This document shows, piece by piece, positions 1 through 64,000 of a stretch of DNA of 64,000 nucleotides (positions are counted from its first letter, which is position 1; the number at the start of each line of letters is the position of its first letter). This DNA is from an uncultured Christensenellaceae bacterium (GTDB taxonomy: Bacteria > Bacillota > Clostridia > Christensenellales > Aristaeellaceae): positions 1 to 64,000 of the forward strand of contig CAJOJQ010000014.1 in NCBI GenBank assembly GCA_905234985.1, read 5' to 3'. The position numbers and the translations under genes are program-made. The notes under the pieces were generated by a model. The model saw only the letters and a list, made by a program, of their open reading frames with translations. It did not search any database and was not told the origin of the DNA.

Positions 1-39
1 ATGTACTACTTTCTACAAGCTGGTGGAATCGCCACTTGA

Positions 40-894
40 TGCTGCCATTATAGCAAATTCTGGTTATTGTTGGAACCGTCCGACTGGAGAGCGCTTACGG
101 AGCATTACATCCTGCCGGTCATTTCCCTGGAAAACATCGCGGCCATTCGCGGCTCCATGCTCATGCCCTTCGGCAGCCCGCAGAATTTGTTTTTGTACGG
201 GCAGGCGAACGTGACCGCGTGGCATTTCATGCTGCATATGCTGCCGCTGAGCGCTCTGTCCGCGCTGCTGCTGGTGGGCTTCGTGTTCTTTCTGTACCGC
301 AAAAACCCCCGGGAAGAAATCGTCGCGGCGGGGCAGGACGCGCCCTGGCAGGACGCGGGCAAGGTGCGGCGCGTAGGCTATCTTGTGCTGTTCGCGGTCA
401 TTATTGCGGTGATCGTCACCCGCACCTCCCTGTGGCCCTACGCGGTGCTGCTGGTGCTGGGCGTGATTGCTCTTCTGGACCGCAAGCTGCTTTTGCAGGT
501 GGACTATGTGCTGCTGGTCACGTTCCTTTGCTTTTTCATTTTCTCTTCGTCCATCGCCGGAAATGAAAATATTGCCGCCGTGCTGAAGCAGGCGGTGGCC
601 GGGAACGAATATTGGTGGGCCATCGGCCTGAGCCAGATCATTTCCAATGTGCCCGCAACCATCGTGCTGTACCCGTTTACGGAAAACTTCGCCGGCCTGA
701 TCTACGGCGCGGATACGGCGGGGCTCTGCTCGCTGATCGGGTCGTTGGCGTCGGTGATCAACTATCGCATTTATGTGCGCGAATATCCCAAGAATGGCGG
801 CAAATTCATCAAGGTGTTCACCCTCATCAGCTGGGCGTTTTTCCTGATCGTGGTCATGGCGGGGTATTTCCTGAGCCGGTGGAAGTTCTTCTGA
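40..894 (+). pseudogene. C-terminal part of an SLC13/ArsB-type (YbiR-like) membrane permease, 5' end missing
   Basis: The translated frame resembles the C-terminal half to two thirds of anion/citrate-type permeases. It has a PFGSPQNLFLYG segment like the family PxGNPQNL loop, then several hydrophobic helices and a second re-entrant motif SNVPATIVLYPFTENF typical of YbiR-like proteins. Only about 275 residues are present, where full members have roughly 370-430. The same frame is closed by TGA at 37-39, and the only starts near the beginning are TTG codons at 67 and 70 without a ribosome site. The segment before PFGSPQNL is less conserved than expected. It is either a truncated gene or one broken by a frameshift just before the window. 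Its substrate cannot be told. Confidence 0.55.
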
Positions 895-901
895 TGGCAC
901 G

Positions 902-927
902 AAAAAACGGCCTCCTCTGGGGGCCGT
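902..927 (-). terminator. Rho-independent terminator of the first GGDEF gene
   Basis: On the minus strand ACGGCC pairs with GGCCGT across a short loop and is followed by six T. It lies 23 bases beyond the stop codon of the minus-strand GGDEF gene. Confidence 0.7.
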
Positions 928-949
928 ATTATATAGGAAGAAACGCGCT

Positions 950-2008
950 TTACAGCACGACTTGGTCGCGTCCGTTCATTTTGCCATGGTACAGCCTTTG
1001 ATCCGCCTGTTCCAGGATGGCTGCCGTGGGGGAACGGAAATCGTTTTCCGCCACGCCGATGGTGATGGTAATGGAAAATTTTGTTCCCTCATATTCCAGC
1101 GGCAGATTTTTTACCGCCTGCTGTATGCTGAACATGACCACGCCCGCCTCGTCCAAGTTTTTGCCGGGCAGATAGAAGCAGAATTCTTCCCCGCCCCACC
1201 GGCACACGCTGTAACGGTCCGGCGCGCAGGCCAGGAACAGGTTGGCCAGCTCCTTTAAGGTATAGTCGCCGCAGTTGTGGCCGTAGGTGTCGTTTACGTT
1301 TTTGAAGAAATCGATATCGGCGATGGCGATGCTGTAAATATCGTTGGGGGCGTTCTCCAGCGCTTGCAGCATGGAGCGGCGGTTGGGCAGGCCGGTGAGG
1401 GGATCGGTGTCCGCCTCCTTGCTCAGCTTTTGGTTGTCGATGCGCAACTGCCGTTCCGTGGCCTGCAGGTTGCTGCTGAAATGGACGAAGCTCACCGCCA
1501 GCACCACGAATGTGTACAGGCTGGTGATGGTCTGCACCACGATCAGCGAACGGGAACCCAGCAGAATGGCGGGGGCGTGATCTATGGTGTAGGCAAACAG
1601 CCCCATGCGCAGGCCGAGCAGGAAAAGGAAGGCGGCGATCTTCTTCCACGGTCTGTCGTAGATATTGAAAAAGCAGAACATCAGCACGGGGATCAGCAAA
1701 TGCTGCCCGCCGCAGGTCCAGCCGAAGGTGACGATATGCCAGCAGCAGAAGATGACAAGCATCGCCTCATGGGCGTAAATGCTCACCAGCGCGTTCACGC
1801 GCCCGTTGGCCCAGATGCACGCCAGCACCACGGCCAGCATCACCAGGGGAAAGGCCAGCCATTGCTCCGCCGTCCAGCCCACCAGAAAAAAGGTCGCGGC
1901 AAAAAAGCCCGACAGCAGCGCCTCGCTTACCACGAGGGCGTGCTTGTAATAGGCGGGCATATCCTTTCCGGCCTTGGGCACGTGCTGGTTCAAAAACTTC
2001 ATCATCAC
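950..2008 (-). CDS. Membrane diguanylate cyclase (GGDEF protein)
   Basis: About 350 residues. Residues 25-180 form five or six hydrophobic helices with no recognised sensor domain. A short helical linker leads into a C-terminal GGDEF domain, recognised by DPLTGLPNRR near residue 203, the metal-binding IADIDFFKNVNDTYGH, and the active-site motif WGGEEF (a functional GGEEF variant). Expected to make cyclic di-GMP from GTP at the inner face of the membrane. No RxxD inhibitory site is evident in the expected position. Translation may begin at GTG 2008 or at ATG 2005 or 2002; AAAGGAAG lies 9-15 bases upstream. It is divergent from the phosphatase gene, with promoters 8 bases apart. Confidence 0.9.
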   Translation of the reverse strand: MMMKFLNQHVPKAGKDMPAYYKHALVVSEALLSGFFAATFFLVGWTAEQWLAFPLVMLAVVLACIWANGRVNALVSIYAHEAMLVIFCCWHIVTFGWTCGGQHLLIPVLMFCFFNIYDRPWKKIAAFLFLLGLRMGLFAYTIDHAPAILLGSRSLIVVQTITSLYTFVVLAVSFVHFSSNLQATERQLRIDNQKLSKEADTDPLTGLPNRRSMLQALENAPNDIYSIAIADIDFFKNVNDTYGHNCGDYTLKELANLFLACAPDRYSVCRWGGEEFCFYLPGKNLDEAGVVMFSIQQAVKNLPLEYEGTKFSITITIGVAENDFRSPTAAILEQADQRLYHGKMNGRDQVVL

Positions 2009-2059
2009 AGACAGCGGCTTCCTTTAAAAAGCGGATTGATAAATGATGCTATCGTGCTT

Positions 2060-2088
2060 ATCATACCATAATTCGCGGGATTGAGCAA
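2060..2088 (-). promoter_or_regulatory. Sigma-A promoter of the first GGDEF gene
   Basis: Read on the minus strand: TTGCTC, 17-base spacer, TATGAT. It lies about 50 bases before the start codon. Confidence 0.65.
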
Positions 2089-2096
2089 CAGGAAAC

Positions 2097-2125
2097 TTGA
2101 TATTCAGGCCGGAAAGCGGTATAAT
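2097..2125 (+). promoter_or_regulatory. Sigma-A promoter of the phosphatase gene
   Basis: TTGATA, 17-base spacer, perfect TATAAT. It sits back to back with the divergent promoter at 2060-2088, so one regulator could act on both. Confidence 0.8.
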
Positions 2126-2174
2126 TTATGGGGAGTCCGCGGAAGGCTCGCCGAAACCGGCAGAGGATGAAAAA

Positions 2175-3647
2175 ATGAGCGCTTTGATGGAAAAATGGAA
2201 GGACAGGCTGAAAAAACGGAAGGATAATTATCTTTCCGATCCCCTGTTCCACGAGAATGAAATTCAGGCCAACCGCATGATGAGGATCGTGCTGTTCAAC
2301 AGCGGCGTCATCCTGATCGCCATTTGGATCGCCACCAAAACGGGCGTTTTCGAGCTGGCGAAGGACTTGATGGACGCCGCCGTACTCCAGGGCCTGGTGG
2401 AAATCGTGCTGCTGTGCGTGGTTTCCTGGCGCGTGAAGCAGGACGCCTGGTGGCTGAAAAACCTGCTGCTGCTGGGCAGCGCCATCGTGTATGCCCGCAT
2501 GGATATGATGTTCACCCACAAGGCGGCGCTGCTGATGGTGATCCCGGTGGTATGCTCCTGCCGGTATTATTCCCGGCGGCTGACCATCGGCATGTCGCTT
2601 TTGACCACGGTGCTGTTTGCCTTTTCGGCGGCATACGGGGCCACCAACGGCCTGCTCAACCTGAACGACCTGACCCTCCCCATCGGCACCACCATGACCA
2701 CCACCGGCAAGTACATCGACAGCGCCGTGGAGCAGGTGGGCTTCGATCCCGCGCTGCTCACCCGCAACGTGATGCTGTATTCCTACCTGCCCAAGTGGCT
2801 GATTTTCTCCGTGGTATCGGTGATCAGCGCGAAAATCGCCCGGCGGGGCAGGGAAATGGTGCTGGAGCAGAAGGGCATGGCGCAAAAGCAGGCCCGCATC
2901 GAAACGGAGCTGGATTTAGCCACCCGCATCCAGTCGGCCATGCTGCCCAGCCTTTTCCCGCCCTTCCCGGACAGGTCGGAAATGGATATTTACGCCTCCA
3001 TGGCTCCGGCCAAGGAGGTGGGCGGCGATTTTTACGATTTTTACATGCTGGACGATAACCGCCTGGGCCTGGTGATAGCGGACGTTTCCGGCAAGGGCGT
3101 GCCCGCCGCGCTGTTCATGATGGCCAGCAAGATCCTGGTGAAAAATTTCGCCATGACGGGCATGAGTCCGGGGCAGATACTGGAAAAGGCCAACAATCAA
3201 ATTTGCGCCAACAACCCGGAGCAGATGTTCGTGACCATGTGGCTGGGCATCTTAGACCTGAACACCGGCAGGCTCGTCGCCGCCAACGCGGGCCACGAAT
3301 ACCCGGCCATCCGGCAGCCCGGCGGCGAATTTGCGCTGTTCAAGGATAAACACAGCTTCGCCGTGGGCGGCATGGAGGGCATGCGCTACAAGGAATATGA
3401 ATTGCAGCTGGAGCCGGGCAGCAGGCTGTTTTTATACACCGACGGCGTGCCGGAGGCCACCGACGCCCAGAACCAGCTGTTCGGCACCGAACGGATGCTG
3501 AACGCCCTGAACGCCCAGCCCGACGCGCCCCTGGCAACGATCCTGCGCAATGTGCGCCAGGCGGTGGACGCTTTCGTGGGCGACGCCGAGCAGTTCGACG
3601 ATTTGACCATGATGTGCGTCACGTACCGGGGGAAAAAGGAAACCTGA
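2175..3647 (+). CDS. Membrane-bound SpoIIE/RsbU-type PP2C serine phosphatase
   Basis: About 490 residues. The N-terminal half carries roughly six membrane helices (residues 40-230). It is followed by a helical linker with TRIQSAMLP, the usual entry to RsbU-like phosphatases, and a PPM/SpoIIE domain with metal-binding GGDFYDFY, DVSGKG, NAGHEYP, LYTDGVPEA and a final FDDLTMM. It should dephosphorylate a serine-phosphorylated partner-switch protein (SpoIIAA/RsbV-like). No anti-sigma partner lies next to it. The ATG at 2175 is chosen because AGAGG sits 8 bases upstream and the promoter ends at 2125. The frame is open upstream but would begin inside the promoter. A GGDEF gene follows 21 bases later, so the two are probably co-transcribed. 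Confidence 0.9.
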   Translation: MSALMEKWKDRLKKRKDNYLSDPLFHENEIQANRMMRIVLFNSGVILIAIWIATKTGVFELAKDLMDAAVLQGLVEIVLLCVVSWRVKQDAWWLKNLLLLGSAIVYARMDMMFTHKAALLMVIPVVCSCRYYSRRLTIGMSLLTTVLFAFSAAYGATNGLLNLNDLTLPIGTTMTTTGKYIDSAVEQVGFDPALLTRNVMLYSYLPKWLIFSVVSVISAKIARRGREMVLEQKGMAQKQARIETELDLATRIQSAMLPSLFPPFPDRSEMDIYASMAPAKEVGGDFYDFYMLDDNRLGLVIADVSGKGVPAALFMMASKILVKNFAMTGMSPGQILEKANNQICANNPEQMFVTMWLGILDLNTGRLVAANAGHEYPAIRQPGGEFALFKDKHSFAVGGMEGMRYKEYELQLEPGSRLFLYTDGVPEATDAQNQLFGTERMLNALNAQPDAPLATILRNVRQAVDAFVGDAEQFDDLTMMCVTYRGKKET

Positions 3648-3668
3648 AAAACGAAGGAAGTTGGAAAA

Positions 3669-4796
3669 ATGGGAAACGCCATTCATATAGAGCTGAATAT
3701 GCTGTTTTTTGTGATCCTGGTCAGGATCGTTTACCAAAGCGCCAAGAACGAAAACCAGCAGATGAGCCGGGTGCTGTTCCGCTACACGGCTTACGGCATC
3801 ATGTCCAGCCTGTTCATGGACGCGCTGTGGATCCTGATCGACGGCCGGCAGTTCCCGGGGGCGGTTGCGCTGAATCAGCTGGTGAACGCGCTGTTTTTGG
3901 CTTCCGGCATCGTGATCGGGTGCCTGTGGTATCTGTACGTGCTGGAAACGCTGGGCTACCGCATCACGTGGAAGATGGGGCTTTTGGTCATGACTCCCGG
4001 CATCGTGTTCACCTTGCTGAACCTGCTGTCCATCAAAACGGGCTGGATTTTCTATGTCACGGAAGAAAACGTGTATGTGCGCGGCCCCCTGTTCGGGCTG
4101 CAAACCGTGGCGGCCCTGGCCGTGCTGTTTTCGTCGCTGATCCATTGCCTGATCCGCCTGATCAACGGCAGAAAAACCGTTCCCCGGCGGGTGGTGTGGG
4201 AGATGGTGGGCTTTTACGTCATTCCCGTGGTGGGCACGCTGGTATCCATGCCGATCACGGGCATGCCGGGCACCTGGACGTGCGCCGCCGTGTCCATCAT
4301 TCTCATGTATATCGAATCCCAGGATCGGGAAATCGTCCGCGATACGCTCACGGGACTTAACAACCGCAAAATGCTGCCCGCCGCCTTCGAGGACTACGCC
4401 CGGCAGACCGGCCCCGATTCGGTTCTGTACCTGTTTATGATCGACCTGGACGATTTTAAGGCCATCAACGATACGTACGGCCATCTGGCGGGGGACGAGG
4501 CGCTGCAGGCGGCGGCCCGGCTGTTCGCAAAATCGGTGGACGGCAAGCGCGCCATGGTGGCCCGGGTGGGCGGCGACGAGTTCGTGATCCTGGTTCTGCT
4601 GCCCGGCGAAAAAGAGGCGATGGAATTTAAGCGCGCCCTGCAGGAAAGCATGGAACGCTATAACGCCGAACATACCCTGCCTTACCGCCTGTGCGTCAGC
4701 GTGGGCTACCGCTCATACGCCCGCGGCGAAACCCTGGACAATTTTCTGAACCGGGCGGACGAAATGCTGTACGAGGAAAAGAGACGGAAAAAGTAG
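3669..4796 (+). CDS. Membrane diguanylate cyclase (GGDEF protein), 7-helix type
   Basis: 375 residues. Six or seven hydrophobic helices (residues 5-215) precede a GGDEF domain with DTLTGLNNRK, LFMIDLDDFKAINDTYGH and the intact signature VGGDEF. It ends in NRADEMLYEEKRRKK, as usual for the family. It is predicted to synthesise cyclic di-GMP. GAAGGAAG lies about 10 bases before the ATG. It follows the phosphatase gene closely, so phospho-switch control and cyclic di-GMP output may belong to one signalling unit. The signal sensed by the membrane part is unknown. Confidence 0.9.
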   Translation: MGNAIHIELNMLFFVILVRIVYQSAKNENQQMSRVLFRYTAYGIMSSLFMDALWILIDGRQFPGAVALNQLVNALFLASGIVIGCLWYLYVLETLGYRITWKMGLLVMTPGIVFTLLNLLSIKTGWIFYVTEENVYVRGPLFGLQTVAALAVLFSSLIHCLIRLINGRKTVPRRVVWEMVGFYVIPVVGTLVSMPITGMPGTWTCAAVSIILMYIESQDREIVRDTLTGLNNRKMLPAAFEDYARQTGPDSVLYLFMIDLDDFKAINDTYGHLAGDEALQAAARLFAKSVDGKRAMVARVGGDEFVILVLLPGEKEAMEFKRALQESMERYNAEHTLPYRLCVSVGYRSYARGETLDNFLNRADEMLYEEKRRKK

Positions 4797-4841
4797 GAAG
4801 ATAAAAAATCTCCATGTACTTGTCGGTCATGCAAATATCAG

Positions 4842-4876
4842 AAAAAGGGGCTGTTGCACAAGTCTGCAACAGCCCC
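4842..4876 (-). terminator. Terminator of the acyl-CoA ligase gene
   Basis: Perfect 12-bp stem GGGGCTGTTGCA / TGCAACAGCCCC with a 6-base loop, followed on the minus strand by TTTTT. It begins about 50 bases past the ligase stop codon. Confidence 0.85.
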
Positions 4877-4925
4877 GAAGTTTATGCATTTGTTTTCTAA
4901 AGAACGGTTTCCCCCGGCAAACGCC

Positions 4926-7199
4926 TCACAGCAATGCCCGCTGGATTTTTCCGCTGGTAGTCTTGGGCAATTCGTCCCGGAAGACCACGATGCGGGGGTA
5001 TTTGTAGGGCGCGGTGCGCTGCTTGACGTAGCTTTGGATTTCTTTTTTGAGTTCCTCCGTGCCCTCTTTGCCCTTCACCAGCACGATGCTGGCCTTGACC
5101 ACCTGGCCGCGAACGGGATCGGGCGCGGCGGAAACGCCGCACTCCAGCACGTAGGGCAGTTCCATAATAACGCTTTCGATCTCGAAGGGTCCGATGCGGT
5201 AGCCGGAGGACTTGATCAGGTCGTCCACCCGGCCCACGTACCAGAAGTAGCCGTCCTCGTCCCGCCAGGCAGTGTCGCCGGTGTGGTAAAGGCCGTCGTG
5301 CCAGTTGCCGTTCACGTTCTTGTCGTCGCTGCCGTAGTAACCGGTGAGCAGGCCGCAGGGCGGGTTGTTTTCCCCGGTATGGATCACGATCTCGCCCACC
5401 TCGCCAACCGGCACGGGGTTGCCATTGGGGTCCACCAGGTCCACGTCATACAGCGGCACGGGCTTGCCCATGGAGCCGGGCTTGGGGGTCATGCCGGTGA
5501 GGTTGCCGATGATGATGGCGCTTTCGCTCTGGCCGAAGCCCTCCATGATGGTGATGCCGGTGGCTTCCTTGAACTTCTGGAATACCTCGGGGTTCAGGGC
5601 CTCGCCCGCGATGGTGGCGTAGCGGATGGAGGAAAGGTCGTACTTGCTCAAATCCTCCTTGATCAGCATGCGGTACATGGTGGGCGGCGCGCAGAAGGTT
5701 TTGATGCCGTACTGCTTGAACAGGGGCAGGATATCGTCGGCGTGGAAGCGGTCGAAATCGTACACGAACAGGGCGGCTTCGCACATCCACTGGCCGAAAA
5801 TCTTTCCCCAGCAGGCCTTGGCCCAGCCGGTGTCCGAAATGGTCAGGTGCAGCTGGCCCGGCATGACGTTATGCCAGAACTTGGCGGTCATGTAATGGCC
5901 TAAGGGGTACTTGTGGCTGTGGCACACCAGCTTGGGATAGCCTGTGGTGCCGGAGGTAAAGAACATGAGCAGGGGATCGTCGCCGCAGGCGGAATCCTCC
6001 GTGCGGTCGAAATGGGAGGAAAACACGCTGTATTCGCTGTCGAAATCGTGCCAGCCCTCCCGCTGTCCGCCGCAGAACACCAGGGTCTTGATGCCGGGGC
6101 ATTCCGGCAGGGCCTTTTCGATCTCTCCCGCCGCCTGGCCGTGGCTGGTGCATACCACGCCGCTGACTTCGCCGGTTTGGAAGCGGTAAATGTAATCCTT
6201 GCACAGCAGCTGGTCGGTGGCCGGGATCACCACCGCGCCGATCTTTTCCATGGCAAGCATGGTGATCCAGAAATGGTACTGGCGGCGCAGCACCAGCATG
6301 ATCCGGTCGCCCTTCTTGATGCCAAGGGACTTGTAGTAATTGGCGGCCCGGTTGCTCATCTTGTGGAAATCCAGGAAGGAGAAGCGGCGCTCCTTCTTGT
6401 TGATGTCCAGGTGGACCATGGCAAGCTGATCGGGATGCTCCTTCGCCAGCTCGTCCATGATGTCGAAGGCGAAATTGAAGCGCTCGATATCGTGGTAATG
6501 AACGGACACGGGCGTGCCCTTGTCGTTGACCTTGGCGTCCACGAACCGGTCGGCGATGATGGACTGGGCCTGCTGCGCCGGGGCGGCGGCGTCGTGGATG
6601 TGGGGATTGTAATCCGTTTCCTCGCCAGGGATGACCACGGCCAGGAACACGCAGTCCTGCCCCTCGGCGGCGATGAGGCCGTGGGGGGTGGAGGAATCGA
6701 AGAACACGGAATCGCCCGCCCGCAGGGTTTCCGTATGCTCGCCGATTTGGGCGCGCAGCACGCCGGACAGGATGTAGTCAAATTCCTGGCCGGGGTGGCT
6801 CACCGTTTCGATGGGAGCCGCCTGGAGGGCGGGGTCGTAGGAATAGCGGGTCAGGTACGGCTCCACGATGCGCTTGCGGAACATGGGGGCCAGGTTCAGC
6901 ATTTTGATGCCCTTGATGTCCGTGACCACCTCGCCTTCCCCGTGGCGGGTGACGGTGTAATTGGACAGGCGGGGGCTGGTGCCCTCGATCAGGTCCACGA
7001 TGTCCACGCCGAAGGCGGCGGCGCACTTGTGGACGAAGGAGAAGGGCATTTCCACGCTGCCGGTTTCGTACCAGGCGCAGTCCGCCTCGCTGAAACCCGT
7101 CATGCGGGCCAGATCGGCGGTGGTATAGCCAGCGATATCTTTCAGTTCGCGGATACGGGCGGCCACGTCCCGCAGCATTTCGGGGGCCTGGGTTGGCAT
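4926..7199 (-). CDS. XRE-cupin-AMP-forming acyl-CoA ligase fusion
   Basis: 757 residues in three parts. Residues 8-65 are an XRE-type helix-turn-helix (IAGYTTADLARMTGFSEADC). Residues 110-190 are a small cupin domain (HPGQEFDYILSG, STPHGLIAAEG). Residues 215-757 are an ANL-family ligase of the acetyl/medium-chain type with the P-loop FFTSGTTGYPK, YHTGDTAWRDEDGY, GRVDDLIKSSGYRIGPFE and the catalytic lysine motif TTSGKIQR. It should activate a carboxylic acid to its CoA thioester using ATP; the chain cannot be read from sequence, though branched or aromatic acids fit the neighbours. AGGAGG lies 8 bases before the ATG. A T-box leader precedes it and the divergent 2-oxoacid oxidoreductase operon lies beyond. 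The XRE-cupin part may act as a regulator or as a ligand sensor. Confidence 0.9.
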   Translation of the reverse strand: MPTQAPEMLRDVAARIRELKDIAGYTTADLARMTGFSEADCAWYETGSVEMPFSFVHKCAAAFGVDIVDLIEGTSPRLSNYTVTRHGEGEVVTDIKGIKMLNLAPMFRKRIVEPYLTRYSYDPALQAAPIETVSHPGQEFDYILSGVLRAQIGEHTETLRAGDSVFFDSSTPHGLIAAEGQDCVFLAVVIPGEETDYNPHIHDAAAPAQQAQSIIADRFVDAKVNDKGTPVSVHYHDIERFNFAFDIMDELAKEHPDQLAMVHLDINKKERRFSFLDFHKMSNRAANYYKSLGIKKGDRIMLVLRRQYHFWITMLAMEKIGAVVIPATDQLLCKDYIYRFQTGEVSGVVCTSHGQAAGEIEKALPECPGIKTLVFCGGQREGWHDFDSEYSVFSSHFDRTEDSACGDDPLLMFFTSGTTGYPKLVCHSHKYPLGHYMTAKFWHNVMPGQLHLTISDTGWAKACWGKIFGQWMCEAALFVYDFDRFHADDILPLFKQYGIKTFCAPPTMYRMLIKEDLSKYDLSSIRYATIAGEALNPEVFQKFKEATGITIMEGFGQSESAIIIGNLTGMTPKPGSMGKPVPLYDVDLVDPNGNPVPVGEVGEIVIHTGENNPPCGLLTGYYGSDDKNVNGNWHDGLYHTGDTAWRDEDGYFWYVGRVDDLIKSSGYRIGPFEIESVIMELPYVLECGVSAAPDPVRGQVVKASIVLVKGKEGTEELKKEIQSYVKQRTAPYKYPRIVVFRDELPKTTSGKIQRALL

Positions 7200-7233
7200 A
7201 GCGATAACCTCCTAATTCGTGTGGAGTGTGAAA

Positions 7234-7331
7234 GTGAGGAGATAGGAGATAGGAGTTTGAAAGGCGGATATGCGCCTTCGACGGAAGCGGAATCAAAATA
7301 AACTCCTACCTCCTCGCTCCTACCTCCTCAC
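7234..7331. repeat. Heptamer-arm hairpin element, GGAGATA/GGAGGTA family, copy 1
   Basis: The left arm (7234-7257) is built of 7-base units such as GGAGATA. The right arm (7301-7331) is the reverse complement of the same kind of units (CCTACCT, CCTCGCT). The 43-base centre has its own small hairpin. It lies between the T-box terminator and the ligase start, so it is inside the ligase mRNA leader. A second copy lies at 57093-57260. Confidence 0.8.
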
Positions 7332-7346
7332 TCGTCTTGCGGGGGC

Positions 7347-7634
7347 AGACAAAAGCCCGCCCCAAAGTGTTTCTTTGAGACGGGCTGAATAAGCATCAGC
7401 TCGCGGTACCACTCAAATTGCGCGGTGTGATCGCGCCCCTTATGGACTCCCATGAAGCCCTTCGCACTGACGCAGCGTTCGCGGAGCAGCTTACTTGGGG
7501 GAACCGCCCCTGTTCAGGTGCCCGGCTCGGAAGCCACAGCCTGATGGATCCCCGCCGCCGGTTTTCAGCGCCCCCGGCTCTCTGTGGGTGGACATTCCAT
7601 CCGCCTTCTTCGTCATCGCCTTTGGTATGCGATT
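7347..7634 (-). ncRNA. T-box riboswitch leader
   Basis: Read on the minus strand, the leader starts about 7 bases after TACACT. It carries the K-turn pair GATGA (near 7614) and AGAGAG, and then the near-invariant T-box GAGTGGTACCGCG at 7402-7414. A terminator stem (7351-7367 with 7373-7386) with TTTTG follows. T-boxes sense uncharged tRNA and switch between terminator and antiterminator. Stem I looks short and lacks a clear AGTA turn, so the specifier codon is not assigned. The next gene on this strand is the acyl-CoA ligase. Confidence 0.88.
7351..7386 (-). terminator. T-box conditional terminator
   Basis: On the minus strand AGCCCGTCTCAAAG pairs with CTTTGGGGCGGGCT over a 5-base loop, followed by TTTTGT. 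The T-box sequence 15 bases earlier would compete for it in the antiterminator. Confidence 0.8.
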
Positions 7635-7640
7635 GGATGT

Positions 7641-7669
7641 AGTGTAGCAGATAAAAAAGGAAAAGTCAA
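7641..7669 (-). promoter_or_regulatory. Promoter of the T-box / ligase transcript
   Basis: On the minus strand: TTGACT, 17-base spacer, TACACT. It is positioned just before the T-box leader. Confidence 0.75.
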
Positions 7670-7724
7670 CAGGCAATTGGTTGGATTCTTTCTCTGTATA
7701 CAAAAGAAATACAGTATTTGATGG

Positions 7725-7753
7725 TTGACATTTTCCGCGCTCGGTTTCATAAT
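7725..7753 (+). promoter_or_regulatory. Promoter of the ATPase / oxidoreductase operon
   Basis: TTGACA, 17-base spacer, CATAAT, 37 bases before the ATPase start. It diverges from the T-box promoter about 55 bases away. Confidence 0.8.
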
Positions 7754-7789
7754 GACATGGTACTCTTTGAACGGGAAGGAGGGAAAGCC

Positions 7790-8476
7790 ATGCGGCGCAT
7801 GACCGTGATCGCGGGCCATTACGGCAGCGGGAAAACGGAATTGGCTGTGAGCCTGGCCATGGAGCTGGCCCAGGGGTCAAAACGGGATTATCCCCGGCTT
7901 GCCATTGTGGACTTAGACGTGGCGAACCCCTATTTCCGTTCCAGGGAGCGCATGGATCTTCTGGAAGCCCACGGCGTGGCCGTGTACGGCGACACCTTCC
8001 ATTCCACCGGCGCCACGGCGGAGCTTCCCGCCCTGACCGCCGCCCTGCGCGCTCCCCTGGAGGACGAAGGCTGCCAAACCATCGTCGATTTGGGCGGCAA
8101 CGACGCCGGGGCGCGGGTGCTGCGGCAGTTCGGCAAGTATTTTGAGGGCGACGATCACGAACTGTGGGCGGTGGTGAACTTCCGCCGGTATGAAACGCTG
8201 ACGGTGGAAACCGCCCGGGAGCATGTGGAAGCCATTCAAAACGAATTGCAGATACGGGTGACGGGGCTGGTAAACAATACCCACTTGCTCCGTGAGACCA
8301 CGGCGGGCATCATCCGGGAAGGGTACGAAAAGGCCAAAACCCTGTCAGAAAAGATGAACATTCCTTTATTATTCACCTGTTATCCCGCGGGCATCGTTCA
8401 GCCGGAGGAACTAAAGGGCATTGCGCCCCTTCGTCCTCTGGGCCTGTACATGCGGCCCGCCTATCTGGATAAATAA
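7790..8476 (+). CDS. P-loop (MinD/CobQ-like) ATPase next to the 2-oxoacid oxidoreductase
   Basis: 228 residues. The N-terminus has a Walker A GHYGSGKTE, then IVDLDVANPYF and IVDLGGNDAGARVL, as in SIMIBI-class NTPases related to ParA/CobQ. AAGGAGGG lies about 8 bases before the chosen ATG. Genes of this type commonly stand before VOR-type 2-oxoacid:ferredoxin oxidoreductase genes in Clostridia, where they are annotated only as ATP-binding proteins. An accessory role such as Fe-S cluster or complex assembly is possible but not shown. It is separated from the ferredoxin gene by an inverted-repeat element of about 190 bases. Confidence 0.8.
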   Translation: MRRMTVIAGHYGSGKTELAVSLAMELAQGSKRDYPRLAIVDLDVANPYFRSRERMDLLEAHGVAVYGDTFHSTGATAELPALTAALRAPLEDEGCQTIVDLGGNDAGARVLRQFGKYFEGDDHELWAVVNFRRYETLTVETAREHVEAIQNELQIRVTGLVNNTHLLRETTAGIIREGYEKAKTLSEKMNIPLLFTCYPAGIVQPEELKGIAPLRPLGLYMRPAYLDK

Positions 8477-8477
8477 A

Positions 8478-8667
8478 CGTATCTGTTCAGCCAAGTTGAG
8501 TTTTCCATTTTGATGGGTCATCTAATATGTAGGGGCGGATATTATCCGCCCGTCTCCGTAACATTTTCCAAATTGTTCGGAATCATTTCATTCGGGCGGA
8601 TGATATCCGCCCCTACATACCGGGTAGCCCAGCAAGGTGGTTAAACCCAGCTTGACTGAACAGATAC
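8478..8667. repeat. MITE-like long inverted repeat containing two GGGGCGGATATYATCCGCCC elements
   Basis: The ends are GTATCTGTTCAGCCAAG (from 8480) and the reverse complement of GTATCTGTTCAGTCAAG (to 8667). Similarity continues inward for about 75 bases on each side to TGTAGGGGCGGAT, with palindromes at 8532-8551 and 8596-8615. The element fills the gap between the ATPase and ferredoxin genes. No reading frame was seen in it. Confidence 0.75.
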
Positions 8668-8702
8668 AATAAAACAAATAAATGTAGGAGGAGAAAAGAC
8701 GA

Positions 8703-8930
8703 ATGCGGGCGTTTAAGCTGGTTTTCCGTCCGGAAAAGTGCAAGGGCTGCGAGCTGTGCCGTTCCGTATGCCCCAAGGGCGTCATCGGCATGGCGGCCAC
8801 CGTCAATGCCAAGGGGTATCACCCCGCCTGCGCCGTGAACCAGGAAGCGTGCATCGGCTGCCAAAGCTGCGCGCTGATGTGTCCTGACGGCGCGATTGCC
8901 ATTTATCAGTTGGAGGAGGGCGACCAATGA
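8703..8930 (+). CDS. 2-oxoacid:ferredoxin oxidoreductase, ferredoxin-like (delta) subunit
   Basis: 75 residues with two 4Fe-4S motifs, CKGCELCRSVCPKG and CIGCQSCALMCPDGA, which carry electrons from the TPP subunit to external ferredoxin. GTAGGAGGAG is the ribosome site. Its TGA overlaps the ATG of the alpha subunit (ATGA), and the same coupling links all four genes of the operon. The order delta-alpha-beta-gamma is that of VOR/KOR-type enzymes. Confidence 0.92.
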   Translation: MRAFKLVFRPEKCKGCELCRSVCPKGVIGMAATVNAKGYHPACAVNQEACIGCQSCALMCPDGAIAIYQLEEGDQ

Positions 8931-10021
8931 TCACCGATAAAGTCCTCATGAAGGGCAACGAGGCCTTTGCCGAGGCCGCCATCCGCGGCGGCGCGCGGCT
9001 GTATTTCGGCTATCCCATTACCCCCCAGAGCGAGGTTCCCGAGTATATGAGCCGGGAACTGCCCAAGCACGGGGGCTGCTTTGTGCAGGCGGAAAGCGAG
9101 CTGGGGGCCATCAACATGGCTTACGGCGCGGGCAGCGCCGGCGGCACGGTATTCATTTCCTCTTCCTCTCCCGGCATCGCCCTGATGCAGGAGGGCATGA
9201 GCTTCCTTTGCTCTGCCGAAGTGCCGCTGCTGGCCATGAACGTATCCCGCGGCGGCCCCGGCATCGGCGGCATTCAGCCCGCTCAGGCGGACTATTACCA
9301 GGTCACCCGGGGCGGCGGCAACGGCGACTATAAAATCCCCGTGTTCGCCCCCGCTTCCATCCAGGAAGCCGTGGATATGCTGTACGAAGGCACTGAAATG
9401 GCCCAGTATTGGCGCAATCCCATCATGATTTTGGCCGACGGCATGATCGGCCAGATGATGGAACCTGTGCGCCTGCCGGAATTCAAGCCCGTGCTGGCCC
9501 CCAATGAAATCGCGGGCAAGCGGGACTGGGCCTGCACCGGCTACGCCGACCGGGGCGGCGACCAGAACCGCCGGGTGGTGAAGTCCCTGCGCATGCAGCC
9601 CGAAAAGTTAGAAGAACACGTGGAAAAGCTGTTCAAAAAGTACGCGCGGATGGAAAAAGAGCTGGCGAAGTACGAGACCGAAAACCTGAAGGGCGCGGAG
9701 GTCGTGTTCGTGGCCTTCGGCACCACCGCCCGCATCTGCCGGGAAGCCTGCGAGATCCTGGCGAGCCAGGGCGTCAAGGCGGGCCTCATCCGGCCCATTT
9801 CCCTGTGGCCCTTCCCGGACAAGGCCTTTGACGAGATCGACTTCGGCACGACCAAGGCCGTCATTTCCGCCGAATTGTCCATGGGCCAGATGATCACCGA
9901 CGTGAAGCTGGCGCTGAACGGTCGTCTGCCCGTGTTCCTGGCCCACCGCACCGGCGGCATGGTGCCCACCACCCCCGAGGTGGCCCAGCGCGCCAAGGCT
10001 GTATTGGAGGGATTGAAATGA
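8927..10021 (+). CDS. vorB: 2-oxoacid:ferredoxin oxidoreductase alpha subunit (VorB-like)
   Basis: 364 residues. It carries the pyrimidine-binding and core domains of POR/VOR alpha subunits: GNEAFAEAAIRGGARLYFGYPITPQSE at the N-terminus, QAESELGAINMAYGAGSAGG, then the C-terminal transketolase-like domain with FVAFGTTARI. The length and start fit VorB (3-methyl-2-oxobutanoate dehydrogenase). The exact 2-oxo acid, branched-chain or 2-oxoglutarate, cannot be settled from sequence alone. It works with the beta and gamma subunits to convert a 2-oxo acid, CoA and oxidised ferredoxin to acyl-CoA, CO2 and reduced ferredoxin, or the reverse. Confidence 0.9.
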   Translation: MITDKVLMKGNEAFAEAAIRGGARLYFGYPITPQSEVPEYMSRELPKHGGCFVQAESELGAINMAYGAGSAGGTVFISSSSPGIALMQEGMSFLCSAEVPLLAMNVSRGGPGIGGIQPAQADYYQVTRGGGNGDYKIPVFAPASIQEAVDMLYEGTEMAQYWRNPIMILADGMIGQMMEPVRLPEFKPVLAPNEIAGKRDWACTGYADRGGDQNRRVVKSLRMQPEKLEEHVEKLFKKYARMEKELAKYETENLKGAEVVFVAFGTTARICREACEILASQGVKAGLIRPISLWPFPDKAFDEIDFGTTKAVISAELSMGQMITDVKLALNGRLPVFLAHRTGGMVPTTPEVAQRAKAVLEGLK

Positions 10022-10770
10022 AGCCCATTTTTGAATACACCAAGGGCATGACCGAAATGCCCACCCATTACTGCCCCGGCTGCACCCATGGCATCGCCCA
10101 TCGGCTGATCATGGAAGTGCTGGATGAAATGGGCATGTTGGGCAACACCATCGGCGTGGCCCCCATCGGCTGCTCGGTCATGGCCCACCAGTACATGAAC
10201 GTGGATATGTGCGAGGCCGCCCATGGCCGCGCCCCCGCCGTCGCCAGCGGCATCCGCCGGGTACACCCGGACAAGCTCGTGTTCACCTACCAGGGGGACG
10301 GCGACCTGGCCTCCATCGGCACCGGCGAAATCATCCACGCCGCCGTGCGCGGGGAAAAGTTCACCACCTTCTTCATCAACAACGGCATCTATGGCATGAC
10401 CGGCGGCCAGATGGCCCCCACCACCCTGATCGGCCAGAAGAGTACCACCAGCCAGGACGGCCGCAGCAAGGAACTGAACGGCATGCCCGTGAAAATGAGC
10501 GAAATGCTGGCCACCATCGACGGCGCGGCCTATGTGGAGCGCGTGGCGCTGGACAGCCCCGCCCACGTGCGGCAGGCGAAAAAGGCCATTCGCAAAGCCT
10601 TTGAAATTCAGCAAAAGGGCTTAGGCTTCACGCTGATCGAATTCCTGTCCACCTGTCCCACCAACTGGGGCATGACCCCCGTGAAGGCCCTGGAATGGGT
10701 GCGCAATAACGTGATGGCCTACTATCCCATCGGGGTCATCAAGGAACCCGCAAAGGAGGAACAGGCATGA
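10018..10770 (+). CDS. 2-oxoacid:ferredoxin oxidoreductase beta (thiamine diphosphate) subunit
   Basis: 250 residues. HYCPGCTHG near the N-terminus and the TPP/Mg motif GDGDLASIGTGE...NNGIYGMTGGQ identify the cofactor-binding subunit. The reaction centre is shared with the alpha subunit. It starts within the alpha stop codon (ATGA). The C-terminal segment EFLSTCPTNWGMTP is typical of VOR/KOR beta subunits. Confidence 0.92.
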   Translation: MKPIFEYTKGMTEMPTHYCPGCTHGIAHRLIMEVLDEMGMLGNTIGVAPIGCSVMAHQYMNVDMCEAAHGRAPAVASGIRRVHPDKLVFTYQGDGDLASIGTGEIIHAAVRGEKFTTFFINNGIYGMTGGQMAPTTLIGQKSTTSQDGRSKELNGMPVKMSEMLATIDGAAYVERVALDSPAHVRQAKKAIRKAFEIQQKGLGFTLIEFLSTCPTNWGMTPVKALEWVRNNVMAYYPIGVIKEPAKEEQA

Positions 10771-11291
10771 GCACGTATAAGATGTTTTTCGCCGGTTCCG
10801 GCGGCCAGGGCGTGCTGCTCATGGGCCAGATGATCGCCCAGGCGGCCATGCTGGAAGGAAAGGAAGCCACCTTCCTGCCCTCCTACGGCCCCGAAATGCG
10901 CGGCGGCACCGCCAACTGCACCGTGGTGGTTTCCGATAAGCCCGTTTCCTGCCCCCTGATTTACGAGGCGGACATCGCGGTGGTCATGAACCTGCCCTCC
11001 ATGGACAAGTTTGAGCCGATGGTAAAGCCCGGCGGGTTTATGTTCTACAATGAATCCATCATTGACCGCAAGCCCAACCGGGACGACATCAAGGCCGTGG
11101 CGGTCGATCTGGCCGCCCGCGCCGCCAAGTTAGGCAACGACAAGGTCGCCAACATGGTGATGTTAGGCGAAGTGGTGCGGGGCACCGGCGTGGTGCAGCC
11201 CGAAACCATCTTCAAGGTCTTTGAAGAAAAGTTCACCGGCAAGAAAGCCGCCCTGATCCCCCTGAACAAACAGGCGTTTTTGGGCGAATAA
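10767..11291 (+). CDS. 2-oxoacid:ferredoxin oxidoreductase gamma subunit
   Basis: 174 residues of the POR-gamma fold. GSGGQGVLLMGQMIAQAA at the N-terminus and PSYGPEMRGGTANCTVVVSD in the middle form the CoA-binding region. It overlaps the beta stop by four bases. It is the last gene of the operon, with a strong terminator 15 bases later. Confidence 0.92.
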   Translation: MSTYKMFFAGSGGQGVLLMGQMIAQAAMLEGKEATFLPSYGPEMRGGTANCTVVVSDKPVSCPLIYEADIAVVMNLPSMDKFEPMVKPGGFMFYNESIIDRKPNRDDIKAVAVDLAARAAKLGNDKVANMVMLGEVVRGTGVVQPETIFKVFEEKFTGKKAALIPLNKQAFLGE

Positions 11292-11305
11292 TACTTCCCG
11301 CAATC

Positions 11306-11355
11306 GAAAAACCGTCTCTTTGCTGGTTCACTGTCCGGCAAAGAGACGGTTTTTT
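11306..11355. terminator. Bidirectional terminator between the oxidoreductase operon and the NYN gene
   Basis: AAAACCGTCTCTTTGC pairs with GCAAAGAGACGGTTTT across a 14-base loop, with a T run at the 3' end and A residues at the 5' end, so it can serve both converging genes. Confidence 0.85.
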
Positions 11356-11383
11356 GATTGCCCGGCGGCGAAGCCTTCCCCGT

Positions 11384-12487
11384 TTACGCTTCTCCGGCGG
11401 CTTCTTTCAGGATTTGCAGGTATTTGCGGGCGTCGGCGGTGCCGAAGGCCTTGCGCAGTTTATTATAGACGGCGCGGCGGTCGGTGCTTTCGGTGCAAAT
11501 GGCGGCGATCTTGCGGGCGGCGTCCTCGGGCGCTCCCGCCTGGATCAGGAGGGCGACGGGGTCAGGCTCCTGAACCTGGGGTTCGGGCGGGGACGCGGGT
11601 TCCGGTTCCCGGGCCGGGGCGGGTTTTTCCGGCGTTTCCTGCTCGGGCAGGGGCGCTTCCTGCATGGTCTCCGTCGCTTCCGGGGCTGTTTCCGGGGTTT
11701 CCGTCTCTTCGGACGCGGCGGACACCCAGGTGCCGCCCTCCCCTTCCTCTATTTTCAGCGCGCCGCCCATTTGCCGGGCCAGGTAATCCAGGGGCTTGCG
11801 CTTGGAGCGCTGCTGATCGTAGCGGTAATCGGGCAGCTCATTCAGCAGAGAAAAGAGGGCATGGCTGGGCATGCGCCCCTCCCGGCTGGACAGCTGGTTC
11901 AGGATAAAGGCGCGGATGTTGGCGATGCGCCCGCTGTGGGTGGGGGTGATTTTGGGCTTTTCAGGGGCCTTCTCCGGCGTTTTTTCCGGCGTTCTTTCGG
12001 GCTTCTTTTCCGGGACGGGGCGGGCAGGCTCCGCCTTGCGGGGCTGGGAAGCGGCGCGGGCGGAGGGCTGCTGCAAAATCACGAAGGAAGTGCAGGCGGT
12101 GCGCCACAATTCGTTGGACTTGTCCGTGCCCATGCCCACCACGTCCACGCCGCCGGTGCGCAGCCGCACGGACAGGGCGGAAAAATCGCTGTCGCTGGAA
12201 GCGATCACCATGATATCGGGGGCGGCCTCCGTTTTGCCGGTCAAAAGATCCATGGCCCCGATCACCAGGGCGATGTCGGAGGTGTTCTTGTATTTGCTGG
12301 GCCGGATGGTCAGGCTGGGGCGGATGGCGTATTTCAGCACCGGCTCCACCCAAGCGTTCAGGGCGGCGGCGGCCCCGTAGATTTCCTTGTGGGTCACAGT
12401 GCCTAAGGATGCGGCGTGGGTAAAAATCTGATCGGCAAAAATGGGCAGCACGTTTTCCGCGTCGATCAGGATGGCTACGTTGGACAT
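11384..12487 (-). CDS. NYN-domain putative RNase with a LOTUS-like domain
   Basis: 367 residues. Residues 1-145 form a LabA/NYN (PIN-like) domain with the acidic residues of ILIDAENV, SDIALVIGAMD and ASSDSDFSAL. A Pro/Glu-rich linker follows. Residues 190-270 (SGRIANIRAFILNQLSS...KPLDYLARQ...IEEGEGGTWV) look like an OST-HTH/LOTUS winged helix. An acidic proline-rich stretch then leads to a small helical C-terminal domain (DPVALLIQAGAPEDAARKIAAI). NYN proteins are thought to cleave RNA with metal ions, and LOTUS domains bind RNA. It appears monocistronic. A related protein is encoded at 27420-28412. Confidence 0.8.
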   Translation of the reverse strand: MSNVAILIDAENVLPIFADQIFTHAASLGTVTHKEIYGAAAALNAWVEPVLKYAIRPSLTIRPSKYKNTSDIALVIGAMDLLTGKTEAAPDIMVIASSDSDFSALSVRLRTGGVDVVGMGTDKSNELWRTACTSFVILQQPSARAASQPRKAEPARPVPEKKPERTPEKTPEKAPEKPKITPTHSGRIANIRAFILNQLSSREGRMPSHALFSLLNELPDYRYDQQRSKRKPLDYLARQMGGALKIEEGEGGTWVSAASEETETPETAPEATETMQEAPLPEQETPEKPAPAREPEPASPPEPQVQEPDPVALLIQAGAPEDAARKIAAICTESTDRRAVYNKLRKAFGTADARKYLQILKEAAGEA

Positions 12488-12599
12488 GGCGAAAAATACC
12501 TTCTTTACAAAATAATCTGAAAAGTTCGGCGCTTGAAACCGAAATTTACCGTCCGATTATACCATGAACACGCGCGGCGGGCAATGGATTTTTTACCGA

Positions 12600-12712
12600 C
12601 CGTAGGGGCGGATATGATCCGCCCGAAATCGTTGAACACCACGAACACCTGAAAAATCAACAATCCCATCATGTTGCGGGCGGCAGGCGGATGATATCCG
12701 CCCCTACGGTCG
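12600..12712. repeat. GGGGCGGATAT element as an inverted pair
   Basis: GACCGTAGGGGCGGATATGA at the left and its near reverse complement at the right flank a centre of about 60 bases. It is the same repeat kind as at 8532-8615 and 21643-21664. The rest of the 12488-12994 gap holds only AT-rich sequence and a TATAAT at 12907. Confidence 0.75.
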
Positions 12713-12994
12713 GAAACCGGAATTTTCGCCTTCGTTCGGGTTGGTTTTATGTGGTGCGTTGGGTTATCCGCCCCCACGCCCTACACCCCAACATCCTGTA
12801 TATGCTCACGCTGAACGAAGGCTGCTATCACAATATGTGCCCTTCGCAGCCGCATTTTTTTGAAAAATTTTTTTCGTCCCTCCGTTTCAACCCGCGAAAA
12901 TGGGTGTATAATCTATGACGTAAGGAATAAACAACAGCGGCGAAGGCCGCTTTACCGAAAGAAAGAACCCAGCAGGAAAGGACGGAGAAACATC

Positions 12995-13264
12995 ATGACC
13001 AATTGCGATGTGCGCGTGACGGGCGGCGTACTGCCCCAGGAGGAAATTCAGGCTTATATCGACCGGGCGGAGAAGAAGTTCGGCGCTCGGCCCCATGGCA
13101 TCGACATCAAGGTGGACGGCGAGTTTGTGGAATTGTCCTACGATTTCGGCAACGTGCCCTTCCACCGCATCCGGCGCATCACCGGCTATCTGGTGGGCAC
13201 CCTGGATCGCTTCAACAACGCCAAGCGGTCCGAGGAGCACGACCGGGTGAAGCACGCGGTATAA
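12995..13264 (+). CDS. Small NrdD-C-terminus-like protein
   Basis: 89 residues. The C-terminal part RRITGYLVGTLDRFNNAKRSEEHDRVKH aligns by eye with the end of anaerobic ribonucleotide reductase NrdD, where the glycyl-radical loop reads RVCGYL followed by an NxGKxxEVxxRVKH segment. The N-terminal 55 residues (TGGVLPQEEIQAYIDRAEKKFG, IDIKVDGEFVELSYDFGNVPF) do not resemble the NrdD barrel. Similar short proteins occur in Clostridia and are often labelled anaerobic ribonucleotide reductase. It may be a stand-alone radical or regulatory domain. The ATG follows GGACGGAG. TATAAT lies at 12907-12912 and a terminator follows the stop, so it is expressed alone. Confidence 0.7.
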   Translation: MTNCDVRVTGGVLPQEEIQAYIDRAEKKFGARPHGIDIKVDGEFVELSYDFGNVPFHRIRRITGYLVGTLDRFNNAKRSEEHDRVKHAV

Positions 13265-13284
13265 TCACACATTCCTTCCCAGCG

Positions 13285-13310
13285 GCGCGGAGATGATCCG
13301 CGCTGTTTTT
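13285..13310 (+). terminator. Terminator of the NrdD-like gene
   Basis: GCGCGGA / TCCGCGC stem with a 5-base loop, then TG and five T. Confidence 0.8.
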
Positions 13311-13321
13311 GTAGTCGAAAC

Positions 13322-13366
13322 TTTTCCGAACAAAATTTTAAAAAGCACTGGAAATATTCGTGTTTC
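13322..13366 (+). promoter_or_regulatory. PurBox pair upstream of purR
   Basis: Box 1 is TTTTCCGAACAAAAT (13322-13336). Box 2 on the other strand reads AAACACGAATATTT (13352-13365). The two CGAA cores are inverted with 26 bases between them, which fits the roughly 16-base gap between PurBoxes known for Bacillus-type PurR. The second box lies inside the purR promoter spacer, so PurR probably represses itself. Confidence 0.65.
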
Positions 13367-13377
13367 TGTGGTATACT
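13349..13377 (+). promoter_or_regulatory. Promoter of purR
   Basis: TGGAAA, 17-base spacer, TATACT, 45 bases before the start codon and overlapped by the second PurBox. Confidence 0.65.
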
Positions 13378-13421
13378 CTTTCCTTGCCAGGCCCTAAAGG
13401 GAGAGAGGATGAAAAAGAACC

Positions 13422-14234
13422 ATGGACAAGATCAAGCGCAACGAACGGCTGGCCGTCATGACCCAGGTTTTGACCCAGGCCCCCAACCGGATTTTTACCC
13501 TGTCCCATTTCTGCGAGCTGTTTTCCACCGCCAAGTCCACCGTCAGCGAGGACGTGGCGATTTTGCAGGACACCATGAAGCAGTTCCGGCTGGGCAGGCT
13601 GGAAACGGTCACGGGCGCGGCGGGCGGCGTGCGCTACCGGCCCATGGGCGTGGGAAGCTATGACCGGGAATTTGTGGAGGGCATCTGCGAGAGGCTCCGG
13701 GAACCCGCCCGCCATCTGCCGGGGGGCTACCTGTATTTTTCCGATATCCTGTCCGATCCCCAATTGGTACACGGCATGGGCACGCTGATCGCCAGCCAGT
13801 ATTACGATATCAACGCTGATTTCGTGCTTACCATGGAAACCAAGGGCATCCCCGTGGCGATGATGACGGCGGAAGCCCTGCGGGTGCCCCTGATCATCGC
13901 CCGGCACGCCACCAAGGTGTACGAGGGCAGCGCGGTGAATATTTCCTACGTGTCCGGCTCGGGCCGCATCGAAACCATGGCTCTGTCCCGCCGGGCGGTG
14001 AAGGAGGGCCAGCGCGCCCTGATCGTGGACGATTTCATGCGCGGCGGCGGCACCGCCCGGGGCATGATCGAGCTGATGAAGGAATTTTCCGTCACCGTGG
14101 CGGGCATCTGCTTCGTGCTGGCCCTGGAAAACCCCAAGCGCCGCCTGGTGGAGGGCGAAAAAACCCTGATGCTTCTTTCCGATATCAAAGAAGGCGAAAC
14201 GCTGAATATCCGGCCCGCGGACTGGATCAAGTAA
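13422..14234 (+). CDS. purR: Purine operon repressor PurR
   Basis: 270 residues, the usual length for the Bacillus-type PurR. Residues 1-75 are a winged helix (RLAVMTQVLTQAPNRIFTLSHFCELF, STVSEDVAIL). The rest is a phosphoribosyltransferase-like domain with the PRPP-binding loop ALIVDDFMRGGGTARGM. It binds PurBoxes and is released by PRPP. The paired PurBox in its own promoter points to autoregulation. The HIT gene follows after 14 bases and is probably co-transcribed. Confidence 0.95.
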   Translation: MDKIKRNERLAVMTQVLTQAPNRIFTLSHFCELFSTAKSTVSEDVAILQDTMKQFRLGRLETVTGAAGGVRYRPMGVGSYDREFVEGICERLREPARHLPGGYLYFSDILSDPQLVHGMGTLIASQYYDINADFVLTMETKGIPVAMMTAEALRVPLIIARHATKVYEGSAVNISYVSGSGRIETMALSRRAVKEGQRALIVDDFMRGGGTARGMIELMKEFSVTVAGICFVLALENPKRRLVEGEKTLMLLSDIKEGETLNIRPADWIK

Positions 14235-14248
14235 AGGAGGATAACACT

Positions 14249-14590
14249 ATGGATAACTGTCTGTTCTGCAAAATCATCGCGGGGGACATTCCCTCCACGA
14301 AAGTCTATGAGGACGCATACTGCTACGCCTTCCGGGACATCAATCCCCAGGCACCCACTCACATCCTGGTGGTGCCCAAGGATCATGTGGCAAGCATCGC
14401 GGAGGCGGACAAGCTGTCCCCCGAAGCCCTGTGCGCCGTGATCACCGCCATCGGCAAAATCGCCGCCCAGGAAGGGCTGGAAAAAGGCTTCCGGGTGGTC
14501 AGCAACTGCGGCCCCGACGCCTGCCAGAGCGTGCCCCACCTGCATTTTCACATCTTAGGCGGGCGGCAGATGGCGGATCAAATGGCCTGA
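14249..14590 (+). CDS. HIT-family nucleotide hydrolase (HinT-like)
   Basis: 113 residues, the usual HinT size. CLFCKIIAGDIPS at the N-terminus and the catalytic histidine triad HLHFHIL near residue 99. Members hydrolyse nucleoside phosphoramidates and related adenylates. AAAGGAGG lies 8 bases before the ATG. It sits directly behind purR. Confidence 0.92.
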   Translation: MDNCLFCKIIAGDIPSTKVYEDAYCYAFRDINPQAPTHILVVPKDHVASIAEADKLSPEALCAVITAIGKIAAQEGLEKGFRVVSNCGPDACQSVPHLHFHILGGRQMADQMA

Positions 14591-14655
14591 TTGGGAAGAA
14601 AGTTTCCTGATCGTCGGTGAAAGTGTAAAAACATTTTTATGCCCCGAAAAGGCTG

Positions 14656-14684
14656 TTGACACTCCCGCCCGAAAGCGTTATAAT
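14656..14684 (+). promoter_or_regulatory. Consensus promoter of rpsU
   Basis: Perfect TTGACA, 17-base spacer, perfect TATAAT. The leader of about 90 bases contains a hairpin CACCGTA / TACGGTG at 14722-14741. Confidence 0.9.
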
Positions 14685-14778
14685 ACAGGCACGGTCGCCA
14701 TCCGCCGGTTCAACGGCGTCGCACCGTAAGTACATACGGTGTTGTTTCAGGCGAGATGAGCGAAGGGAGGGAAAACAA

Positions 14779-14952
14779 GTGTCTGAGGTTCATGTCAACA
14801 AGAACGAATCGCTGGAAAGCGCGCTGAAGCGCTTCAAGCGTCAGTGTGCCCGTGCTGGCGTGCTGGCCGAGGTTCGTAAGCGCGAACATTATGAAAAGCC
14901 CAGCGTAAAGCGCAAGAAGAAGGCGGAAGCCGCTCGCAAGCGGAAGTATTGA
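14779..14952 (+). CDS. rpsU: Ribosomal protein bS21
   Basis: 57 residues, typical for S21: [45 protein letters not shown] is recognisable throughout, with a basic tail. It starts at GTG, supported by GGGAGGG 8 bases upstream. It has its own consensus promoter and terminator. Confidence 0.97.
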
Positions 14953-14963
14953 TCCGTCGCTTG

Positions 14964-14996
14964 GAGAACCGTCCGGGATATGCCGGGCGGTTCTTT
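14964..14996 (+). terminator. Terminator of rpsU
   Basis: AGAACCGTCCGG / CCGGGCGGTTCT stem with a 6-base loop and a short T run. Confidence 0.8.
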
Positions 14997-15154
14997 CAGT
15001 TGGGCGCGGCAGGCCGAAGCCTGTTTTCGTTCAGTCGGAACAAACAAGTAAGGCAATCGTAACAATTTATACACACATTTCTCCGCCGGATATATTATAC
15101 TATTTGGTGCGCTGATACACATCACAGCAACAACTCGAAGGAGGAAAAGAAAGC

Positions 15155-16201
15155 ATGAAAAAGCTCGTTTCCCTGATTCTGGTTCTGGTTCTGACCCTGG
15201 GCTGCGCCGCCGCCCTGGCCGAAAACAAAAAGATGGACACCCTGACCTTCCAGTTCGTTCCTTCCAAGGACGCGGACGTGATCATCACCGGCACCAAGAA
15301 CCTGCCCGAGCTGGTGCAGGCTGAAATGGCTAAGTTAGGCTACGACATCGGCAAAGTGGAAATCTCCGTGGGCACCAGCTATGAAGCCACCGGCGAAGCC
15401 ATGAGCGCCGGTACCATCGACGTGGGCTGGCTGCCCGGCGGCACCTACGCCATCTACAGCCAGAGCAAGGAAGTGGCCGTCATCCTGACCGCCACCCGCG
15501 CGGGCCTGAGCAACGACAGCGAAAACCCCGCCGACTGGAACGGCGTGGCCAACAAGACCCTGCCCACCGACAATCAGGTGACCTTCTACCGCTCCCTGAT
15601 CTACGCCGCCCCCACCGAAAAGGGCAAGGCCCTGGCCGCCAAGGTCAACGCCGGTGAAAAGCTGACCTGGGACGAACTGAACGACTGCACCTGGGCCGTG
15701 GCAAACACTTCTTCTTCCGCCGGTTACATCTATCCCACCATGTGGCTGATGAACAACTACGAAGGCAAGAAGATTTCCGACCTGTCCAGCGTGGTCACCC
15801 TGGGCTATGCCGACGCGTTCGCGCAGGCTGCCGCCGAACAGGTGGACATCATCTGCTGCTACGCTGACGGCCGCCGCGACTACGAAGCGCCCTGGAACCT
15901 GCCCACCGACCAGAAGGACGAAACCGGCAAGCAGGGCATGGGCCGCGAGGGCGCCATCTGGGACGAACTGAACGTCATCGGCGTCACCCCCGGCATCTAT
16001 AACGACACCGTAGCCATCACCACCGCCAAGGCTGAAATCAACAACCCCGAATTCATCCAGGCCCTGCAGACGGCCCTCATCAACATCATCAACACCGAAG
16101 AAGGCAAGGCCATCTTCTCCGTGTACAGCCACACCGGCTACGCCATCGCGCAGGACAGCGACTATGACGCCGCCCGTACGGCCCTGTCCCTGGTGAAGTA
16201 A
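15155..16201 (+). CDS. phnD: PhnD-type ABC transporter solute-binding protein
   Basis: 348 residues. A signal peptide (residues 1-22, ending AALAE) precedes a PhnD/phosphite-binding fold: LTFQFVPSKDADVI, SAGTIDVGWLPGGTYAIY and SSSAGYIYPTMWL, the serine-rich stretch that usually holds the phosphonate or phosphite group. The only cysteine near the cleavage site (TLGCAAALA) makes a poor lipobox, so it may be secreted rather than a lipoprotein. The phnC-phnE-phnE genes follow. AAGGAGG lies upstream of the ATG and TATACT at 15096. Phosphonate, phosphite or another oxyanion are all possible, and no C-P lyase gene is present here. Confidence 0.88.
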   Translation: MKKLVSLILVLVLTLGCAAALAENKKMDTLTFQFVPSKDADVIITGTKNLPELVQAEMAKLGYDIGKVEISVGTSYEATGEAMSAGTIDVGWLPGGTYAIYSQSKEVAVILTATRAGLSNDSENPADWNGVANKTLPTDNQVTFYRSLIYAAPTEKGKALAAKVNAGEKLTWDELNDCTWAVANTSSSAGYIYPTMWLMNNYEGKKISDLSSVVTLGYADAFAQAAAEQVDIICCYADGRRDYEAPWNLPTDQKDETGKQGMGREGAIWDELNVIGVTPGIYNDTVAITTAKAEINNPEFIQALQTALINIINTEEGKAIFSVYSHTGYAIAQDSDYDAARTALSLVK

Positions 16202-16222
16202 TCAAACTTCCGTTTTCTTTCG

Positions 16223-16247
16223 CCCGGCAGTTCGCTGCCGGGTTTTT
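16223..16247 (+). terminator. Terminator between phnD and phnC
   Basis: Perfect CCCGGCAG - TTCG - CTGCCGGG hairpin with a TTTTT tail. It should reduce read-through from phnD, which allows more binding protein than transporter to be made. Confidence 0.88.
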
Positions 16248-16278
16248 CTCTTTTTTTCTCTTTTTCCCTGAAAATCGC

Positions 16279-16307
16279 TTGTATTGCATACTGCTCCATG
16301 ATATGAT
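16279..16307 (+). promoter_or_regulatory. Internal promoter before phnC
   Basis: TTGTAT, 17-base spacer, TATGAT, about 50 bases before the phnC start. Confidence 0.6.
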
Positions 16308-16358
16308 GATGAGTGGGATGGAAATGCCATCCGGACGAATCGGAAGGAGACGATTTTT

Positions 16359-17117
16359 TTGATTGAATTCAAACATGTGGATAAAGTGTATCCCAACGGC
16401 GTCAAAGGTTTGCAGGATATCAACCTGACCATTGATCAGGGCGAGTTCGTGGCGATTATCGGTCTGAGCGGCGCGGGAAAATCGACTCTGATTCGCACAA
16501 TCAACCGGATGATCGACGTGACGAACGGCCAGCTGGTCGTGGACGGCGTCGACGTGATGACCCTGAAAGGCAAGAGCATGCGCCGCTTCCGCCGCAAGAT
16601 CGGCATGATTTTCCAGTCCTATAACCTGGTCACCCGCGCCACCGCCATCAAAAACGTGCTGACCAGCATGGTGCCGGACATGAACTTTTTCCGCGTGCTG
16701 CTGGGGCTGTTTTCCAAGGAGCAGAAGATGCACGCGCTGGAAGCGCTGGACAAGGTGGGCATCCTGGACAAAGCCTATACCCGGTGCGACCAGCTTTCCG
16801 GCGGCCAGCAGCAGCGCGTGTCCCTGGCCCGCACGCTGAACCAAAACCCAACCATCATCCTGGCGGACGAGCCTGTGGCGGCCCTGGATCCCATCACCGC
16901 CAAGCAGGTGATGAGCGACTTCAAGCGCATCAACGAGGAAATGAACATCACCGTCCTCATCAACATCCACCATGTGGACCTGGCGCTGAATTACTGCTCC
17001 CGGGTGATCGGCATCCGCGCGGGCAGGATCGTGTACGACGGCCCCACCACCAGCGTGACGCAGGAAATCTTAGACGATATTTACAACGGCGCCGCCATCC
17101 CCACGGCGGAGAAATGA
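16359..17117 (+). CDS. phnC: Phosphonate-type ABC transporter ATP-binding protein
   Basis: 252 residues. Walker A GLSGAGKST, Q-loop FQSYNLV, signature LSGGQQQRVSLA, Walker B IILADEP and an H-loop in NIHHVD. The sequence follows PhnC throughout. The start is TTG at 16359 with AAGGAGA 9 bases upstream; no ATG in this frame would keep the first strand IEFKHVDKVY. It energises the two PhnE permeases, and its stop is 7 bases before the next gene. Confidence 0.94.
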   Translation: MIEFKHVDKVYPNGVKGLQDINLTIDQGEFVAIIGLSGAGKSTLIRTINRMIDVTNGQLVVDGVDVMTLKGKSMRRFRRKIGMIFQSYNLVTRATAIKNVLTSMVPDMNFFRVLLGLFSKEQKMHALEALDKVGILDKAYTRCDQLSGGQQQRVSLARTLNQNPTIILADEPVAALDPITAKQVMSDFKRINEEMNITVLINIHHVDLALNYCSRVIGIRAGRIVYDGPTTSVTQEILDDIYNGAAIPTAEK

Positions 17118-17124
17118 GGCGGCC

Positions 17125-18000
17125 ATGAAGAAAAAAAATGCTGAGGCGGCCTATAAAACGCCGCTGCTGGATCGGATCATCAAGCCCCGTACGATCACCT
17201 TGCCCAACGGCCACACGGTGCAGAAGCCCATATCCCGAACGCCGTTCATCGCGGTGATCGTGATCGCGGTGATCTACATTTCCGCGAAGGTGACGGGCTT
17301 TGACTTTAATATCATTATCAACCGGGGCTATCAGTTAGGCTATATCTTAGGCCGCATTTTCCATCCCAACTGGAGCTATTTCGGCGGCGACGCGGCCAAC
17401 ACGACCAAGCTGTTCAACGCCCTGTTCGACACCATCAAAATGTCCATCATGGGTTCGGTGATCGGCGCGACCCTGGCGCTGCCCATCGCTGTGCTGTCCT
17501 CCACCAACATCAACAAAAACGGCGTGGTGGTGTGGGGGCTGCGTATCCTGCTCATGATCATCCGCACCTTGCCCACCCTGATCATCGCCAAGTTCGCCGC
17601 TCTGATTTTCGGCTTGGGCACCTTCGCGGGCACCATGGCGATTATCGTGTTCACCTTCGGCGTGGTAGCCAAGATGATGTACGAATCCATCGAAACCATC
17701 GACATGGGCGCTTTCGAGGCCACGGAGAGTTTCGGGGCCAACAAGTTCCAGTCCTTCTGGAGCGCCTGTATCCCCCAGATTTTGCCCACCTATCTGTCCT
17801 ACTGCCTGTACAGCCTGGAAATGAACATCCGCGCCGCCGCCATCCTGGGCTACGTGGGCGCGGGCGGCTTAGGCATCCTGATCAATGAATTCATCGGCTG
17901 GCGCGATTATGAAAGCCTTGGCGCGGTGCTGCTGGCGCTGTTCGTGGTGGTCTTTATCATTGAAAACACCAGCCAGTATCTGCGCAAGAAGCTGAGCTGA
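17125..18000 (+). CDS. phnE: Phosphonate-type ABC permease 1
   Basis: 291 residues with six predicted membrane helices. The cytoplasmic coupling loop EATESFGANKFQSFWSACIPQILP has the EAA-loop form, and AAAILGYVGAGGLG is typical of PhnE. It has a longer cytoplasmic N-terminus than the second copy. It forms the membrane channel with the next gene product. Confidence 0.92.
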   Translation: MKKKNAEAAYKTPLLDRIIKPRTITLPNGHTVQKPISRTPFIAVIVIAVIYISAKVTGFDFNIIINRGYQLGYILGRIFHPNWSYFGGDAANTTKLFNALFDTIKMSIMGSVIGATLALPIAVLSSTNINKNGVVVWGLRILLMIIRTLPTLIIAKFAALIFGLGTFAGTMAIIVFTFGVVAKMMYESIETIDMGAFEATESFGANKFQSFWSACIPQILPTYLSYCLYSLEMNIRAAAILGYVGAGGLGILINEFIGWRDYESLGAVLLALFVVVFIIENTSQYLRKKLS

Positions 18001-18014
18001 GGAGGGGAAGTAAG

Positions 18015-18857
18015 ATGGGAAAAACAAAACAAACGCTCAATCCGGACCGTCCCCTCACCATTGAGGAAGCATACGCTTCCCGTCCCCGGCTCTGGTGGCT
18101 GTATACGCTGATCCTGCTGATCGTGGCCGCGCTGCTGGGATGGAGCGGCACGTCGATCACCTATAAGGGCCTGGCGACCAAGGGCATCGCCATCGCCCAG
18201 GGCGTCGGCAACGGCCTGATTCATCCGGATACCGACCTACTGTTCAATCTGACCACCGAAGGCGTTCCTTATCAATTGCTGCAAACGGTGGCTATCGCCG
18301 TGCTGGGCACCATCATCGGCGGCATTTTAGCCATTCCCTTCAGCTTCCTGGCCTGCGACAAGATCGTGCCCAAGTGGGTCGCCGTGATCTTCCGGGCGGT
18401 GATCTTAGGCATCCGCACCATTCCCAGCCTGGTATGGGCGCTGGTGTGGATCCGGGTGACCGGCCCCAACGCTTTCTGCGGCGTGGTCACGGAGTCCGTC
18501 TGCTCCATCGGCATGATCTGCAAAATGTACATCAACGCCATTGAAGACATCGACACGAAAATCCTGGAAAGCTTAGACGCCTCGGGATGCAACGGGTTTC
18601 AGAAAATCCGCTACGGCATCCTGCCCCAGATCATTCCCAATTTTATTTCCACTGTGATCTACCGCTTTGACATCAATGTGAAGGACGCTACCACCCTGGG
18701 CATCGTCGGTGCGGGCGGCATCGGCGCGGCGCTGATCCAGTGCATGAATTCCAGCCGGTGGAGCATGGTTGGCGCGTATCTGTGCGGCATGGTGGTGCTG
18801 ATGGTCGTGATCGAAATCTTCTCTACCCGGATCCGTTCCAAGCTGGCGCGAGGATAA
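18015..18857 (+). CDS. phnE: Phosphonate-type ABC permease 2
   Basis: 280 residues. The same fold as the preceding gene, with six helices, the coupling loop ESLDASGCNGFQKIRYGILPQIIP and DATTLGIVGAGGIG. GAGGGGAAG precedes the ATG. Two unequal PhnE proteins in one system are common. The metallophosphatase gene starts 3 bases after its stop codon. Confidence 0.92.
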   Translation: MGKTKQTLNPDRPLTIEEAYASRPRLWWLYTLILLIVAALLGWSGTSITYKGLATKGIAIAQGVGNGLIHPDTDLLFNLTTEGVPYQLLQTVAIAVLGTIIGGILAIPFSFLACDKIVPKWVAVIFRAVILGIRTIPSLVWALVWIRVTGPNAFCGVVTESVCSIGMICKMYINAIEDIDTKILESLDASGCNGFQKIRYGILPQIIPNFISTVIYRFDINVKDATTLGIVGAGGIGAALIQCMNSSRWSMVGAYLCGMVVLMVVIEIFSTRIRSKLARG

Positions 18858-18859
18858 GC

Positions 18860-20350
18860 ATGAACACACTGCTGACGGTATATTTTACCTCCGATACCCA
18901 CGGATATCTTTATCCCACCCATTTCAGGGATTTGCAGCCCCATCCCATGGGGCTGCTTTCTATGCGCTTTCCCAAGGACGAAAACACCCTGGTCATCGAC
19001 GGCGGCGACACCCTCCAGGGTTCGCCCCTGACCTATTACTGCCATATCAACGGCGTCGACACGCCCGTGGCCCAGGCCCTGAATGACCGGGGCTACGATT
19101 ATGTGACCTTGGGCAATCACGATTTCAATTACGGTCCCGAAGCCCTGGGCCGATACTTAAGCGATCTTCATGCCCAATGCCTGTGCGCCAACGTGGAGGA
19201 TGAAAAAGGACGTCTGCCCCTGCTGCCCGGCACGGTGCATGTGCTGGGAAACGGCCTGCGCGTGGGGCTGGTGGGCGTCGTGACAGACTGGGTGAACCGC
19301 TGGGAAAAGAAGGAAAACCTGGTGGGGCTGACGGTCTCCGACCCGCTGGAAGCGGCCCGGAAAGCAATCGCGGCCCTGCCGCCCCACGACGTACTGATCG
19401 GCATATACCACGGCGGCATCGAAAAGGATTTGGCCACGGGCCGCAGTCTGTCCGACACGGATGAAAACATCGCCTGCCGTCTGTGCGAAGAACTGCCCTT
19501 CGACCTGCTGCTGACCGGCCATCAGCACATCGCCCTGGCGGAAGCGAGCTGGCACGGAACGCATATTGTGCAAACGCCCTGCAACGCCGAGCAATATGTA
19601 AAAGTCACCCTAAACGAAGACGGGCGTTTTCATTCCGCCCTGTGCGGCGTGCCGGATCACGCGGCGCTGACCGACCGGGAACAGCAGCTGTTCGATGAAT
19701 TAAACGCCTGGCTGGATCATCCGGTGGGCCATCTTTCCCAGCCCCTTTGGCCGCAGGATCATCTCACCATGGCCCTGCGCGGCACGCCCATTGCCGATTT
19801 CTTCAACATGGTGCAGCTGGAAGCCAGCGGCGCGGACGTAAGCTGCGCGGCTTTAGCCAACAGCGTGCGGGGCTTTGACAGCCAGGTGACCGTTCGGGAC
19901 GTGGTGGCAAGCTATGTGTACAGCAATACGCTCAAGGTGCTGGAAGTAACGGGCGCAATTCTGCGGGCGGCGCTGGAGCAGTGCGCCGCCTACTTCCGGG
20001 TGGACGCGGGGAAGCAGGTACACATTGATCCGCATTTCCTGGAACCCAAAGAAGCGCATTACAATTATGATTACTTCGCGGGGATCGAATATGCCTTCGA
20101 TCTGAACCGTCCCGTGGGCAGCCGAGTGGTGGAGATGAAGCGGAACGGCAGGGAAATCGCCCCCGATGAAAAGCTGTCCCTTTGCATGTGCGATTATCGC
20201 GCCACCGGCGCGGGGGATTTCGATTTCTACCGATCCTGCAAAATTCTGCGGGAGATTCAGACCGACGTGAGCGAGCTGATTCTCAATTATCTCCGCGCCC
20301 ATCCCCTGGTGGATATTCCCACAAAACGGGCTTTTCAGGTTTTTCTGTAA
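18860..20350 (+). CDS. Metallophosphatase / 5'-nucleotidase family protein
   Basis: 496 residues. The N-terminal calcineurin-like domain has TSDTHGYLYP, DGGDTLQGSP, GNHDFNYG, YHGG and LTGHQH, which together bind two metal ions. The C-terminal half is a 5-nucleotidase domain (RDVVASYVYSNTLKVLEVTGAILRAALEQ). Members hydrolyse nucleotides or 2',3'-cyclic nucleotides. No signal peptide is visible at the chosen ATG (TLLTVYFTSDTHG starts the fold at once), so it is probably cytoplasmic, unlike most UshA/YfkN proteins. It may release phosphate from a compound imported by the Phn system. Confidence 0.9.
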   Translation: MNTLLTVYFTSDTHGYLYPTHFRDLQPHPMGLLSMRFPKDENTLVIDGGDTLQGSPLTYYCHINGVDTPVAQALNDRGYDYVTLGNHDFNYGPEALGRYLSDLHAQCLCANVEDEKGRLPLLPGTVHVLGNGLRVGLVGVVTDWVNRWEKKENLVGLTVSDPLEAARKAIAALPPHDVLIGIYHGGIEKDLATGRSLSDTDENIACRLCEELPFDLLLTGHQHIALAEASWHGTHIVQTPCNAEQYVKVTLNEDGRFHSALCGVPDHAALTDREQQLFDELNAWLDHPVGHLSQPLWPQDHLTMALRGTPIADFFNMVQLEASGADVSCAALANSVRGFDSQVTVRDVVASYVYSNTLKVLEVTGAILRAALEQCAAYFRVDAGKQVHIDPHFLEPKEAHYNYDYFAGIEYAFDLNRPVGSRVVEMKRNGREIAPDEKLSLCMCDYRATGAGDFDFYRSCKILREIQTDVSELILNYLRAHPLVDIPTKRAFQVFL

Positions 20351-20377
20351 CATAACAAACGAGGGGCCGCGCTTGTC

Positions 20378-20406
20378 TTTACAGCGCGCCTTTTCTTTGG
20401 TAAAAT
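20378..20406 (+). promoter_or_regulatory. Promoter of the orphan dehydrogenase-domain gene
   Basis: TTTACA, 17-base spacer, TAAAAT, about 30 bases before the likely GTG start. Confidence 0.65.
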
Positions 20407-20437
20407 GTGCGTGAGCTGGAAGGAAAGGGTGAAGGCC

Positions 20438-21109
20438 GTGGAAGGAACGGAGAAGAAAAACGCGCGGGAGCGGATTCAGGGCTGCCTGTATTCGCTGATC
20501 CTGCCCGCCGGGGTGATGGCGGGGCTGGACACGGTGAAGGACTGCATGCGGGATCCGATTCTCCGGCCCTTCTTGGGCCACGCCCTGCTGAAAGAAATCC
20601 TGCCCTGCATGGGCCTGGGCCGGGAAACCCTGGATCCTCTGGCTATGGAAATCTGCGGGGAAATGGAAAACCCCACTGTGGTGCAGCCTTTGGCACTGCT
20701 CCTGCCCAACGCCGTGCGCGCCTGGCGGGATCAGGCCCTGCCGGTGCTGAAAACCTATGAGGATCGGGAAGGGGAGCTGCCTCCCTGCCTGTGCATGAGC
20801 CTGGCTCTGATGATTATGCTGTTTTCCGGGGCGCGGCAGGACGATACGGGCCGTTATACCTACCTCAAAAACGGGGAAACCTGTTATTTCAGCGAGGATG
20901 AAGAAATCCTGTTTTCCTTCTCCCGCTTGAGCTGCGATATGCCGCCGGAATCCCTGGCCTACGCGGCCCTCAGCGACCGGGCCATTTGGGAGGAAGATTT
21001 GCGGGAGATTCCCGGCCTGGAAGATACGATCGCCGACCAGCTTCGGGATCTGCAATTGCTGGGGCTTATGGAAGCCGTGGGCAAAGCCTGGGAAATTTAC
21101 GAAAAATAG
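20438..21109 (+). CDS. Stand-alone C-terminal domain of a tagaturonate/mannonate-type dehydrogenase, active site lost
   Basis: About 223 residues resembling only the C-terminal domain of UxaB-like long-chain polyol dehydrogenases: AGLDTVKDCMRDPILRPFLGHALLKEILP, NPTVVQPLALLLPNAVRAWRDQALPVLKTYEDREGELPPCL and DLREIPGLEDTIADQL. The NAD-binding N-terminal half is absent. At the place of the family catalytic motif KxxxxNxxH this protein reads RERIQGCLY, so the lysine, asparagine and histidine are all replaced. It has its own promoter and AGGAAAGG 9 bases before GTG 20438; GTG 20429 is an alternative. It could be a remnant or a retained non-catalytic domain. The frame is intact to the stop, and trmL follows after 15 bases. 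Confidence 0.75.
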   Translation: MEGTEKKNARERIQGCLYSLILPAGVMAGLDTVKDCMRDPILRPFLGHALLKEILPCMGLGRETLDPLAMEICGEMENPTVVQPLALLLPNAVRAWRDQALPVLKTYEDREGELPPCLCMSLALMIMLFSGARQDDTGRYTYLKNGETCYFSEDEEILFSFSRLSCDMPPESLAYAALSDRAIWEEDLREIPGLEDTIADQLRDLQLLGLMEAVGKAWEIYEK

Positions 21110-21124
21110 GGGAAGATTGCCGCC

Positions 21125-21640
21125 ATGCACGTCGTTTTATATGCGCCGGAGATCCCGCAGAACACTGGCAACATCGCCCGCACCTGCGCCGCCACCCGTA
21201 CGGGATTGATCCTGATTGAACCTTTGGGCTTTCAGTTGGCGGACAAGTACATGAAGCGGGCGGGGCTGGATTACTTTTCCATGGTGGATATCCAGGTGAT
21301 GCCGGATTTTGAGGCGCTCATGGCGAAGTACCCCGGCGCGAGCTACCATTTCGCCAGCACCAAGGCCCCTCGGGCCTACACGGAAGCGACCTACGGCCCC
21401 GATGATTTTCTGGTGTTCGGCTGCGAAACCAAGGGTTTGCCGGAATCCCTGCTGCAAAGGGTGTATGACCGGTGCGTGCGCATCCCCATGCGCAGCGACG
21501 CCCGGAGCCTGAATTTAGCCAATTCCGTGGCCATCGTGGTGTATGAAGCCCTCCGCCAGCAGGGCTTCCCCGGCCTCTCGACAGAAGGCAGCCTCACCGG
21601 GCGGCAGGACGAAGCCGCCCCGTGGATGGACTATGTTTAA
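21125..21640 (+). CDS. trmL: tRNA (cytidine(34)-2'-O)-methyltransferase TrmL
   Basis: 171 residues, matching the SPOUT-fold TrmL. It has VVLYAPEIPQNTGNIARTCAATRTGLILIEPLGF at the N-terminus, FGCETKGLPESLL and the knot motif IPMRSDARSLNLANSVAIVVYEALRQ. It methylates the wobble ribose of leucine tRNAs with S-adenosylmethionine. Confidence 0.95.
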   Translation: MHVVLYAPEIPQNTGNIARTCAATRTGLILIEPLGFQLADKYMKRAGLDYFSMVDIQVMPDFEALMAKYPGASYHFASTKAPRAYTEATYGPDDFLVFGCETKGLPESLLQRVYDRCVRIPMRSDARSLNLANSVAIVVYEALRQQGFPGLSTEGSLTGRQDEAAPWMDYV

Positions 21641-21642
21641 TC

Positions 21643-21664
21643 GTAGGGGCGGATATCATCCGCC
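21643..21664. repeat. Single GGGGCGGATATCATCCGCCC element
   Basis: One palindromic copy directly behind the trmL stop codon. It is the same element as in the pairs at 8532-8615 and 12600-12712. Confidence 0.75.
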
Positions 21665-21684
21665 CGTGATAGGAGTGAGTCAGT

Positions 21685-21906
21685 ATGATGCAGCCCAGCC
21701 GTCAGGAATACGATCAGCGCAAGGAGTGGGCGCGCCAGGAAAAGCAGGATCATTTGCGCGTGGCCGCCAAAATGATGGAATTTTTCGGGGTGGTGCTGGG
21801 CGTGGTCTGCATTTTTGTGCTGCTGGCCCTGCTGTTCAGCCTGCTTAACTGGCTTCGGCAGGACATCGCCAGCACCTTTTCCATTTTAAAGACGCGGTTT
21901 CAGTAA
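21685..21906 (+). CDS. Small single-span membrane protein of unknown function
   Basis: 73 residues: a charged N-terminal part (RKEWARQEKQDHLRVAAKMM), one hydrophobic helix (residues 33-57) and a short tail. ATAGGAG lies 9-10 bases before the ATG. I do not recognise a family. The frame, ribosome site and position behind trmL make it a plausible gene. Confidence 0.6.
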   Translation: MMQPSRQEYDQRKEWARQEKQDHLRVAAKMMEFFGVVLGVVCIFVLLALLFSLLNWLRQDIASTFSILKTRFQ

Positions 21907-21961
21907 TTCCATGAACGCACGGTAAAACCGCCCGAAAGGGACATACTAAGGAGGCGGCTGC

Positions 21962-22491
21962 ATGGAGGTTTCCTGGGATTCGCTGCACGCGGACATTGAA
22001 GCGTGAGAAAAGTGCGACCTGTGCCGCCGCATTCATCATAAGGTGCCCGGCCAGGGCAGCGGGAACGCCGACCTCATGTTCATCGGCGAAGGCCCCGGCG
22101 CGGACGAAGACTTGCAGGGCTTGGCTTTCGTCGGCGCGGCGGGGCAGCTATTGACCAAAATGATTGCCGCCATCGGCCTGACCCGGGAACAGGTGTACAT
22201 CTGCAATGTGGTCAAGTGCCGCCCGCCCCAGAACCCGCCTGCCTGCCCTACCTGCGCGCGCAGGTCGCTCTGGTGCGTCCCAAGGTGATCGTGCTGTTAG
22301 GCGCTACCGCCGCCCGCTCCGTCTTGGGCGACCAAGTTCGCATCACCCGGGATCGGGGACAATGGGTGGAAAAGAAGGGCGTGTGGATCATGCCTACCTA
22401 CCACCCCGCCGCCCTCCTTCGGGACGAAACCAAAAAACGCGACGCCTGGCACGATTTGCAGGCGGTGCGGGACAAATTGAAAGAGTTATGA
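21962..22491 (+). pseudogene. Decayed family-4 (Fe-S) uracil-DNA glycosylase
   Basis: The conserved body is clear: LMFIGEGPGADEDLQGLAFVGAAGQLL (motif A), YICNVVKCRPPQN, then LPYLRAQVALVRPKVIVLLGATAA and MPTYHPAALLR (motif 3). Two lesions break it. Codon 22004-22006 is TGA where the first cluster cysteine of the CxxC pair is expected (EA*EKC). Near 22233 the frame shifts and the stretch normally between the third and fourth cluster cysteines is shortened by about 8-10 residues. AGGAGG precedes the ATG. An intact but cluster-less homologue follows. Sequencing error cannot be excluded for either lesion. Confidence 0.8.
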
Positions 22492-22495
22492 TTTA

Positions 22496-22550
22496 CTGGG
22501 GGAAACCCACTTTTTTGAAAAAAGTGGGTTTCCCCCAGACCCCCTTCCCG
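22496..22550. repeat. CTGGGGGAAACC inverted repeat, copy 1
   Basis: Perfect 21-bp arms (22496-22516 and 22518-22538) around a single G, then ACCCCCTTCC. It starts 5 bases after the glycosylase pseudogene stop. Related elements lie at 24242-24296 and 60595-60650. Confidence 0.85.
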
Positions 22551-22623
22551 AAAAACACCTCGGGAATGATCAATTTGGGTTGAAAAAACGGGTTTCCCCG
22601 TGCGACAGAGAGATGAAATTGAT

Positions 22624-23208
22624 ATGACCGGATTACAAAGCGTTTATAAAGAGATGCTGGCGTTTTTTCAGCCTTTGTGGCCGGGGGAGGACAAGCCTCT
22701 GGTGTTAGGAGAGGGCATGGAAGAAGCGCCGGTGCTGATGCTGATAGGCGAAGCGCCGGGGGAAACGGAAGTATTGAAGCGGCGGCCCTTCGTAGGCAAG
22801 GCGGGGAAAAACTTGGATGAGTTTCTCACCCTGGCGCGGCTGAACCGGGAAGATATTTTCGTCACCAACACCGTAAAAATCCGGCCCACGGAGAAAGGCC
22901 CCACGGGGCGCACCCGGAACCGCGCCCCCAACAAGGAGGAGCTTTCCTTGTTTGTGCCCTGGCTGATGAAGGAAATCCAGGCGGTGCGCCCCAAGGCCCT
23001 GGTCACATTGGGCAATGTGCCGCTGAAAGCCCTGACGGAGGGCAAAACCACCGTGGGCGACTGTCACGGGAAGTGGCTGGAAAGCCGGGCGGGGGTGCCG
23101 CTGTTCGCTCTGTACCATCCCGCGTCTATCATTTACCGCCGCACCCTGGCCCCGGTGTACGAGCAGGACGTGCTGACCCTGGCAGAAACGTTGAAAAGTG
23201 AAAAGTGA
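22624..23208 (+). CDS. Uracil-DNA glycosylase-like protein lacking the Fe-S cysteines
   Basis: 194 residues. It keeps the glycosylase motifs LMLIGEAPGETEVLKRRPFVGKAGKNLDEFL, IFVTNTVKIRPT and ALYHPASIIYRR, but none of the four cysteines that hold the 4Fe-4S cluster in family 4: KIRPT replaces KCRPP and no CxxC occurs at the N-terminus. It should still recognise uracil through the motif A and H-P-A loops. It follows a decayed family-4 copy, which suggests replacement of one by the other. The start is uncertain: ATG 22624 is chosen, while GTG 22600 lacks a ribosome site. The last codons KSEK and the stop lie in a heptamer-repeat arm. Confidence 0.82.
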   Translation: MTGLQSVYKEMLAFFQPLWPGEDKPLVLGEGMEEAPVLMLIGEAPGETEVLKRRPFVGKAGKNLDEFLTLARLNREDIFVTNTVKIRPTEKGPTGRTRNRAPNKEELSLFVPWLMKEIQAVRPKALVTLGNVPLKALTEGKTTVGDCHGKWLESRAGVPLFALYHPASIIYRRTLAPVYEQDVLTLAETLKSEK

Positions 23209-23307
23209 AGAGTGAAAAGTGGAATTTTGAATAGCCCACGCTTCATCCGATATTTGCTGGCACTTTATAAAACTTCACTTTTCACTTTCTACTTTTCACT
23301 TTTTTTC
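23192..23307. repeat. Heptamer-arm hairpin element, GTGAAAA family, copy 1
   Basis: The left arm (23192-23227) is 7-base units GTGAAAA, GTGAAGA, GTGAAAA. The right arm (23269-23307) is the reverse complement pattern. The unique centre is about 40 bases. The left arm provides the stop codon of the glycosylase gene. Confidence 0.8.
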
Positions 23308-23443
23308 TCTGCCTCCCTATTGCCTGAAAGCATCGTAAAAACGAGACTTTTTCTTTTGCTTCTTTTCGCAGCGGACAAATCCGGCGATTCATGTGCAGAA
23401 ACGATTCTTTTTGGAAATTATTGTATTCCTTTTTCGCCGGGGG

Positions 23444-23500
23444 TTTGACAACGGGGAAAAATGTGGTATACTGTTGTCGAAAAGAAGAACAAACGTTCTT
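23444..23500 (+). promoter_or_regulatory. Promoter and operator-like repeats before the small HTH gene
   Basis: TTGACA (23445-23450), 16-base spacer, TATACT (23467-23472). TTTGACAAC at 23444 and GTTGTCGAA at 23473 are inverted around the promoter. AAGAAC-AAAC-GTTCTT (23485-23500) is a second palindrome just downstream. Both fit autoregulation by the HTH protein. Confidence 0.65.
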
Positions 23501-23523
23501 ATTAAGCAAAAGGAGGCAACAAA

Positions 23524-23748
23524 ATGCGCGGAGAATGTGTGTATATGCAGGTGATGGTGCAGATGTACCTGAAGGGGTGGGACAATCGGGATCTGGCGGA
23601 TAAGGCGGGCCTGAGCTACACTTCCATCCGGCGGAAGCTGCGGGGTATGTCGCCCCTGCATTTGGAGGAAGCCCGCCGCATCCAGCAGGCGCTGAACTGC
23701 GGCATGTCCCTGGACGAGCTGTTTGCCCGGCGCGGCCAGGTCGCGTAA
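23524..23748 (+). CDS. Small XRE-like DNA-binding protein
   Basis: 74 residues consisting almost only of a helix-turn-helix domain: YLKGWDNRDLADKAGLSYTSIRRKLRGMSPLHLEEARRIQQAL. AAAGGAGG lies 8 bases before the ATG. Its promoter is covered by inverted repeats, so it probably regulates itself. It resembles phage or element repressors in size, but no other mobile gene is nearby. The gene is directly followed by a heptamer-repeat hairpin. Confidence 0.8.
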   Translation: MRGECVYMQVMVQMYLKGWDNRDLADKAGLSYTSIRRKLRGMSPLHLEEARRIQQALNCGMSLDELFARRGQVA

Positions 23749-23803
23749 AAAGTGAAAAGCGGAAAGTGAAAAGTGAAATTTCAGATACACTTTCCGCTTT
23801 TTT
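23747..23803. repeat. Heptamer-arm hairpin element, GTGAAAA family, copy 2 (short)
   Basis: AAAAGCGGAAAGTG (from 23754) pairs with CACTTTCCGCTTTT (to 23802) around a short centre. Here the hairpin with its T run could also act as the terminator of the HTH gene. Confidence 0.75.
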
Positions 23804-23818
23804 GCCGTTCGCTTTTTC

Positions 23819-23847
23819 TTGTGCTTTTTTCGGAAATGGGATATAAT
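23819..23847 (+). promoter_or_regulatory. Promoter of the DUF1292 gene
   Basis: TTGTGC, 17-base spacer, TATAAT, 34 bases before the start codon. Confidence 0.65.
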
Positions 23848-23880
23848 AACGAAGGAATGTTTCCAGAAGGAGGAAGAAAC

Positions 23881-24177
23881 ATGAGCAATCAGGAAGAATG
23901 GGACATCATTGAGCTGGAAGGCGACGACGGCGAACCCATCCGCCTGTGTGTGGAGCGGTATTTCTTCTACAACGGGGATGAATACGTGCTGCTCAGCGAC
24001 GCCTGCGACGTGGAGGACGAAGCCGAGGTTTCCCGGTACGTGATGAAGGTGCAGCCCATGGAGGGCGAGGGCAACGAGGACATGGAAGAATTCGTGCCCG
24101 TGGACGAGGACCTGATGGACCAGCTGATCAGCGTGGTGGAAGCTACGTTTGACAGCGAAGATGACGAAGAAGAGTAA
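23881..24177 (+). CDS. DUF1292-family acidic protein
   Basis: 98 residues, very acidic. The pattern WDIIELEGDDGEPIRLCVERYFFYNGDEYVLLSD is that of DUF1292 (YrzB-like) proteins, which are small, widespread in Bacillota and without a known function. The acidic C-terminus (DSEDDEEE) is usual. GAAGGAGG precedes the ATG. Confidence 0.85.
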   Translation: MSNQEEWDIIELEGDDGEPIRLCVERYFFYNGDEYVLLSDACDVEDEAEVSRYVMKVQPMEGEGNEDMEEFVPVDEDLMDQLISVVEATFDSEDDEEE

Positions 24178-24241
24178 TCTGAACAAAATGCCGAAGAATG
24201 AAACGGAGAGGTGAAACAACCTCAACCTTTATGGCTTTCTT

Positions 24242-24296
24242 GGAAGGGGGTCTGGGGGAAACCATTCTTTGGCCTCCAAAGAATGGTTTCCCCCAG
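24242..24296. repeat. CTGGGGGAAACC inverted repeat, copy 2, in the uvrC leader
   Basis: Perfect 21-bp arms (24252-24272 and 24276-24296) with a 3-base loop, preceded by GGAAGGGGGT, which is the flank of copy 1 in the opposite orientation. It ends 12 bases before the conserved uvrC start, where no ribosome site remains. Confidence 0.85.
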
Positions 24297-24308
24297 CTTT
24301 TCCCTGAA

Positions 24309-26150
24309 ATGAACGACACCATCGCCCAGAAGCTGCGCCTGCTGCCCGATTCGCCCGGCTGCTATCAGATGAAGGAGAACGGGAAGATCATCTATGTAGG
24401 CAAGGCCGTGAATTTAAAAAATCGCGTGAGAAGCTATTTCCATGGCCGCGACCACACCCCCAAGGTGGCGGCCATGGTTTCGCATATCACGGATTTCGAT
24501 ATCATCCTGTGCCGCACCAATTTGGAAGCGCTGATTTTGGAATGCAACCTGATCAAGCTGCATAAGCCCTACTATAACATCCTGCTCAAGGACGACAAGC
24601 ACTATCCCTACATCCGCCTGAACCTGAACGAGGCGTATCCCCGGGTGACGCTAGCCCGGCGGCAGCAGGCGGACGGAGCCAGATATTTCGGCCCGTACAT
24701 CGGGGCCACGGCGGTGCGGGAAACGCTGGAAAACCTGAAAAAGCTGTTCCCTCTGCGCACGTGCAATCACGCCCTGCCGGAGCATGGCCCCAAGCGGCCC
24801 TGCATGAATTATGAAATCGGCCGGTGCTTAGGCCCCTGCTGCGGGAAATGCAGCCAGGGGGAGTACCGGGCGGTGGTGCAAAGGGTGCTGAAATTCTTAG
24901 GCGGCCAGTACCAGGAGGTCACGGCGGAGATAGAGCGGGATATGAAGGCCGCCGCCGCCGCATTGCAGTTTGAAAAGGCTGCCCGGCTGCGGGATCAAAT
25001 TCGGGACATCGAGGGTCTCATGCAGCGGCAGCAGGCCATCCAGACCAGCGGCGCGGAGCAGGACGTGTTCGCCCTGGCCCAGGACGATTTAGACGCCATG
25101 GCGCAGGTGCTGTACGTGCGCAACGGTCATATCTTGGGCGGGGATTCCTTCGCCCTGCCCCGGGAAGGGAAGGAAGAACCGGGGGAAGTGCTGTTCGATT
25201 TCATCGTGCAGTTTTACGAGGGCGACCGCAAGCCCGCAAGGGAGGTGCTGTGCCCCGGCCTGCCCCAGGAAATCAGCGGCGATTTGGAAGAATGGCTGCG
25301 GCGGCAGAAGGGCGGGGCCTGCACCCTGACCATTCCCCAGCGGGGGGACAAGCGGGCGCTGACTCTGCTGGCGGAAAAGAACGCCCGGGACGCCCTGGAA
25401 AAGCGCAACGCCAAAAAACAGGTGCAGTACGAGCGCACCGTGGGGGCTGTGGAGGAGCTGTCGAAAGCCATCGGAATGAATTCCGTTCCCCGGCGCATCG
25501 AGGGCTACGATATTTCCAACACCCAGGGCGCGCAAAACGTGGCGTCCATGGTGGTATTCATCGACGGCGCGCCCGCGCCCAAGGAATACCGGCGTTACCG
25601 CATCAAGAGCTTCGAGGGGGCCAACGATTTCGCCTCCATGAACGAGGTGCTGGGCCGCCGGTTCCGCCGGAGCTTCGCCGAAAATGAAAAGGATCGCTGG
25701 CCCCTGCCCGATCTGGTATTGATCGACGGCGGCCCGGAGCAGCTGGCCTTCGCCCGGCAAGCCATGCTGGAAGCGGGGGCCGACGTGCCTATGTTCGGCC
25801 TGGCCAAGCGGATGGAAGAAATCTTCCTGCCCGGTCGGGAGGAACCCATTCTCATCGACCATCATTCCTCGGCGCTCCACCTGATCCAGCGCATCCGCGA
25901 CGAGGCCCACCGCTTCGCCATCACCTACCACCGGGATTTGCGGGGCAAGGCCAGCGTCCACAGCACTTTGGAGGACATTCCCGGCATCGGCCCCGCCCGG
26001 CGCACGGCCCTGCTGCAATACTTCAAATCCGTCAAGGCTATCAAAGAAGCGGATTTGGAAGAACTGCAAAAGGTGTCCGGCATGAACGAAAAAGCGGCCA
26101 AGGCGGTGTACGATTGGGCGCACCCAACAGAAGAACAGGCAGGCGAATGA
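24309..26150 (+). CDS. uvrC: Excinuclease ABC subunit C
   Basis: 613 residues from the conserved start. GIY-YIG domain at residues 10-90 (GCYQMKENGKIIYVGKAVNLKNRVRSYF), UvrB-interacting region near 200-235, RNase H-like C-terminal nuclease (EGYDISNTQG, VLIDGGPEQL, HHSS) and a helix-hairpin-helix end (LEDIPGIGPARRTALL). It makes both incisions in nucleotide-excision repair. The frame is open back to 24198 and would add up to 37 residues, including ones encoded by the inverted repeat; GGAGAGG at 24205 is too far from either ATG. The repeat probably separated the original ribosome site from the start. Confidence 0.95.
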   Translation: MNDTIAQKLRLLPDSPGCYQMKENGKIIYVGKAVNLKNRVRSYFHGRDHTPKVAAMVSHITDFDIILCRTNLEALILECNLIKLHKPYYNILLKDDKHYPYIRLNLNEAYPRVTLARRQQADGARYFGPYIGATAVRETLENLKKLFPLRTCNHALPEHGPKRPCMNYEIGRCLGPCCGKCSQGEYRAVVQRVLKFLGGQYQEVTAEIERDMKAAAAALQFEKAARLRDQIRDIEGLMQRQQAIQTSGAEQDVFALAQDDLDAMAQVLYVRNGHILGGDSFALPREGKEEPGEVLFDFIVQFYEGDRKPAREVLCPGLPQEISGDLEEWLRRQKGGACTLTIPQRGDKRALTLLAEKNARDALEKRNAKKQVQYERTVGAVEELSKAIGMNSVPRRIEGYDISNTQGAQNVASMVVFIDGAPAPKEYRRYRIKSFEGANDFASMNEVLGRRFRRSFAENEKDRWPLPDLVLIDGGPEQLAFARQAMLEAGADVPMFGLAKRMEEIFLPGREEPILIDHHSSALHLIQRIRDEAHRFAITYHRDLRGKASVHSTLEDIPGIGPARRTALLQYFKSVKAIKEADLEELQKVSGMNEKAAKAVYDWAHPTEEQAGE

Positions 26151-26173
26151 CATTGAAAACAGGGGGGGCTGTC

Positions 26174-26779
26174 ATGAAGACTTTATTTGCGCCAGGGTGC
26201 GCGCTGAGAGCCTACAAGCCGCACCTGATCCAAAGGATGACGGATTTTCTGATGGAAGCGGGCATTGCGGAGGGAGAATACCTGACATGCTGCAAAAATC
26301 CGCAAAGCATGGAAGAAGATACGATCCTGATCAATTGCTGTCCGGGTTGCAGCCACAAATTCGGGACCGCCTTTCCCCACGCTGTCCCGGTATCCCTATG
26401 GAAAACGCTGCTGGACACGGATTTCCCCTTTCCAGATTATCACGGTCAAAAAATGGCGATCCATGACGCCTGCCACGCCCGGCGTCGCAATTCCTCGGAA
26501 ATGCAGGCTGCCGCGCGAGCGCTTTGCAAGCGAATGAACATTGAGCTGGTGGAACCGGCCCACACCCTGGACGATGCAAAGTGCTGCGGCGGAAGCGCGG
26601 TCGATTTTGAAACGAGAAAGGAAATGGCCCTTCGCAGAGCCATGGATTTTTCCGAGGAGAATGTGGTGGTGTATTGTACGGGCTGTGTGCGCAGCTTCAG
26701 CCTCACGCCCGTTCATCCCCGGCATTTGCTCGATCTTCTCTATGAAGAACCGACGGAGGGGCTTACCGTAAAGCGCTGA
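26174..26779 (+). CDS. Cysteine-rich (CCG-domain, HdrB/GlpC-like) Fe-S protein
   Basis: 201 residues with the paired cysteine motifs of CCG proteins: LFAPGCALR and YLTCCKN near the N-terminus, INCCPGCSHKF, DACHARRR, KCCGGSAVDFE and YCTGCVRSFSL. Members bind Fe-S clusters and take part in redox complexes such as heterodisulfide reductase or glycolate/lactate oxidases, but no partner gene is adjacent. A GGGGGGG run stands before the ATG at normal distance. It lies just behind uvrC. Confidence 0.82.
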   Translation: MKTLFAPGCALRAYKPHLIQRMTDFLMEAGIAEGEYLTCCKNPQSMEEDTILINCCPGCSHKFGTAFPHAVPVSLWKTLLDTDFPFPDYHGQKMAIHDACHARRRNSSEMQAAARALCKRMNIELVEPAHTLDDAKCCGGSAVDFETRKEMALRRAMDFSEENVVVYCTGCVRSFSLTPVHPRHLLDLLYEEPTEGLTVKR

Positions 26780-26853
26780 GCAGGATAGAAAATCCATGAA
26801 CGCAGAATACAGGACGCGGAAGGGCCTTTCGGCCAGCGATGGGAGGAAACGGC

Positions 26854-27408
26854 ATGAAGGTATGCAGATGGGTGCCGACCCTGGAAACGGAACGGCTGAT
26901 CCTGCGGGAGCTTACGCCGAAGGACGCGGACGGTCTGCGTACATGGTTAGGCCGGGATGAGATATACACCTATTGGGGCCGTCCCGCCAGCAAGGGCGAG
27001 AAAAACCCGGAACTGCTGTTCATTGACCCGCGCCCCAACGTGAAGCGTCAGCCGTCCCATGATTTCCTGTGGGGGATCGAACAGAAAAGCACCCATGCAG
27101 TGATCGGCCTGATCGAAGTGTTCGACGTGGAAAACGACCGGTACGGCAAGGTAGGCTACCGGGTGGCCCCCTGGCTGTGGAACACCGGCGTCTGCACCGA
27201 GGCCCTGCGCCGGGTAGTGGATTTCATCTTTTCGGAAACGGCCATGGACCGGCTGGAGGGCACCGCCGACGTGCGCAATACCGGCTCCAACCGGGTGCTG
27301 GAAAAATGCGGCTTCAAGCTGGAGGGAACCATCCGGCACGGGAAAATGGTTTCAACATACTGTGATTACAATATCTGGGGACTGATTCGAGACGATAGGA
27401 ACATTTAG
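26854..27408 (+). CDS. GNAT-family N-acetyltransferase (RimJ/RimL type)
   Basis: 184 residues. LETERLILRELTPKDADGLRTWLG opens the fold. VGYRVAPWLWNTGVCTEALRRVVDFIF contains the acetyl-CoA-binding region, and ADVRNTGSNRVLEKCGFKLEGTIR is the usual end of the domain. The acceptor is unknown. GGGAGGAAAC precedes the ATG at 26854. Its stop codon is part of the ribosome site of the next gene, so the two are co-transcribed. Confidence 0.88.
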   Translation: MKVCRWVPTLETERLILRELTPKDADGLRTWLGRDEIYTYWGRPASKGEKNPELLFIDPRPNVKRQPSHDFLWGIEQKSTHAVIGLIEVFDVENDRYGKVGYRVAPWLWNTGVCTEALRRVVDFIFSETAMDRLEGTADVRNTGSNRVLEKCGFKLEGTIRHGKMVSTYCDYNIWGLIRDDRNI

Positions 27409-27419
27409 GAGGCAATATT

Positions 27420-28412
27420 TTGAGTACATCCCGTTTTGCTTTATTTGTAGACCTGGAAAACTGCGGGGCCAAGGCGGCCACGCTGAACAGTATTTTGGAC
27501 AAGGTAAAAATTCGCGGGGACATCCTGTTGGGCAAGGTATACGGCTACACCGACCGATTCAGCGATTTGAAGGAAGTACTTTTATCCAACACCTTTACGG
27601 TGGTGCCCTCCATCCGCTACGGCTTCGCGCAAAAAAACAACGCCGACATCATGCTGGTGATCGACGCCCTGGAGGTGGCCTTTTCCAACCCCCTGATCGA
27701 TTCTTTCTGCATCGTGTCCGGCGACAGCGATTATACGCCTCTGGTGGGCAAGCTGAAAAGCATGGGCAAATTTGTGCTGGGCATCAGCCGCAGCGAGGTG
27801 GCCAGCAGCATTTTCATCAACGCCTGCAATGAGTTCCAATTCTTAGAGACCGTGTCCTCCGTCAGCCGGGACAAGCGCGCCCGCAAGAACCCGTCCAAGG
27901 ACGAACCGCTGGACGACAGCGGCCTGAACAAGCTGCTGGAGGGCATCCTCTCCGAGCAGACCGACGAGGACGAAATGTACGCCAGCGAATTGAAGGGCGT
28001 GCTCCTGCGCCTGCGGCCCGATTTCAACGAAAAATCCTTCGGCTGCGCGTCCTTCGGGAAATTGCTCGCCAAGCTGAGCCAGAAATTCGGCACCATCCGC
28101 GTGAAAAACGAGAACAACAACGTGTACGTGGCCCTCAACGCCGACGCGCCGGAGGAAACCGCCGCGAAAAAGCTTACCCAGGACAATTGGCGCGCCGCCT
28201 TCGTCGAGCAATTGCAGCGTTACAAGGACGACGGCTTTGAGCGCATCAACCCCTCCATTCTCAAAGCCGATATCCAAGCCGCTTACCCGGACTTCACCGA
28301 ACGCACCATCGGCTTCAAGCGCTTCTCCGACGTACTCCGCCAGATGGAAAAGGACAAGCTGCTGTCCCTGGAGCTGGACGAGCAAAAAAACATGCTGGTG
28401 AAAATGCTGTAA
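27420..28412 (+). CDS. NYN-domain putative RNase with two OST-HTH/LOTUS domains
   Basis: 330 residues. The N-terminal NYN domain (1-145) has FALFVDLENCG, NNADIMLVIDALEVAF and IVSGDSDYTPLVGKLKSMGK with its conserved acidic residues. Two OST-HTH/LOTUS repeats follow (about 165-245, FGCASFGKLLAKLSQKFG; about 255-330, TIGFKRFSDVLRQMEKD). This is the classic bacterial arrangement NYN plus OST-HTH, suggested to cleave RNA held by the LOTUS domains. The start is TTG at 27420 with AGGAGG 7 bases upstream. A terminator follows. Confidence 0.9.
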   Translation: MSTSRFALFVDLENCGAKAATLNSILDKVKIRGDILLGKVYGYTDRFSDLKEVLLSNTFTVVPSIRYGFAQKNNADIMLVIDALEVAFSNPLIDSFCIVSGDSDYTPLVGKLKSMGKFVLGISRSEVASSIFINACNEFQFLETVSSVSRDKRARKNPSKDEPLDDSGLNKLLEGILSEQTDEDEMYASELKGVLLRLRPDFNEKSFGCASFGKLLAKLSQKFGTIRVKNENNNVYVALNADAPEETAAKKLTQDNWRAAFVEQLQRYKDDGFERINPSILKADIQAAYPDFTERTIGFKRFSDVLRQMEKDKLLSLELDEQKNMLVKML

Positions 28413-28427
28413 GAGAACGCCATAAAG

Positions 28428-28467
28428 GAAAGACGCTATTGCAGAAAAAACTGAAATAGCGTCTTTG
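28428..28467. terminator. Terminator after the NYN-OST-HTH gene
   Basis: AAAGACGCTATT / AATAGCGTCTTT stem with a 14-base loop, then TGTATT. It may also serve the converging minus-strand gene. Confidence 0.75.
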
Positions 28468-28488
28468 TATTCTATGGAAAAACGAGCG

Positions 28489-30915
28489 TCAATAAGTCAG
28501 CGTCCCGTTAGGCTGGGCGTTCACGTATTCCTGCCACGCCGCTTCGTCGTAATTGTACCGGTCGTACTGGAGGCCGCCGAAGCCGAGGGTGGGGTGGTAC
28601 TGATCCGTCACGTGGTCGATTTGCCTGCTTAGGAGAACGGTGTTGCCGTCCTGTACCATGGGGAGAAAGTCATAGCCGCACAGCACGGCTTCTTCGATGG
28701 CGGCCAGGAGCATCAGGCGCGCTTCCGGGCTGGCCTTTTCGGCGCTGAAACAGTATTCTTTTTCGCCGATGGTCACGGTTCTGCCGTTCAGGGCGTCGCA
28801 CCAGTCCTTGAGGGAGGCGGTCACCTCTCCGTCGTCAAAGGAAAAGGTCAGCTGCTCCCCGTTCGCGTCGGCCCAATGAACGTTCGGAGCGTAAGCGGGG
28901 TTCACGTAGAAGTCCATCAGGGCGTAGGGGTCGGAGAAATCACCTAACCAGCCCATGAGCGCCACGTCGCTGAGGCCGTTTTTGACCTTGTCGCTCCACG
29001 CGTCGCCGCAGGGCTTGGACAGAACAATGCTCACTCTGTTCCGAAAGGGAGTGCCCTTGGCCGCTTCGGTCAGCTGTTCGTTCAGGCATTCCACCACCCG
29101 GGTCAGGAACAGGGAATCGCCGTCGGCGGCGTACTCGATCTGAATGGTCTGGTCGCTGAGGCGGTCGCCGTTTTTGTCGGTGATGAACCCGGCGGCCAGG
29201 GCTTCGGAAAAGGCGGCCTGATAATACGCTTTGGCGGCGTCCGGCGCGCTGTCATAGGCGGCGGACAGGGCGTCCCTGGCGGGTTCGGTATCCCGGTAGC
29301 GGAGGCCGTTTTCCACGTCGTACAGGTACGCGTCGCCGATCAGGCCCCAGCACGCCTTCCGGGCGGGGGACACAGCGGCGGCGAAGGCGTCCCGGTCGAT
29401 GGACAGGGAAAGGGCCTTGCGGAAGCTGGGAAGGGTCAGGGTCTGGAGATCGTTCTTTTTAGCGTTAAAGCCCTGGGCTTCCTCCCGTTCGCCCAGGACG
29501 TCCAAATTGCCATTGAGAATCAGGAAGAAAACGGTCTGGGCGGGGATGAAGCGGGCGCGGTCGCTGCTTCGGTAAGCGGCGAAGTCCCCGCTTTGCAGGG
29601 CGTATTCCATGGCCTGGCCTTCCAGGAACAGCTGCAAGCGGTCGGCGGCGTCCGGAACGGCCTGCACGTCGATCACGTCGGACATGTACATATGGCGCGT
29701 TTCACCGCTTGCGGGGTCGGCGTAAACGTGCTTCCCGTCCTGATAGCCGTACCAGGCCTCGTTGCGCACAAAACGCATGCTTTTTTCCGGTTCATAGCTT
29801 TCCAGCTTATAGGGGCCGCAGGAGGCGGTGGTGGCCGCGCTGGTGCAGTAGGCGGCGCGGTCCGCTTCGTACAGGGCCTGTTTCACGAGCCAGCATCCGG
29901 TGAGGGCGCGCATCAGTTCAGCGCCGGTCAGGGGGTTTTCCAACACCAGGGTGATCTGATAATCGCCGGTTTTGAGCAGGCCCACGGCGTCAAAAACCGC
30001 TTCGGTCCAGGTCTTTTCCACGATGAAGTAGTTGGGCACGTCCCCTTCGTTTTCGCCCCAGGCGGGGTTGCCTGTTGTCACGCTGGCAAAGAGGGCAAAG
30101 CTCTCGTCCGTCAGGGGCACCAAGCCGTTTTCGTCCGCTTTGCCCAGCAGGGCTTCCCAGTTATCCAGGGTAAAATAATCGTCTCCGTAGGCGTCCACAT
30201 AGTTTTTCAGGGTGTACTCGGCGGTCCAGTCCAGGGGATAGTCCACGGCTAAGTATACCGAAAAGCCCTCCTCGGTGCGGTATTTGCCGTCCGCGCCTTT
30301 CGCCAGGCTTTCCATGGTATACGCGCCGCTCACGCCGTTATCCGCTTTTTCCGTCAGGCCGCCGTGGGCGTAGGCTTCCGCTCCCGCCAGGCGCAAATCG
30401 CCGGAATAGAAATCAGCGGCGCGGCTGTTTTGCAAGGAAGGATCCAGCAGCCGCAGCATGGAGTATACATACGTGTCGGCGTTGATGGGCGTTCCGTCCT
30501 CCCAGGCGCAGGCGGGGTTCAGGTCGATGGCGTAGGCGTATCCCTTGACAGCGGAAGCGGGAATGCCGAATTCGGGATGAGAATTTTTTACCTGTTCGGT
30601 CACGTCCACCGGTTCGGCGGCGGCCATTTCGGGCACGATCACGCAGCCGGAAAAGGGTTCGCTGTCCCCAATGGGGTGCAGCGCGTCGTTGAAAAGGAAA
30701 GCGTACAGCCCGCCGCGCAGCAGATTGCCGGGAGAAGCGTCCGCGCTCGTCAGGGGGTTCCAGCAGGCGGGCAGCGCGCTCACGGCGTCCTTGTACACGT
30801 ATTTTTCGGCTTTCGTGCTTTCTTCCCGGGCTTTTTCATCTGTTTCTTCCGCCAGGGTCAGCACGGGCAGCAGGGCCAGCGCCGTCGCCAGCAAAAGGGA
30901 CAGGACTTTTTTCAT
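28489..30915 (-). CDS. Very large family-5 (oligopeptide-type) extracellular solute-binding protein
   Basis: 808 residues, where OppA/DppA proteins usually have 500-600. A signal peptide ends near residue 22 (LPVLTLAEE) without a lipobox cysteine. The family-5 fold is recognised by PACAWEDGTPINADTYVYSMLRLLDPSL, TASCGPYKLESYEPEKSMRFVRNEAWYGY, FRKALSLSIDRDAFAAAV and VALMGWLGDFSDPYALMDFYV. Extra material lies mainly between residues 180 and 310. No permease or ATPase gene lies next to it, so it either joins a transporter encoded elsewhere or works as a free binding protein. GGAGAAACG precedes the ATG. It is divergent from the MarR gene. Confidence 0.85.
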   Translation of the reverse strand: MKKVLSLLLATALALLPVLTLAEETDEKAREESTKAEKYVYKDAVSALPACWNPLTSADASPGNLLRGGLYAFLFNDALHPIGDSEPFSGCVIVPEMAAAEPVDVTEQVKNSHPEFGIPASAVKGYAYAIDLNPACAWEDGTPINADTYVYSMLRLLDPSLQNSRAADFYSGDLRLAGAEAYAHGGLTEKADNGVSGAYTMESLAKGADGKYRTEEGFSVYLAVDYPLDWTAEYTLKNYVDAYGDDYFTLDNWEALLGKADENGLVPLTDESFALFASVTTGNPAWGENEGDVPNYFIVEKTWTEAVFDAVGLLKTGDYQITLVLENPLTGAELMRALTGCWLVKQALYEADRAAYCTSAATTASCGPYKLESYEPEKSMRFVRNEAWYGYQDGKHVYADPASGETRHMYMSDVIDVQAVPDAADRLQLFLEGQAMEYALQSGDFAAYRSSDRARFIPAQTVFFLILNGNLDVLGEREEAQGFNAKKNDLQTLTLPSFRKALSLSIDRDAFAAAVSPARKACWGLIGDAYLYDVENGLRYRDTEPARDALSAAYDSAPDAAKAYYQAAFSEALAAGFITDKNGDRLSDQTIQIEYAADGDSLFLTRVVECLNEQLTEAAKGTPFRNRVSIVLSKPCGDAWSDKVKNGLSDVALMGWLGDFSDPYALMDFYVNPAYAPNVHWADANGEQLTFSFDDGEVTASLKDWCDALNGRTVTIGEKEYCFSAEKASPEARLMLLAAIEEAVLCGYDFLPMVQDGNTVLLSRQIDHVTDQYHPTLGFGGLQYDRYNYDEAAWQEYVNAQPNGTLTY

Positions 30916-31028
30916 GGACGTTTCTCCTTTTTCAAACTCGCGGCTTATGGCCGAACGGTGGGCACATTTCTATTATAATCGAAACCCATGCAAAAAATAA
31001 GTAATTTTTTTAATTTTGTGCTTTTTTA

Positions 31029-31056
31029 TTGACAAATCCGTTTTATCTGCTATAAT
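31029..31056 (+). promoter_or_regulatory. Promoter of the marR-ABC exporter operon
   Basis: Perfect TTGACA, 16-base spacer, perfect TATAAT, immediately followed by the palindromic operator. Confidence 0.85.
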
Positions 31057-31057
31057 G

Positions 31058-31084
31058 TTAAACGCTTAATGATTAAGCATTTAA
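31058..31084 (+). promoter_or_regulatory. MarR operator palindrome
   Basis: TTAAACGCTTAAT, one central G, ATTAAGCATTTAA: 13-bp arms with a single mismatch, over the expected transcription start. A typical size and place for a MarR autoregulatory site. Confidence 0.8.
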
Positions 31085-31106
31085 TTTTTCTGAAGGGAGC
31101 GGAGCA

Positions 31107-31598
31107 ATGGATTATTTTGAAGCCGTGGCGGCCATGCACCGGCTGGAGCTTCTGCGGCGGATCAAGGCCCGCAGCCTGATGGCGGATTCCGGGCTGCATC
31201 CCGGCCAGCCCCGGCTGCTGGAATACATTCGCAGCCATCCCGGCTGCACCCAGAAGGAAGCGGCGGACGAGCTGGACGTGACCCCCGCTTCGGCGGCGGC
31301 CAGCCTGAAACGGCTGGAAAAAGCGGGCTATGTTACCCGCACCCAGGACGATAAGGACGCCCGGCGCAATCAGCTGTATATGACCGACGCGGGCCTTGAG
31401 CAGATGGACGGGCATCGCCGCCAGTTCGCGGCCCTGGACGAAAGAATGTTCACGGGCATGACGGAGGCGGAAATCGAAGCCTTCCGCCGGGCCTGCGAAA
31501 AGATGTTCAACAATCTGGCCGACGAGGGCGACCGGCATCTGACCATCTGGAAGCTGGCCCGGAAGGCCCAGGAAGAAGAGGAGGGAGAAAACACTTGA
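31107..31598 (+). CDS. MarR-family transcriptional regulator
   Basis: 163 residues with a winged helix: GLHPGQPRLLEYIRSHPGCTQKEAADELDVTPASAAASLKRLEKAGYVTRTQDDKDARRNQLYMTDAG, including the wing DDKDARR. It lies first in an operon with two ABC exporter half-genes, and its stop overlaps the TTG start of the first (TTGA). It probably represses the operon until a toxic ligand binds. GAAGGGAGCGGAG precedes the ATG. Confidence 0.92.
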   Translation: MDYFEAVAAMHRLELLRRIKARSLMADSGLHPGQPRLLEYIRSHPGCTQKEAADELDVTPASAAASLKRLEKAGYVTRTQDDKDARRNQLYMTDAGLEQMDGHRRQFAALDERMFTGMTEAEIEAFRRACEKMFNNLADEGDRHLTIWKLARKAQEEEEGENT

Positions 31599-33358
31599 CC
31601 CAGGAAAAAAAGAAAAAGGACAGTATTTTGAACCTGCTGAAATACGCGGGAAAATACAAATGGCCCCTGATCCTCTGCCCCATGGTGATGATCGGGGAGG
31701 TAGCCATGGAAACCTACATCCCCAAGCTGATCCAGCGCCTGATCGACGAAGCCATTCCGTACAGCGCCCAGAGCGGGGAAATGTCCCAGGTGCTGATCTG
31801 CGGGGGCCTGATGATCGCCATGGCGCTCATTTCCATGGGCTTTGGCATGGCGGGCAGCTATTTGGGCGCGAAAGGCGGCATGGGCTTTGGCCGCAACCTG
31901 CGCCAGGCGCTGTTTGAAAAGATCCAGCGGTTTTCCTTCAAGAACATCGACAAGTTCTCCACCGCGTCCCTGGTCACCCGCATCACCACCGACGTGAACC
32001 AGACCCAGAACACCCTCATCATGCTGGTGCGGATGGCGTTCCGTTCGCCCATCATGTTCCTCATGTCCCTGTTCTACGCCTGGCAGATGAACCCCTCTCT
32101 GACCTCCATTCTGTTCATCGCCGTGCCCCTGCTGGCCTTAGGCATCGTGATCATCATGCGCAACGCCTTCCCCCGGTTCCAGATCATGATGAAAAAGTAC
32201 GATATCCTGAACCGGGAAGTGCAGGAAAACCTGATCGCCATTCGCGTGGTGAAAGCCTTCGTGCGTTCGGCGTTTGAAAAGAAAAAGTTCGGCGACGCCG
32301 CCGACGAAGTGACCACCGCCCAGCGCAACGCCGAAAGAGTGGTGCTGTGGAACGCCCCCCTGATGCAGATTTTGATGTACGGCTGCGTGGTCAGCGTGAT
32401 TTGGTTCGGCGGTCAGCAGATCATCCGGGGCGAAATGGGCGTGGGCGCGCTGCTCACCTTCATTACCTACATCACCCAGATTTTGATGGCCCTGATGATG
32501 CTCTCCTTCCTGTTCGTGAGCATCGTGCTCAGCCGCGCTTCCATCTCCCGTATCTTGGAAGTGCTCAATGAAGAACCCGATATCGCCAACCCCGAAAACG
32601 CCGCGACGGAAGTGAAGGACGGCGAAATCGAATTCGACCACGTGGGCTTCTCCTACGCGGGGGACAAGGACAACCTGGTTTTGCAGGATATCAACCTGCA
32701 CATCAAGGCGGGGGAGACCATCGGCCTCATCGGGGCCACCGGTTCGGCCAAAACCAGTCTGGTGTCCCTGATCCCGCGCCTGTACGACGTGACCACGGGC
32801 ACCCTCAAGGTGGGCGGCCGGGACGTAAAGGAATACGACCTGCACGCCCTGCGCGACCAGGTGGCCATGGTGCTGCAAAAGAACGTGCTGTTCTCTGGCT
32901 CCATCAAGGAAAACCTGCGCTGGGGCGATGAACACGCCACCGACGAAGAAATCACGGCGGCCTGTCAGGCCGCGGCGGCGGACGAGTTTGTGCGCTCCTT
33001 CCCCGACGGCTATGAAACCGATTTGGGCCAGGGCGGCGTGAACGTGTCCGGCGGCCAGAAGCAGCGCCTGTGCATTGCCCGCGCGCTGCTGAAAAAGCCC
33101 AAGATCATGATTTTGGACGACGCTACCAGCGCCGTGGACACCGCCACCGATTCCCGCATCCGGGAAGCCCTGCGCTCCCAGATGGCGGACACCACCAAGA
33201 TCATCATTGCCCAGCGCATCACCTCCGTCATGGACGCCGACCGGGTGGTGGTGCTGGACAACGGCAAAATCGCCGACGTGGGCGCCCACGACGAACTGAT
33301 GGCCCGCTGCGATATTTATCGGGACGTGTATCTGTCCCAGCAGAAGGGGGTGGCTTAA
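31595..33358 (+). CDS. ABC exporter half-transporter A (degenerate ATP site)
   Basis: 587 residues: six-helix exporter domain (1-320) and a nucleotide-binding domain. Walker A reads GATGSAKTS, with Ala at a glycine position. The signature is VSGGQKQR. Walker B is IMILDDATSAVD, with Asp in place of the catalytic Glu. This pattern is usual in one partner of heterodimeric drug exporters such as BmrCD/LmrCD. The partner is the next gene, one base after the stop. It starts at TTG inside the marR stop codon. Confidence 0.93.
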   Translation: MTQEKKKKDSILNLLKYAGKYKWPLILCPMVMIGEVAMETYIPKLIQRLIDEAIPYSAQSGEMSQVLICGGLMIAMALISMGFGMAGSYLGAKGGMGFGRNLRQALFEKIQRFSFKNIDKFSTASLVTRITTDVNQTQNTLIMLVRMAFRSPIMFLMSLFYAWQMNPSLTSILFIAVPLLALGIVIIMRNAFPRFQIMMKKYDILNREVQENLIAIRVVKAFVRSAFEKKKFGDAADEVTTAQRNAERVVLWNAPLMQILMYGCVVSVIWFGGQQIIRGEMGVGALLTFITYITQILMALMMLSFLFVSIVLSRASISRILEVLNEEPDIANPENAATEVKDGEIEFDHVGFSYAGDKDNLVLQDINLHIKAGETIGLIGATGSAKTSLVSLIPRLYDVTTGTLKVGGRDVKEYDLHALRDQVAMVLQKNVLFSGSIKENLRWGDEHATDEEITAACQAAAADEFVRSFPDGYETDLGQGGVNVSGGQKQRLCIARALLKKPKIMILDDATSAVDTATDSRIREALRSQMADTTKIIIAQRITSVMDADRVVVLDNGKIADVGAHDELMARCDIYRDVYLSQQKGVA

Positions 33359-33359
33359 G

Positions 33360-35249
33360 ATGCCTCCACATGGACCTATGCGCGCGCCGGCGAAACCCAA
33401 GAACGCCAAGGGCACCTTCCGGCGGCTGGTCTCTTACTTAGCGCCCCATAAGGGCAAGCTGCTGCTGGTGGCAGGCTGCATCCTCATCAGCACCGCCGCC
33501 AGCGCCACGGGCACCTTCCTGCTGAAGGACGTGGTGAACAGCTACATTTCTCCCCTCATCGGCCAGGCCGCGCCGGACCTTACGCCCTTTGCCCATTTCC
33601 TGATCCTGATGATGAGCATGTATGTGGCCGGGGCCGTTTCCACCCTGGTGTACAACCGGCTGATGATGATGGTGTCCACCGGCACCCTGAACCGGATGCG
33701 CAAGGATATGTTTCTGCACATGGAGGATTTGCCCATCCGGTACTTTGACCAGCGCACCCACGGCGAAATCATGAGCCGCTACACCAACGACACGGACACG
33801 ATGCGCGAGTTTTTGAGCCAGAGCTTCCCCCAGGCTGTGTCCTCCTTCTGCTCGGTGCTGTTCTCCTTCTGCTACATGGTCAGCCTGAACATCTGGCTCA
33901 CCCTGCTGGTCATCGTCCTCATGCCGGTGATTTTCAGCATCACCAAGGTGGTGGGCAAGAAATCCGGCGCCAACTTCGTGGCCCAGCAGAAAGCGGTGGG
34001 CGAGCTGAACGGCTTCGTGGAAGAAACCATCGAAGGGCAGCGGGTGGTGCAGGTGTTCTGCCACGAGCAAAAATCCATCGCCGCCTTTGAGCAGAAGAAC
34101 GAAAACGTTCGGGTGGCCGGTACCCGCGCCAACATCTTCGCCAGCATCCTTGGTCCCATCATGAACAATTTGGGCCACGTCAACTATGTGATCATCGCCC
34201 TGGTGGGCGCGATCATGATCATCAACGGCTACACCGATACGGGCGTACTCATTTCCTTCCTCACCTTCACCCGGCAGTTCAGCATGCCCATCTCCAACCT
34301 GGCCCAGCAGATGAACGTCATTATGATGGCCCTGGCCGGCGCGGAACGCATCTTTGAACTGCTGGACGAACCGGTGGAAGCGGACGACGGTTACGTGACC
34401 CTGGTGCGCGCGAAAAAGGACGAGCAGGGCAACATCATCGAGTGCAAGGAACGCACCGGCATGTGGGCCTGGAAGCATCCCCACAAGGCCGACGGCACCG
34501 TGACCTACACCGAATGGAAGGGCGACGTGGTGTTCGAGAACGTGACCTTCGGCTATGTGCCGGAGAAGATCGTGCTGCACAACATTTCCCTGTACGCCCG
34601 GCCCGGGGAGAAGATCGCCTTCGTAGGCTCCACCGGCGCGGGCAAAACCACCATCACCAACCTGATCAACCGCTTCTACGACATCCAGGGCGGCAAAATT
34701 CGGTATGACGGCATCAATATCGAAAAGATCAAGAAGGACGATCTGCGCCGTTCCTTAGGTATGGTACTTCAGGATACTCACCTGTTCACCGGCACCGTGA
34801 AGGAGAATATTCGCTACGGCCGCTTAGACGCCACGGATGAGGACATCGTGAAGGCCGCCAAGATCGCCAACGCCGATTTCTTCATCAGCCATTTGCCCAA
34901 CGGCTACGATACCATGCTCACCGGCGACGGGGCCAACTTAAGTCAGGGCCAGCGCCAGCTGCTGGCTATCGCCCGGGCCGCCGTGGCCGACCCGCCCGTG
35001 CTGATCTTAGACGAAGCCACCTCCTCCATTGATACCCGCACCGAGGCCCTCATCGAAAAGGGCATGGACGAATTGATGAAGGGCCGCACCGTGTTCGTCA
35101 TCGCCCACCGGTTGAGCACCGTCCGCAATTCCCAGGCCATCATGGTGCTGGAAAACGGCGTGATCATCGAGCGCGGCAACCACGAACAGCTCCTGGCCCA
35201 GAAGGGCAAGTATTACCAGCTGTATACGGGTATGTTTGAACTGTCGTGA
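33360..35249 (+). CDS. ABC exporter half-transporter B (canonical catalytic site)
   Basis: 629 residues: membrane domain (about 25-345) and nucleotide-binding domain with Walker A GSTGAGKTT, signature LSQGQRQ and Walker B VLILDEATSSID with the catalytic Glu. An insertion of about 35 residues lies before the nucleotide-binding domain (VTLVRAKKDEQGNIIECKERTGMWAWKHP), as in LmrD-type partners. Together with subunit A it should form a heterodimeric multidrug or peptide exporter controlled by MarR. Confidence 0.93.
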   Translation: MPPHGPMRAPAKPKNAKGTFRRLVSYLAPHKGKLLLVAGCILISTAASATGTFLLKDVVNSYISPLIGQAAPDLTPFAHFLILMMSMYVAGAVSTLVYNRLMMMVSTGTLNRMRKDMFLHMEDLPIRYFDQRTHGEIMSRYTNDTDTMREFLSQSFPQAVSSFCSVLFSFCYMVSLNIWLTLLVIVLMPVIFSITKVVGKKSGANFVAQQKAVGELNGFVEETIEGQRVVQVFCHEQKSIAAFEQKNENVRVAGTRANIFASILGPIMNNLGHVNYVIIALVGAIMIINGYTDTGVLISFLTFTRQFSMPISNLAQQMNVIMMALAGAERIFELLDEPVEADDGYVTLVRAKKDEQGNIIECKERTGMWAWKHPHKADGTVTYTEWKGDVVFENVTFGYVPEKIVLHNISLYARPGEKIAFVGSTGAGKTTITNLINRFYDIQGGKIRYDGINIEKIKKDDLRRSLGMVLQDTHLFTGTVKENIRYGRLDATDEDIVKAAKIANADFFISHLPNGYDTMLTGDGANLSQGQRQLLAIARAAVADPPVLILDEATSSIDTRTEALIEKGMDELMKGRTVFVIAHRLSTVRNSQAIMVLENGVIIERGNHEQLLAQKGKYYQLYTGMFELS

Positions 35250-35510
35250 CAGGAGTGATTCCGGGGCCTTCGCGGCCCAAGCCCGCGGCAGAGGATGATC
35301 TCCCGCACCCCGCCAGGGAGATGTGGGGCAAAGCTCCGTCGGTTCCGAAACAAAGCGCCGGAGACTGGCATGCAGTCTTCGGCGCAGTTTATTTGTTGGA
35401 ATGAAATTTGAGATATACTTTCGGGCGACAGCGTGCCCGACAGGGCGCTTACCGTGATCAAATGCCACTGCTTCACGAAGGAAACGTGAAAACCACAATC
35501 GGCGATGAAA
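35250..35510. other. Intergenic region between the exporter and the sugar transporter
   Basis: No gene is seen. A GC-rich stretch CACCCCGCCAGGGAGATGT (near 35310) resembles part of the repeat-rich sequence at 41750-41790. The remaining sequence shows no clear terminator. Confidence 0.4.
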
Positions 35511-36389
35511 TCAGCCCTTGACGGCGCCGGCAGCCACGCCCTTGATGATGTGCTTTTGGCAGGACAGGTAGAAGATGATGATGGGTAAAAGGCTGAGAAT
35601 GATCAGCGCCATGGTGGCGCCAAGGTCAACGCGGCCATAGCTGCCCTGCAGGTACTGGATGTGAATGGGAATGGTTTTATACTTGGTCTGGTCCAGCACC
35701 AGATAGGGGAGCAGGTAATCGTTCCACACCCACATGATTTCCAGCACGCCCACGGAGATGAGGGTGGGCTTCATCATGGGGAACACCACGCTGAAGAAGG
35801 TGCGCACCGGCCCGCAGCCGTCAATGGAAGCGGCTTCTTCAATATCAATGGGAATGGATTTCACAAAGCCCACGAACATGAACACCGCCAGCCCGGCCCC
35901 AAAGCCCAAATAGACCACCGGAATGGACCAGGGCGTATCCAGGCGAAGCTCCCGCGCCGTGTTGGCCAGGGTGAACATCACCATCTGGAAGGGCACCACC
36001 ATGGAAAAGACGCACAGGTAATACACGGCCTTGGAGAAAAGATCGTCCACCCGGGAGATATACCAGGCGGCCATGGACGTGCACAGCAGGATCAGTCCGG
36101 TGGAAACGATGGTAATATACACGCTGTACCCGGCGGAAAGGTAAAAGGGATAATTGCCGAAGGTCATGCCGTTGATGTAATTGCTCATGCCAACATAGCT
36201 TTGGGCGTTGGGCAGGGCAAACACCTCGGAATTGACAAAGCCGTTTTCCTTGAAGGAATTCATCAGCACGATCGCGATGGGCAGCATCCAGATCAGGCTG
36301 ATGACGGCGAACACCGCCGTCAGGACGATTTTGCCGGTGGTCTGCTTTTCCTGGGGCCTGGCCGACGCTTTTTTCAGGCTGGTTTCCAT
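35511..36389 (-). CDS. Carbohydrate ABC transporter permease, MalG type
   Basis: 292 residues with six membrane helices and the EAA coupling loop EEAASIDGCGPVRTFFSVVFPMMKPT. The C-terminal end (HIIKGVAAGAVKG) is typical of MalG/AraQ permeases. Its ATG overlaps the stop of the MalF-type gene by one base. No ATPase gene is present in the cluster, so a shared MsmX-like ATPase is likely. Confidence 0.92.
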   Translation of the reverse strand: METSLKKASARPQEKQTTGKIVLTAVFAVISLIWMLPIAIVLMNSFKENGFVNSEVFALPNAQSYVGMSNYINGMTFGNYPFYLSAGYSVYITIVSTGLILLCTSMAAWYISRVDDLFSKAVYYLCVFSMVVPFQMVMFTLANTARELRLDTPWSIPVVYLGFGAGLAVFMFVGFVKSIPIDIEEAASIDGCGPVRTFFSVVFPMMKPTLISVGVLEIMWVWNDYLLPYLVLDQTKYKTIPIHIQYLQGSYGRVDLGATMALIILSLLPIIIFYLSCQKHIIKGVAAGAVKG

Positions 36390-37273
36390 TACTGCTGCAC
36401 CTCCTTGCTGCGGGTAGCGCTCAGCTGGATCAGCGAAATGGCGGTGACCAGCAGGAAGAACAGCACGGCCTTGGCCTGGGCCACGCCCCGCTGATTGGCG
36501 GTGGAAAAGGTTTTGGCGATGTTCAGGGCCAGCATTTCCGTCTGCCCGATGCCCCGTCGAACGGGCGCGCCGTTAGTGAGCACCAGGTTCTGGTCGTACA
36601 GCTTAAAGCCGTTGGTCAGCGAAAGGAAGGTGCAGATGGTAATGGAGGGCATCACGTTGGGCAGGGTAATGTGCCACAGGGTGCGCCATCCGTTGGCGCC
36701 GTCGATCCGCGCCGCTTCCAGCATATCCTCCGGCACCGCCTGGAGACCGGCGATGTAAATGATCATCATATAGCCCACCTGCTGCCAGCACATCACCACG
36801 ATCAGACCCCAGAAGCCGTAATTGGCCTGGATGGACATGCTGACGGGCAGCGCGGAATCGATGATGGTTTTCCAGATGTAGCCCAGCACGATGCCGCCGA
36901 TCAGATTGGGCACGAAAAACACGCCGCGGAACAGGTTGCTGCCCTTGATCCCGCGGGTCAGCGCGTAGGCCACGGCAAAGGCCAGCACATTGATCAGCAC
37001 CAGCGATACCACCGCGACCAGCGCCGTGTACCCGAACGCCTGGCGGAATCCCGCGTCGTTGAAGGCTTTGGTGTAGTTGACAAAGCCCACCCAGGTGGCG
37101 TTGCTGGTGGTGGTGAAGCTGTGAACGGACAAATAGATGCCCTGGATGAACGGCCACAGGAACCCCGCGCAGAAGCACAGGAACGTGGGCAGCAGGAACA
37201 GGGCGAAGCGCCGCTGAATGGGCTTGCGGATCAGGGGAGAAGTGACGGCGCCCGGGGCGGATTTCTTTTTCAC
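36389..37273 (-). CDS. Carbohydrate ABC transporter permease, MalF type
   Basis: 294 residues. Six helices and the coupling loop LEAARIDGANGWRTLWHITLPNVMPS. It begins at GTG with GGGAGTG upstream. It pairs with the MalG-type product to form the channel for a mono- or oligosaccharide. Confidence 0.92.
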   Translation of the reverse strand: MKKKSAPGAVTSPLIRKPIQRRFALFLLPTFLCFCAGFLWPFIQGIYLSVHSFTTTSNATWVGFVNYTKAFNDAGFRQAFGYTALVAVVSLVLINVLAFAVAYALTRGIKGSNLFRGVFFVPNLIGGIVLGYIWKTIIDSALPVSMSIQANYGFWGLIVVMCWQQVGYMMIIYIAGLQAVPEDMLEAARIDGANGWRTLWHITLPNVMPSITICTFLSLTNGFKLYDQNLVLTNGAPVRRGIGQTEMLALNIAKTFSTANQRGVAQAKAVLFFLLVTAISLIQLSATRSKEVQQ

Positions 37274-37310
37274 GGTGCGAACACTCCCTTGTCATATGAA
37301 AAAAGAAGGA

Positions 37311-37333
37311 GGGAGCGGGATCAGCCCGCTCCC
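37311..37333 (-). terminator. Attenuating hairpin between the binding-protein and permease genes
   Basis: GGGAGCGGG / CCCGCTCCC with a short loop, followed on the minus strand by CCTTCTTTTTTC. It would let more binding protein than permease be made. Confidence 0.7.
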
Positions 37334-37358
37334 CCGCAGCATGGACCGGTAGGATTGA

Positions 37359-38633
37359 TCAGTGGGTATTGGCGTAGCAGGTGGCCCAGCCTTCCACGAA
37401 AGCGTATTCGATTTCGCCCCAATCGGCGGCGCCGGCGCTGTACTGCTCCAGAGCGGAGACGATGCCCGCGCGCCAGTTGTCCGAATCAGGCGTGAAGTTG
37501 AACGCCCAGGTGACCACGTACTTGCCCTCGCTGAGCAGCGCGGTGGAATCGTTGAAGAACACATTGGTGGAAGCCTTGGCGGCCTTGAAGGGGATGGGGC
37601 CGAACTCCTTGGCCATCATCTGGGTGCCTTCGTCGCTGGTGACCACCCACTTGAGGAAATCCAGGGTGGCTTTCTGGTCGGCTTCGGAGGCCTTGGCGTT
37701 CACGGCCCAGCAGTTTTCGGTGCCCGCGCACAGGGCGGCGTTTTCTTCGCCTTCCACGCCGCAGTAGATGGGCAGCATGGCCAGGTCATCGGGGTTCATG
37801 CCGTAGCCGATCAGGCTTTCGTATTCCCAGGTCCCGTTCTGGAAGAACACGGCCTTGCCGTCGTAGAAGTCCTTTTCGGCGTCGGCGCCGGTGTAGCCGC
37901 TCAGCTTCTTCACATCCGCGGCGGAATCGGTGATGTACAGATCCCAGATGTTCTTGTAGGCGTCCAGATAGCTGCCCTTCACGGTGGCGGGCTGCTCGGT
38001 GATGCCGTCATCCCGGAACTCATAGAACAGGGGCATGTTGGTCAGATGGCCGGAGAAGCGCCAGGAGGAGGAGCCGTCCAGGCCGGCGGAGGTGAAAGCG
38101 TCGAAGCCCAGTTCAGCGGCGCGGGCGTGGATGTCGTCGGCCACAGCCTTCAGGCTGGCGAAGTCCTTGATATCCGCCACGGAGTAGCCCGCCTTGGCCA
38201 GCAGCGCTTTGTTGGTGATGATGCCGTAGGCTTCGTAGCAGTAGCCCGCCGCCACGGTAGCGCCGTCGGCGTTCTTCAGGTTGAAGTCTTCGGTGGTCAT
38301 TTCGGCCAGCAGCTCGGTGCCGTCCAGCGGCAGGGTGTAATCCTTCCAGGTGACCACGCCCTCGGCGTTGCCGATCTGGAACAGGGTGGGCGCGGCGGCG
38401 CCCTTGTCCAATTCAGAGGTCAGGGTCTGCTTATAGGTGCCGGAAGCGGCGGTGAGTACCTTCACTTCCACACCCGTCTGCTGGGTGTACTGGGCGGCCA
38501 GCGCCTGCCAAGCCTGATCGGCTTCGGGCTTGAAGTTCAGGTAGTACACCTTGCCGGTTTCTTCGGCGGAGGCCAGGGAAACCATCGTCAGTACCATGGC
38601 CAGGGCCAGCATGAGAGCGAACAGTTTTTTCAT
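37359..38633 (-). CDS. Sugar-type (family 1) extracellular solute-binding protein
   Basis: 424 residues. A signal peptide ends near MVSLASAEE without a lipobox. The body has family-1 features: AWQALAAQYTQQTGVEVKV, KAVFFQNGTWEYESLIG, and AVNAKASEADQKATLDFLKWVV. It is the first gene of the operon with two permeases. AAAGGAG stands before the ATG at 38633. A palindrome CGCTTGCAAGCG lies between promoter and gene. Confidence 0.92.
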   Translation of the reverse strand: MKKLFALMLALAMVLTMVSLASAEETGKVYYLNFKPEADQAWQALAAQYTQQTGVEVKVLTAASGTYKQTLTSELDKGAAAPTLFQIGNAEGVVTWKDYTLPLDGTELLAEMTTEDFNLKNADGATVAAGYCYEAYGIITNKALLAKAGYSVADIKDFASLKAVADDIHARAAELGFDAFTSAGLDGSSSWRFSGHLTNMPLFYEFRDDGITEQPATVKGSYLDAYKNIWDLYITDSAADVKKLSGYTGADAEKDFYDGKAVFFQNGTWEYESLIGYGMNPDDLAMLPIYCGVEGEENAALCAGTENCWAVNAKASEADQKATLDFLKWVVTSDEGTQMMAKEFGPIPFKAAKASTNVFFNDSTALLSEGKYVVTWAFNFTPDSDNWRAGIVSALEQYSAGAADWGEIEYAFVEGWATCYANTH

Positions 38634-38667
38634 GGATGCAAAACTCCTTTCTGTTTGCGGACAAATC

Positions 38668-38679
38668 CGCTTGCAAGCG
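38668..38679 (-). promoter_or_regulatory. LacI/CcpA-like operator
   Basis: Perfect palindrome CGCTTGCAAGCG about 40-50 bases downstream of the -10 box. The central CGCTTGCA with flanks resembles operators of LacI-family regulators. No LacI gene is nearby. Confidence 0.6.
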
Positions 38680-38717
38680 CTCAAAAAGATATTCAATTTT
38701 GACACTTTGCACATGAT

Positions 38718-38746
38718 ATTTTAATGCCGATTGTACTATATGTCAA
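38718..38746 (-). promoter_or_regulatory. Promoter of the sugar ABC operon
   Basis: On the minus strand: TTGACA, 17-base spacer, TAAAAT. Confidence 0.8.
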
Positions 38747-38857
38747 TAGATTTCTGAAAAAAATCCGGCGCAGGGAAAACAAAAAACGTTGCTTTGATCT
38801 GCCGTGAACCGCAGTGAAAAACACGAAGGACGGAGCGGCGTCCGTCCTTTTCGATTT

Positions 38858-38998
38858 TCACTTTTCGCTTTCCAGCCTTCCGTCCTCCATGGGCGGCTCG
38901 GCATCCGGGTCGAAGGGAAGATCGCCCGCCGGGTCCCGGCGATGGCGAAGCAGATCGGTCAGGCTGCGGGAGATACGGGCGGTTTCCTTTTTTTCCAT
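38858..38998 (-). CDS. Possible 46-residue protein
   Basis: A short frame beginning MEKKETARISRSLTDLLRH, followed by an Asp/Pro-rich part. It is supported only by a strong ribosome site (GGAGG, 10 bases before the ATG) and a TATAAA upstream near 39060. Its last codons ESEK and stop fall in sequence like the GTGAAAA heptamer arms. No family is recognised. Confidence 0.35.
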   Translation of the reverse strand: MEKKETARISRSLTDLLRHRRDPAGDLPFDPDAEPPMEDGRLESEK

Positions 38999-39091
38999 GG
39001 TTTTCCTGCCTCCTTTTTTCGCTTTCCGGGCATATTTTGCGGGAAAGAAGGCCAATTTATACCATGGAAACCAAGCGAGGAGGAGAAGAAC

Positions 39092-39571
39092 ATGCGCAAG
39101 GCGATGACGGTGATTTTGTGGCTGGGACTGATGGTGTGCGCGGTGATGCTCATTTCCCTGTCCGGGCAGAAATATGCCCTGCGGCGGGAAGTGGACAGCG
39201 AAACCCGGAAAAATCAGATACTCCAGACCCTGTACGACCAGCTGAAGGACGAATGGACGGAAAAGGAAACGGCCCTGACCCAGGAGAAAAACGCCCTGTT
39301 GCGGGATACCAAGGCCCTGACCTTAGAGCGGGACGCCCTGGAAGCAGCGCTGAAAGCCGCCCAGGAGGAAACCCTGGCCCAGCGCCAAACGGCGGACAGG
39401 CTGGCGGCGGAACGGGAAACGGCCTCCGGCAGGCTGTCCGAGGTGCTGACCATGTTGCTCACCCCCGTGCCGGAGCTGTCCGACGCCAGCGCGGAAGCGG
39501 AGAAAGAAGCGCCCGCCCCGGCGCTGCCGTTGCCGGAGCGGGGCGTGCAGCCGGTACACTTTACGGAATGA
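39092..39571 (+). CDS. Membrane-anchored coiled-coil protein of unknown function
   Basis: 159 residues: one N-terminal membrane helix (residues 5-24), then a coiled coil of about 95 residues (LYDQLKDEWTEKETALTQEK, LERDALEAALKAAQEETL) and a proline/glutamate-rich tail. GAGGAGGAGAAG stands before the ATG. Layout resembles small divisome or envelope proteins, but nothing specific is recognised. It is not in an operon with the minus-strand genes on either side. Confidence 0.7.
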   Translation: MRKAMTVILWLGLMVCAVMLISLSGQKYALRREVDSETRKNQILQTLYDQLKDEWTEKETALTQEKNALLRDTKALTLERDALEAALKAAQEETLAQRQTADRLAAERETASGRLSEVLTMLLTPVPELSDASAEAEKEAPAPALPLPERGVQPVHFTE

Positions 39572-39781
39572 CCTTCTGCGGGGGCTTCGTCCTCCGTTTT
39601 TTGCTTTATGATTATTCATGCTTTATCATGAATATAATCTATTTTGACGAAAACATGACACATTTTTGCCATATTCCTTCTGTACCATAAAATTCCAGGG
39701 GAGCCAGCGGCGCGTGAGGCTTCGACTGCCCCCTCGGTCAAAGCGCGTCGGCCCGCTGTTTTTATTTTCTCCCCCAAAAAA

Positions 39782-39812
39782 GCCCGCTGCATCCCCTCGC
39801 AGCGGGTGATTT
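39782..39812 (-). terminator. Terminator of the prmC-prfA operon
   Basis: On the minus strand ACCCGCTGC / GCAGCGGG with an 8-base loop, then CTTTTTT; it starts 2 bases past the prfA stop. Confidence 0.88.
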
Positions 39813-39813
39813 T

Positions 39814-40878
39814 TTACGGGTTCAGGCTTTTTAATTTTTCTGTTTGTTCTTGGAGCGTCAACGCGTCGATGATTTCGTCCAGGTCGCCGTCCAAAATGGC
39901 GTCGATTTTATACAGCGTCAGGTTGACCCGGTGATCGGTGACGCGGCCCTGGGGGAAATTGTAGGTGCGGATGCGCTCGTTGCGCTCGCCGCTGCCCACC
40001 TGAGCCTTGCGGTTCTGGGCGTAAGCGGCGTCCTTCTCGGCGCGGTACAGGTCATACAGGCGCGATTTCAGCACCTTCATGGCCTTTTCTTTATTCTTGA
40101 GCTGGCTCTTTTCGTCCTGGCAGGTCACCACCAGGCCGGAGGGCATATGGGTGATGCGCACGGCGGAGTCGGTGCGGTTGATGTACTGCCCCCCGTGGCC
40201 GGAGGCCCGGTAGGTGTCAATGCGGATGTCCTCGGGCTTGATTTCCACCTCCACGTCCTCCACCTCGGGCAGCACGGCCACAGTGGCGGTGGAGGTGTGG
40301 ATGCGCCCCCCCGCCTCCGTAACGGGTACCCGCTGGATGCGGTGGACGCCGGATTCGTATTTCATGCGGGAAAAGGCCCCGATGCCGTTCAGGGTGAACA
40401 CCGCTTCCTTTACGCCGCCCAATTCCGTATCGGAAATATCCACGGCCTCGAACTGGAATCCGGCCCGCTCGGCGTACCGTTGGTACATACGCAGCAGCAG
40501 GGCGGCGAACAGGGCCGCTTCCTCCCCGCCCGCGCCGGGGCGAATTTCCATCACCACGCTGCGGTCGTCGTTGGGGTCGTGGGGGATCAGGAACAGGCGC
40601 AGTTTTTCCCGCTCCTGCTCTTTCCTCGGCAATAATTCCTTGATTTCTTCCTCCGCCATGGCCCCCATATCCGGGTCGGACCGCATTTCCTTGGCCTGCT
40701 CGATTTCGGAAAGCAGCTGCCGGTACTGCCGCCAGGCGTTCACAGCGGGTTCCAGCTGGGCTATTTCTTTCAGCATTTCCCGCCACTTGGGCACGTCGGC
40801 GATGATCTCCGGCTGGGCCGTGGCGACGGTCAATTCCTCTAAACGGCCCTCCATGGCCTCAAACTGGGCTTCCATCAT
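39814..40878 (-). CDS. prfA: Peptide chain release factor 1
   Basis: 354 residues, normal RF1 length. Codon-recognition motif PVT (in [23 protein letters not shown], the PxT type of RF1 rather than SPF of RF2) and the catalytic GGQ in [16 protein letters not shown]. It ends translation at UAA and UAG. Its start overlaps the prmC stop by 4 bases, so the methylase and its substrate are co-expressed. Confidence 0.97.
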
Positions 40879-41714
40879 AAACGCTTTTCCTCCTTGAGCG
40901 CGGCGCTGACCACCCGGGGCAGGCCGTTCAGGTCGTTCAACACTTGAATATCGATAAATTCTTCATATAGGAGGGCTTTCACCGCGTCCCCCTGCCCGTC
41001 CCCGATTTCTAAGCACAGCCGCCCGCCCGGCAGTAAATGGGCAGGGGCTTCTTTTGCGATGCGGCGGTAAAAAACCAGCCCGTCAGCTCCCGCGAACAGG
41101 GCTAAGGCCGGTTCCCGTTCCACCTCCGCTTGCAAGCGGCCCCGCAGGCTTTCCGGGATGTAGGGGGGATTGCTGACGATCACGTCACATTTATCTCCCG
41201 CCAGGGGAGAAAACAAGTCGCCCCGGACGAACCGCACCTCCGCCCCAAGCCGTTCGGCGTTTTCCCTTGCCAGGGAAAGGGCGGCTTCGCTGATGTCCGT
41301 GGCAGTCACCTCCGCGCCGGGACACAGCTTTTTGATGGCCGCCGCCAGCGCCCCGGAACCGGTACATAAATCCAAGACCTTGCATCCGGGCCGGATATAT
41401 TTCAGCGCTTCCTCGCACAGGGCTTCCGTGTCGTTCCGGGGAATCAGGGCGCGCTTATCTGTTTTCAGGCTGAACCCCATGAAGCTCTGGCTGCCCAAAA
41501 TGTATTGCAGCGGCTCCCGCGCTTCCCGCCGGGCCACCAGCGCTTCATACGCCGCTTCTTCCCCTTGGTTCAGCTCCCGGCGCTTGTTCAGCAGCATTTC
41601 CAGCCGGGATACCCCCAGCACTTCCGAAAGCAGCCATTCCGCGTCCAGCCGGGGGTCGGGAACTTCCTTCAATCGCTGTTCAGCCGCTTTCAGTGCTTCC
41701 AGTACGGTGGTCAT
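40875..41714 (-). CDS. prmC: Release factor glutamine methyltransferase
   Basis: 279 residues. N-terminal helical domain, then an S-adenosylmethionine-binding domain with [17 protein letters not shown] and the active-site motif NPPY. It methylates the GGQ glutamine of release factors. It is upstream of and overlaps prfA. Confidence 0.96.
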
Positions 41715-42261
41715 AGCCGTTCCTTTCTTTCCGCTTATTTGCGGGGCTTTGCCCCGCGCCCCACCAGGGAGGTGACCTCCCTGGACCCACTCCTGCGGAT
41801 ATCACTTGATGCGTAGAGACAGCTTGGTTCCCGCTGCTGCTATGGAAAAGATAGCAGGAGTTGACGGCCTTGTGCTTCTGGCCCGACCGCCTTCGGCGGC
41901 CAACCCGGATGCTTTGCATCCGGGGAAAGCCAGGGAATAATCCCCAGGAAAAAGCGAGCTTTTTCCCTGGGATTTTCCCGGCTTTTTTGGGCCAGAAGCC
42001 CTCAAACTTTCGTATCTCCCGGCAACAGGCGGATGTTGTTTGTTTTTCTATTCAAAGTTGATTCGCCAGGATGGGTCCAGGGCCAGGCGGCCCTGGTTCA
42101 GGGGTTCAGGGGGACGAAGCCCTGACATCCGCCTGTGGCGGATATCGTGTCAGGGCTGAGATCAACCGAAAGGGAGCAATCTCCCCATGAAGGGGGGTTG
42201 CGACCTTTGAGGTTGCGGATTGAAGAAGCCCCCTGCTTCGTTAGAGCCTCATAAAACAGAA
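41715..42261. other. Repeat-rich intergenic region without a gene
   Basis: About 550 bases with several GC-rich inverted repeats: GCGGGGCTTTGCCCCGC near 41741, CCAGGGAGGT-G-ACCTCCCTGG at 41764-41784, and CCCTGACA...TGTCAGGG around 42120-42156. The spacing and composition look like remnants of small non-coding repeat elements. No credible reading frame with a ribosome site was found. Confidence 0.5.
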
Positions 42262-42335
42262 AACGCCTTCTCTTTTCACAGCCTGGAAAGCGCCCAAACG
42301 GGGCGTTTCCGGTCACGCAAAGAGAAGGCGCTGAA
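42262..42335 (-). terminator. Terminator-like hairpin after yqhQ
   Basis: CGCCTTCTCTTT (42264-42275) pairs with AAAGAGAAGGCG (42319-42330). The loop holds a second hairpin, and on the minus strand the stem is followed by TTTTCTG. Confidence 0.6.
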
Positions 42336-42338
42336 TGG

Positions 42339-43373
42339 CTACGCCTGGGTGGGGTGCAGGATGACCCAGCCCTCAGGGGTGGTTTCGCCCTCGGGCAGGC
42401 CGTGAAGGGCGGCGTTCATGGAGGCGATGGCCACCTCGCACTGTTCGTCGCTGGGCTGGCGGGTGGTGAGGCGCTGCATTTGCAGGCCGGGCCAGCGCAG
42501 GGCGCGGGTGAGGGGCGTTTCGGCATGGGCCAGGGCTTTCAGGGCCTCATAGCTGATACCCGCCACGCAGGGCAGCAGGATGACGCGGCTCAATACCCGC
42601 AGGAAATAGTTGGCCCCCAAGTCAAAGCCGGTCAATTGCAGCACAAGCACGTCGATGATGGAATAGAACAGGATGGACAGAATGAACGTCAGCAGCAGGA
42701 AGCTGGTGCCGCACCGGGGATGCAGGGTGGTGAACTGCTGGGCGTTCTTGGGGGTCAGGGGCAGGTCGTGCTCGTGGCAGTACACGGTTTTGTGTTCCGA
42801 GCCGTGATACTGGAAGGTTTTGCGCATGTCGGGGATGCGGCCCACCAGACCGATGTAGGAGATCAGCAGCACGGTGCGGATGAGGCCGCTGACCAGGTTT
42901 TTGAGCAGCAGCGTGCCGCCGGAAGCGTTCTGCGGGAACAGCATGATCACGGTATTCGGCAGCAGCACGAACAGGCCGATGCTCATGGCAAGGGCCAGCA
43001 CCACGGCCACGGCCATAACCACCTTATCCACGTTCTTGCCTAACTTCTTCGCCAGCCATTTTTCAAACTTGCTGGGTTCCTCCTGGGCGTCCTCGTTGCC
43101 GGACATTTTCATGCTGTCCTCCAGTACCCGCATGCCCAGCCCCATCATCTGCACCATGTTCACCGAACCGCGGATGAAGGGCAGGCCCATCCAGGGATGC
43201 TTTTTGGAAGGGGCCTCGTAGGGTTCCCGCTTCACCACGATATCGCCGTTGGGGCGGCGCACCGCCACGGCCACGGCGTCGGGGGCCTTCATCATCACGC
43301 CGTCCAGCACCGCCTGGCCGCCGATGTCGGCCCGGGGGCAGGAAGCGCCGGCGTTTTCGTTCTTCTTTGCCAT
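42339..43373 (-). CDS. DUF1385 membrane protein (YqhQ-like)
   Basis: 344 residues. The conserved DIGGQAVLDGVMMKAPDAVAVAVRRPNG opens the family, with LPFIRGSVNMVQMMGLGMRVL, YHGSEHKTVYCHEHDLPLTP and HPRCGTSFLLL, and about five membrane helices. Function is unknown. In Bacillota it is regularly found between rpmE and prmC/prfA, as here. Confidence 0.92.
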   Translation of the reverse strand: MAKKNENAGASCPRADIGGQAVLDGVMMKAPDAVAVAVRRPNGDIVVKREPYEAPSKKHPWMGLPFIRGSVNMVQMMGLGMRVLEDSMKMSGNEDAQEEPSKFEKWLAKKLGKNVDKVVMAVAVVLALAMSIGLFVLLPNTVIMLFPQNASGGTLLLKNLVSGLIRTVLLISYIGLVGRIPDMRKTFQYHGSEHKTVYCHEHDLPLTPKNAQQFTTLHPRCGTSFLLLTFILSILFYSIIDVLVLQLTGFDLGANYFLRVLSRVILLPCVAGISYEALKALAHAETPLTRALRWPGLQMQRLTTRQPSDEQCEVAIASMNAALHGLPEGETTPEGWVILHPTQA

Positions 43374-43423
43374 AAAAACCTCTCAAGAAATCATATTTTT
43401 TGACACAATACCCCGAAAACGAG

Positions 43424-43463
43424 AAAAGCAGCACCCTCCCGTGTGTACGGCGGTACTGCTTTT
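43424..43463 (-). terminator. Terminator of rpmE
   Basis: On the minus strand AAAAGCAGTACC pairs imperfectly with GGGTGCTGCTTTT, followed by CTCG; 8 bases past the stop. Confidence 0.65.
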
Positions 43464-43470
43464 ATGGGGC

Positions 43471-43668
43471 TTAGATGCCGAAGCGCTTCTTGAAGCGATC
43501 CACGCGACCGCCGCTGTCCACCAGCTTCTGCTTGCCGGTGAAGAAGGGGTGGCACTTGGAGCAAATTTCAACCCTCAGTTCCTTCTTGGTGGAGCCGGTT
43601 TCAAAGGTTTCGCCGCACACGCAGCGCACGATGGCCTTCTCGTACTTGGGATGGATCTTTTCCTTCAT
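43471..43668 (-). CDS. rpmE: Ribosomal protein bL31
   Basis: 65 residues from ATG 43668. [63 protein letters not shown] is L31 throughout. The four cysteines (CVC...CSKC) show the zinc-binding C+ form. The frame is open upstream, and a start 9 codons earlier is possible because the ribosome site before 43668 is weak. Confidence 0.95.
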
Positions 43669-44179
43669 TTCTTGCCCGTACACTTCCGGATTCATGGGGG
43701 GCGTCCCATGAGCCGCGAAATGTATTATAACATGGTTTGGGCGGGAATGCAAGGATATTTTTTCAAAGTGACCGTCTTTCTTGGAAACGATGCGGGCGCT
43801 GTTTCCGTCTGTTTTTTCCGAACGCCGAACCTTCCGTCCGCTGTGGGCGAAAACGATTTACCCCCGTTTTTTGCCCGTGCGCAGTGTTTTTAACTTTCGC
43901 TTTGCAAAAACGGCTCAATTTTCTCTCATAATTTGCTTTTTCCGCTTCTCAAAATCCGCGATTTTATGGGGGGAGAATGGTGCTTGTTTGCTTGATATTG
44001 AACCAGATTATACATGAAATTTGCCGTATGCAAAGGGAAAAGAGGGCCTGTCCTTTTGCCTGAAAACATGCGGAAAACACTTGATTTTTGCGCGGATCGG
44101 AATAGAAACGGGACGCTTCGCAAAGCAATCCGTGACTAAAGATTTCGCAAAATTTGAGAATCAAATACCCGATTTGCCA
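43669..44179. other. Intergenic region upstream of rpmE and the lpl-type operon
   Basis: About 510 bases. AT-richer sequence without a supported frame. The first 70 bases should hold the rpmE leader and promoter. No repeats like those elsewhere in the window were recognised. Confidence 0.4.
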
Positions 44180-44208
44180 TTGTGGGCAGCGGGTTGTGCT
44201 GGCATAAT
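44180..44208 (+). promoter_or_regulatory. Promoter of the lpl-type operon
   Basis: TTGTGG, 17-base spacer, CATAAT, about 50 bases before the binding-protein gene. Confidence 0.55.
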
Positions 44209-44260
44209 ACAATCAACGACGAGCATTTATGCTCAAGAGATAACGTAAGGAGGAACCATC

Positions 44261-45928
44261 ATGAAGAAAGTTGTGGCTACCCTGCTGGCGCTGGCGATGA
44301 TTCTGGGCCTTGTTCCTGCCGTATTGGCGGACGATGCACCGGAACTCATCACGATCACTGCGTTCAAAGGCGCTGCTTTTGACCAGCCCACCGACGACAA
44401 CAAGATCTTCAAGAAGATCGAAGAAGACTTCGGCATCAAGTTTGAATGGGAATTCCTGGCCGGCAATCTGGATGATACCCTGGGCCTCAAGATGGCCGAC
44501 GACGAGTCCCTGCCCGACCTGTTTGACGGCGGCAACAGCGCTGAAAAGCTGGAAAACCAGGGCGTGCTGATCGACCTGCTGCCCTACATCAGCGAAGAAG
44601 GAACCCCCAACCTGTGGAAGCATCTGCACGGCACCAATGTTAAGCTGGATCAGCTGCTGAGCGAAGACGGCGAGCTGTTCATCATCCCCAACTTCGGCGT
44701 TATCTACAATCAGGAAATCAAGCGCCACAACGGCCCCGCTTTCTTCATTCAGAAGAAGGTCATTGCCTGGAACGACTATAAGGTTCCCAAGACCCTGAAT
44801 GAGTATTTCGACCTGATCGAGCGTTACATCGCGGAGAACCCGAAGAACGAAGACGGCCTGGACAACATCGGCTTCCATATCCTGTCCAAGACCTGGCGCC
44901 GCTTCTGCCTGATCAACCCCGTGCAGCACCTGATGGGCCGCCCCAACGACGGTGAAGTCATCGTGGACATCAACGATCCCGGCTGGCATACCGAAACCTT
45001 CATCAACCAGCCCTACGCCAAGCCCTACTATGCCAAGCTGAACGAAGAATTCAACAAGGGCATCATCATTCCCGACAGCTTCACCATGGACGAAGATACC
45101 TACAAGAGCGACCTGGCCAAGGGCACTGTGATCGGTATGTTCGACCAGACCTGGGCTTTCAACGACTGCACCGCTTCCCTGCTGAACCAGGGCAAGTATG
45201 AAGACACTTACCTGGCTCTGCCCCTGGTGTACGATCCTGAATATGTGGACGGACGGGTCATCGAAGAACACTACATCAACGGTACCGTCATGAACAAAGA
45301 CCGCGGCTTCGGCATCTCCATCAACTGCAAGTATCCGGAACGTCTGGTTCAGCTGTTCGACGCCCTGCTCTCCGACGAATGGCAGATCATCCTCCATTGG
45401 GGCTTTGAGGGCGAAGACTGGTACTACGATGAAAACGGCCGCATGAACATGACCAAGGAACAGTACGACCACCGCAACGACGCCCAGTGGAAGCGCGCCA
45501 ATATGGCCGAACCGCTTTACGACGGCATCCCGAAGAAGGAAGGCACCATGGATAACGGCAACGCCTGGGATCCTTCCGTGCAGGACGAAATCTACTATGC
45601 CAGCAGCCTGACCGATTACGACAAGGAGTTCATGGCGAAGTGCGGCGTGGAAGCCTGGGAAGACTTCTTCAACAAGCCCCTTGAGTGCGCTCCTTACGGT
45701 GAAGCCTGGCAGATCGACAAGGGCCCCATCGACGAAGATTACAACACCTGGTGCCTGCTCCAGGAGCAGTGGCTGCCGAAGGTCATCATGGCCGCTCCCG
45801 ACAAGCTGGATGAAACCTGGGACGAATTCATCAAGGTCATCACCCCCACCTCTGAAATTTACACCAATTTCATGCAGGCGGAAGTGCTGAAGCTCGTGGA
45901 AAAGGCCCTGGGCAGCACGGCGCAATAA
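44261..45928 (+). CDS. LplA/LipO-type extracellular solute-binding protein
   Basis: 555 residues. Signal peptide ends at LVPAVLADD, again without a lipobox cysteine. The long family-1 form seen with LplB/LplC permeases: ITITAFKGAAFDQPTDDNKIFKKIEEDFGIKFEWEF, ADDESLPDLFDGGN, and QLFDALLSDEWQIILHWGFEGEDWYYDENGR, the last a hallmark of this group. It likely binds complex plant oligosaccharides, though the sugar cannot be read. TAAGGAGG precedes the ATG. Two permeases and an AraC regulator follow. Confidence 0.92.
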   Translation: MKKVVATLLALAMILGLVPAVLADDAPELITITAFKGAAFDQPTDDNKIFKKIEEDFGIKFEWEFLAGNLDDTLGLKMADDESLPDLFDGGNSAEKLENQGVLIDLLPYISEEGTPNLWKHLHGTNVKLDQLLSEDGELFIIPNFGVIYNQEIKRHNGPAFFIQKKVIAWNDYKVPKTLNEYFDLIERYIAENPKNEDGLDNIGFHILSKTWRRFCLINPVQHLMGRPNDGEVIVDINDPGWHTETFINQPYAKPYYAKLNEEFNKGIIIPDSFTMDEDTYKSDLAKGTVIGMFDQTWAFNDCTASLLNQGKYEDTYLALPLVYDPEYVDGRVIEEHYINGTVMNKDRGFGISINCKYPERLVQLFDALLSDEWQIILHWGFEGEDWYYDENGRMNMTKEQYDHRNDAQWKRANMAEPLYDGIPKKEGTMDNGNAWDPSVQDEIYYASSLTDYDKEFMAKCGVEAWEDFFNKPLECAPYGEAWQIDKGPIDEDYNTWCLLQEQWLPKVIMAAPDKLDETWDEFIKVITPTSEIYTNFMQAEVLKLVEKALGSTAQ

Positions 45929-45994
45929 TTCACGCAAATTCCAAGGGAGGGGGAGGGTTCAGCTCCCCCTCCTGCCTTTTGGGGAGGAATGAAC

Positions 45995-46951
45995 ATGACG
46001 ACTGGAGCGGTCCGCGCTTCCGCGGAAAAGGGAAAGCCCAAGCATTTTTTCAGAACGTTGGGAAAACAGTACCAGCTGCTGATTATGTCCGTACCGATGC
46101 TTCTGTACGTTTTCCTGTTTAATTACGGCCCTCTCTGGGGCTGGCTGACGGCCTTTCAGGATTACCAGCCCAGAAAGGGGCTGGCCGGAAGCAAATGGGT
46201 TGGGCTGAAAAACTTTGAATTCCTTTTCACCCATAACACATTCTTTCTTGCTGTTCGGAACACGTTTGCCATGAGCCTGATCAATCTGGTTTTTGGCACG
46301 GTTTCGTCCATTCTTTTGGCGGTGCTGCTCAATGAAGTCAGAAACAGGGCGTTTAAGCGAACCGTGCAGACGGTCACTTATCTGCCCCACTTCCTCAGTA
46401 TGGTTATCGTGGCCGGTATGGCGCAGAACATCTTTTCCGGCAGAGGGACCCTGAATGAAATCCTCATGGGCCTGAGATTGACCAAAAGCCCGATTTTGTT
46501 TCTTGGCGAAGGGAAATACTTCTGGTGGCTTATCGGCGTGATCAACGTTTGGAAGGAAGTTGGCTGGGGCACCATCATTTACATCGCCGCCATGACCGCC
46601 ATCGACCCGAGCCTCTATGAGGCGGCGGCTATCGACGGCGCCGGGCGCTTCCAGCGCATCCTGCATGTGACGCTGCCCGGCATCAAATCCACCTTCATGG
46701 TGCTTTTGATCATGAACATCGGGCATTTGATGGAAGCCGGGTTTGAATTGCAGTATCTGCTGCGCTCCGGCTTGGTGATGGATTATTCAGACACCATTGA
46801 TATCTTTGCTTTGAATTACAGCTTTGGCACTGCCACCCCGCACTACGCCTACGGTACCGCGGCCGGGATGTTCAAAAGCATCGTAGGGATTGTCCTGCTC
46901 CTTGGCGCGAACAGAATCGCCAGGGCGCTGGATGAAGAAACGCTGATTTAA
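45995..46951 (+). CDS. LplB-type ABC sugar permease
   Basis: 318 residues, six helices. LLIMSVPMLLYVFLFNYGPLWGWLTAFQDYQPRKG and the coupling loop YEAAAIDGAGRFQRILHVTLPGIKST are characteristic of LplB/YteP permeases. The ATG at 45995 lies 7 bases after GGGGAGG; an ATG at 45989 is too close. It pairs with the next gene product. No ATPase is encoded in the cluster. Confidence 0.93.
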   Translation: MTTGAVRASAEKGKPKHFFRTLGKQYQLLIMSVPMLLYVFLFNYGPLWGWLTAFQDYQPRKGLAGSKWVGLKNFEFLFTHNTFFLAVRNTFAMSLINLVFGTVSSILLAVLLNEVRNRAFKRTVQTVTYLPHFLSMVIVAGMAQNIFSGRGTLNEILMGLRLTKSPILFLGEGKYFWWLIGVINVWKEVGWGTIIYIAAMTAIDPSLYEAAAIDGAGRFQRILHVTLPGIKSTFMVLLIMNIGHLMEAGFELQYLLRSGLVMDYSDTIDIFALNYSFGTATPHYAYGTAAGMFKSIVGIVLLLGANRIARALDEETLI

Positions 46952-46965
46952 GGGAGGGATATCCT

Positions 46966-47877
46966 GTGACCGTGATTTCTGCGAAAAGGAATGCAAAACG
47001 CCGGGATGTCGTTTTCCCGATTGTCAATACGATCATCCTGATCCTGCTGATGGTCATTACCCTGTACCCTGTGCTGAATACCGTGGCGATTTCCTTTAAC
47101 GACAGCCTGGACGCGCTCAAGGGCGGGATCGGGATCTGGCCCCGGGTCTTCAGTACGGATTCATACAAGGAGCTGATCACGGACCCCGCCATTTACAGGG
47201 CTTTCTGGATCTCGCTCTCCAAGACCGTGATCACCACCATCCTGAACCTGTTCTTTACTTCCATGCTGTCCTATGCGCTGAGCAGGAAGGAATATGTTCT
47301 CAGGAAATTTATTACGACCGTACTGGTTCTGACCATGTATATCAACGCCGGGATGATCCCCAACTTTTTGCTGGTGTCCCGGTTCCTGAAATTGGGCAAC
47401 TCTTTCTGGGTCTATATCATCCCCTCCATGTTCTCCTGCTTTAACATGATCGTCATCCGCACCTACATCGTAGGCTTGCCGGAAGCGCTGGTGGAATCCG
47501 CCCGCATCGACGGCGCGGGCGATATCAGAACGTTCTTCCAGATCATCCTGCCCCTGTGCCTGCCGGTTATGGCCACGGTGGCCCTGTTTGTGGCCGTGGG
47601 CGCTTGGAACAGCTGGTTTGACACGTACCTGTATTGCGGCAGCAAGAAGAACCTGTACACCCTGCAATACCTGCTGAAAATGAAGCTGGCGAGCACCCAG
47701 GCGTCTTCCAACGCGGCCAATACCAGCGCGGACGCCCTGGCGAACTCGGTCAAGGTCGCTCCGATCACGATCCGCGCTTCCATTACGGTGGTTTCCACCG
47801 TGCCCATCCTGGTGGTGTATCCTTTCTTACAGAAGTATTTCGTCACCGGCATGGCGCTGGGCAGCGTGAAGGGTTAA
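46966..47877 (+). CDS. LplC-type ABC sugar permease
   Basis: 303 residues, six helices. LYPVLNTVAISFNDSLDALKGGIGIWPRVFS and VESARIDGAGDIRTFFQIILPLCLPV identify the YtcP/LplC group; it ends FVTGMALGSVKG. The start is GTG with AGGGAGGG upstream. It is the last transporter gene before a heptamer-repeat hairpin and the AraC gene. Confidence 0.93.
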   Translation: MTVISAKRNAKRRDVVFPIVNTIILILLMVITLYPVLNTVAISFNDSLDALKGGIGIWPRVFSTDSYKELITDPAIYRAFWISLSKTVITTILNLFFTSMLSYALSRKEYVLRKFITTVLVLTMYINAGMIPNFLLVSRFLKLGNSFWVYIIPSMFSCFNMIVIRTYIVGLPEALVESARIDGAGDIRTFFQIILPLCLPVMATVALFVAVGAWNSWFDTYLYCGSKKNLYTLQYLLKMKLASTQASSNAANTSADALANSVKVAPITIRASITVVSTVPILVVYPFLQKYFVTGMALGSVKG

Positions 47878-47904
47878 GGCGCCCAGCCGCTCTTTCGTGA
47901 AAGA

Positions 47905-48015
47905 AAAAGTGAAAAGTGGAAAGTGAAGGTTTGAGACAGTCCCTTACATGGCAGACAAACAATATGATCGGCTGTATTTGTTTCCACTTTCCAATTTTCA
48001 CTTTCCACTTTTCCA
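47905..48015. repeat. Heptamer-arm hairpin element, GTGAAAA family, copy 3
   Basis: Left arm AAAAAGTGAAAAGTGGAAAG (from 47905) and right arm of reverse-complement units CTTTCCA, TTTTCA, CTTTCCA (47981-48015) around a 50-base centre. It separates the permease operon from the regulator gene. Confidence 0.8.
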
Positions 48016-48054
48016 TTCGGTTTTACAAAACTGCTAAAGAGGGGGGAGAAAATC

Positions 48055-48987
48055 TTGGCCGAATTCAACGCCCCGTCGGGCGGGCCGCAGTCCCGTTTTC
48101 CCGACGGCTTCCGCATCCTGCAGGGTAAGCAGGAATACGTTACCTATCTGGATCATTCATCCATTCGCATTTGGCCTTCCGACGTGGCGGCCCATTATGA
48201 CCCTCACCGCCATTCCGCCGTGGAGATCATCATGCCCAGCCGGGGCGTGACGCTTTACCATGTGCAGGACGACGTGTACCGGGTGCAGCCGGGGGAGATC
48301 CTGATCGTGCCCTCGGACTGTCAGCACGCCCTGACCGAGCCGCCGGAAACCCAGCGCTACCTGCTGCTGTTTGAGCCTACGCCCATTACCGGCATGCGGG
48401 ATATGGCGGAGCTTGCACCCATGATGCAGCGGCCCATTTATCTGCATGACGGCTCGGAAACCCACAGCCAGGCCAAGGAGCTGCTGAACCATACGGTGGA
48501 ATGCTATTTCGCCCGGGAACCCATGTGGAATACCCAGTGCTATTCCTATCTGATGCAGCTTTACGCCCTGCTGGGCCGCCGCTATCTGCGCTCCTCCACC
48601 CAGCCAAGGGAAGCGCTGCGCCGGAACATCGACCCCGCCATCATGAACAGCGTGCTGACCTACATCAACGAGCATTACATGGACGATATTTCCCTGGAAA
48701 ACGCGGCGCTGTTCGCGGGCTTCTCCAAGTATTACTTCTCCCGCATGTTCAAGCAGTTTTCCGGCCTGCCCTTCTCGGAATACCTCACCCGCAAGCGCCT
48801 GAACGTGGCCTCCGACCTGCTGGTGCGCACCAATCAGCCCATCCGGGAAATCGCCGTTTCCTCCGGCTTCGGCAGCACCGCCACCTTCAACCGCACCTTC
48901 CGGGAGCATAAAAACTGCACCCCGTCCCAGTTCCGCGCCATTTACGGCATGGTCATCAGCCCCGCGGCGGATAAACCGCTGTTCTGA
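48055..48987 (+). CDS. AraC-family regulator with cupin sensor
   Basis: 310 residues. An N-terminal AraC-type cupin (HYDPHRHSAVEIIMPSRGVTLYHVQDDVYRVQPGEILIVPSDCQHAL) and a C-terminal pair of helix-turn-helix motifs (ISLENAALFAGFSKYYFSRMFKQFSGLPFSEYLTRKRLNVA and IREIAVSSGFGSTATFNRTFREHKNCTPSQFR). The start is TTG 48055 after GGGGGGAGA. It probably activates the neighbouring sugar transporter in response to its substrate. Confidence 0.9.
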   Translation: MAEFNAPSGGPQSRFPDGFRILQGKQEYVTYLDHSSIRIWPSDVAAHYDPHRHSAVEIIMPSRGVTLYHVQDDVYRVQPGEILIVPSDCQHALTEPPETQRYLLLFEPTPITGMRDMAELAPMMQRPIYLHDGSETHSQAKELLNHTVECYFAREPMWNTQCYSYLMQLYALLGRRYLRSSTQPREALRRNIDPAIMNSVLTYINEHYMDDISLENAALFAGFSKYYFSRMFKQFSGLPFSEYLTRKRLNVASDLLVRTNQPIREIAVSSGFGSTATFNRTFREHKNCTPSQFRAIYGMVISPAADKPLF

Positions 48988-49007
48988 TCCTTGCCGCCTG
49001 AACGGAT

Positions 49008-49049
49008 AAAAAAGCCTCATGCCTGATTTCTGTCGGCATGAGGTTTTTT
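49008..49049. terminator. Bidirectional terminator between AraC and esterase genes
   Basis: AAAAAAGCCTCATGCC / GGCATGAGGTTTTTT with an 11-base loop. Confidence 0.9.
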
Positions 49050-49106
49050 CATACGCTCTTTTACTCGGACGGAACCGAGTCGGAAGAAACCGAGTAAATT
49101 TCCGCG

Positions 49107-51044
49107 TCAGTACAGGTGATACAGCCGATCCATGACGCTGTACAGGGCTTCATAGGGCTCGTCCTCGGGGTAAATGTCGTCGCCTAACACCAGCACCTGA
49201 CGGGTGTATTCCATGGGATACCAGGAGGGGAAGCCGGTGGCGTTGGGGTTGCCGTTTTTCATGAAATTCACCAGATACGTCTGCATAGCGGCGCTGAGGC
49301 GGCGGTCGTAATCGGTGTACAGGGAAGATTTTTCGGGAATGTTGCCGTAGAAATACACTTCCTCGCCGCTGTGCCAGTTGCCTAAGCGGCCGTTGGTCTG
49401 CTTGAAATGGTACATATAGATGGGAATCTTGTTGGTCACCGCCTGGCGCGCCCAGCAATGGTGGCCATAGGCGAAATAGTACACGGTGTAGATTTCGGCC
49501 CAGTTCGCCTGCGCTTCCGCGTCGGTGTGGGCGGGGTAGAGGGAAAGCACCTTGTCGGTCAGATCGCCGAACAGGGCACGCACCCGGGATTCGTAGTTTT
49601 CCAAGGTGGTTTTGTCAAACATCAGGAAGGGACCGGATTCGCCTGAGTTAAAGCCCTGCAAAATGGCTTCTTCGTTGTAATTGCCATGGGTATAGGCTTC
49701 CCAGGGCGTTTCGGTAAGCACGAAGCCGTCCACGGTAATGTGGTGATGGTACGCCGCTTCCTGCACCAGCTGTTCGGCGGGCATGGCGCGCAGTTCTTCC
49801 ACGGTCTGCACGCCTAAGCGATCCTTGGTTTCCTGGCCCGCTTTCAGGGCTTCTTCCCGGGTGCGGAAGGAATGGGCGGGCTGCGGCGCGGTGACGGTGG
49901 AGCTTTCGCCCACCACCCGGCGGAACAGCCCCTTGGCAAGGGGCGAGGTACACAGGGCGGTCACGCAGGCGGACCCGGCGCTTTCCCCCGCCAGGGTCAC
50001 GTTGCCCGGATCGCCCCCGAAGGCGGAAATATTGTTCTGCACCCAGTACAGGGCGGCGATCTGATCCATCAGGCCGTAATTGCCGGTGGTGCCGGAGGCG
50101 TTTTCTGCCGCCAGCTCCTCGTCGGCGAAAAAGCCGAAAATGCCTAAGCGGTAGCCCATGTTCACCACCACCACGCCCTGCCGGGCCAGACCCTCGCCGC
50201 TGTAATCGGCATACCAGGGCTGGCCGGATTGCAGGGAACCGCCGTGGATGTACACCAGCACCGGCAGGCCGGACACTTCGCCCGCGGGCTTCCAGATGTT
50301 CACGTATAAGGAATCCTCGCTGACCGGGGCGCGGTAATTGTCCGTCACGGAAATGGTATAATCGTGATAGCCGATGATGCGGGACAGGCTTTCGATGATG
50401 GGCAGGCTTTGGGTCTGCATGCTCATGGGGGCGAATTTGTCCGCCTGCAATTCCCCTTCCCAGGGCTGGGGCTGCTGGGGGGAGCGCCAGCGCAGCTCGC
50501 CCACCGGGGGCTGGGCGTAGGGGATGCCCGTGAATACCTCCACTTCGCCGTCGGCGGTGTACACGCCGGTCAAATCGCCCTGGTTGATATGAATCACGTC
50601 CGTCCGCCGCAGGGCCGCGCCCTCCAGGGCGGGCACCGCCTTCACCGGCGGCCAGGATACCAACGCGATCACGGCGTAGCCGATCAGCACGCATAAGAAG
50701 GCGATGATGCGCGGCCCCAAGCCCGCGTATTTCAGGGTGATCCTGCCGATTTTTCCGCCCCGCAGCACGCTGTACAGGGCAATCAGGAATACCGTCAGGG
50801 CCCAGCCCAGCAGCACGTGCCGATTCAGCTCCAGAAAGGCGAAGAAAACCAGGGCCGTCAGCCCCAGCAGCACCCGCCATACCACGCGGTTGGCTTCTTT
50901 TCTTACCGGTTCCTGGGCTTCCTCCGTTTGTTCTTCCTGTTCAGCCGCTTCCTCCTGTTCGGTCGCTTCGGGCTGTTCAGCCTGCGCGGGCTGCTGTGTC
51001 TGTTCGGTTTGATCTTTCTGGACGGTTTCTTCCTTCTGCTCCAC
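49107..51044 (-). CDS. Membrane-anchored type B carboxylesterase with Glu/Gln-rich N-terminus
   Basis: 645 residues, where bacterial pnb-type esterases have about 490-520. Residues 1-50 are almost only Glu, Gln, Thr, Ala and Pro. About three membrane helices follow (57-130). The alpha/beta hydrolase domain then has EDSLYVNIWKP, YIHGGSLQSG, the nucleophile elbow GESAGS and the catalytic histidine region NWHSGEEVYFYGN. The catalytic domain is probably outside the cell. The natural ester is unknown. The downstream peptidase gene (51066) lies 21 bases upstream of this gene on the same strand, so they form an operon. Confidence 0.88.
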   Translation of the reverse strand: MEQKEETVQKDQTEQTQQPAQAEQPEATEQEEAAEQEEQTEEAQEPVRKEANRVVWRVLLGLTALVFFAFLELNRHVLLGWALTVFLIALYSVLRGGKIGRITLKYAGLGPRIIAFLCVLIGYAVIALVSWPPVKAVPALEGAALRRTDVIHINQGDLTGVYTADGEVEVFTGIPYAQPPVGELRWRSPQQPQPWEGELQADKFAPMSMQTQSLPIIESLSRIIGYHDYTISVTDNYRAPVSEDSLYVNIWKPAGEVSGLPVLVYIHGGSLQSGQPWYADYSGEGLARQGVVVVNMGYRLGIFGFFADEELAAENASGTTGNYGLMDQIAALYWVQNNISAFGGDPGNVTLAGESAGSACVTALCTSPLAKGLFRRVVGESSTVTAPQPAHSFRTREEALKAGQETKDRLGVQTVEELRAMPAEQLVQEAAYHHHITVDGFVLTETPWEAYTHGNYNEEAILQGFNSGESGPFLMFDKTTLENYESRVRALFGDLTDKVLSLYPAHTDAEAQANWAEIYTVYYFAYGHHCWARQAVTNKIPIYMYHFKQTNGRLGNWHSGEEVYFYGNIPEKSSLYTDYDRRLSAAMQTYLVNFMKNGNPNATGFPSWYPMEYTRQVLVLGDDIYPEDEPYEALYSVMDRLYHLY

Positions 51045-51065
51045 GGTGTGTTCCTTTCTCCCGGC

Positions 51066-51785
51066 TCACGAAAGGGCCAGGGCTTCGTTTTCCCATGCCG
51101 CCTGCTCCATGCGACCATCCCGGATGCGGTGGGCCTCCCCGAACAGGATTTCCCGCCCGCTTTGGCCCAGCAGGTAGCTGCCGTCCGGAATGGCGTAAAA
51201 GGTGCGGCCCATGCTGTCCGGCAGGGTGATTTCATCGAATAATTTCAGCCCGTCCACAAAGCTGTCCTTCACCATCTGATAATGGGGCAGCAGCATAGTG
51301 GAGGTTACGCCTAAGCCCGGCAGCCAGCGGCGGTAATGGGGCGAAACGGCTTCCCCTTCCTCCTCCGGCTGGGCGTAGACCGGATCGGCGCAGTTCATGG
51401 TGCCCGCGCTGATGCCGATCAGCACGCCGTCAAAGGCTTTCAGGCAGCTTTTCAGGCCGATCTTCTGAAAAAAGGCGTTTTGCGTGGGCACGTGTCCTCC
51501 CGCCAGGACGATCAGCCCGGCGTTTTGCACCAGATTTGCGGCGGAATTTTCGTTCCGCCCGTCCAATATGCGGAAATCCGAAAAACAGTACCCCTCATGC
51601 TCCAAAGCCAGGCGCATGTCCCCGGCAATGTGATCGGTAAAGGCGGGCCGGTTCGGATCGGCGCAAATAAACAGCGCTTCGGAACGCATGGGCAGCGCGC
51701 GCCGCAAGGCGTCCAAAAAGCCGTTGGCCGGGTTCAGATACGGCGTGCCCGGCGTAAAGGGGCTGCTGGTGAGAAAATAAACCAT
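51066..51785 (-). CDS. Peptidase E-like (family S51) serine peptidase
   Basis: 239 residues. VLAGGHVPTQNAFFQKIGL and the nucleophile motif GISAGTMNCAD are those of family S51 dipeptidases (aspartyl dipeptidase, cyanophycinase). The histidine is likely in LLPHYQ. Probably cytoplasmic. First gene of a short operon with the esterase. Confidence 0.85.
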   Translation of the reverse strand: MVYFLTSSPFTPGTPYLNPANGFLDALRRALPMRSEALFICADPNRPAFTDHIAGDMRLALEHEGYCFSDFRILDGRNENSAANLVQNAGLIVLAGGHVPTQNAFFQKIGLKSCLKAFDGVLIGISAGTMNCADPVYAQPEEEGEAVSPHYRRWLPGLGVTSTMLLPHYQMVKDSFVDGLKLFDEITLPDSMGRTFYAIPDGSYLLGQSGREILFGEAHRIRDGRMEQAAWENEALALS

Positions 51786-51963
51786 GCCGCGCGTTCCTCC
51801 CTGTGCGTTTTTCTCTGTGCTTATTGTAATGGAAGAAACGAAGGTTTGTCAATCCCTGCCGACCGGCGGCTTCTCACGGCAAAAAAATTCCGGTAAGACC
51901 TTTGCGGTGGAGGTCAAGCCGGAACTGCGGATGATCGAGTATTATTCGGGGAACGGGTGATTT

Positions 51964-52329
51964 TCAGCCTTCCGTCAGGAGCTTCAACAGTTTCTTGTCA
52001 AACGTCGCAACCGACACGCCTTTTACAGCATGATACCCGTACAGAACGCAATCGACAAAATCGAGATTGCGTTCTCCGTAAGTATCAAGCGCAACATGTA
52101 ATACATCCATTTCCTGACATGCGACAAGCAATAAAAAATTTTTGATGATGTCAGCGATTTTATCACGTTTCATCGAATAGACCCCATGCAGGACATAAAC
52201 GACTTCCGCAATGACTTCAACCGTAACGCAAACGGCCCCTGCGTTCAAATATTGCTCGGCTTGATCCGCCATTTCCTGATTGTCGTTCAGCAAGTACCGC
52301 AGGATCATGTTCGTGTCAAACAGAACCAT
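51964..52329 (-). CDS. PIN-domain toxin (VapC-like)
   Basis: 121 residues. The acidic PIN residues are in LFDTNMILRYLL, VTVEVIAEVVYVL, LDFVDCVLYGYHA and VATFDKKL. Such toxins cleave RNA, often tRNA. Its ATG lies within the end of the upstream antitoxin gene (14-base overlap), as in most type II systems. Confidence 0.88.
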   Translation of the reverse strand: MVLFDTNMILRYLLNDNQEMADQAEQYLNAGAVCVTVEVIAEVVYVLHGVYSMKRDKIADIIKNFLLLVACQEMDVLHVALDTYGERNLDFVDCVLYGYHAVKGVSVATFDKKLLKLLTEG

Positions 52330-52552
52330 ATTTTCCCACCGCCGCGCGTTCCCATGCGTCTTTTTCCTTTTCTCTCAGGCTCGGGTCAGCGTACTGCGCA
52401 AGAGCGCCGCGCATCCCTTTCTTTTGAACTGTTTCCGCAGGCTCCACATATTCATCCATCAGGGTGATGAGTACCCGCTGATTCGGTTTTGCCGCGATCT
52501 TTTCCAGGAGCCTGATAGACGTTCCGTCATAATATCCTTGAATCGCCTGCAT
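52316..52552 (-). CDS. Putative antitoxin of the PIN toxin
   Basis: 78 residues from ATG 52552 (a TTG lies one codon earlier). QAIQGYYDGTSIRLLEKIAAKPNQRVLITLMDEYVEP is the start of a small beta-rich DNA-binding antitoxin often paired with PIN toxins. The C-terminal half is charged and should wrap the toxin. The two genes overlap. A hairpin CCTGCCGCTT / AAGCGGCAGG stands upstream at 52578-52607. Confidence 0.78.
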   Translation of the reverse strand: MQAIQGYYDGTSIRLLEKIAAKPNQRVLITLMDEYVEPAETVQKKGMRGALAQYADPSLREKEKDAWERAAVGKYGSV

Positions 52553-52646
52553 CAAAAATCATCCTTTCTTTTGGATGCCTGCCGCTTTACCATTCGGAAG
52601 CGGCAGGACGCGCCACGGCTCCGCCCGTGCGCTCATCTTTACTTTT

Positions 52647-53585
52647 TTACTGCATGGCTTCCTGGAACGCGTCGAAGAACTCCGGGCAGGCCCAGGTGCC
52701 GCAGGCGATGAGGCGCTCGCCGTTGACGGCCATTTGCAGCACGATGCCGTTGCTCAGCTGAATGAGCAGGGCCTGGTTGGTTTCGCTGCCGCCCGCCCGC
52801 AGGAAGGAGGCGTTTTTCACCAGGATATTCACCAGCCGCTGGGCGGCGGAAGCGTCGTTCACCGTGCCCACGCCGGACAGCTCCAAGGCCACGGGATTGG
52901 AGGCTTTCAGGGTATCAGCCAGGGATTCCTTGCCCACCAGGGCGTTATCCCCGAAGGACACGCGCTGGAAAACGCGCATCTGGCCGTTCACGTTGGCGGC
53001 GGCCATGGCCCCGTTCATGCCGCTGACGGCGTACACGGTTTCGCCCTGGGCCACCACGTTGGAGCAAATGCCGTTCTTGCCCGCCAGGGCCGGTTCGCTG
53101 GTGAAGGTGTCCACCGTGCCCAAGCTCTGGCCCAGCAACGAGCCGGAAATAGAAGTGGGGTTGGTCAGCAGCCGGTAATAGCGGCCCTTCACGCCGATCA
53201 GGGGGAAGTTGCCGCCGCTCATGGGCGCCCAAATGCTGCGGTAGGAAGGATTCTTGGAGGAACGAATGGTGATGCTGCCCGCGGGCACGTCCATGGCCGT
53301 GATTTCGCCGATGCTCAGGCTGCCCGCCGGATGGCTTTCGATCAGCGGCGTTTGGGTGGCCACCGGGCCGTTATCCCGCAGCCCAGGCAGGGCGAAAGCC
53401 CCGACCCCGATTAGCACAACAATGGCGCACAGGGCGGCGGCCAGCCGGGGCGCAAAGGCCCGGCGGGGCGTCTCCTTTTCCCGGGCGGCCCGCAGGATCT
53501 TCCGTTTCAGTTGTTCGTCGGCGTTCAGGCAGCTTTTTTCTGCAATATCGGGCAAGGTATGCAGCCTTTCTTCCACGCTTTTCAT
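52647..53585 (-). CDS. Putative membrane anti-sigma factor
   Basis: 312 residues. A cytoplasmic part of about 50 residues (SVEERLHTLPDIAEKSCLNADEQLKRKIL) is followed by one membrane helix (residues 52-72) and a large outer domain with no recognised enzyme motif. Its ATG overlaps the sigma-factor stop (ATGA), the usual arrangement for an ECF sigma factor and its anti-sigma. The family of the outer domain is unknown to me. Confidence 0.75.
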   Translation of the reverse strand: MKSVEERLHTLPDIAEKSCLNADEQLKRKILRAAREKETPRRAFAPRLAAALCAIVVLIGVGAFALPGLRDNGPVATQTPLIESHPAGSLSIGEITAMDVPAGSITIRSSKNPSYRSIWAPMSGGNFPLIGVKGRYYRLLTNPTSISGSLLGQSLGTVDTFTSEPALAGKNGICSNVVAQGETVYAVSGMNGAMAAANVNGQMRVFQRVSFGDNALVGKESLADTLKASNPVALELSGVGTVNDASAAQRLVNILVKNASFLRAGGSETNQALLIQLSNGIVLQMAVNGERLIACGTWACPEFFDAFQEAMQ

Positions 53586-54100
53586 TGCGCGTCCCTCTCC
53601 TTCAAAATGTCCTCTAACTTTTTGCGGCCCCGGCTCAGGCGGCTGGAAATGGTACCCTCGGGCACATGCAGCATTTCCGCGATTTCCGCGATGCCGTAGC
53701 CTTGATAATAATGCAGTAAGATCACGTCCCGGAAGTCCGTGGGCAGGCGGCGAATGCTTTCCAGCAGCGCCTGCTTTTCCAAATTTTCGTCCATCCGGTC
53801 CGGGGCGGGGGCCAGCTCCATGGCCGGGCTGCCCAGCACCACGCGCTTGACCCACGCGGCCCGCCAGATGTCCCGGCACCGGTTCAGCGCCACTTTCAGC
53901 AGCCAGGGCTTTTCGTGGCCCTCCTCCAAATCGGGGGCGCTGGTCAGCAGCCGCACGAACACGTCCTGGGTCACGTCCTCGGCCTGGTGCCGGTCGCCCA
54001 AATAAAAATAGCTGACCCGCAATACGTCGTTGGCGTATTTCTCGTACAGCGCCTCAAATCGCCCCTCGTCCATTCGGGCGGTCTGCGTCCGCTCACTCAT
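53582..54100 (-). CDS. ECF-type RNA polymerase sigma factor
   Basis: 172 residues. Region 2 (FEALYEKYANDVLRVSYFYLGDRHQAEDVTQDVFVRLL) and region 4 (LPTDFRDVILLHYYQGYGIAEIAEMLHVPEGTISSRLSRGRKKL) are complete and region 3 is absent, as in ECF factors. The ATG at 54100 follows GGAAGGAT. A GTG at 54148 is an alternative. It is coupled to the anti-sigma gene. Confidence 0.93.
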   Translation of the reverse strand: MSERTQTARMDEGRFEALYEKYANDVLRVSYFYLGDRHQAEDVTQDVFVRLLTSAPDLEEGHEKPWLLKVALNRCRDIWRAAWVKRVVLGSPAMELAPAPDRMDENLEKQALLESIRRLPTDFRDVILLHYYQGYGIAEIAEMLHVPEGTISSRLSRGRKKLEDILKERDAQ

Positions 54101-54194
54101 ACAACGATATATCCTTCCCATTTCTTGCAAGAAATGTAATCGGTTCACGGAAAAATTTTTCCGCCCGGCGGGGCGTTTTTTCCCGTTCCGTTGT

Positions 54195-54224
54195 ATTATA
54201 AACCCGCCCCGGCGGGATGGTCAA
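54195..54224 (-). promoter_or_regulatory. Promoter of the sigma / anti-sigma operon
   Basis: On the minus strand: TTGACC, 18-base spacer, TATAAT. Confidence 0.7.
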
Positions 54225-54264
54225 GGGGCGGTTTGTATATCATCGTCGCGAAGCCCTTCTTTGA

Positions 54265-54293
54265 TTGAAATTCAGGCGTTTTCATGGTATCAT
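54265..54293 (+). promoter_or_regulatory. Promoter of the fic gene
   Basis: TTGAAA, 17-base spacer, TATCAT, about 100 bases before the gene. Confidence 0.6.
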
Positions 54294-54396
54294 GGTATCG
54301 GTTGATCGGACGGACAGTATGAAATCTTGAAGTAATCGGTCCCTATAAAAAGTCCTTGATGTACGAATATGGAACCGGAAAAAAGGAAGTACCAGC

Positions 54397-55434
54397 ATGA
54401 GTGACCGTTATTCTCCCCCCTTCCACATGACCGATGAAATCGCTGAATTGTCCATTGAAATTGGCGAATTGATCGGCATGGTTTCAGTAAATACCGGGTT
54501 ATCCCCTGATCCGCGCCTGCGGCGGGAAAACCGCATCCGCACCGTTTATTCTTCCCTTGCCATTGAGCAGAACACCCTTTCCCTGGATCAGGTGACGGAC
54601 GTGATCGACGGAAAGCGGGTGCTGGGGCCACCCAAGGACATTCGGGAAGTGAAGAACGCTTATGAAGCCTATGAGCGCATGAGCGATTTTGACCCCTGCT
54701 CCATGGAGGATTTATTGACCGTTCACGGCGTTATGACGCGGGACGTAACGCCGGAATCGGGGCGGTTCCGCGGCGGCAACGTGGGCGTGTTTCAGAACGG
54801 GCAGTTGATTCACGCGGGCACCCCCGCCGCCTATGTGCCGGAGGTGATGGAGCGGCTTTTTTCCTGGCTGCGGGAATCAACCCAGCATCCCCTGATCAAA
54901 AGCTGCATCTTTCATTATGAATTTGAATTCATTCACCCCTTCGCCGATGGCAACGGACGCACAGGCCGCTTCTGGCAATCCCTGATTTTGCAGCGCTGGA
55001 AGCCCATTTTTGCCTGGCTGCCGGTGGAAACCCTCATTCACGAGCGTCAGGCCGGTTATTACGAAGCCCTGAACGCCGCCAACACCCAGGGCGAATCCAC
55101 CGTTTTTGCCGCCTTCATGCTCTCGGTGATCCGGGACGCGCTGAAAGAAATCAAGGAGAATCAAAACCGGCATGTGATCGAAAATGTCGGAAAGAACGTC
55201 GGAAAGAATGTCGGAAAGGAAGATGCGGTGCGCATGATCCTGCGCAAGCAGCCCCATGCCACGGCAAAAATGATCGCGGAAATGACGCAGTTATCTTCCC
55301 GCCAGGTAGAGCGTATCCTTGCCAAGCTGAAAAAGGACGGCGTATTGATTCGCCGCGGTTCCCGGACAAACGGCTGGTGGGAAATCAATGAGCAGCATGA
55401 AGGAGGTTCCCTTTTGTACCATTCAGCGGAATGA
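54397..55434 (+). CDS. Fic-domain AMP-transferase with C-terminal winged helix
   Basis: 345 residues. An N-terminal helix carries SSLAIEQN, resembling the inhibitory S/TxxxEG/N motif of self-inhibited Fic proteins. The Fic core has the complete catalytic motif HPFADGNGRTGR near residue 188. After residue 255 a linker of tandem NVGK units (three nearly identical 12-base repeats) leads to a winged helix (TAKMIAEMTQLSSRQVERILAKLKKDGVLIRRGS). It should transfer AMP to a hydroxyl side chain of a protein target. Not paired with a FicA-type antitoxin gene. The DNA-binding end suggests self-control. Confidence 0.9.
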   Translation: MSDRYSPPFHMTDEIAELSIEIGELIGMVSVNTGLSPDPRLRRENRIRTVYSSLAIEQNTLSLDQVTDVIDGKRVLGPPKDIREVKNAYEAYERMSDFDPCSMEDLLTVHGVMTRDVTPESGRFRGGNVGVFQNGQLIHAGTPAAYVPEVMERLFSWLRESTQHPLIKSCIFHYEFEFIHPFADGNGRTGRFWQSLILQRWKPIFAWLPVETLIHERQAGYYEALNAANTQGESTVFAAFMLSVIRDALKEIKENQNRHVIENVGKNVGKNVGKEDAVRMILRKQPHATAKMIAEMTQLSSRQVERILAKLKKDGVLIRRGSRTNGWWEINEQHEGGSLLYHSAE

Positions 55435-55551
55435 ATGGTAAAGTGACATTTTGAACGTCCAAAAGCGGTTTTGGAGCAAAGCGCCTTTTCTGCCGGGAAA
55501 AATCATGCTACAATACGACCATGAAAACCGGCGAGAAAGGAAGGGATGCCG

Positions 55552-56046
55552 ATGGAAGATGTGTTGAACGTGATCCTGACGAACCTGCCCCTGATCATCT
55601 GCCTGATCACGGGGGTGGCGCTGCTGGTTGTGGAGGTATTTGTGCCTGGCTTCGGTCTGCCCGGCATTTCGGGCATGGTGCTGCTGGTGATCGGCATTGC
55701 GCTCACCTGGAACACCTACGGGCCGGTGGCGGGGCTGGCGGTGACGCTGATCGCCTTAGCGCTGGCGGGCATATCCATATCCGTTTCCATTAAGTCCGCC
55801 GCCACGGGCAAGCTGAGCAAATCCGCCCTGATCTTAAACGAAGTGACCCAGCCCGTGGAGCACGAGGAAGCCGAAGCCCTGGTGGGCAAGGAAGGCGTCA
55901 CCGATACCGTGCTGAATCCCGTGGGCATCGCCGTGTTCGACGGCGTGCGGCTCAACGTGGTAAGCGAAGGCAGCTACCTGGAAAAGGGCGCCAAGGTGAA
56001 GGTGCAGCAGGTAGAGGGCAATAAGATCATCGTAAGGAAAGCATAA
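55552..56046 (+). CDS. NfeD-family membrane protein
   Basis: 164 residues from ATG 55552 (ATG 55546 is very close to the ribosome site AGGAAGGG). Three membrane helices at the N-terminus and an OB-fold NfeD C-terminal domain (GKEGVTDTVLNPVGIAVFDGVRLNVVSEGSYLEKGAKVKVQQVEGNKIIVRK). It is a partner of flotillin-like proteins; floA follows 29 bases later. Confidence 0.9.
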   Translation: MEDVLNVILTNLPLIICLITGVALLVVEVFVPGFGLPGISGMVLLVIGIALTWNTYGPVAGLAVTLIALALAGISISVSIKSAATGKLSKSALILNEVTQPVEHEEAEALVGKEGVTDTVLNPVGIAVFDGVRLNVVSEGSYLEKGAKVKVQQVEGNKIIVRKA

Positions 56047-56075
56047 AAAACGACCACTAAAAGGAGGTTTGAAAA

Positions 56076-57086
56076 ATGGTTCCTGATTTCATGTTTGTGT
56101 GGCTCATCATCATCGTGGTAGCCATCGTAGTCGCCGCCGTGTTCTTCCGCTACGTGCCCCTGGGGCTGTGGATCAACGCAAGGGCGTCCGGCGCGCCGGT
56201 GAAGATCGTATCCCTGATCGGTATGCGGTTCCGCCGCATTTCTCCCCAGAAGATCGTGAACGCGTACATCAAAGCCCGGAAAGCGGGTCTGGACGTGACC
56301 ACGGACATGCTGGAAACCCACTTCCTGGCGGGCGGTAACGTCGAAAGGGTCATCAACGCCCTGATTTCCGCCAAGCAGGCCAGCATCAACCTGAGCTTCA
56401 CCACCGCCTGCGCCATCGACCTGGCGGGCCGCGACGTACTCCAGGCCGTGCAGATGAGCGTTCTGCCCAAGGTCATTGAAACGCCCCCCGTGGCCGCTAT
56501 CGCCCAGGACGGCATTGAGCTTCGCGCCAAGGCCCGGGTCACCGTGCGCACCAACATTGAGCGTCTGGTCGGCGGCGCTGGGGAAGAAACCATCATCGCC
56601 CGCGTCGGCGAAGGCATCGTGACCACCATCGGTTCCTCCACCACCCACAAGGCCGTGCTGGAGAACCCCGATTCCATCTCCCAGACCGTGCTGGAAAAGG
56701 GCCTGGACAAGGGCACCGCTTACGAGATCCTCTCCATTGATATCGCCGACATCGACGTGGGCCGCAACATCGGCGCGCAGCTGCAGATGGATCAGGCCGA
56801 AGCCGACCGGCGCATCGCCCAGGCCAAGGCCGAGGAACGCCGCGCCATGGCCGTCGCCCACGAGCAGGAAATGAAGGCCGCCGTGCAGGAGATGCGCGCC
56901 AAGGTTGTGGAAGCCGAGGCCCAGGTGCCTCTGGCCATGGCCGAAGCGCTCCGCGAAGGCAAGCTCGGCGTGATGGACTACTACCAGATGCAGAACACCA
57001 TTGCCGATACCGAAATGCGTACCGGAATCGCCAAGGCCGCCGCGCCCAGCACCGACGCCCCCAAGCCTCTGGACGGGAAGAAGTAA
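56076..57086 (+). CDS. floA: Flotillin-like protein FloA
   Basis: 336 residues, typical FloA length. One N-terminal membrane segment (residues 5-25), SPHF domain ([72 protein letters not shown]) and an Ala/Glu-rich coiled coil with repeats of AEAxxR. It organises membrane microdomains with NfeD. AAAGGAGG precedes the ATG. Confidence 0.96.
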
Positions 57087-57092
57087 GATTCA

Positions 57093-57260
57093 GTGAGGAG
57101 TTAGGAGAGAGGAGTTAGGAGTAAATAGATGGATTGCAAGAATCGATGCCACAGAAATCGATAGGGACAGGGTTCCCAATGAAAAACAGGTGCTTGCCTT
57201 CCATTTCTCTCATGCTTTCTAAACTCCTATCTCCTACCTCCTACCTCCTATCTCCTAACT
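57093..57260. repeat. Heptamer-arm hairpin element, GGAGTTA family, copy 2
   Basis: The left arm (57093-57122) is units GTTAGGA, GAGAGGA, GTTAGGA. The right arm (57222-57260) is reverse-complement units such as CCTATCT and CCTACCT. The 100-base centre carries no gene. It lies between floA and the next gene. Confidence 0.8.
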
Positions 57261-57281
57261 TTATAGAAAGGAGGCCGCGCC

Positions 57282-57845
57282 ATGCCCGCTGCATGGATCA
57301 TCATCGCCGTTTTGTTCTGGATCGTATCTTCAGCCAGTAAGATCAAGAAAAACCAGGCGGCGCAAGCCAAGCAGAAAGACGAAAAAGAGAAGGACCGGCA
57401 GAAGACCGCGGAGCAGTACGCCCGGCGGCAGGCGCAGCTTAAGGCGTCGCCCCAGCCCGCTTCCCAGCCCGCCGCCCCGGCCATGAGCCACGGGGACGAT
57501 TGGGACGACGAGGAAGAAAACTGGGATCAGCGGGACGCCCAGCGGATGCGTTCCACGCTCGCGCCCCGGCCCGCGCAGCCCGCGCCGGTCAAGCGCCATG
57601 AAACCAAGCCTCTGGAAGCCCATATGCACACCCCCGTCATGGGCATGGAGGGCACGGGCACCGAGGGCGAGGATTGCTGCCACGAATTCATGCTGGATCA
57701 GCGCCCGGAGGAAAAGCCCGCCGATTTCCTGCCCCTGCAGGAGGAAACAGAGACCCTCCGCGCCAAAGCCCTTTTGCAGGGCGTGATTTTCAGCGAAGTC
57801 TTAGGCCGCAGGCCCATGAAACGCTACGGAACCAGACGGGCGTGA
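57282..57845 (+). CDS. Membrane-anchored proline/glutamine-rich protein downstream of floA
   Basis: 187 residues: one membrane helix (residues 3-18), a basic coiled-coil stretch (KIKKNQAAQAKQKDEKEKDRQKTAEQ), a proline-rich region and an acidic part. No domain is recognised. Similar anchored low-complexity proteins often follow floA, so a role in membrane organisation is possible. AAGGAGG precedes the ATG. Confidence 0.65.
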   Translation: MPAAWIIIAVLFWIVSSASKIKKNQAAQAKQKDEKEKDRQKTAEQYARRQAQLKASPQPASQPAAPAMSHGDDWDDEEENWDQRDAQRMRSTLAPRPAQPAPVKRHETKPLEAHMHTPVMGMEGTGTEGEDCCHEFMLDQRPEEKPADFLPLQEETETLRAKALLQGVIFSEVLGRRPMKRYGTRRA

Positions 57846-57877
57846 AACGCTTGATTCCGCAAAATGAAAGAACTCAT

Positions 57878-57910
57878 TCCCGCGTCGCATGGCGCGGGGA
57901 TTTTCTTTTT
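57878..57910 (+). terminator. Terminator after the floA cluster
   Basis: CCCGCG / CGCGGG stem with an 8-base loop, then GATTTTCTTTTT. Confidence 0.75.
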
Positions 57911-57918
57911 GCGGGCGC

Positions 57919-57947
57919 TTGTTTTCCCGTGTCTGCTGTCGTATAAT
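57919..57947 (+). promoter_or_regulatory. Promoter of the nucleotidyltransferase remnant / restriction island
   Basis: TTGTTT, 17-base spacer, TATAAT. It belongs to the host gene that the island interrupted and now reads into the island. Confidence 0.7.
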
Positions 57948-57974
57948 ATAATGGAAAGGAGGGCTGAACTCCAT

Positions 57975-58127
57975 ATGAAAGAACCCATGTACGACGAGCT
58001 GGTGCGCGGGCTTTTGCGCCTCCTGCCGGAGCAAACCGTGCAGATCGTTTTGTACGGTTCAGTTGCCAGGGGCACGGCCTTGGATGGGTTTGATTCTGGA
58101 AAGAACGAAGGAGGGCATATCCAATGA
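57975..58127 (+). pseudogene. MNT-type nucleotidyltransferase, N-terminal remnant
   Basis: 50 codons. The first 35 residues (YDELVRGLLRLLPEQTVQIVLYGSVARGTA) are the start of a minimal nucleotidyltransferase of the MNT/HEPN kind, ending exactly at the GS motif. The Dx(D) metal ligands that should follow are missing, and the next 15 residues are unrelated. The stop TGA overlaps the ATG of the restriction gene (ATGA). No remaining part of the gene is found after the island. Confidence 0.75.
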
Positions 58128-58864
58128 ATGCAATTAGAATGCCTGATGATTTAGAAGATCGCATTGCATCAGCCATTGAGTTCTTTTGGTTGACAAGAAA
58201 TGGACAGATTGCACGGCAGAATCAAGGCGGGACGCATGACCAAGGGAATAGAGGCGCTGTGACTGGCGGAAAACAGTTAGACGGATTTGTTGGTTAAATT
58301 AAAGAAATCCTTATTCTGAATGATGTTCCCGCAAATTGCATTTTTGTTGATACTGATCTTGAATTACCCGGGTATTTTCGCCCAAATAAAAAATGGGATT
58401 TGCTCGTAGTTGATAACAATGAATTGATAATAGCGATTGAATTCAAAAGCCAAGTAGGCCCCTCTTTTGGAAATAATTTCAATAATCGAACAGAAGAAGC
58501 TATGGGAAGCGCGTTAGATATATGGACAGCATACAGAGAAGGTGTATTCGGTTCCCAAAGAGCGCCTTGGTTAGGCTATTTCATGGTTTTGGAAGATTGC
58601 CGCAAATCAAATGAACCCATTCGAGTTCGTTCGCCTCACTTTCCTGCATTGCATGAATTTGTAGACGCTTCATATAAAGAGCGGTATGAAATCTTTTGCA
58701 GCAAATTGCTGCTTGAAAGGCAATATAGCGCGGCTTGCTTTATTACAACAGGCATCACAGAGGACAGCATCAATTTTGAATTTCCAAAAGAAGAATTGTC
58801 TTTTAAAAGATTTGTAATGTCAATGTTAGGCGCTGTTTTATCTCATTTTGGCAGGGAGTTTTAA
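58124..58864 (+). pseudogene. XhoI/PaeR7I-type restriction endonuclease with a premature stop
   Basis: 247 codons including the final stop, matching the roughly 245-residue XhoI family. Recognisable parts: AIEFFWLTRNGQIARQNQGGTHDQGNRGAVTGGKQLDGFV, DTDLELPGYFRPNKKWDLLVV, the PD-(D/E)xK segment AIEFKSQVGPSFGNNFNNRTEEA and RVRSPHFPALHEFVDASYKERYEIFC. The enzymes cut CTCGAG. A TAA at 58295-58297 interrupts the frame at codon 58, before the active site. One base change from a lysine codon would explain it, and the frame is otherwise intact, so inactivation looks recent, or it is a sequence error. GGAGGG precedes the ATG. The island is much AT-richer than its surroundings. Confidence 0.85.
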
Positions 58865-58866
58865 CT

Positions 58867-59733
58867 ATGACACAACATACACTATACCACGCGGACGCAA
58901 GAAATATGTCATATATTGATGATAGCAGTATTCATCTGATTTTAACATCCCCACCATATTTCAATTTAAAAGAATATAGAAAAGGACAAAACCAGTTGGG
59001 AACAATAGACAATTACCAGCAATTTGTGGACGAATTAGAAAAAGTATGGAAAGAATGTTATAGAGTTCTTGTTCCTGGCGGTCGAGTTGTTTGTGTTGTC
59101 GGTGATGTATGTATTTCAAGAAAAAAATATGGGCGTCATGCTGTATTGCCGCTTCATTCAGATATTGCCGTATCATGTAGGAAAATTGGTTTTGATAATC
59201 TGAATCCTATTTTGTGGCATAAGATTTCAAATGCATCGTATGAAGCAAATACGAATAGTTCTATTCTCGGGAAGCCATACGAACCAAATGCAATCATTAA
59301 AAATGATGTGGAATATATCCTCATGGAGAGGAAACCTGGAGGGTATAGAAAACCTACTGAAAAGCAACGTGACGAAAGCAGAATCGACAAAGAGGACTTC
59401 CAAAACTGGTTTAGTCAAATTTGGGAAATGCCAGGCGCTTCAACAAAAAATGGGCATCCTGCCCCTTTTCCGCTTGAGCTTGCCACCCGTTTAGTGAAAA
59501 TGTTCTCGTTTGTTGAAGATGTTGTCCTTGATCCTTTTTCCGGGAGTGGAACAACTATGCTTGCAGCAATTAACACAAATAGAAACAGCATAGGAATAGA
59601 AACGGAGGAATACTATTGTCATTCTTCAATAACGCGCCTGAATAGCAACAGAAGCTTTTTTTCCATGTATAACATATCATATGTGGATTTAAGCAGCGAA
59701 AAAGACTATGAAGCAATATCAATACCTGTTTAG
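58867..59733 (+). CDS. DNA methyltransferase of the XhoI-like system (beta class)
   Basis: 288 residues. The catalytic motif TSPPYFNLKEY comes first and the AdoMet-binding motif DPFSGSGTT last (near residue 220), the order of beta-class N4-cytosine or N6-adenine methylases. It starts 2 bases after the nuclease stop codon. AT-rich like the nuclease gene. It should protect the sites that the nuclease would cut. With the nuclease broken it would persist as a solitary methylase. Confidence 0.9.
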   Translation: MTQHTLYHADARNMSYIDDSSIHLILTSPPYFNLKEYRKGQNQLGTIDNYQQFVDELEKVWKECYRVLVPGGRVVCVVGDVCISRKKYGRHAVLPLHSDIAVSCRKIGFDNLNPILWHKISNASYEANTNSSILGKPYEPNAIIKNDVEYILMERKPGGYRKPTEKQRDESRIDKEDFQNWFSQIWEMPGASTKNGHPAPFPLELATRLVKMFSFVEDVVLDPFSGSGTTMLAAINTNRNSIGIETEEYYCHSSITRLNSNRSFFSMYNISYVDLSSEKDYEAISIPV

Positions 59734-59818
59734 CAGTTCTTGATACTTCTGTCTGTAAAAGAGAGATTAGAATTCTAATTGTCCCCTCAACGCACCTAAG
59801 AAAGGCAGAAAGACCATC

Positions 59819-60583
59819 ATGAAGGACAACGATCTGATTTCCGTACTCATTGCCGACGACGATCCCGGCATGCGGCTGATCCTGCGGAAAAAAATCCAGG
59901 CCACGGACGGTTTTTTTGTGGCGGGAGAGGCCACCAGCGGCGAGGAAGCCATGGCCCTGTACGACAAGCTGACCCCCCAGGTGGTGTTTTTGGACGTGGA
60001 CATGCCCGGCAAAACGGGGGTGGAGTGCGCCCACCTGATCCAGGATCAGAACCCCGCCTGTATCCTGATTTTCGCCACGGGCCACGAGGAATACATGGGC
60101 GAAGCCTTTGAGGTGTACGCCTTTGATTACCTGGTGAAGCCCTTCAAGCTGGATCGCTTGGAGCAAACCCTGAGCCGCATTTATGACCGGCTGCATCGGG
60201 TGAACGCTCCCCAGGCCGTGCCTTCTCCCCGTCCTGCCGAAAATAAGAACACGGGGGGCCGCCTGATGCTGCGCCACAAGGACGGCGTTTCCTTCATCGA
60301 CCTGGAGGATATTTTGCTTGTGCAGCGGGAGGATCGCGCCACCGTGATCTATACCGAAAACGGGGGCCGCTACGTCCTCAGCGAAACCCTGTCCGAAACC
60401 GAAGCGCGCTTAGACCCTGAATTTTTCTTCCGCTGCCATAAGGGCTATATCATCAACCTGCGCCGCATCAAAAACATCACCCCCTACGGCCGGTGGACCT
60501 ACGTGGTGCAGTTGGAGGGCACCGAACACGACGCCCTCATCACCCACGAAAAATACGAGGAACTGGAAAAGAAGTTTGGGTAA
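59819..60583 (+). CDS. LytTR-family response regulator
   Basis: 254 residues. Receiver domain (1-120) with VLIADDDPGMR, the phospho-acceptor in VVFLDVDMPGKTG and the lysine in DYLVKPF. A C-terminal LytTR DNA-binding domain (150-250: KDGVSFIDLEDILLVQREDRATVIYTENG, FFRCHKGYIINLRRIKNI). No sensor kinase gene lies next to it. GC content returns to the host level here. Confidence 0.93.
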   Translation: MKDNDLISVLIADDDPGMRLILRKKIQATDGFFVAGEATSGEEAMALYDKLTPQVVFLDVDMPGKTGVECAHLIQDQNPACILIFATGHEEYMGEAFEVYAFDYLVKPFKLDRLEQTLSRIYDRLHRVNAPQAVPSPRPAENKNTGGRLMLRHKDGVSFIDLEDILLVQREDRATVIYTENGGRYVLSETLSETEARLDPEFFFRCHKGYIINLRRIKNITPYGRWTYVVQLEGTEHDALITHEKYEELEKKFG

Positions 60584-60594
60584 ACGTGAAGAAT

Positions 60595-60650
60595 CTGGGG
60601 GAAACCGCTCTTTCATGCTGAAAAAGCGGTTTCCCCCAGGCCCCCTTCCG
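60595..60650. repeat. CTGGGGGAAACC inverted repeat, copy 3
   Basis: 15-bp outer arms (60595-60609 and 60625-60639) with a larger loop, then GCCCCCTTCC. It follows the response-regulator gene and may act as its 3' hairpin. Confidence 0.8.
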
Positions 60651-60739
60651 AGAAAGCCATAAGAACAATATCGCCTTGAAAACCCATGAATCCCGCCTCC
60701 GGCACTTGTCAGCCAGGGGTGGGCTTTATATATTTTCTG

Positions 60740-61387
60740 TTATTTCTCCCATTCCAGCATGACCAGATCGGGCTGTTCGCTCAAATCGCCCTTGGTCACC
60801 CGCAGGAGGGGCAGGGGGGCGAGGTTCGGCTTGCCCATGAGGCGCAGGAATTCCGTTTCGTCGGCGATGGGCCATCCGGCGTTGACGGAGGTTTTGTAGT
60901 GCATGGGGATGGTGATCCGGGGACGGACGGCCTTGACGATTTCATAGGCAGTTTTCGCGTCGATGGTGTAGAAGCCGCCCACGGGGAGCATCAGAATATC
61001 GACTTTGCCCAGGGCGGAAAGCTGCTCCGGGGTCAGGGCCACGCCCTGGTCGCCCAAATGGGCCAGGGTGAGGCCCTCCATTTCGATCTTCATGAGCAGA
61101 TTTTTGCCCCGTTTGGCCCCGTTCGCGTCGTCGTGGACGGAGGGGATGGCGGTGACCTTCACCTCCGGGGAAGGACGCCACACCCCGGCGCTGTCGATAA
61201 TGGCGGGCGCGCCTAAGGCTTTTTGGGTGAAATTGTGGTCCCCGTGGCCGTGGGTCACCGTCACCGCGTCGCAGCGGTATTCACCCATGGGATAGCCCAC
61301 GTGGTCGTCGTAGGGATCGGTGAGCAGGGCAAAGCCGTTGGCTGCTTCCAAATAGAATTCCGAATGGCCGTGATAGGTGATCAGCAT
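60740..61387 (-). CDS. UPF0173-type metallo-beta-lactamase-fold hydrolase
   Basis: 215 residues. The metal site THGHGDHN (HxHxDH) near residue 45, further histidines in SVHDD and LGDQGVALTPEQL, and IPMHYKTS near the end. This is the pattern of the UPF0173 family, whose substrate is unknown. GGGAGGTC stands before the ATG. Confidence 0.9.
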   Translation of the reverse strand: MLITYHGHSEFYLEAANGFALLTDPYDDHVGYPMGEYRCDAVTVTHGHGDHNFTQKALGAPAIIDSAGVWRPSPEVKVTAIPSVHDDANGAKRGKNLLMKIEMEGLTLAHLGDQGVALTPEQLSALGKVDILMLPVGGFYTIDAKTAYEIVKAVRPRITIPMHYKTSVNAGWPIADETEFLRLMGKPNLAPLPLLRVTKGDLSEQPDLVMLEWEK

Positions 61388-61432
61388 GGTGAGACCTCCC
61401 CAAATGAAGTGTTGATGAAGCGAAGATATTGA

Positions 61433-61680
61433 GAGAGTTGAGAGTTAAGAGTTAAGAGTTGAGAGTTGAGATCACAAGCAGTCCTGGGATGATGCGCTCA
61501 AGCCTATTGACAAGGTTCTCTTGCTGTGATAGGATGCCATTGGAAGCGCTGTCAAATGTCTGCGATCTCCGGAGCCACATCCGTGGTAGGAACGCTATTG
61601 GCAGTGCTTCATTATTTAAAGAGGACAAAAAGCAGGGACTATATATCATCTCAACTCTCAACTCCCAACTCTCAACTCTT
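61433..61680. repeat. Heptamer-arm hairpin element, GAGAGTT family, copy 1
   Basis: Left arm (61433-61472) of units GAGAGTT, AAGAGTT, AAGAGTT, GAGAGTT. Right arm (61647-61680) of reverse-complement units AACTCTC, AACTCCC. The centre of about 175 bases has no gene. It fills the gap between the hydrolase and the next minus-strand gene. Confidence 0.82.
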
Positions 61681-62169
61681 CTGACCTTTGCACTCTGAGA
61701 TATAGCGCAGAATCATCCTCCCCAGCCCTCCCGGCAAAAGCAAGCGCTGCCTTTGCGCCAAAGCGGCGGCGGGGGAAAGGAAGCGGTACAGGCCCGGCAT
61801 ATCCTCCGCGTCCAGATATTTTAGGGCCGTCCATACGGTTTTTTCCGTTTCCGGGGTCAGAGGCGCGTCCGATTCCGCGATTCGGCGGGCCAGACTGTGC
61901 AGGAACAGGTTTTCGTCCGTGATGGACGGCATGCACGCGGGCGCGGCGTTCAGCAGGGCGGCGGCGTTTTCCGCTTCTGGGACAATGTGGGCCAAGCCAT
62001 CCGAAATTGCCGCCCGAAAACCCGCGCTTTCGATGCGGGCGGACACGGCAGGCGCGTCCCCGTACCGGGGATAATCGCTGACGAACAGGCCGTCCCTCTG
62101 ATCCCGGCGCAGAAATCCCTTGGGAATCAGCGGGCGCAGGGCCTGCCGCCAGGGGTCAAGCACGCTCAC
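61672..62169 (-). CDS. Conserved-looking protein of unknown function
   Basis: 165 residues, soluble and without membrane segments. I do not recognise a domain. The frame overlaps the end of the DUF1934 gene by 4 bases, which argues for a real co-translated gene. Its last codons reach into the heptamer-repeat arm. Good host-like codon use. Confidence 0.65.
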   Translation of the reverse strand: MSVLDPWRQALRPLIPKGFLRRDQRDGLFVSDYPRYGDAPAVSARIESAGFRAAISDGLAHIVPEAENAAALLNAAPACMPSITDENLFLHSLARRIAESDAPLTPETEKTVWTALKYLDAEDMPGLYRFLSPAAALAQRQRLLLPGGLGRMILRYISECKGQKS

Positions 62170-62603
62170 GGCTTGCCCGCCGGGCAGAAGCGGATGCGCA
62201 ATTCGTGCATGGCGGCGAACTGGCCCTGCAAATCCAGCTGGTAGGTCAGATCCACCTGCCCCGCCATGCCGTCTTCCACCTTGTATTTCACGTGGGTGGG
62301 AAATACGCCCATGGCTAAATTGCCGAAGGGCGTGCGGTAGGAGCCTTCGTAGCGGTGGCCCTGCTCAAACACCATGCTGGTGCCGTAAGGCCCCGTGCGC
62401 TGCATGGTGACAACGCCCCTGCCCATGGTCAGGATCACGTCGCTGCTCTCGTTGTCCGGCTGAGTTTCGGTGTAATCAATGCGCCAGCGATCCTGTTCGC
62501 CGGACAGAGTGCCCGTGGTCAGCAGCCGAACGGAATCCGAGGGGTCGTCATCGTCGTGGGTCCAGCCCATGACGGATAATAGCACTTGCTGGTTTTTCTT
62601 CAT
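62166..62603 (-). CDS. DUF1934 (YwiB-like) beta-barrel protein
   Basis: 145 residues from ATG 62603, after CGGAGG. KNQQVLLSVMGWTHDDDDPSDSVRLLTTGTL, GVVTMQRTGPYGTSMVFEQGHRYEGSYRTPFGNLAMGVFPT and GQVDLTYQLDLQG follow the DUF1934 pattern, a small calycin-like barrel of unknown function common in Bacillota. First gene of a two-gene operon. Confidence 0.88.
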   Translation of the reverse strand: MKKNQQVLLSVMGWTHDDDDPSDSVRLLTTGTLSGEQDRWRIDYTETQPDNESSDVILTMGRGVVTMQRTGPYGTSMVFEQGHRYEGSYRTPFGNLAMGVFPTHVKYKVEDGMAGQVDLTYQLDLQGQFAAMHELRIRFCPAGKP

Positions 62604-62624
62604 GCTGTACAATCCTCCGCTGTC

Positions 62625-62653
62625 AGTATACCAGATTCTGGGCCGGGACGCAA
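62625..62653 (-). promoter_or_regulatory. Promoter of the DUF1934 operon
   Basis: On the minus strand: TTGCGT, 17-base spacer, TATACT, 22 bases before the start codon. Confidence 0.7.
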
Positions 62654-62661
62654 GAAGACGC

Positions 62662-62690
62662 TTGCGGGAATCCGGGCGGGGGATTATAAT
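62662..62690 (+). promoter_or_regulatory. Promoter of tmcAL
   Basis: TTGCGG, 17-base spacer, TATAAT, 30 bases before the start codon. It is back to back with the DUF1934 promoter. Confidence 0.7.
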
Positions 62691-62720
62691 AAAAGTGCTG
62701 TGAAGGGGGGAGGCGGCGGC

Positions 62721-63884
62721 ATGAGCGTTTGCGGCGTGATCGCGGAATACGATCCGTTCCACAAAGGGCATGAAAGACATGTACGTTTGGCCCGGGAAAA
62801 AACCGGGGCGGATTTTATCGTGTGCGTCATGAGCGGCGCGTTTACCCAGCGGGGCCTGCCCGCCCTGCTGCCCGCCCACCTTCGGGCGGAAATGGCCCTG
62901 CGCTGCGTAGCGGATATCGTGCTGCAATTGCCCTACGCCTTTTCCGTGCGGGAGGCGGAATATTTCGCCTTAGGCGGGGTGCATATCCTGAACGCCCTGA
63001 GGTGCGTCACCCATTTGAGCTTCGGCTGCGAAACAGACGACCTTTCCCTGCTGCAAAGCGCCGCCGCCCTGCTGGAGCAGCCGGATGAAAAGTTGAACGA
63101 GACCATCCAAGGGGGGCTTGACCGGGGCCTTTCTTACGCCGCCGCCCAGGGGCAGGCAGTGGCCGGTCGGCTGGGCATCGGCGAAAAGACGCTGGACGCG
63201 CCCAATACCGCCCTGGCCCTGTCTTACCTTCGGGCTTTGCGGCGGCTGAACAGCGCCATCCTGCCCGTGCCCGTGCTGCGGGAGCAGGATTACCACTCCG
63301 CCGAGCTGGAAGCCTGGCCCTCCGCCTCCGCCGTGCGGGGCGCGCTCCTGCGGGGGGACTGGGCGGGCGTGGAAAACGCCGTGCCGGAAGCCGCCCTTCC
63401 TGTATTGCGGCGGGGCGTGATTGCGGGGGGCGTTTGTCCCCCGGACGGGCTGGACGATATTCTGCGGTATACCCTGCTGCATACGGCCCCGGAGGCAATC
63501 GCCCAATGGCCCGGTATTTCCGAAGGGCTGGAACAGCGTATCCTGAAAGCGGCGGAAACCGCCGTCAGCCGGGAAGCGCTCATCGCCAACCTCAAGACCC
63601 GGCGCTATACCTACGGCCGCATCAGCCGCGCCCTGTGCCACGGCGTCATGGGCGTGAAACGGGCCGATTTGCTCGCCCTGCCCGATCATGCCCGGGTGCT
63701 GGGCTTCCGGGAAAGCGCCCGGCCATTGCTTCGGAAAATGCAGAAAAGCGGCTTTCCCCTGCTCACCCGCCCCGCCCGGGAACAAGCCGCCGCCCTGGAC
63801 ATCCGGGCGGACGAGCTTTGGGCCATCGGCGCGGGGCTGCCGAGAGGGGCAACCTATCGAGTAAAACCGGTCATCATTGTATAA
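62721..63884 (+). CDS. tmcAL: tRNA(Met) cytidine acetate ligase
   Basis: 387 residues, normal for TmcAL (YlbM). CGVIAEYDPFHKGHERH holds the nucleotidyltransferase HxGH motif. VCVMSGAFTQRGLPALL, ELPYAFSVREAEYFALGGVHIL-like and SFGCETDDLSLL segments follow, and the C-terminal part (RRYTYGRISRALCHGVMGV) is the tRNA-binding region. It makes N4-acetylcytidine at the wobble base of elongator tRNA-Met from acetate and ATP. GGGGGGAGG precedes the ATG. Confidence 0.94.
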   Translation: MSVCGVIAEYDPFHKGHERHVRLAREKTGADFIVCVMSGAFTQRGLPALLPAHLRAEMALRCVADIVLQLPYAFSVREAEYFALGGVHILNALRCVTHLSFGCETDDLSLLQSAAALLEQPDEKLNETIQGGLDRGLSYAAAQGQAVAGRLGIGEKTLDAPNTALALSYLRALRRLNSAILPVPVLREQDYHSAELEAWPSASAVRGALLRGDWAGVENAVPEAALPVLRRGVIAGGVCPPDGLDDILRYTLLHTAPEAIAQWPGISEGLEQRILKAAETAVSREALIANLKTRRYTYGRISRALCHGVMGVKRADLLALPDHARVLGFRESARPLLRKMQKSGFPLLTRPAREQAAALDIRADELWAIGAGLPRGATYRVKPVIIV

Positions 63885-63890
63885 AAATAC

Positions 63891-64000
63891 GAGAGTTGAG
63901 AGTTGGGAGTTGAGAGTTGAGATGATTTAGTTTGTACATATTGAGTTCCCAATGTATCAACTATATAACTCTCAACTCTCAACTCTCCGCTCTCAACTCT
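63891..64000. repeat. Heptamer-arm hairpin element, GAGAGTT family, copy 2
   Basis: Left arm (63891-63922) of units GAGAGTT, GAGAGTT, GGGAGTT. Right arm from 63966 of reverse-complement units AACTCTC up to the window end, where it may continue. It starts 7 bases after the tmcAL stop. Confidence 0.8.

Follow-up and report, generated by a model that had tools for sequence, protein, structure and literature searches.

That rumen bacteria carboxylate branched volatile fatty acids reductively was reportedly described by Allison, Robinson, Peel and others between 1962 and 1971, in papers whose titles speak of physiology and labelling. According to the available portion of PMC7356843, rumen anaerobes convert isobutyrate to valine, 2-methylbutyrate to isoleucine and isovalerate to leucine; isoacids are also described, in a source available in part, as being used as ruminant feed. 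Within the partial coverage of the literature search, no paper was found that links the acid-activation genes to their control, and nothing relevant was found on a T-box together with acyl-CoA, a ligase, isobutyrate or a ferredoxin oxidoreductase. T-boxes of family RF00230 that serve isoleucine or valine share with the leader described here a stem I, a specifier, a UGGN bulge, an antiterminator/terminator pair and a match to the full model. Their usual targets are synthetase, transporter or classical biosynthetic genes, and the Geobacter T-box match in the accessible part of PMC2700814 is leuA.

In the window, the whole 64,000-nucleotide stretch of DNA analysed, the target is instead an acyl-CoA ligase, behind which relatives often carry a 2-oxoacid:ferredoxin oxidoreductase (VOR), and the Rfam score is low. 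The conversions would be those known from rumen VOR carboxylation, to which this locus adds candidate genes and control. Very probably, tRNA gates the use of isobutyrate and 2-methylbutyrate (perhaps also isovalerate) for making branched-chain amino acids by reductive carboxylation, with enzyme activities that are predicted from sequence. The features are as follows.

4926..7199 (-): ligase, 757 aa; HTH 13-67, cupin 133-189, AMP-binding 250-608, C-terminal domain 673-751
5820..5822 (-): codon of residue 460, which varies with the specifier and is Ala here but Gly in Ile-sensed ligases
7231..7333 (-): inserted inverted repeat after the terminator and ahead of the start codon, outside the T-box, with partial copies elsewhere in the genome
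7355..7385 (-): intrinsic terminator hairpin, then a T run, from the sequence; 5′ arm shared with the antiterminator
7373..7625 (-): T-box leader, Val type; RF00230 at full model length, and aligned homologous leaders
7402..7414 (-): T-box sequence GAGTGGTACCGCG / GAGUGGUACCGCG; bulge UGGU 7411-7408 suits discriminator A73
7535..7537 (-): specifier triplet GUG (valine), from model columns; then G 7534 and stem CUUC 7533-7530
7641..7669 (-): putative promoter for the ligase leader, sigma-70-like by consensus match only; TTGACT 7669-7664, 17-base spacer, TACACT 7646-7641
7790..8476 (+): P-loop NTPase; NUBPL/ParA 19.4 bits, below the cut-off of 27.1; position conserved in relatives
8703..8930 (+): 2x[4Fe-4S] ferredoxin-like delta subunit (Pfam, NCBIfam); delta under its cut-off
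8927..10021 (+): VorB-type alpha subunit of a 2-oxoacid:ferredoxin oxidoreductase; NF005507 (PRK07119) 460 bits, above the cut-off of 399
10018..10770 (+): TPP-binding beta subunit; PF02775; PorB_KorB 113 bits, below the cut-off of 262
10767..11291 (+): gamma subunit; PF01558 135 bits; PorC_KorC 77.8 bits, just below the cut-off of 81.1

The original prediction had placed a complete T-box before an acyl-CoA ligase, with a VOR-type operon running divergently. Promoter, T-box sequence and terminator each lie where it had put them, the ligase is the sole long gene 3′ of the leader up to the strand change, and the divergent operon occupies 7790-11291 (+). What it had missed is the P-loop NTPase and the architecture of the ligase, which is an HTH-cupin-acyl-CoA-ligase fusion (Pfam HTH_31, Cupin_2, AMP-binding and AMP-binding_C).

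The leader 5′ of the ligase is a genuine T-box, though its match to RF00230 lies under the Rfam gathering score. The search with RF00230, which had been suggested as a check, placed it by cmscan at 7625-7373 (-), across model positions 1-219 of 219, with 76.4 bits and an E-value of 9.3e-17. A default Rfam scan of the whole window reported no T-box because 76.4 bits falls short of the gathering score of 93, and evalue mode was required to obtain the match; among the 17 T-boxes found in the source genome, two reach that score. Antiterminator and terminator are both present in the sequence and overlap, and switching between them is predicted. The tRNA-Val(UAC) of the source genome terminates in A-CCA, and its A73 is complementary to the UGGU bulge, which conforms to UGGN. 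Relative to shuffles, the leader (7335-7642) shows no extra folding stability (z -0.20).

The RF00230 specifier columns contain GUG in the window, GUA or GUG in orthologues (GUA in L057, L058 and L060) and, in the aligned leaders, AUC in the Ile paralogue. As a control, these columns give the cognate codon in 8/9 source-genome T-boxes preceding aminoacyl-tRNA synthetase genes, which the analyst named from translations: valS GUC, alaS GCC, pheS UUC, metG AUG, serS UCC, proS CCC, cysE-cysS UGC and ileS AUC, the A of the last lying left of a gap; thrS, the miss, is one base off. In ligase leaders, cmscan finds the same triplet in its specifier columns in 7/8 of one printed set, the exception being L126, where AUC sits in an insertion, and in 10/10 of another printed set. 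Since 46% of Trp T-boxes have U in the bulge in TBDB (PMC7778990, as far as available), a tryptophan specifier (UGG, one base downstream) was taken up. It was rejected because the orthologues with GUA would read UAG there. A cysteine reading (UGU, one base upstream) was likewise rejected, because 4/48 Val leaders break this frame, tRNA-Cys has U73, and the share of UGU among Cys specifiers is 0.00. This last value is from a TBDB table in the available part of PMC7778990. One caveat is that 44 of the 48 script-read Val leaders have U 5′ of the triplet, and hence the UGU frame is rarely interrupted. Another is that decoding of GUG requires tRNA-Val(CAC), or wobble by tRNA-Val(UAC); UAC is the sole tRNA-Val among 46 tRNA hits in the draft genome, where tRNA-Val(GAC) and tRNA-Ile(GAU), both suggested by its own T-boxes, are also missing.

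Conservation could be scored for 119 of 127 ligase genes, the remainder having <300 bases upstream or no N-terminal part. A T-box core lies upstream of 113 of these 119 genes and is missing from six; 14 of 40 distant upstream regions carry a core on the gene's strand. The survey of homologous loci proposed earlier therefore finds leader and ligase kept together, and a T-box left over from a lost gene is rejected. The specifiers of the 110 script-read ligase leaders are AUC (Ile) in 62 and GUA, GUG or GUC (Val) in 48, with no others, and the bulge is UGGU in 116/116 ligase leaders. Gut and rumen Clostridia possess a Val switch before the ligase and a sister switch that reads isoleucine tRNA; in tandem ligase pairs the Ile type comes first and the Val type second (34/34). 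The order T-box(Ile)-ligase-T-box(Val)-ligase-NTPase-Fd-VorB-VorA-VorC recurs in many relatives, the NTPase often lying between the ligases and the ferredoxin/VOR genes, and VorB is present in 50 of 80 loci, on the same strand in 41. The VOR genes of the window are transcribed divergently instead of following the T-box, whereas in many relatives they are downstream of T-box-led ligases. Because genomes and loci share kinship, none of these counts represents independent events.

The original prediction of a tRNA-sensed route from acid through acyl-CoA and VOR to an amino acid is thus supported by the sequence, with the valine specifier and the conserved leader in its favour. A specifier unrelated to any 2-oxo-acid-derived amino acid, which would have spoken against the route, is not what the leader carries, and the aromatic variant of the proposal finds no support, with 0/110 script-read ligase leaders having an aromatic specifier. 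In the proposed mechanism, the leader would act on transcription as a T-box riboswitch that senses tRNA-Val. Under valine shortage, uncharged tRNA-Val would pair with the GUG of stem I and the UGGU of the antiterminator, blocking the terminator and permitting expression of the HTH-cupin-ligase. The ligase would then convert scavenged isobutyrate to isobutyryl-CoA (ATP to AMP), the adjacent ferredoxin-dependent oxidoreductase would carboxylate this reductively to 2-oxoisovalerate, and IlvE would aminate the product to valine. An equivalent route from 2-methylbutyrate to isoleucine may depend on the unlinked Ile paralogue (AUC T-box) of the source genome, within 20 kb of which there is no VOR. 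The assignment of the VOR to branched 2-oxo acids is putative, resting on the family name, with gamma, beta and delta subunits under their cut-offs.

IlvE scores above its cut-off in the source genome; IlvC and IlvD gave no match in the draft, and IolD accounts for the one long hit resembling IlvB. Also present in this genome are a Leu T-box ahead of a LeuA-like gene, a third ligase and IlvE. In a set of 297 genomes from the order, VorB is present in 59/62 fusion genomes vs 104/235 others, IlvC in 6/62 vs 86/235 and IlvD in 5/62 vs 86/235. VOR-type enzymes are reversible and take part in amino-acid fermentation in archaea, which would suit an oxidative direction, with VOR breaking branched 2-oxo acids down to acyl-CoA and the ligase running in reverse to save ATP. 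This is disfavoured because a T-box activates genes when charged tRNA is low, a response unfit for catabolism; the ligase is moreover of the AMP-forming type and the classical pathway is missing from most fusion genomes, so that we find the oxidative direction barely credible. Branched acyl-CoA also primes fatty acids in many bacteria, MbcS reportedly supplying such primers in Staphylococcus, and MbcS (NF047394) is the best NCBIfam match of the ligase, at 424.4 bits, but under the cut-off of 850. The ligases might accordingly make primers for membrane fatty acids, with the T-box as a proxy for branched-chain supply; yet the switches sense amino-acid tRNAs, one per amino acid, VOR is joined to them in the 50 loci counted above, and most fusion genomes are without IlvC and IlvD, all of which renders primer synthesis unlikely.

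The closest solved structure to the ligase is 3etc (MacsMa of Methanosarcina acetivorans), with 597 bits over residues 239-755, as against 282 bits for the best match named acetyl-coenzyme A synthetase and 198 bits for the best named acetate-CoA ligase; by bit score it is nearer to MacsMa than to acetyl-CoA synthetase. MacsMa lacks the HTH-cupin part, and we know of no tRNA control of it. Its preferred substrate is 2-methylbutyrate (PMC10455477, available part), which argues against the acetate-only ligase that would have undermined the original prediction. The MacsMa pocket Trp (near position 259) is retained as W442 and in 104/104 ligase rows, and the position of Acs Trp414 is G556 in the window ligase; the roles of both sites are taken from the same part of PMC10455477. 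Members of the superfamily are diverse and the ligase substrate is a prediction, and the enzymes might act on another acid (acetate, propionate, phenylacetate or indoleacetate) with an indirect link to Ile and Val. Given the preference of the nearest solved enzyme, the tryptophan and glycine just described and the concordance of specifier and residue 460 presented below, this seems very unlikely. The fusion of HTH and cupin domains to an enzyme could also point to a DNA-binding regulator with the ligase as its sensor, and elsewhere a stop codon splits the two parts, suggesting neighbouring genes. Ile T-boxes are found, however, on five ligases without the fused part (L165, L167, L168, L170 and L171), so the switch follows the enzyme, and a chiefly regulatory role is extremely unlikely.

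One residue tracks the specifier. Position 460 is Gly in 90/90 Ile-sensed ligases, as in MacsMa, and Ala in 58/58 Val-sensed ones, in which respect the latter differ from MacsMa; specifier and residue are concordant in all 148 rows. Residue 460 aligns with Val310 of E. coli Acs, in the acyl pocket of acetyl-CoA synthetase, a position that we take to be an acyl-pocket site; from this alignment, it probably lines the pocket of the ligase as well. The same partial literature search found no paper that treats Val310 together with Trp414, and the available parts of PMC10906504 and PMC7773535 name no acyl-pocket residue.

Among 40 held-out loci, the script gave Ile or Val in 22 (Ile 15, all Gly; Val 7, all Ala) and another triplet or none in 16; the remaining two, L244 (Ala) and L260 (Gly), lack a T-box. 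Fourteen of the 16 were labelled by other means: ten by model columns (L224, L227, L230, L235, L232, L239, L240, L243, L246 and L258), L233 by an earlier specifier script, and L223, L226 and L229, whose model columns read UCC, shifted by one base, as AUC, supported by a stem of five pairs for the first two and by the earlier script for L229. L225 and L228 (both Gly) were left unlabelled. Six more leaders (two of L097, and L105, L115, L117 and L119) were read by eye with the residue already visible. Uncounted rows with unreadable leaders have Gly (L068 first, L083 first, L091 first, L096, L102 first and L106), Ala (L104 second, L132 and L134 second) or Ile (L135 first). Three of 44 further rows are >97% identical to an earlier-used row; in the further rows that are ≤97% identical to discovery rows, residue 460 agrees with the specifier in 41/41.

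Tree labels excluded six ligases <600 aa and six with cut or script-unread leaders (L096, L115, L117, L097 second, L105 second and L119 first). On the tree, the specifier changed only twice, the valine switch arising two times, and a single clade for the valine ligases is rejected (AU p 3.8e-5, for 30 rows picked from 104). RNA specifier and enzyme residue thus appear to have switched jointly more than once, and if codon and acyl-pocket residue did change together twice, reading the switch would predict the substrate of the enzyme, making the regulatory codon a means to annotate it. We lean towards the broader view that each branched-chain amino acid has its own T-box-gated ligase (the Ile and Val types and, for leucine, a fusion of TIM barrel and ligase behind a Leu T-box), that tRNA charging chooses the isoacid, and that this, with the twofold change of codon and residue, is the genetic basis of rumen isoacid use. 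The locus family supplies testable candidate genes, each with a predicted substrate, and a putative controlling signal for this long-known pathway. In a loose column search ten further columns fit the search pattern, seven of which have one residue common to both Val groups.

A cmscan search with the T-box model (RF00230) gave a match at 7625-7373 (-) that spans the whole model and scores 76.4 bits (E 9.3e-17); a default Rfam scan of the window returned no match, because this score lies below Rfam's gathering score. The folding stability of the leader showed no excess over shuffled sequences. Model alignment and sequence place the promoter, stem I, T-box sequence and terminator where the original prediction had them, and the T-box leads, as claimed there, to one gene only. 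This gene encodes an acyl-CoA ligase, a 757-aa fusion of HTH, cupin, AMP-binding and C-terminal domains. Domain searches also recovered the VOR-type oxidoreductase said to lie divergently, its three subunits being encoded alongside a ferredoxin and a P-loop NTPase. The observation is confirmed, and the proposed tRNA-sensed route from carboxylic acids to a branched-chain or aromatic amino acid is narrowed to valine. The nearest named record among the matches listed is L056, derived from a goat reticulum metagenome, whose ligase is 99% identical to that of the window.

Aligned to the model, the window leader has GUG in the specifier columns, with a G and then the stem after it. As a control, the T-boxes ahead of aminoacyl-tRNA synthetase genes in the source genome, these genes being named from their translations, were read in the same columns, which hold the cognate codon in 8/9, counting ileS, whose triplet has an internal gap; the exception is thrS, which is one base off. 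TBDB applies an identical rule, taking nucleotides 2 to 4 as counted back from where the specifier bulge ends, and it admits adjacent frames (PMC7778990), which in this leader are UGU (Cys) and UGG (Trp). The Trp frame was rejected on the evidence of orthologues L057, L058 and L060, which carry GUA in this position. No more than 4/48 Val leaders break the Cys frame, but GUA, GUG and GUC are synonymous, and UGU has a frequency of 0.00 among the Cys specifiers in the TBDB table (PMC7778990). The bulge UGGU complements A73 of the tRNA-Val(UAC) of this genome. None of its 46 tRNA matches is a tRNA-Val(CAC); the draft seems to be incomplete in its tRNA set, since tRNA-Val(GAC) and tRNA-Ile(GAU) are missing as well.

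Seventeen T-boxes were found in the source genome, one of which, the paralogous leader L014 on contig C38, carries the specifier AUC and lies ahead of a ligase paralogue 67% identical to that of the window; the neighbors of this paralogue are not VOR genes. The survey of homologous loci, suggested originally as a check on whether the leader is kept, covered the best 80 of at least 591 and counted 119 ligase genes with at least 300 bases upstream, the window gene and its paralogue included. A T-box core precedes 113 of the 119. The 110 specifiers read by script comprise 62 AUC, 48 GUA, GUG or GUC, and no other, and the three unread by script are, by eye, GUA, GUC and AUC; among the six genes that lack the core pattern, L097 shows a variant core reading AUC. 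Where both specifiers of a tandem pair were read, Ile came first and Val second in 34/34. Run on nine of the 80 loci, the covariance model recovered 14 T-boxes, of which 13 lie ahead of a ligase. In seven of eight such leaders read, the specifier columns hold AUC, GUA or GUG, the AUC of L126 lying inside an insertion.

VorB is present in 50/80 loci, on the same strand in 41 and on the opposite strand in 9, and many other loci end before VOR genes could show. The gene order seen repeatedly is T-box(Ile)-ligase-T-box(Val)-ligase-NTPase-ferredoxin-VorB-VorA-VorC (e.g., L064, L067, L073 and L120), and the window belongs to a smaller group with a divergent set. The P-loop NTPase (window 7790-8476) keeps its place between ligases and ferredoxin/VorBAC across many loci, and is a possible Fe-S or VOR maturation factor.

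A sample of more distant relatives (low-identity fusions, split versions and ligase-only genes; 40 upstream regions in all) revealed a core on the gene's strand in 14; at L165 the core is on the opposite strand, where a ligase-only gene starts. Most of the distant cores read AUC by script or model, including those before ligase-only genes, although the model columns are one base off in L141, L146 and L158, and L144 and L149 gave no sure reading. From the AUC ahead of these relatives we infer that the pairing of the Ile switch with a plain ligase probably predates both the fusion and the Val switch. In several genomes one stop codon separates the HTH-cupin part from the ligase part, which would fit an origin of the fusion from neighboring genes.

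The best solved relative of the window ligase is the acyl-CoA synthetase of Methanosarcina acetivorans (MacsMa, 3etc; 597 bits, the next best scoring 367), which, according to PMC10455477, prefers 2-methylbutyrate and has Trp259 in place of Trp416 of acetyl-CoA synthetase (Acs). This MacsMa pocket Trp is kept in the window ligase as W442 (chain numbering one off), and the position of Acs Trp414 is occupied by Gly. Among 104 ligases, a loose threshold yields 11 alignment columns that distinguish the Ile group from both Val groups, and in eight of these the two Val groups share one residue. Residue 460 (window-ligase numbering) alone is without exception, being Gly in 62/62 Ile-type ligases, and Ala in 36/36 of the main Val group and 6/6 of the window group. 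It aligns with E. coli Acs Val310, which we take to be an acyl-pocket residue. Agreement between specifier and residue 460 reached 148/148 once 44 further rows were added, and was 41/41 among those further rows not over 97% identical to ones used earlier. With the script alone, 22/40 held-out loci were read and all 22 agree; 16 were misread by the looser script, 14 of them being labelled instead through model columns, an earlier script or by eye, and a cmscan recheck of held-out leaders found the label in the model columns in 10/10, including five first read by eye. Ala rather than Gly at this position fits a smaller pocket, for isobutyrate rather than 2-methylbutyrate.

On the tree, specifier and residue 460 each change twice, on the same branches, two events being too few for a statistical correlation test. 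The Val group that includes the window ligase sits within the Ile-type enzymes, as sister to the Ile paralogue of the same genome, and a topology uniting all Val rows as one group was rejected (30 rows, AU p 3.8e-5).

In the rumen, 2-methylbutyrate serves as a precursor of Ile, and isobutyrate as one of Val, according to PMC7356843, which cites labelling studies published between 1962 and 1971. Of 297 genomes of the order, 62 hold an unbroken fusion among the matches listed; in a phylum-wide sample, a match at E 1e-200 or better occurs in 14/398 genomes, the source genome included. VorB (E 1e-60 or better) is present in 59/62 fusion genomes versus 104/235 others, IlvC over the cut-off in 6/62 versus 86/235, and IlvD in 5/62 versus 86/235, counts for which Fisher values overstate the evidence because the genomes are related. 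The source genome (92.7% complete) has no match to IlvC or IlvD, its sole long IlvB-like match is IolD, and a branched-chain aminotransferase scores above the cut-off.

In the literature covered, which excludes most subscription journals and the entries of TBDB itself, no relevant paper tying T-boxes to acyl-CoA, acyl-CoA ligase, isobutyrate or ferredoxin oxidoreductase was found, a result short of proof of novelty. The terms acyl-CoA, fatty acid and oxidoreductase are absent from a T-box review (PMC7583486), as are acyl and CoA from the accessible text of the TBDB paper (PMC7778990). RNA class and enzyme classes alike are already known; what is new is how they are wired together, and that codon and residue switched jointly.

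A leucine set is also present in the source genome, led by a T-box with CUC (Leu):

Contig G000:C37, L265 7021-12240, with T-box L002 at 1501-1742: divergent LeuA-like gene, 824-aa protein and IlvE

The LeuA-like gene scores below the LeuA cut-offs, and the 824-aa protein, of which 522 residues were scanned, is an acyl-CoA ligase near its C-terminal end. In L101 (2594-6608) and L133 (1243-5207), a CUC T-box is followed by a LeuA-like gene and a TIM barrel-AMP-binding ligase fusion, all upstream of the Ile-type ligase. This is perhaps a third ligase, for which isovalerate is the natural guess.

Other T-boxes of this genome include L004 (G000:C67:2872-3093), with UAC (Tyr) in the model columns and a downstream protein that looks like a PLP aminotransferase, possibly an aromatic counterpart of the same strategy, and L012 (G000:C18:64263-64529), with UGG (Trp) and an unusual target whose protein looks like an iron-type alcohol dehydrogenase. 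IorA/IorB-like genes lie divergent from another acyl-CoA ligase (L266 2344-7057, G000:C29), a locus with none of the 17 T-boxes. Elsewhere, a Clostridiales-1 RNA (RF01699, 113 bits) occupies L103 571-749, between the Ile T-box and the ligase, and in L106, upstream of 7001, GGGTGGTATTATGG precedes an Ile-type ligase (Gly460) and looks like a decayed or variant T-box. In the window, an inverted repeat inserted at 7231-7333 separates the T-box terminator from the start codon; it has 30 matches in the genome including itself, all others partial. A second palindromic element (8530-8620, GTAGGGGCGGATATTATCCGCCC...) lies between the NTPase and ferredoxin genes.
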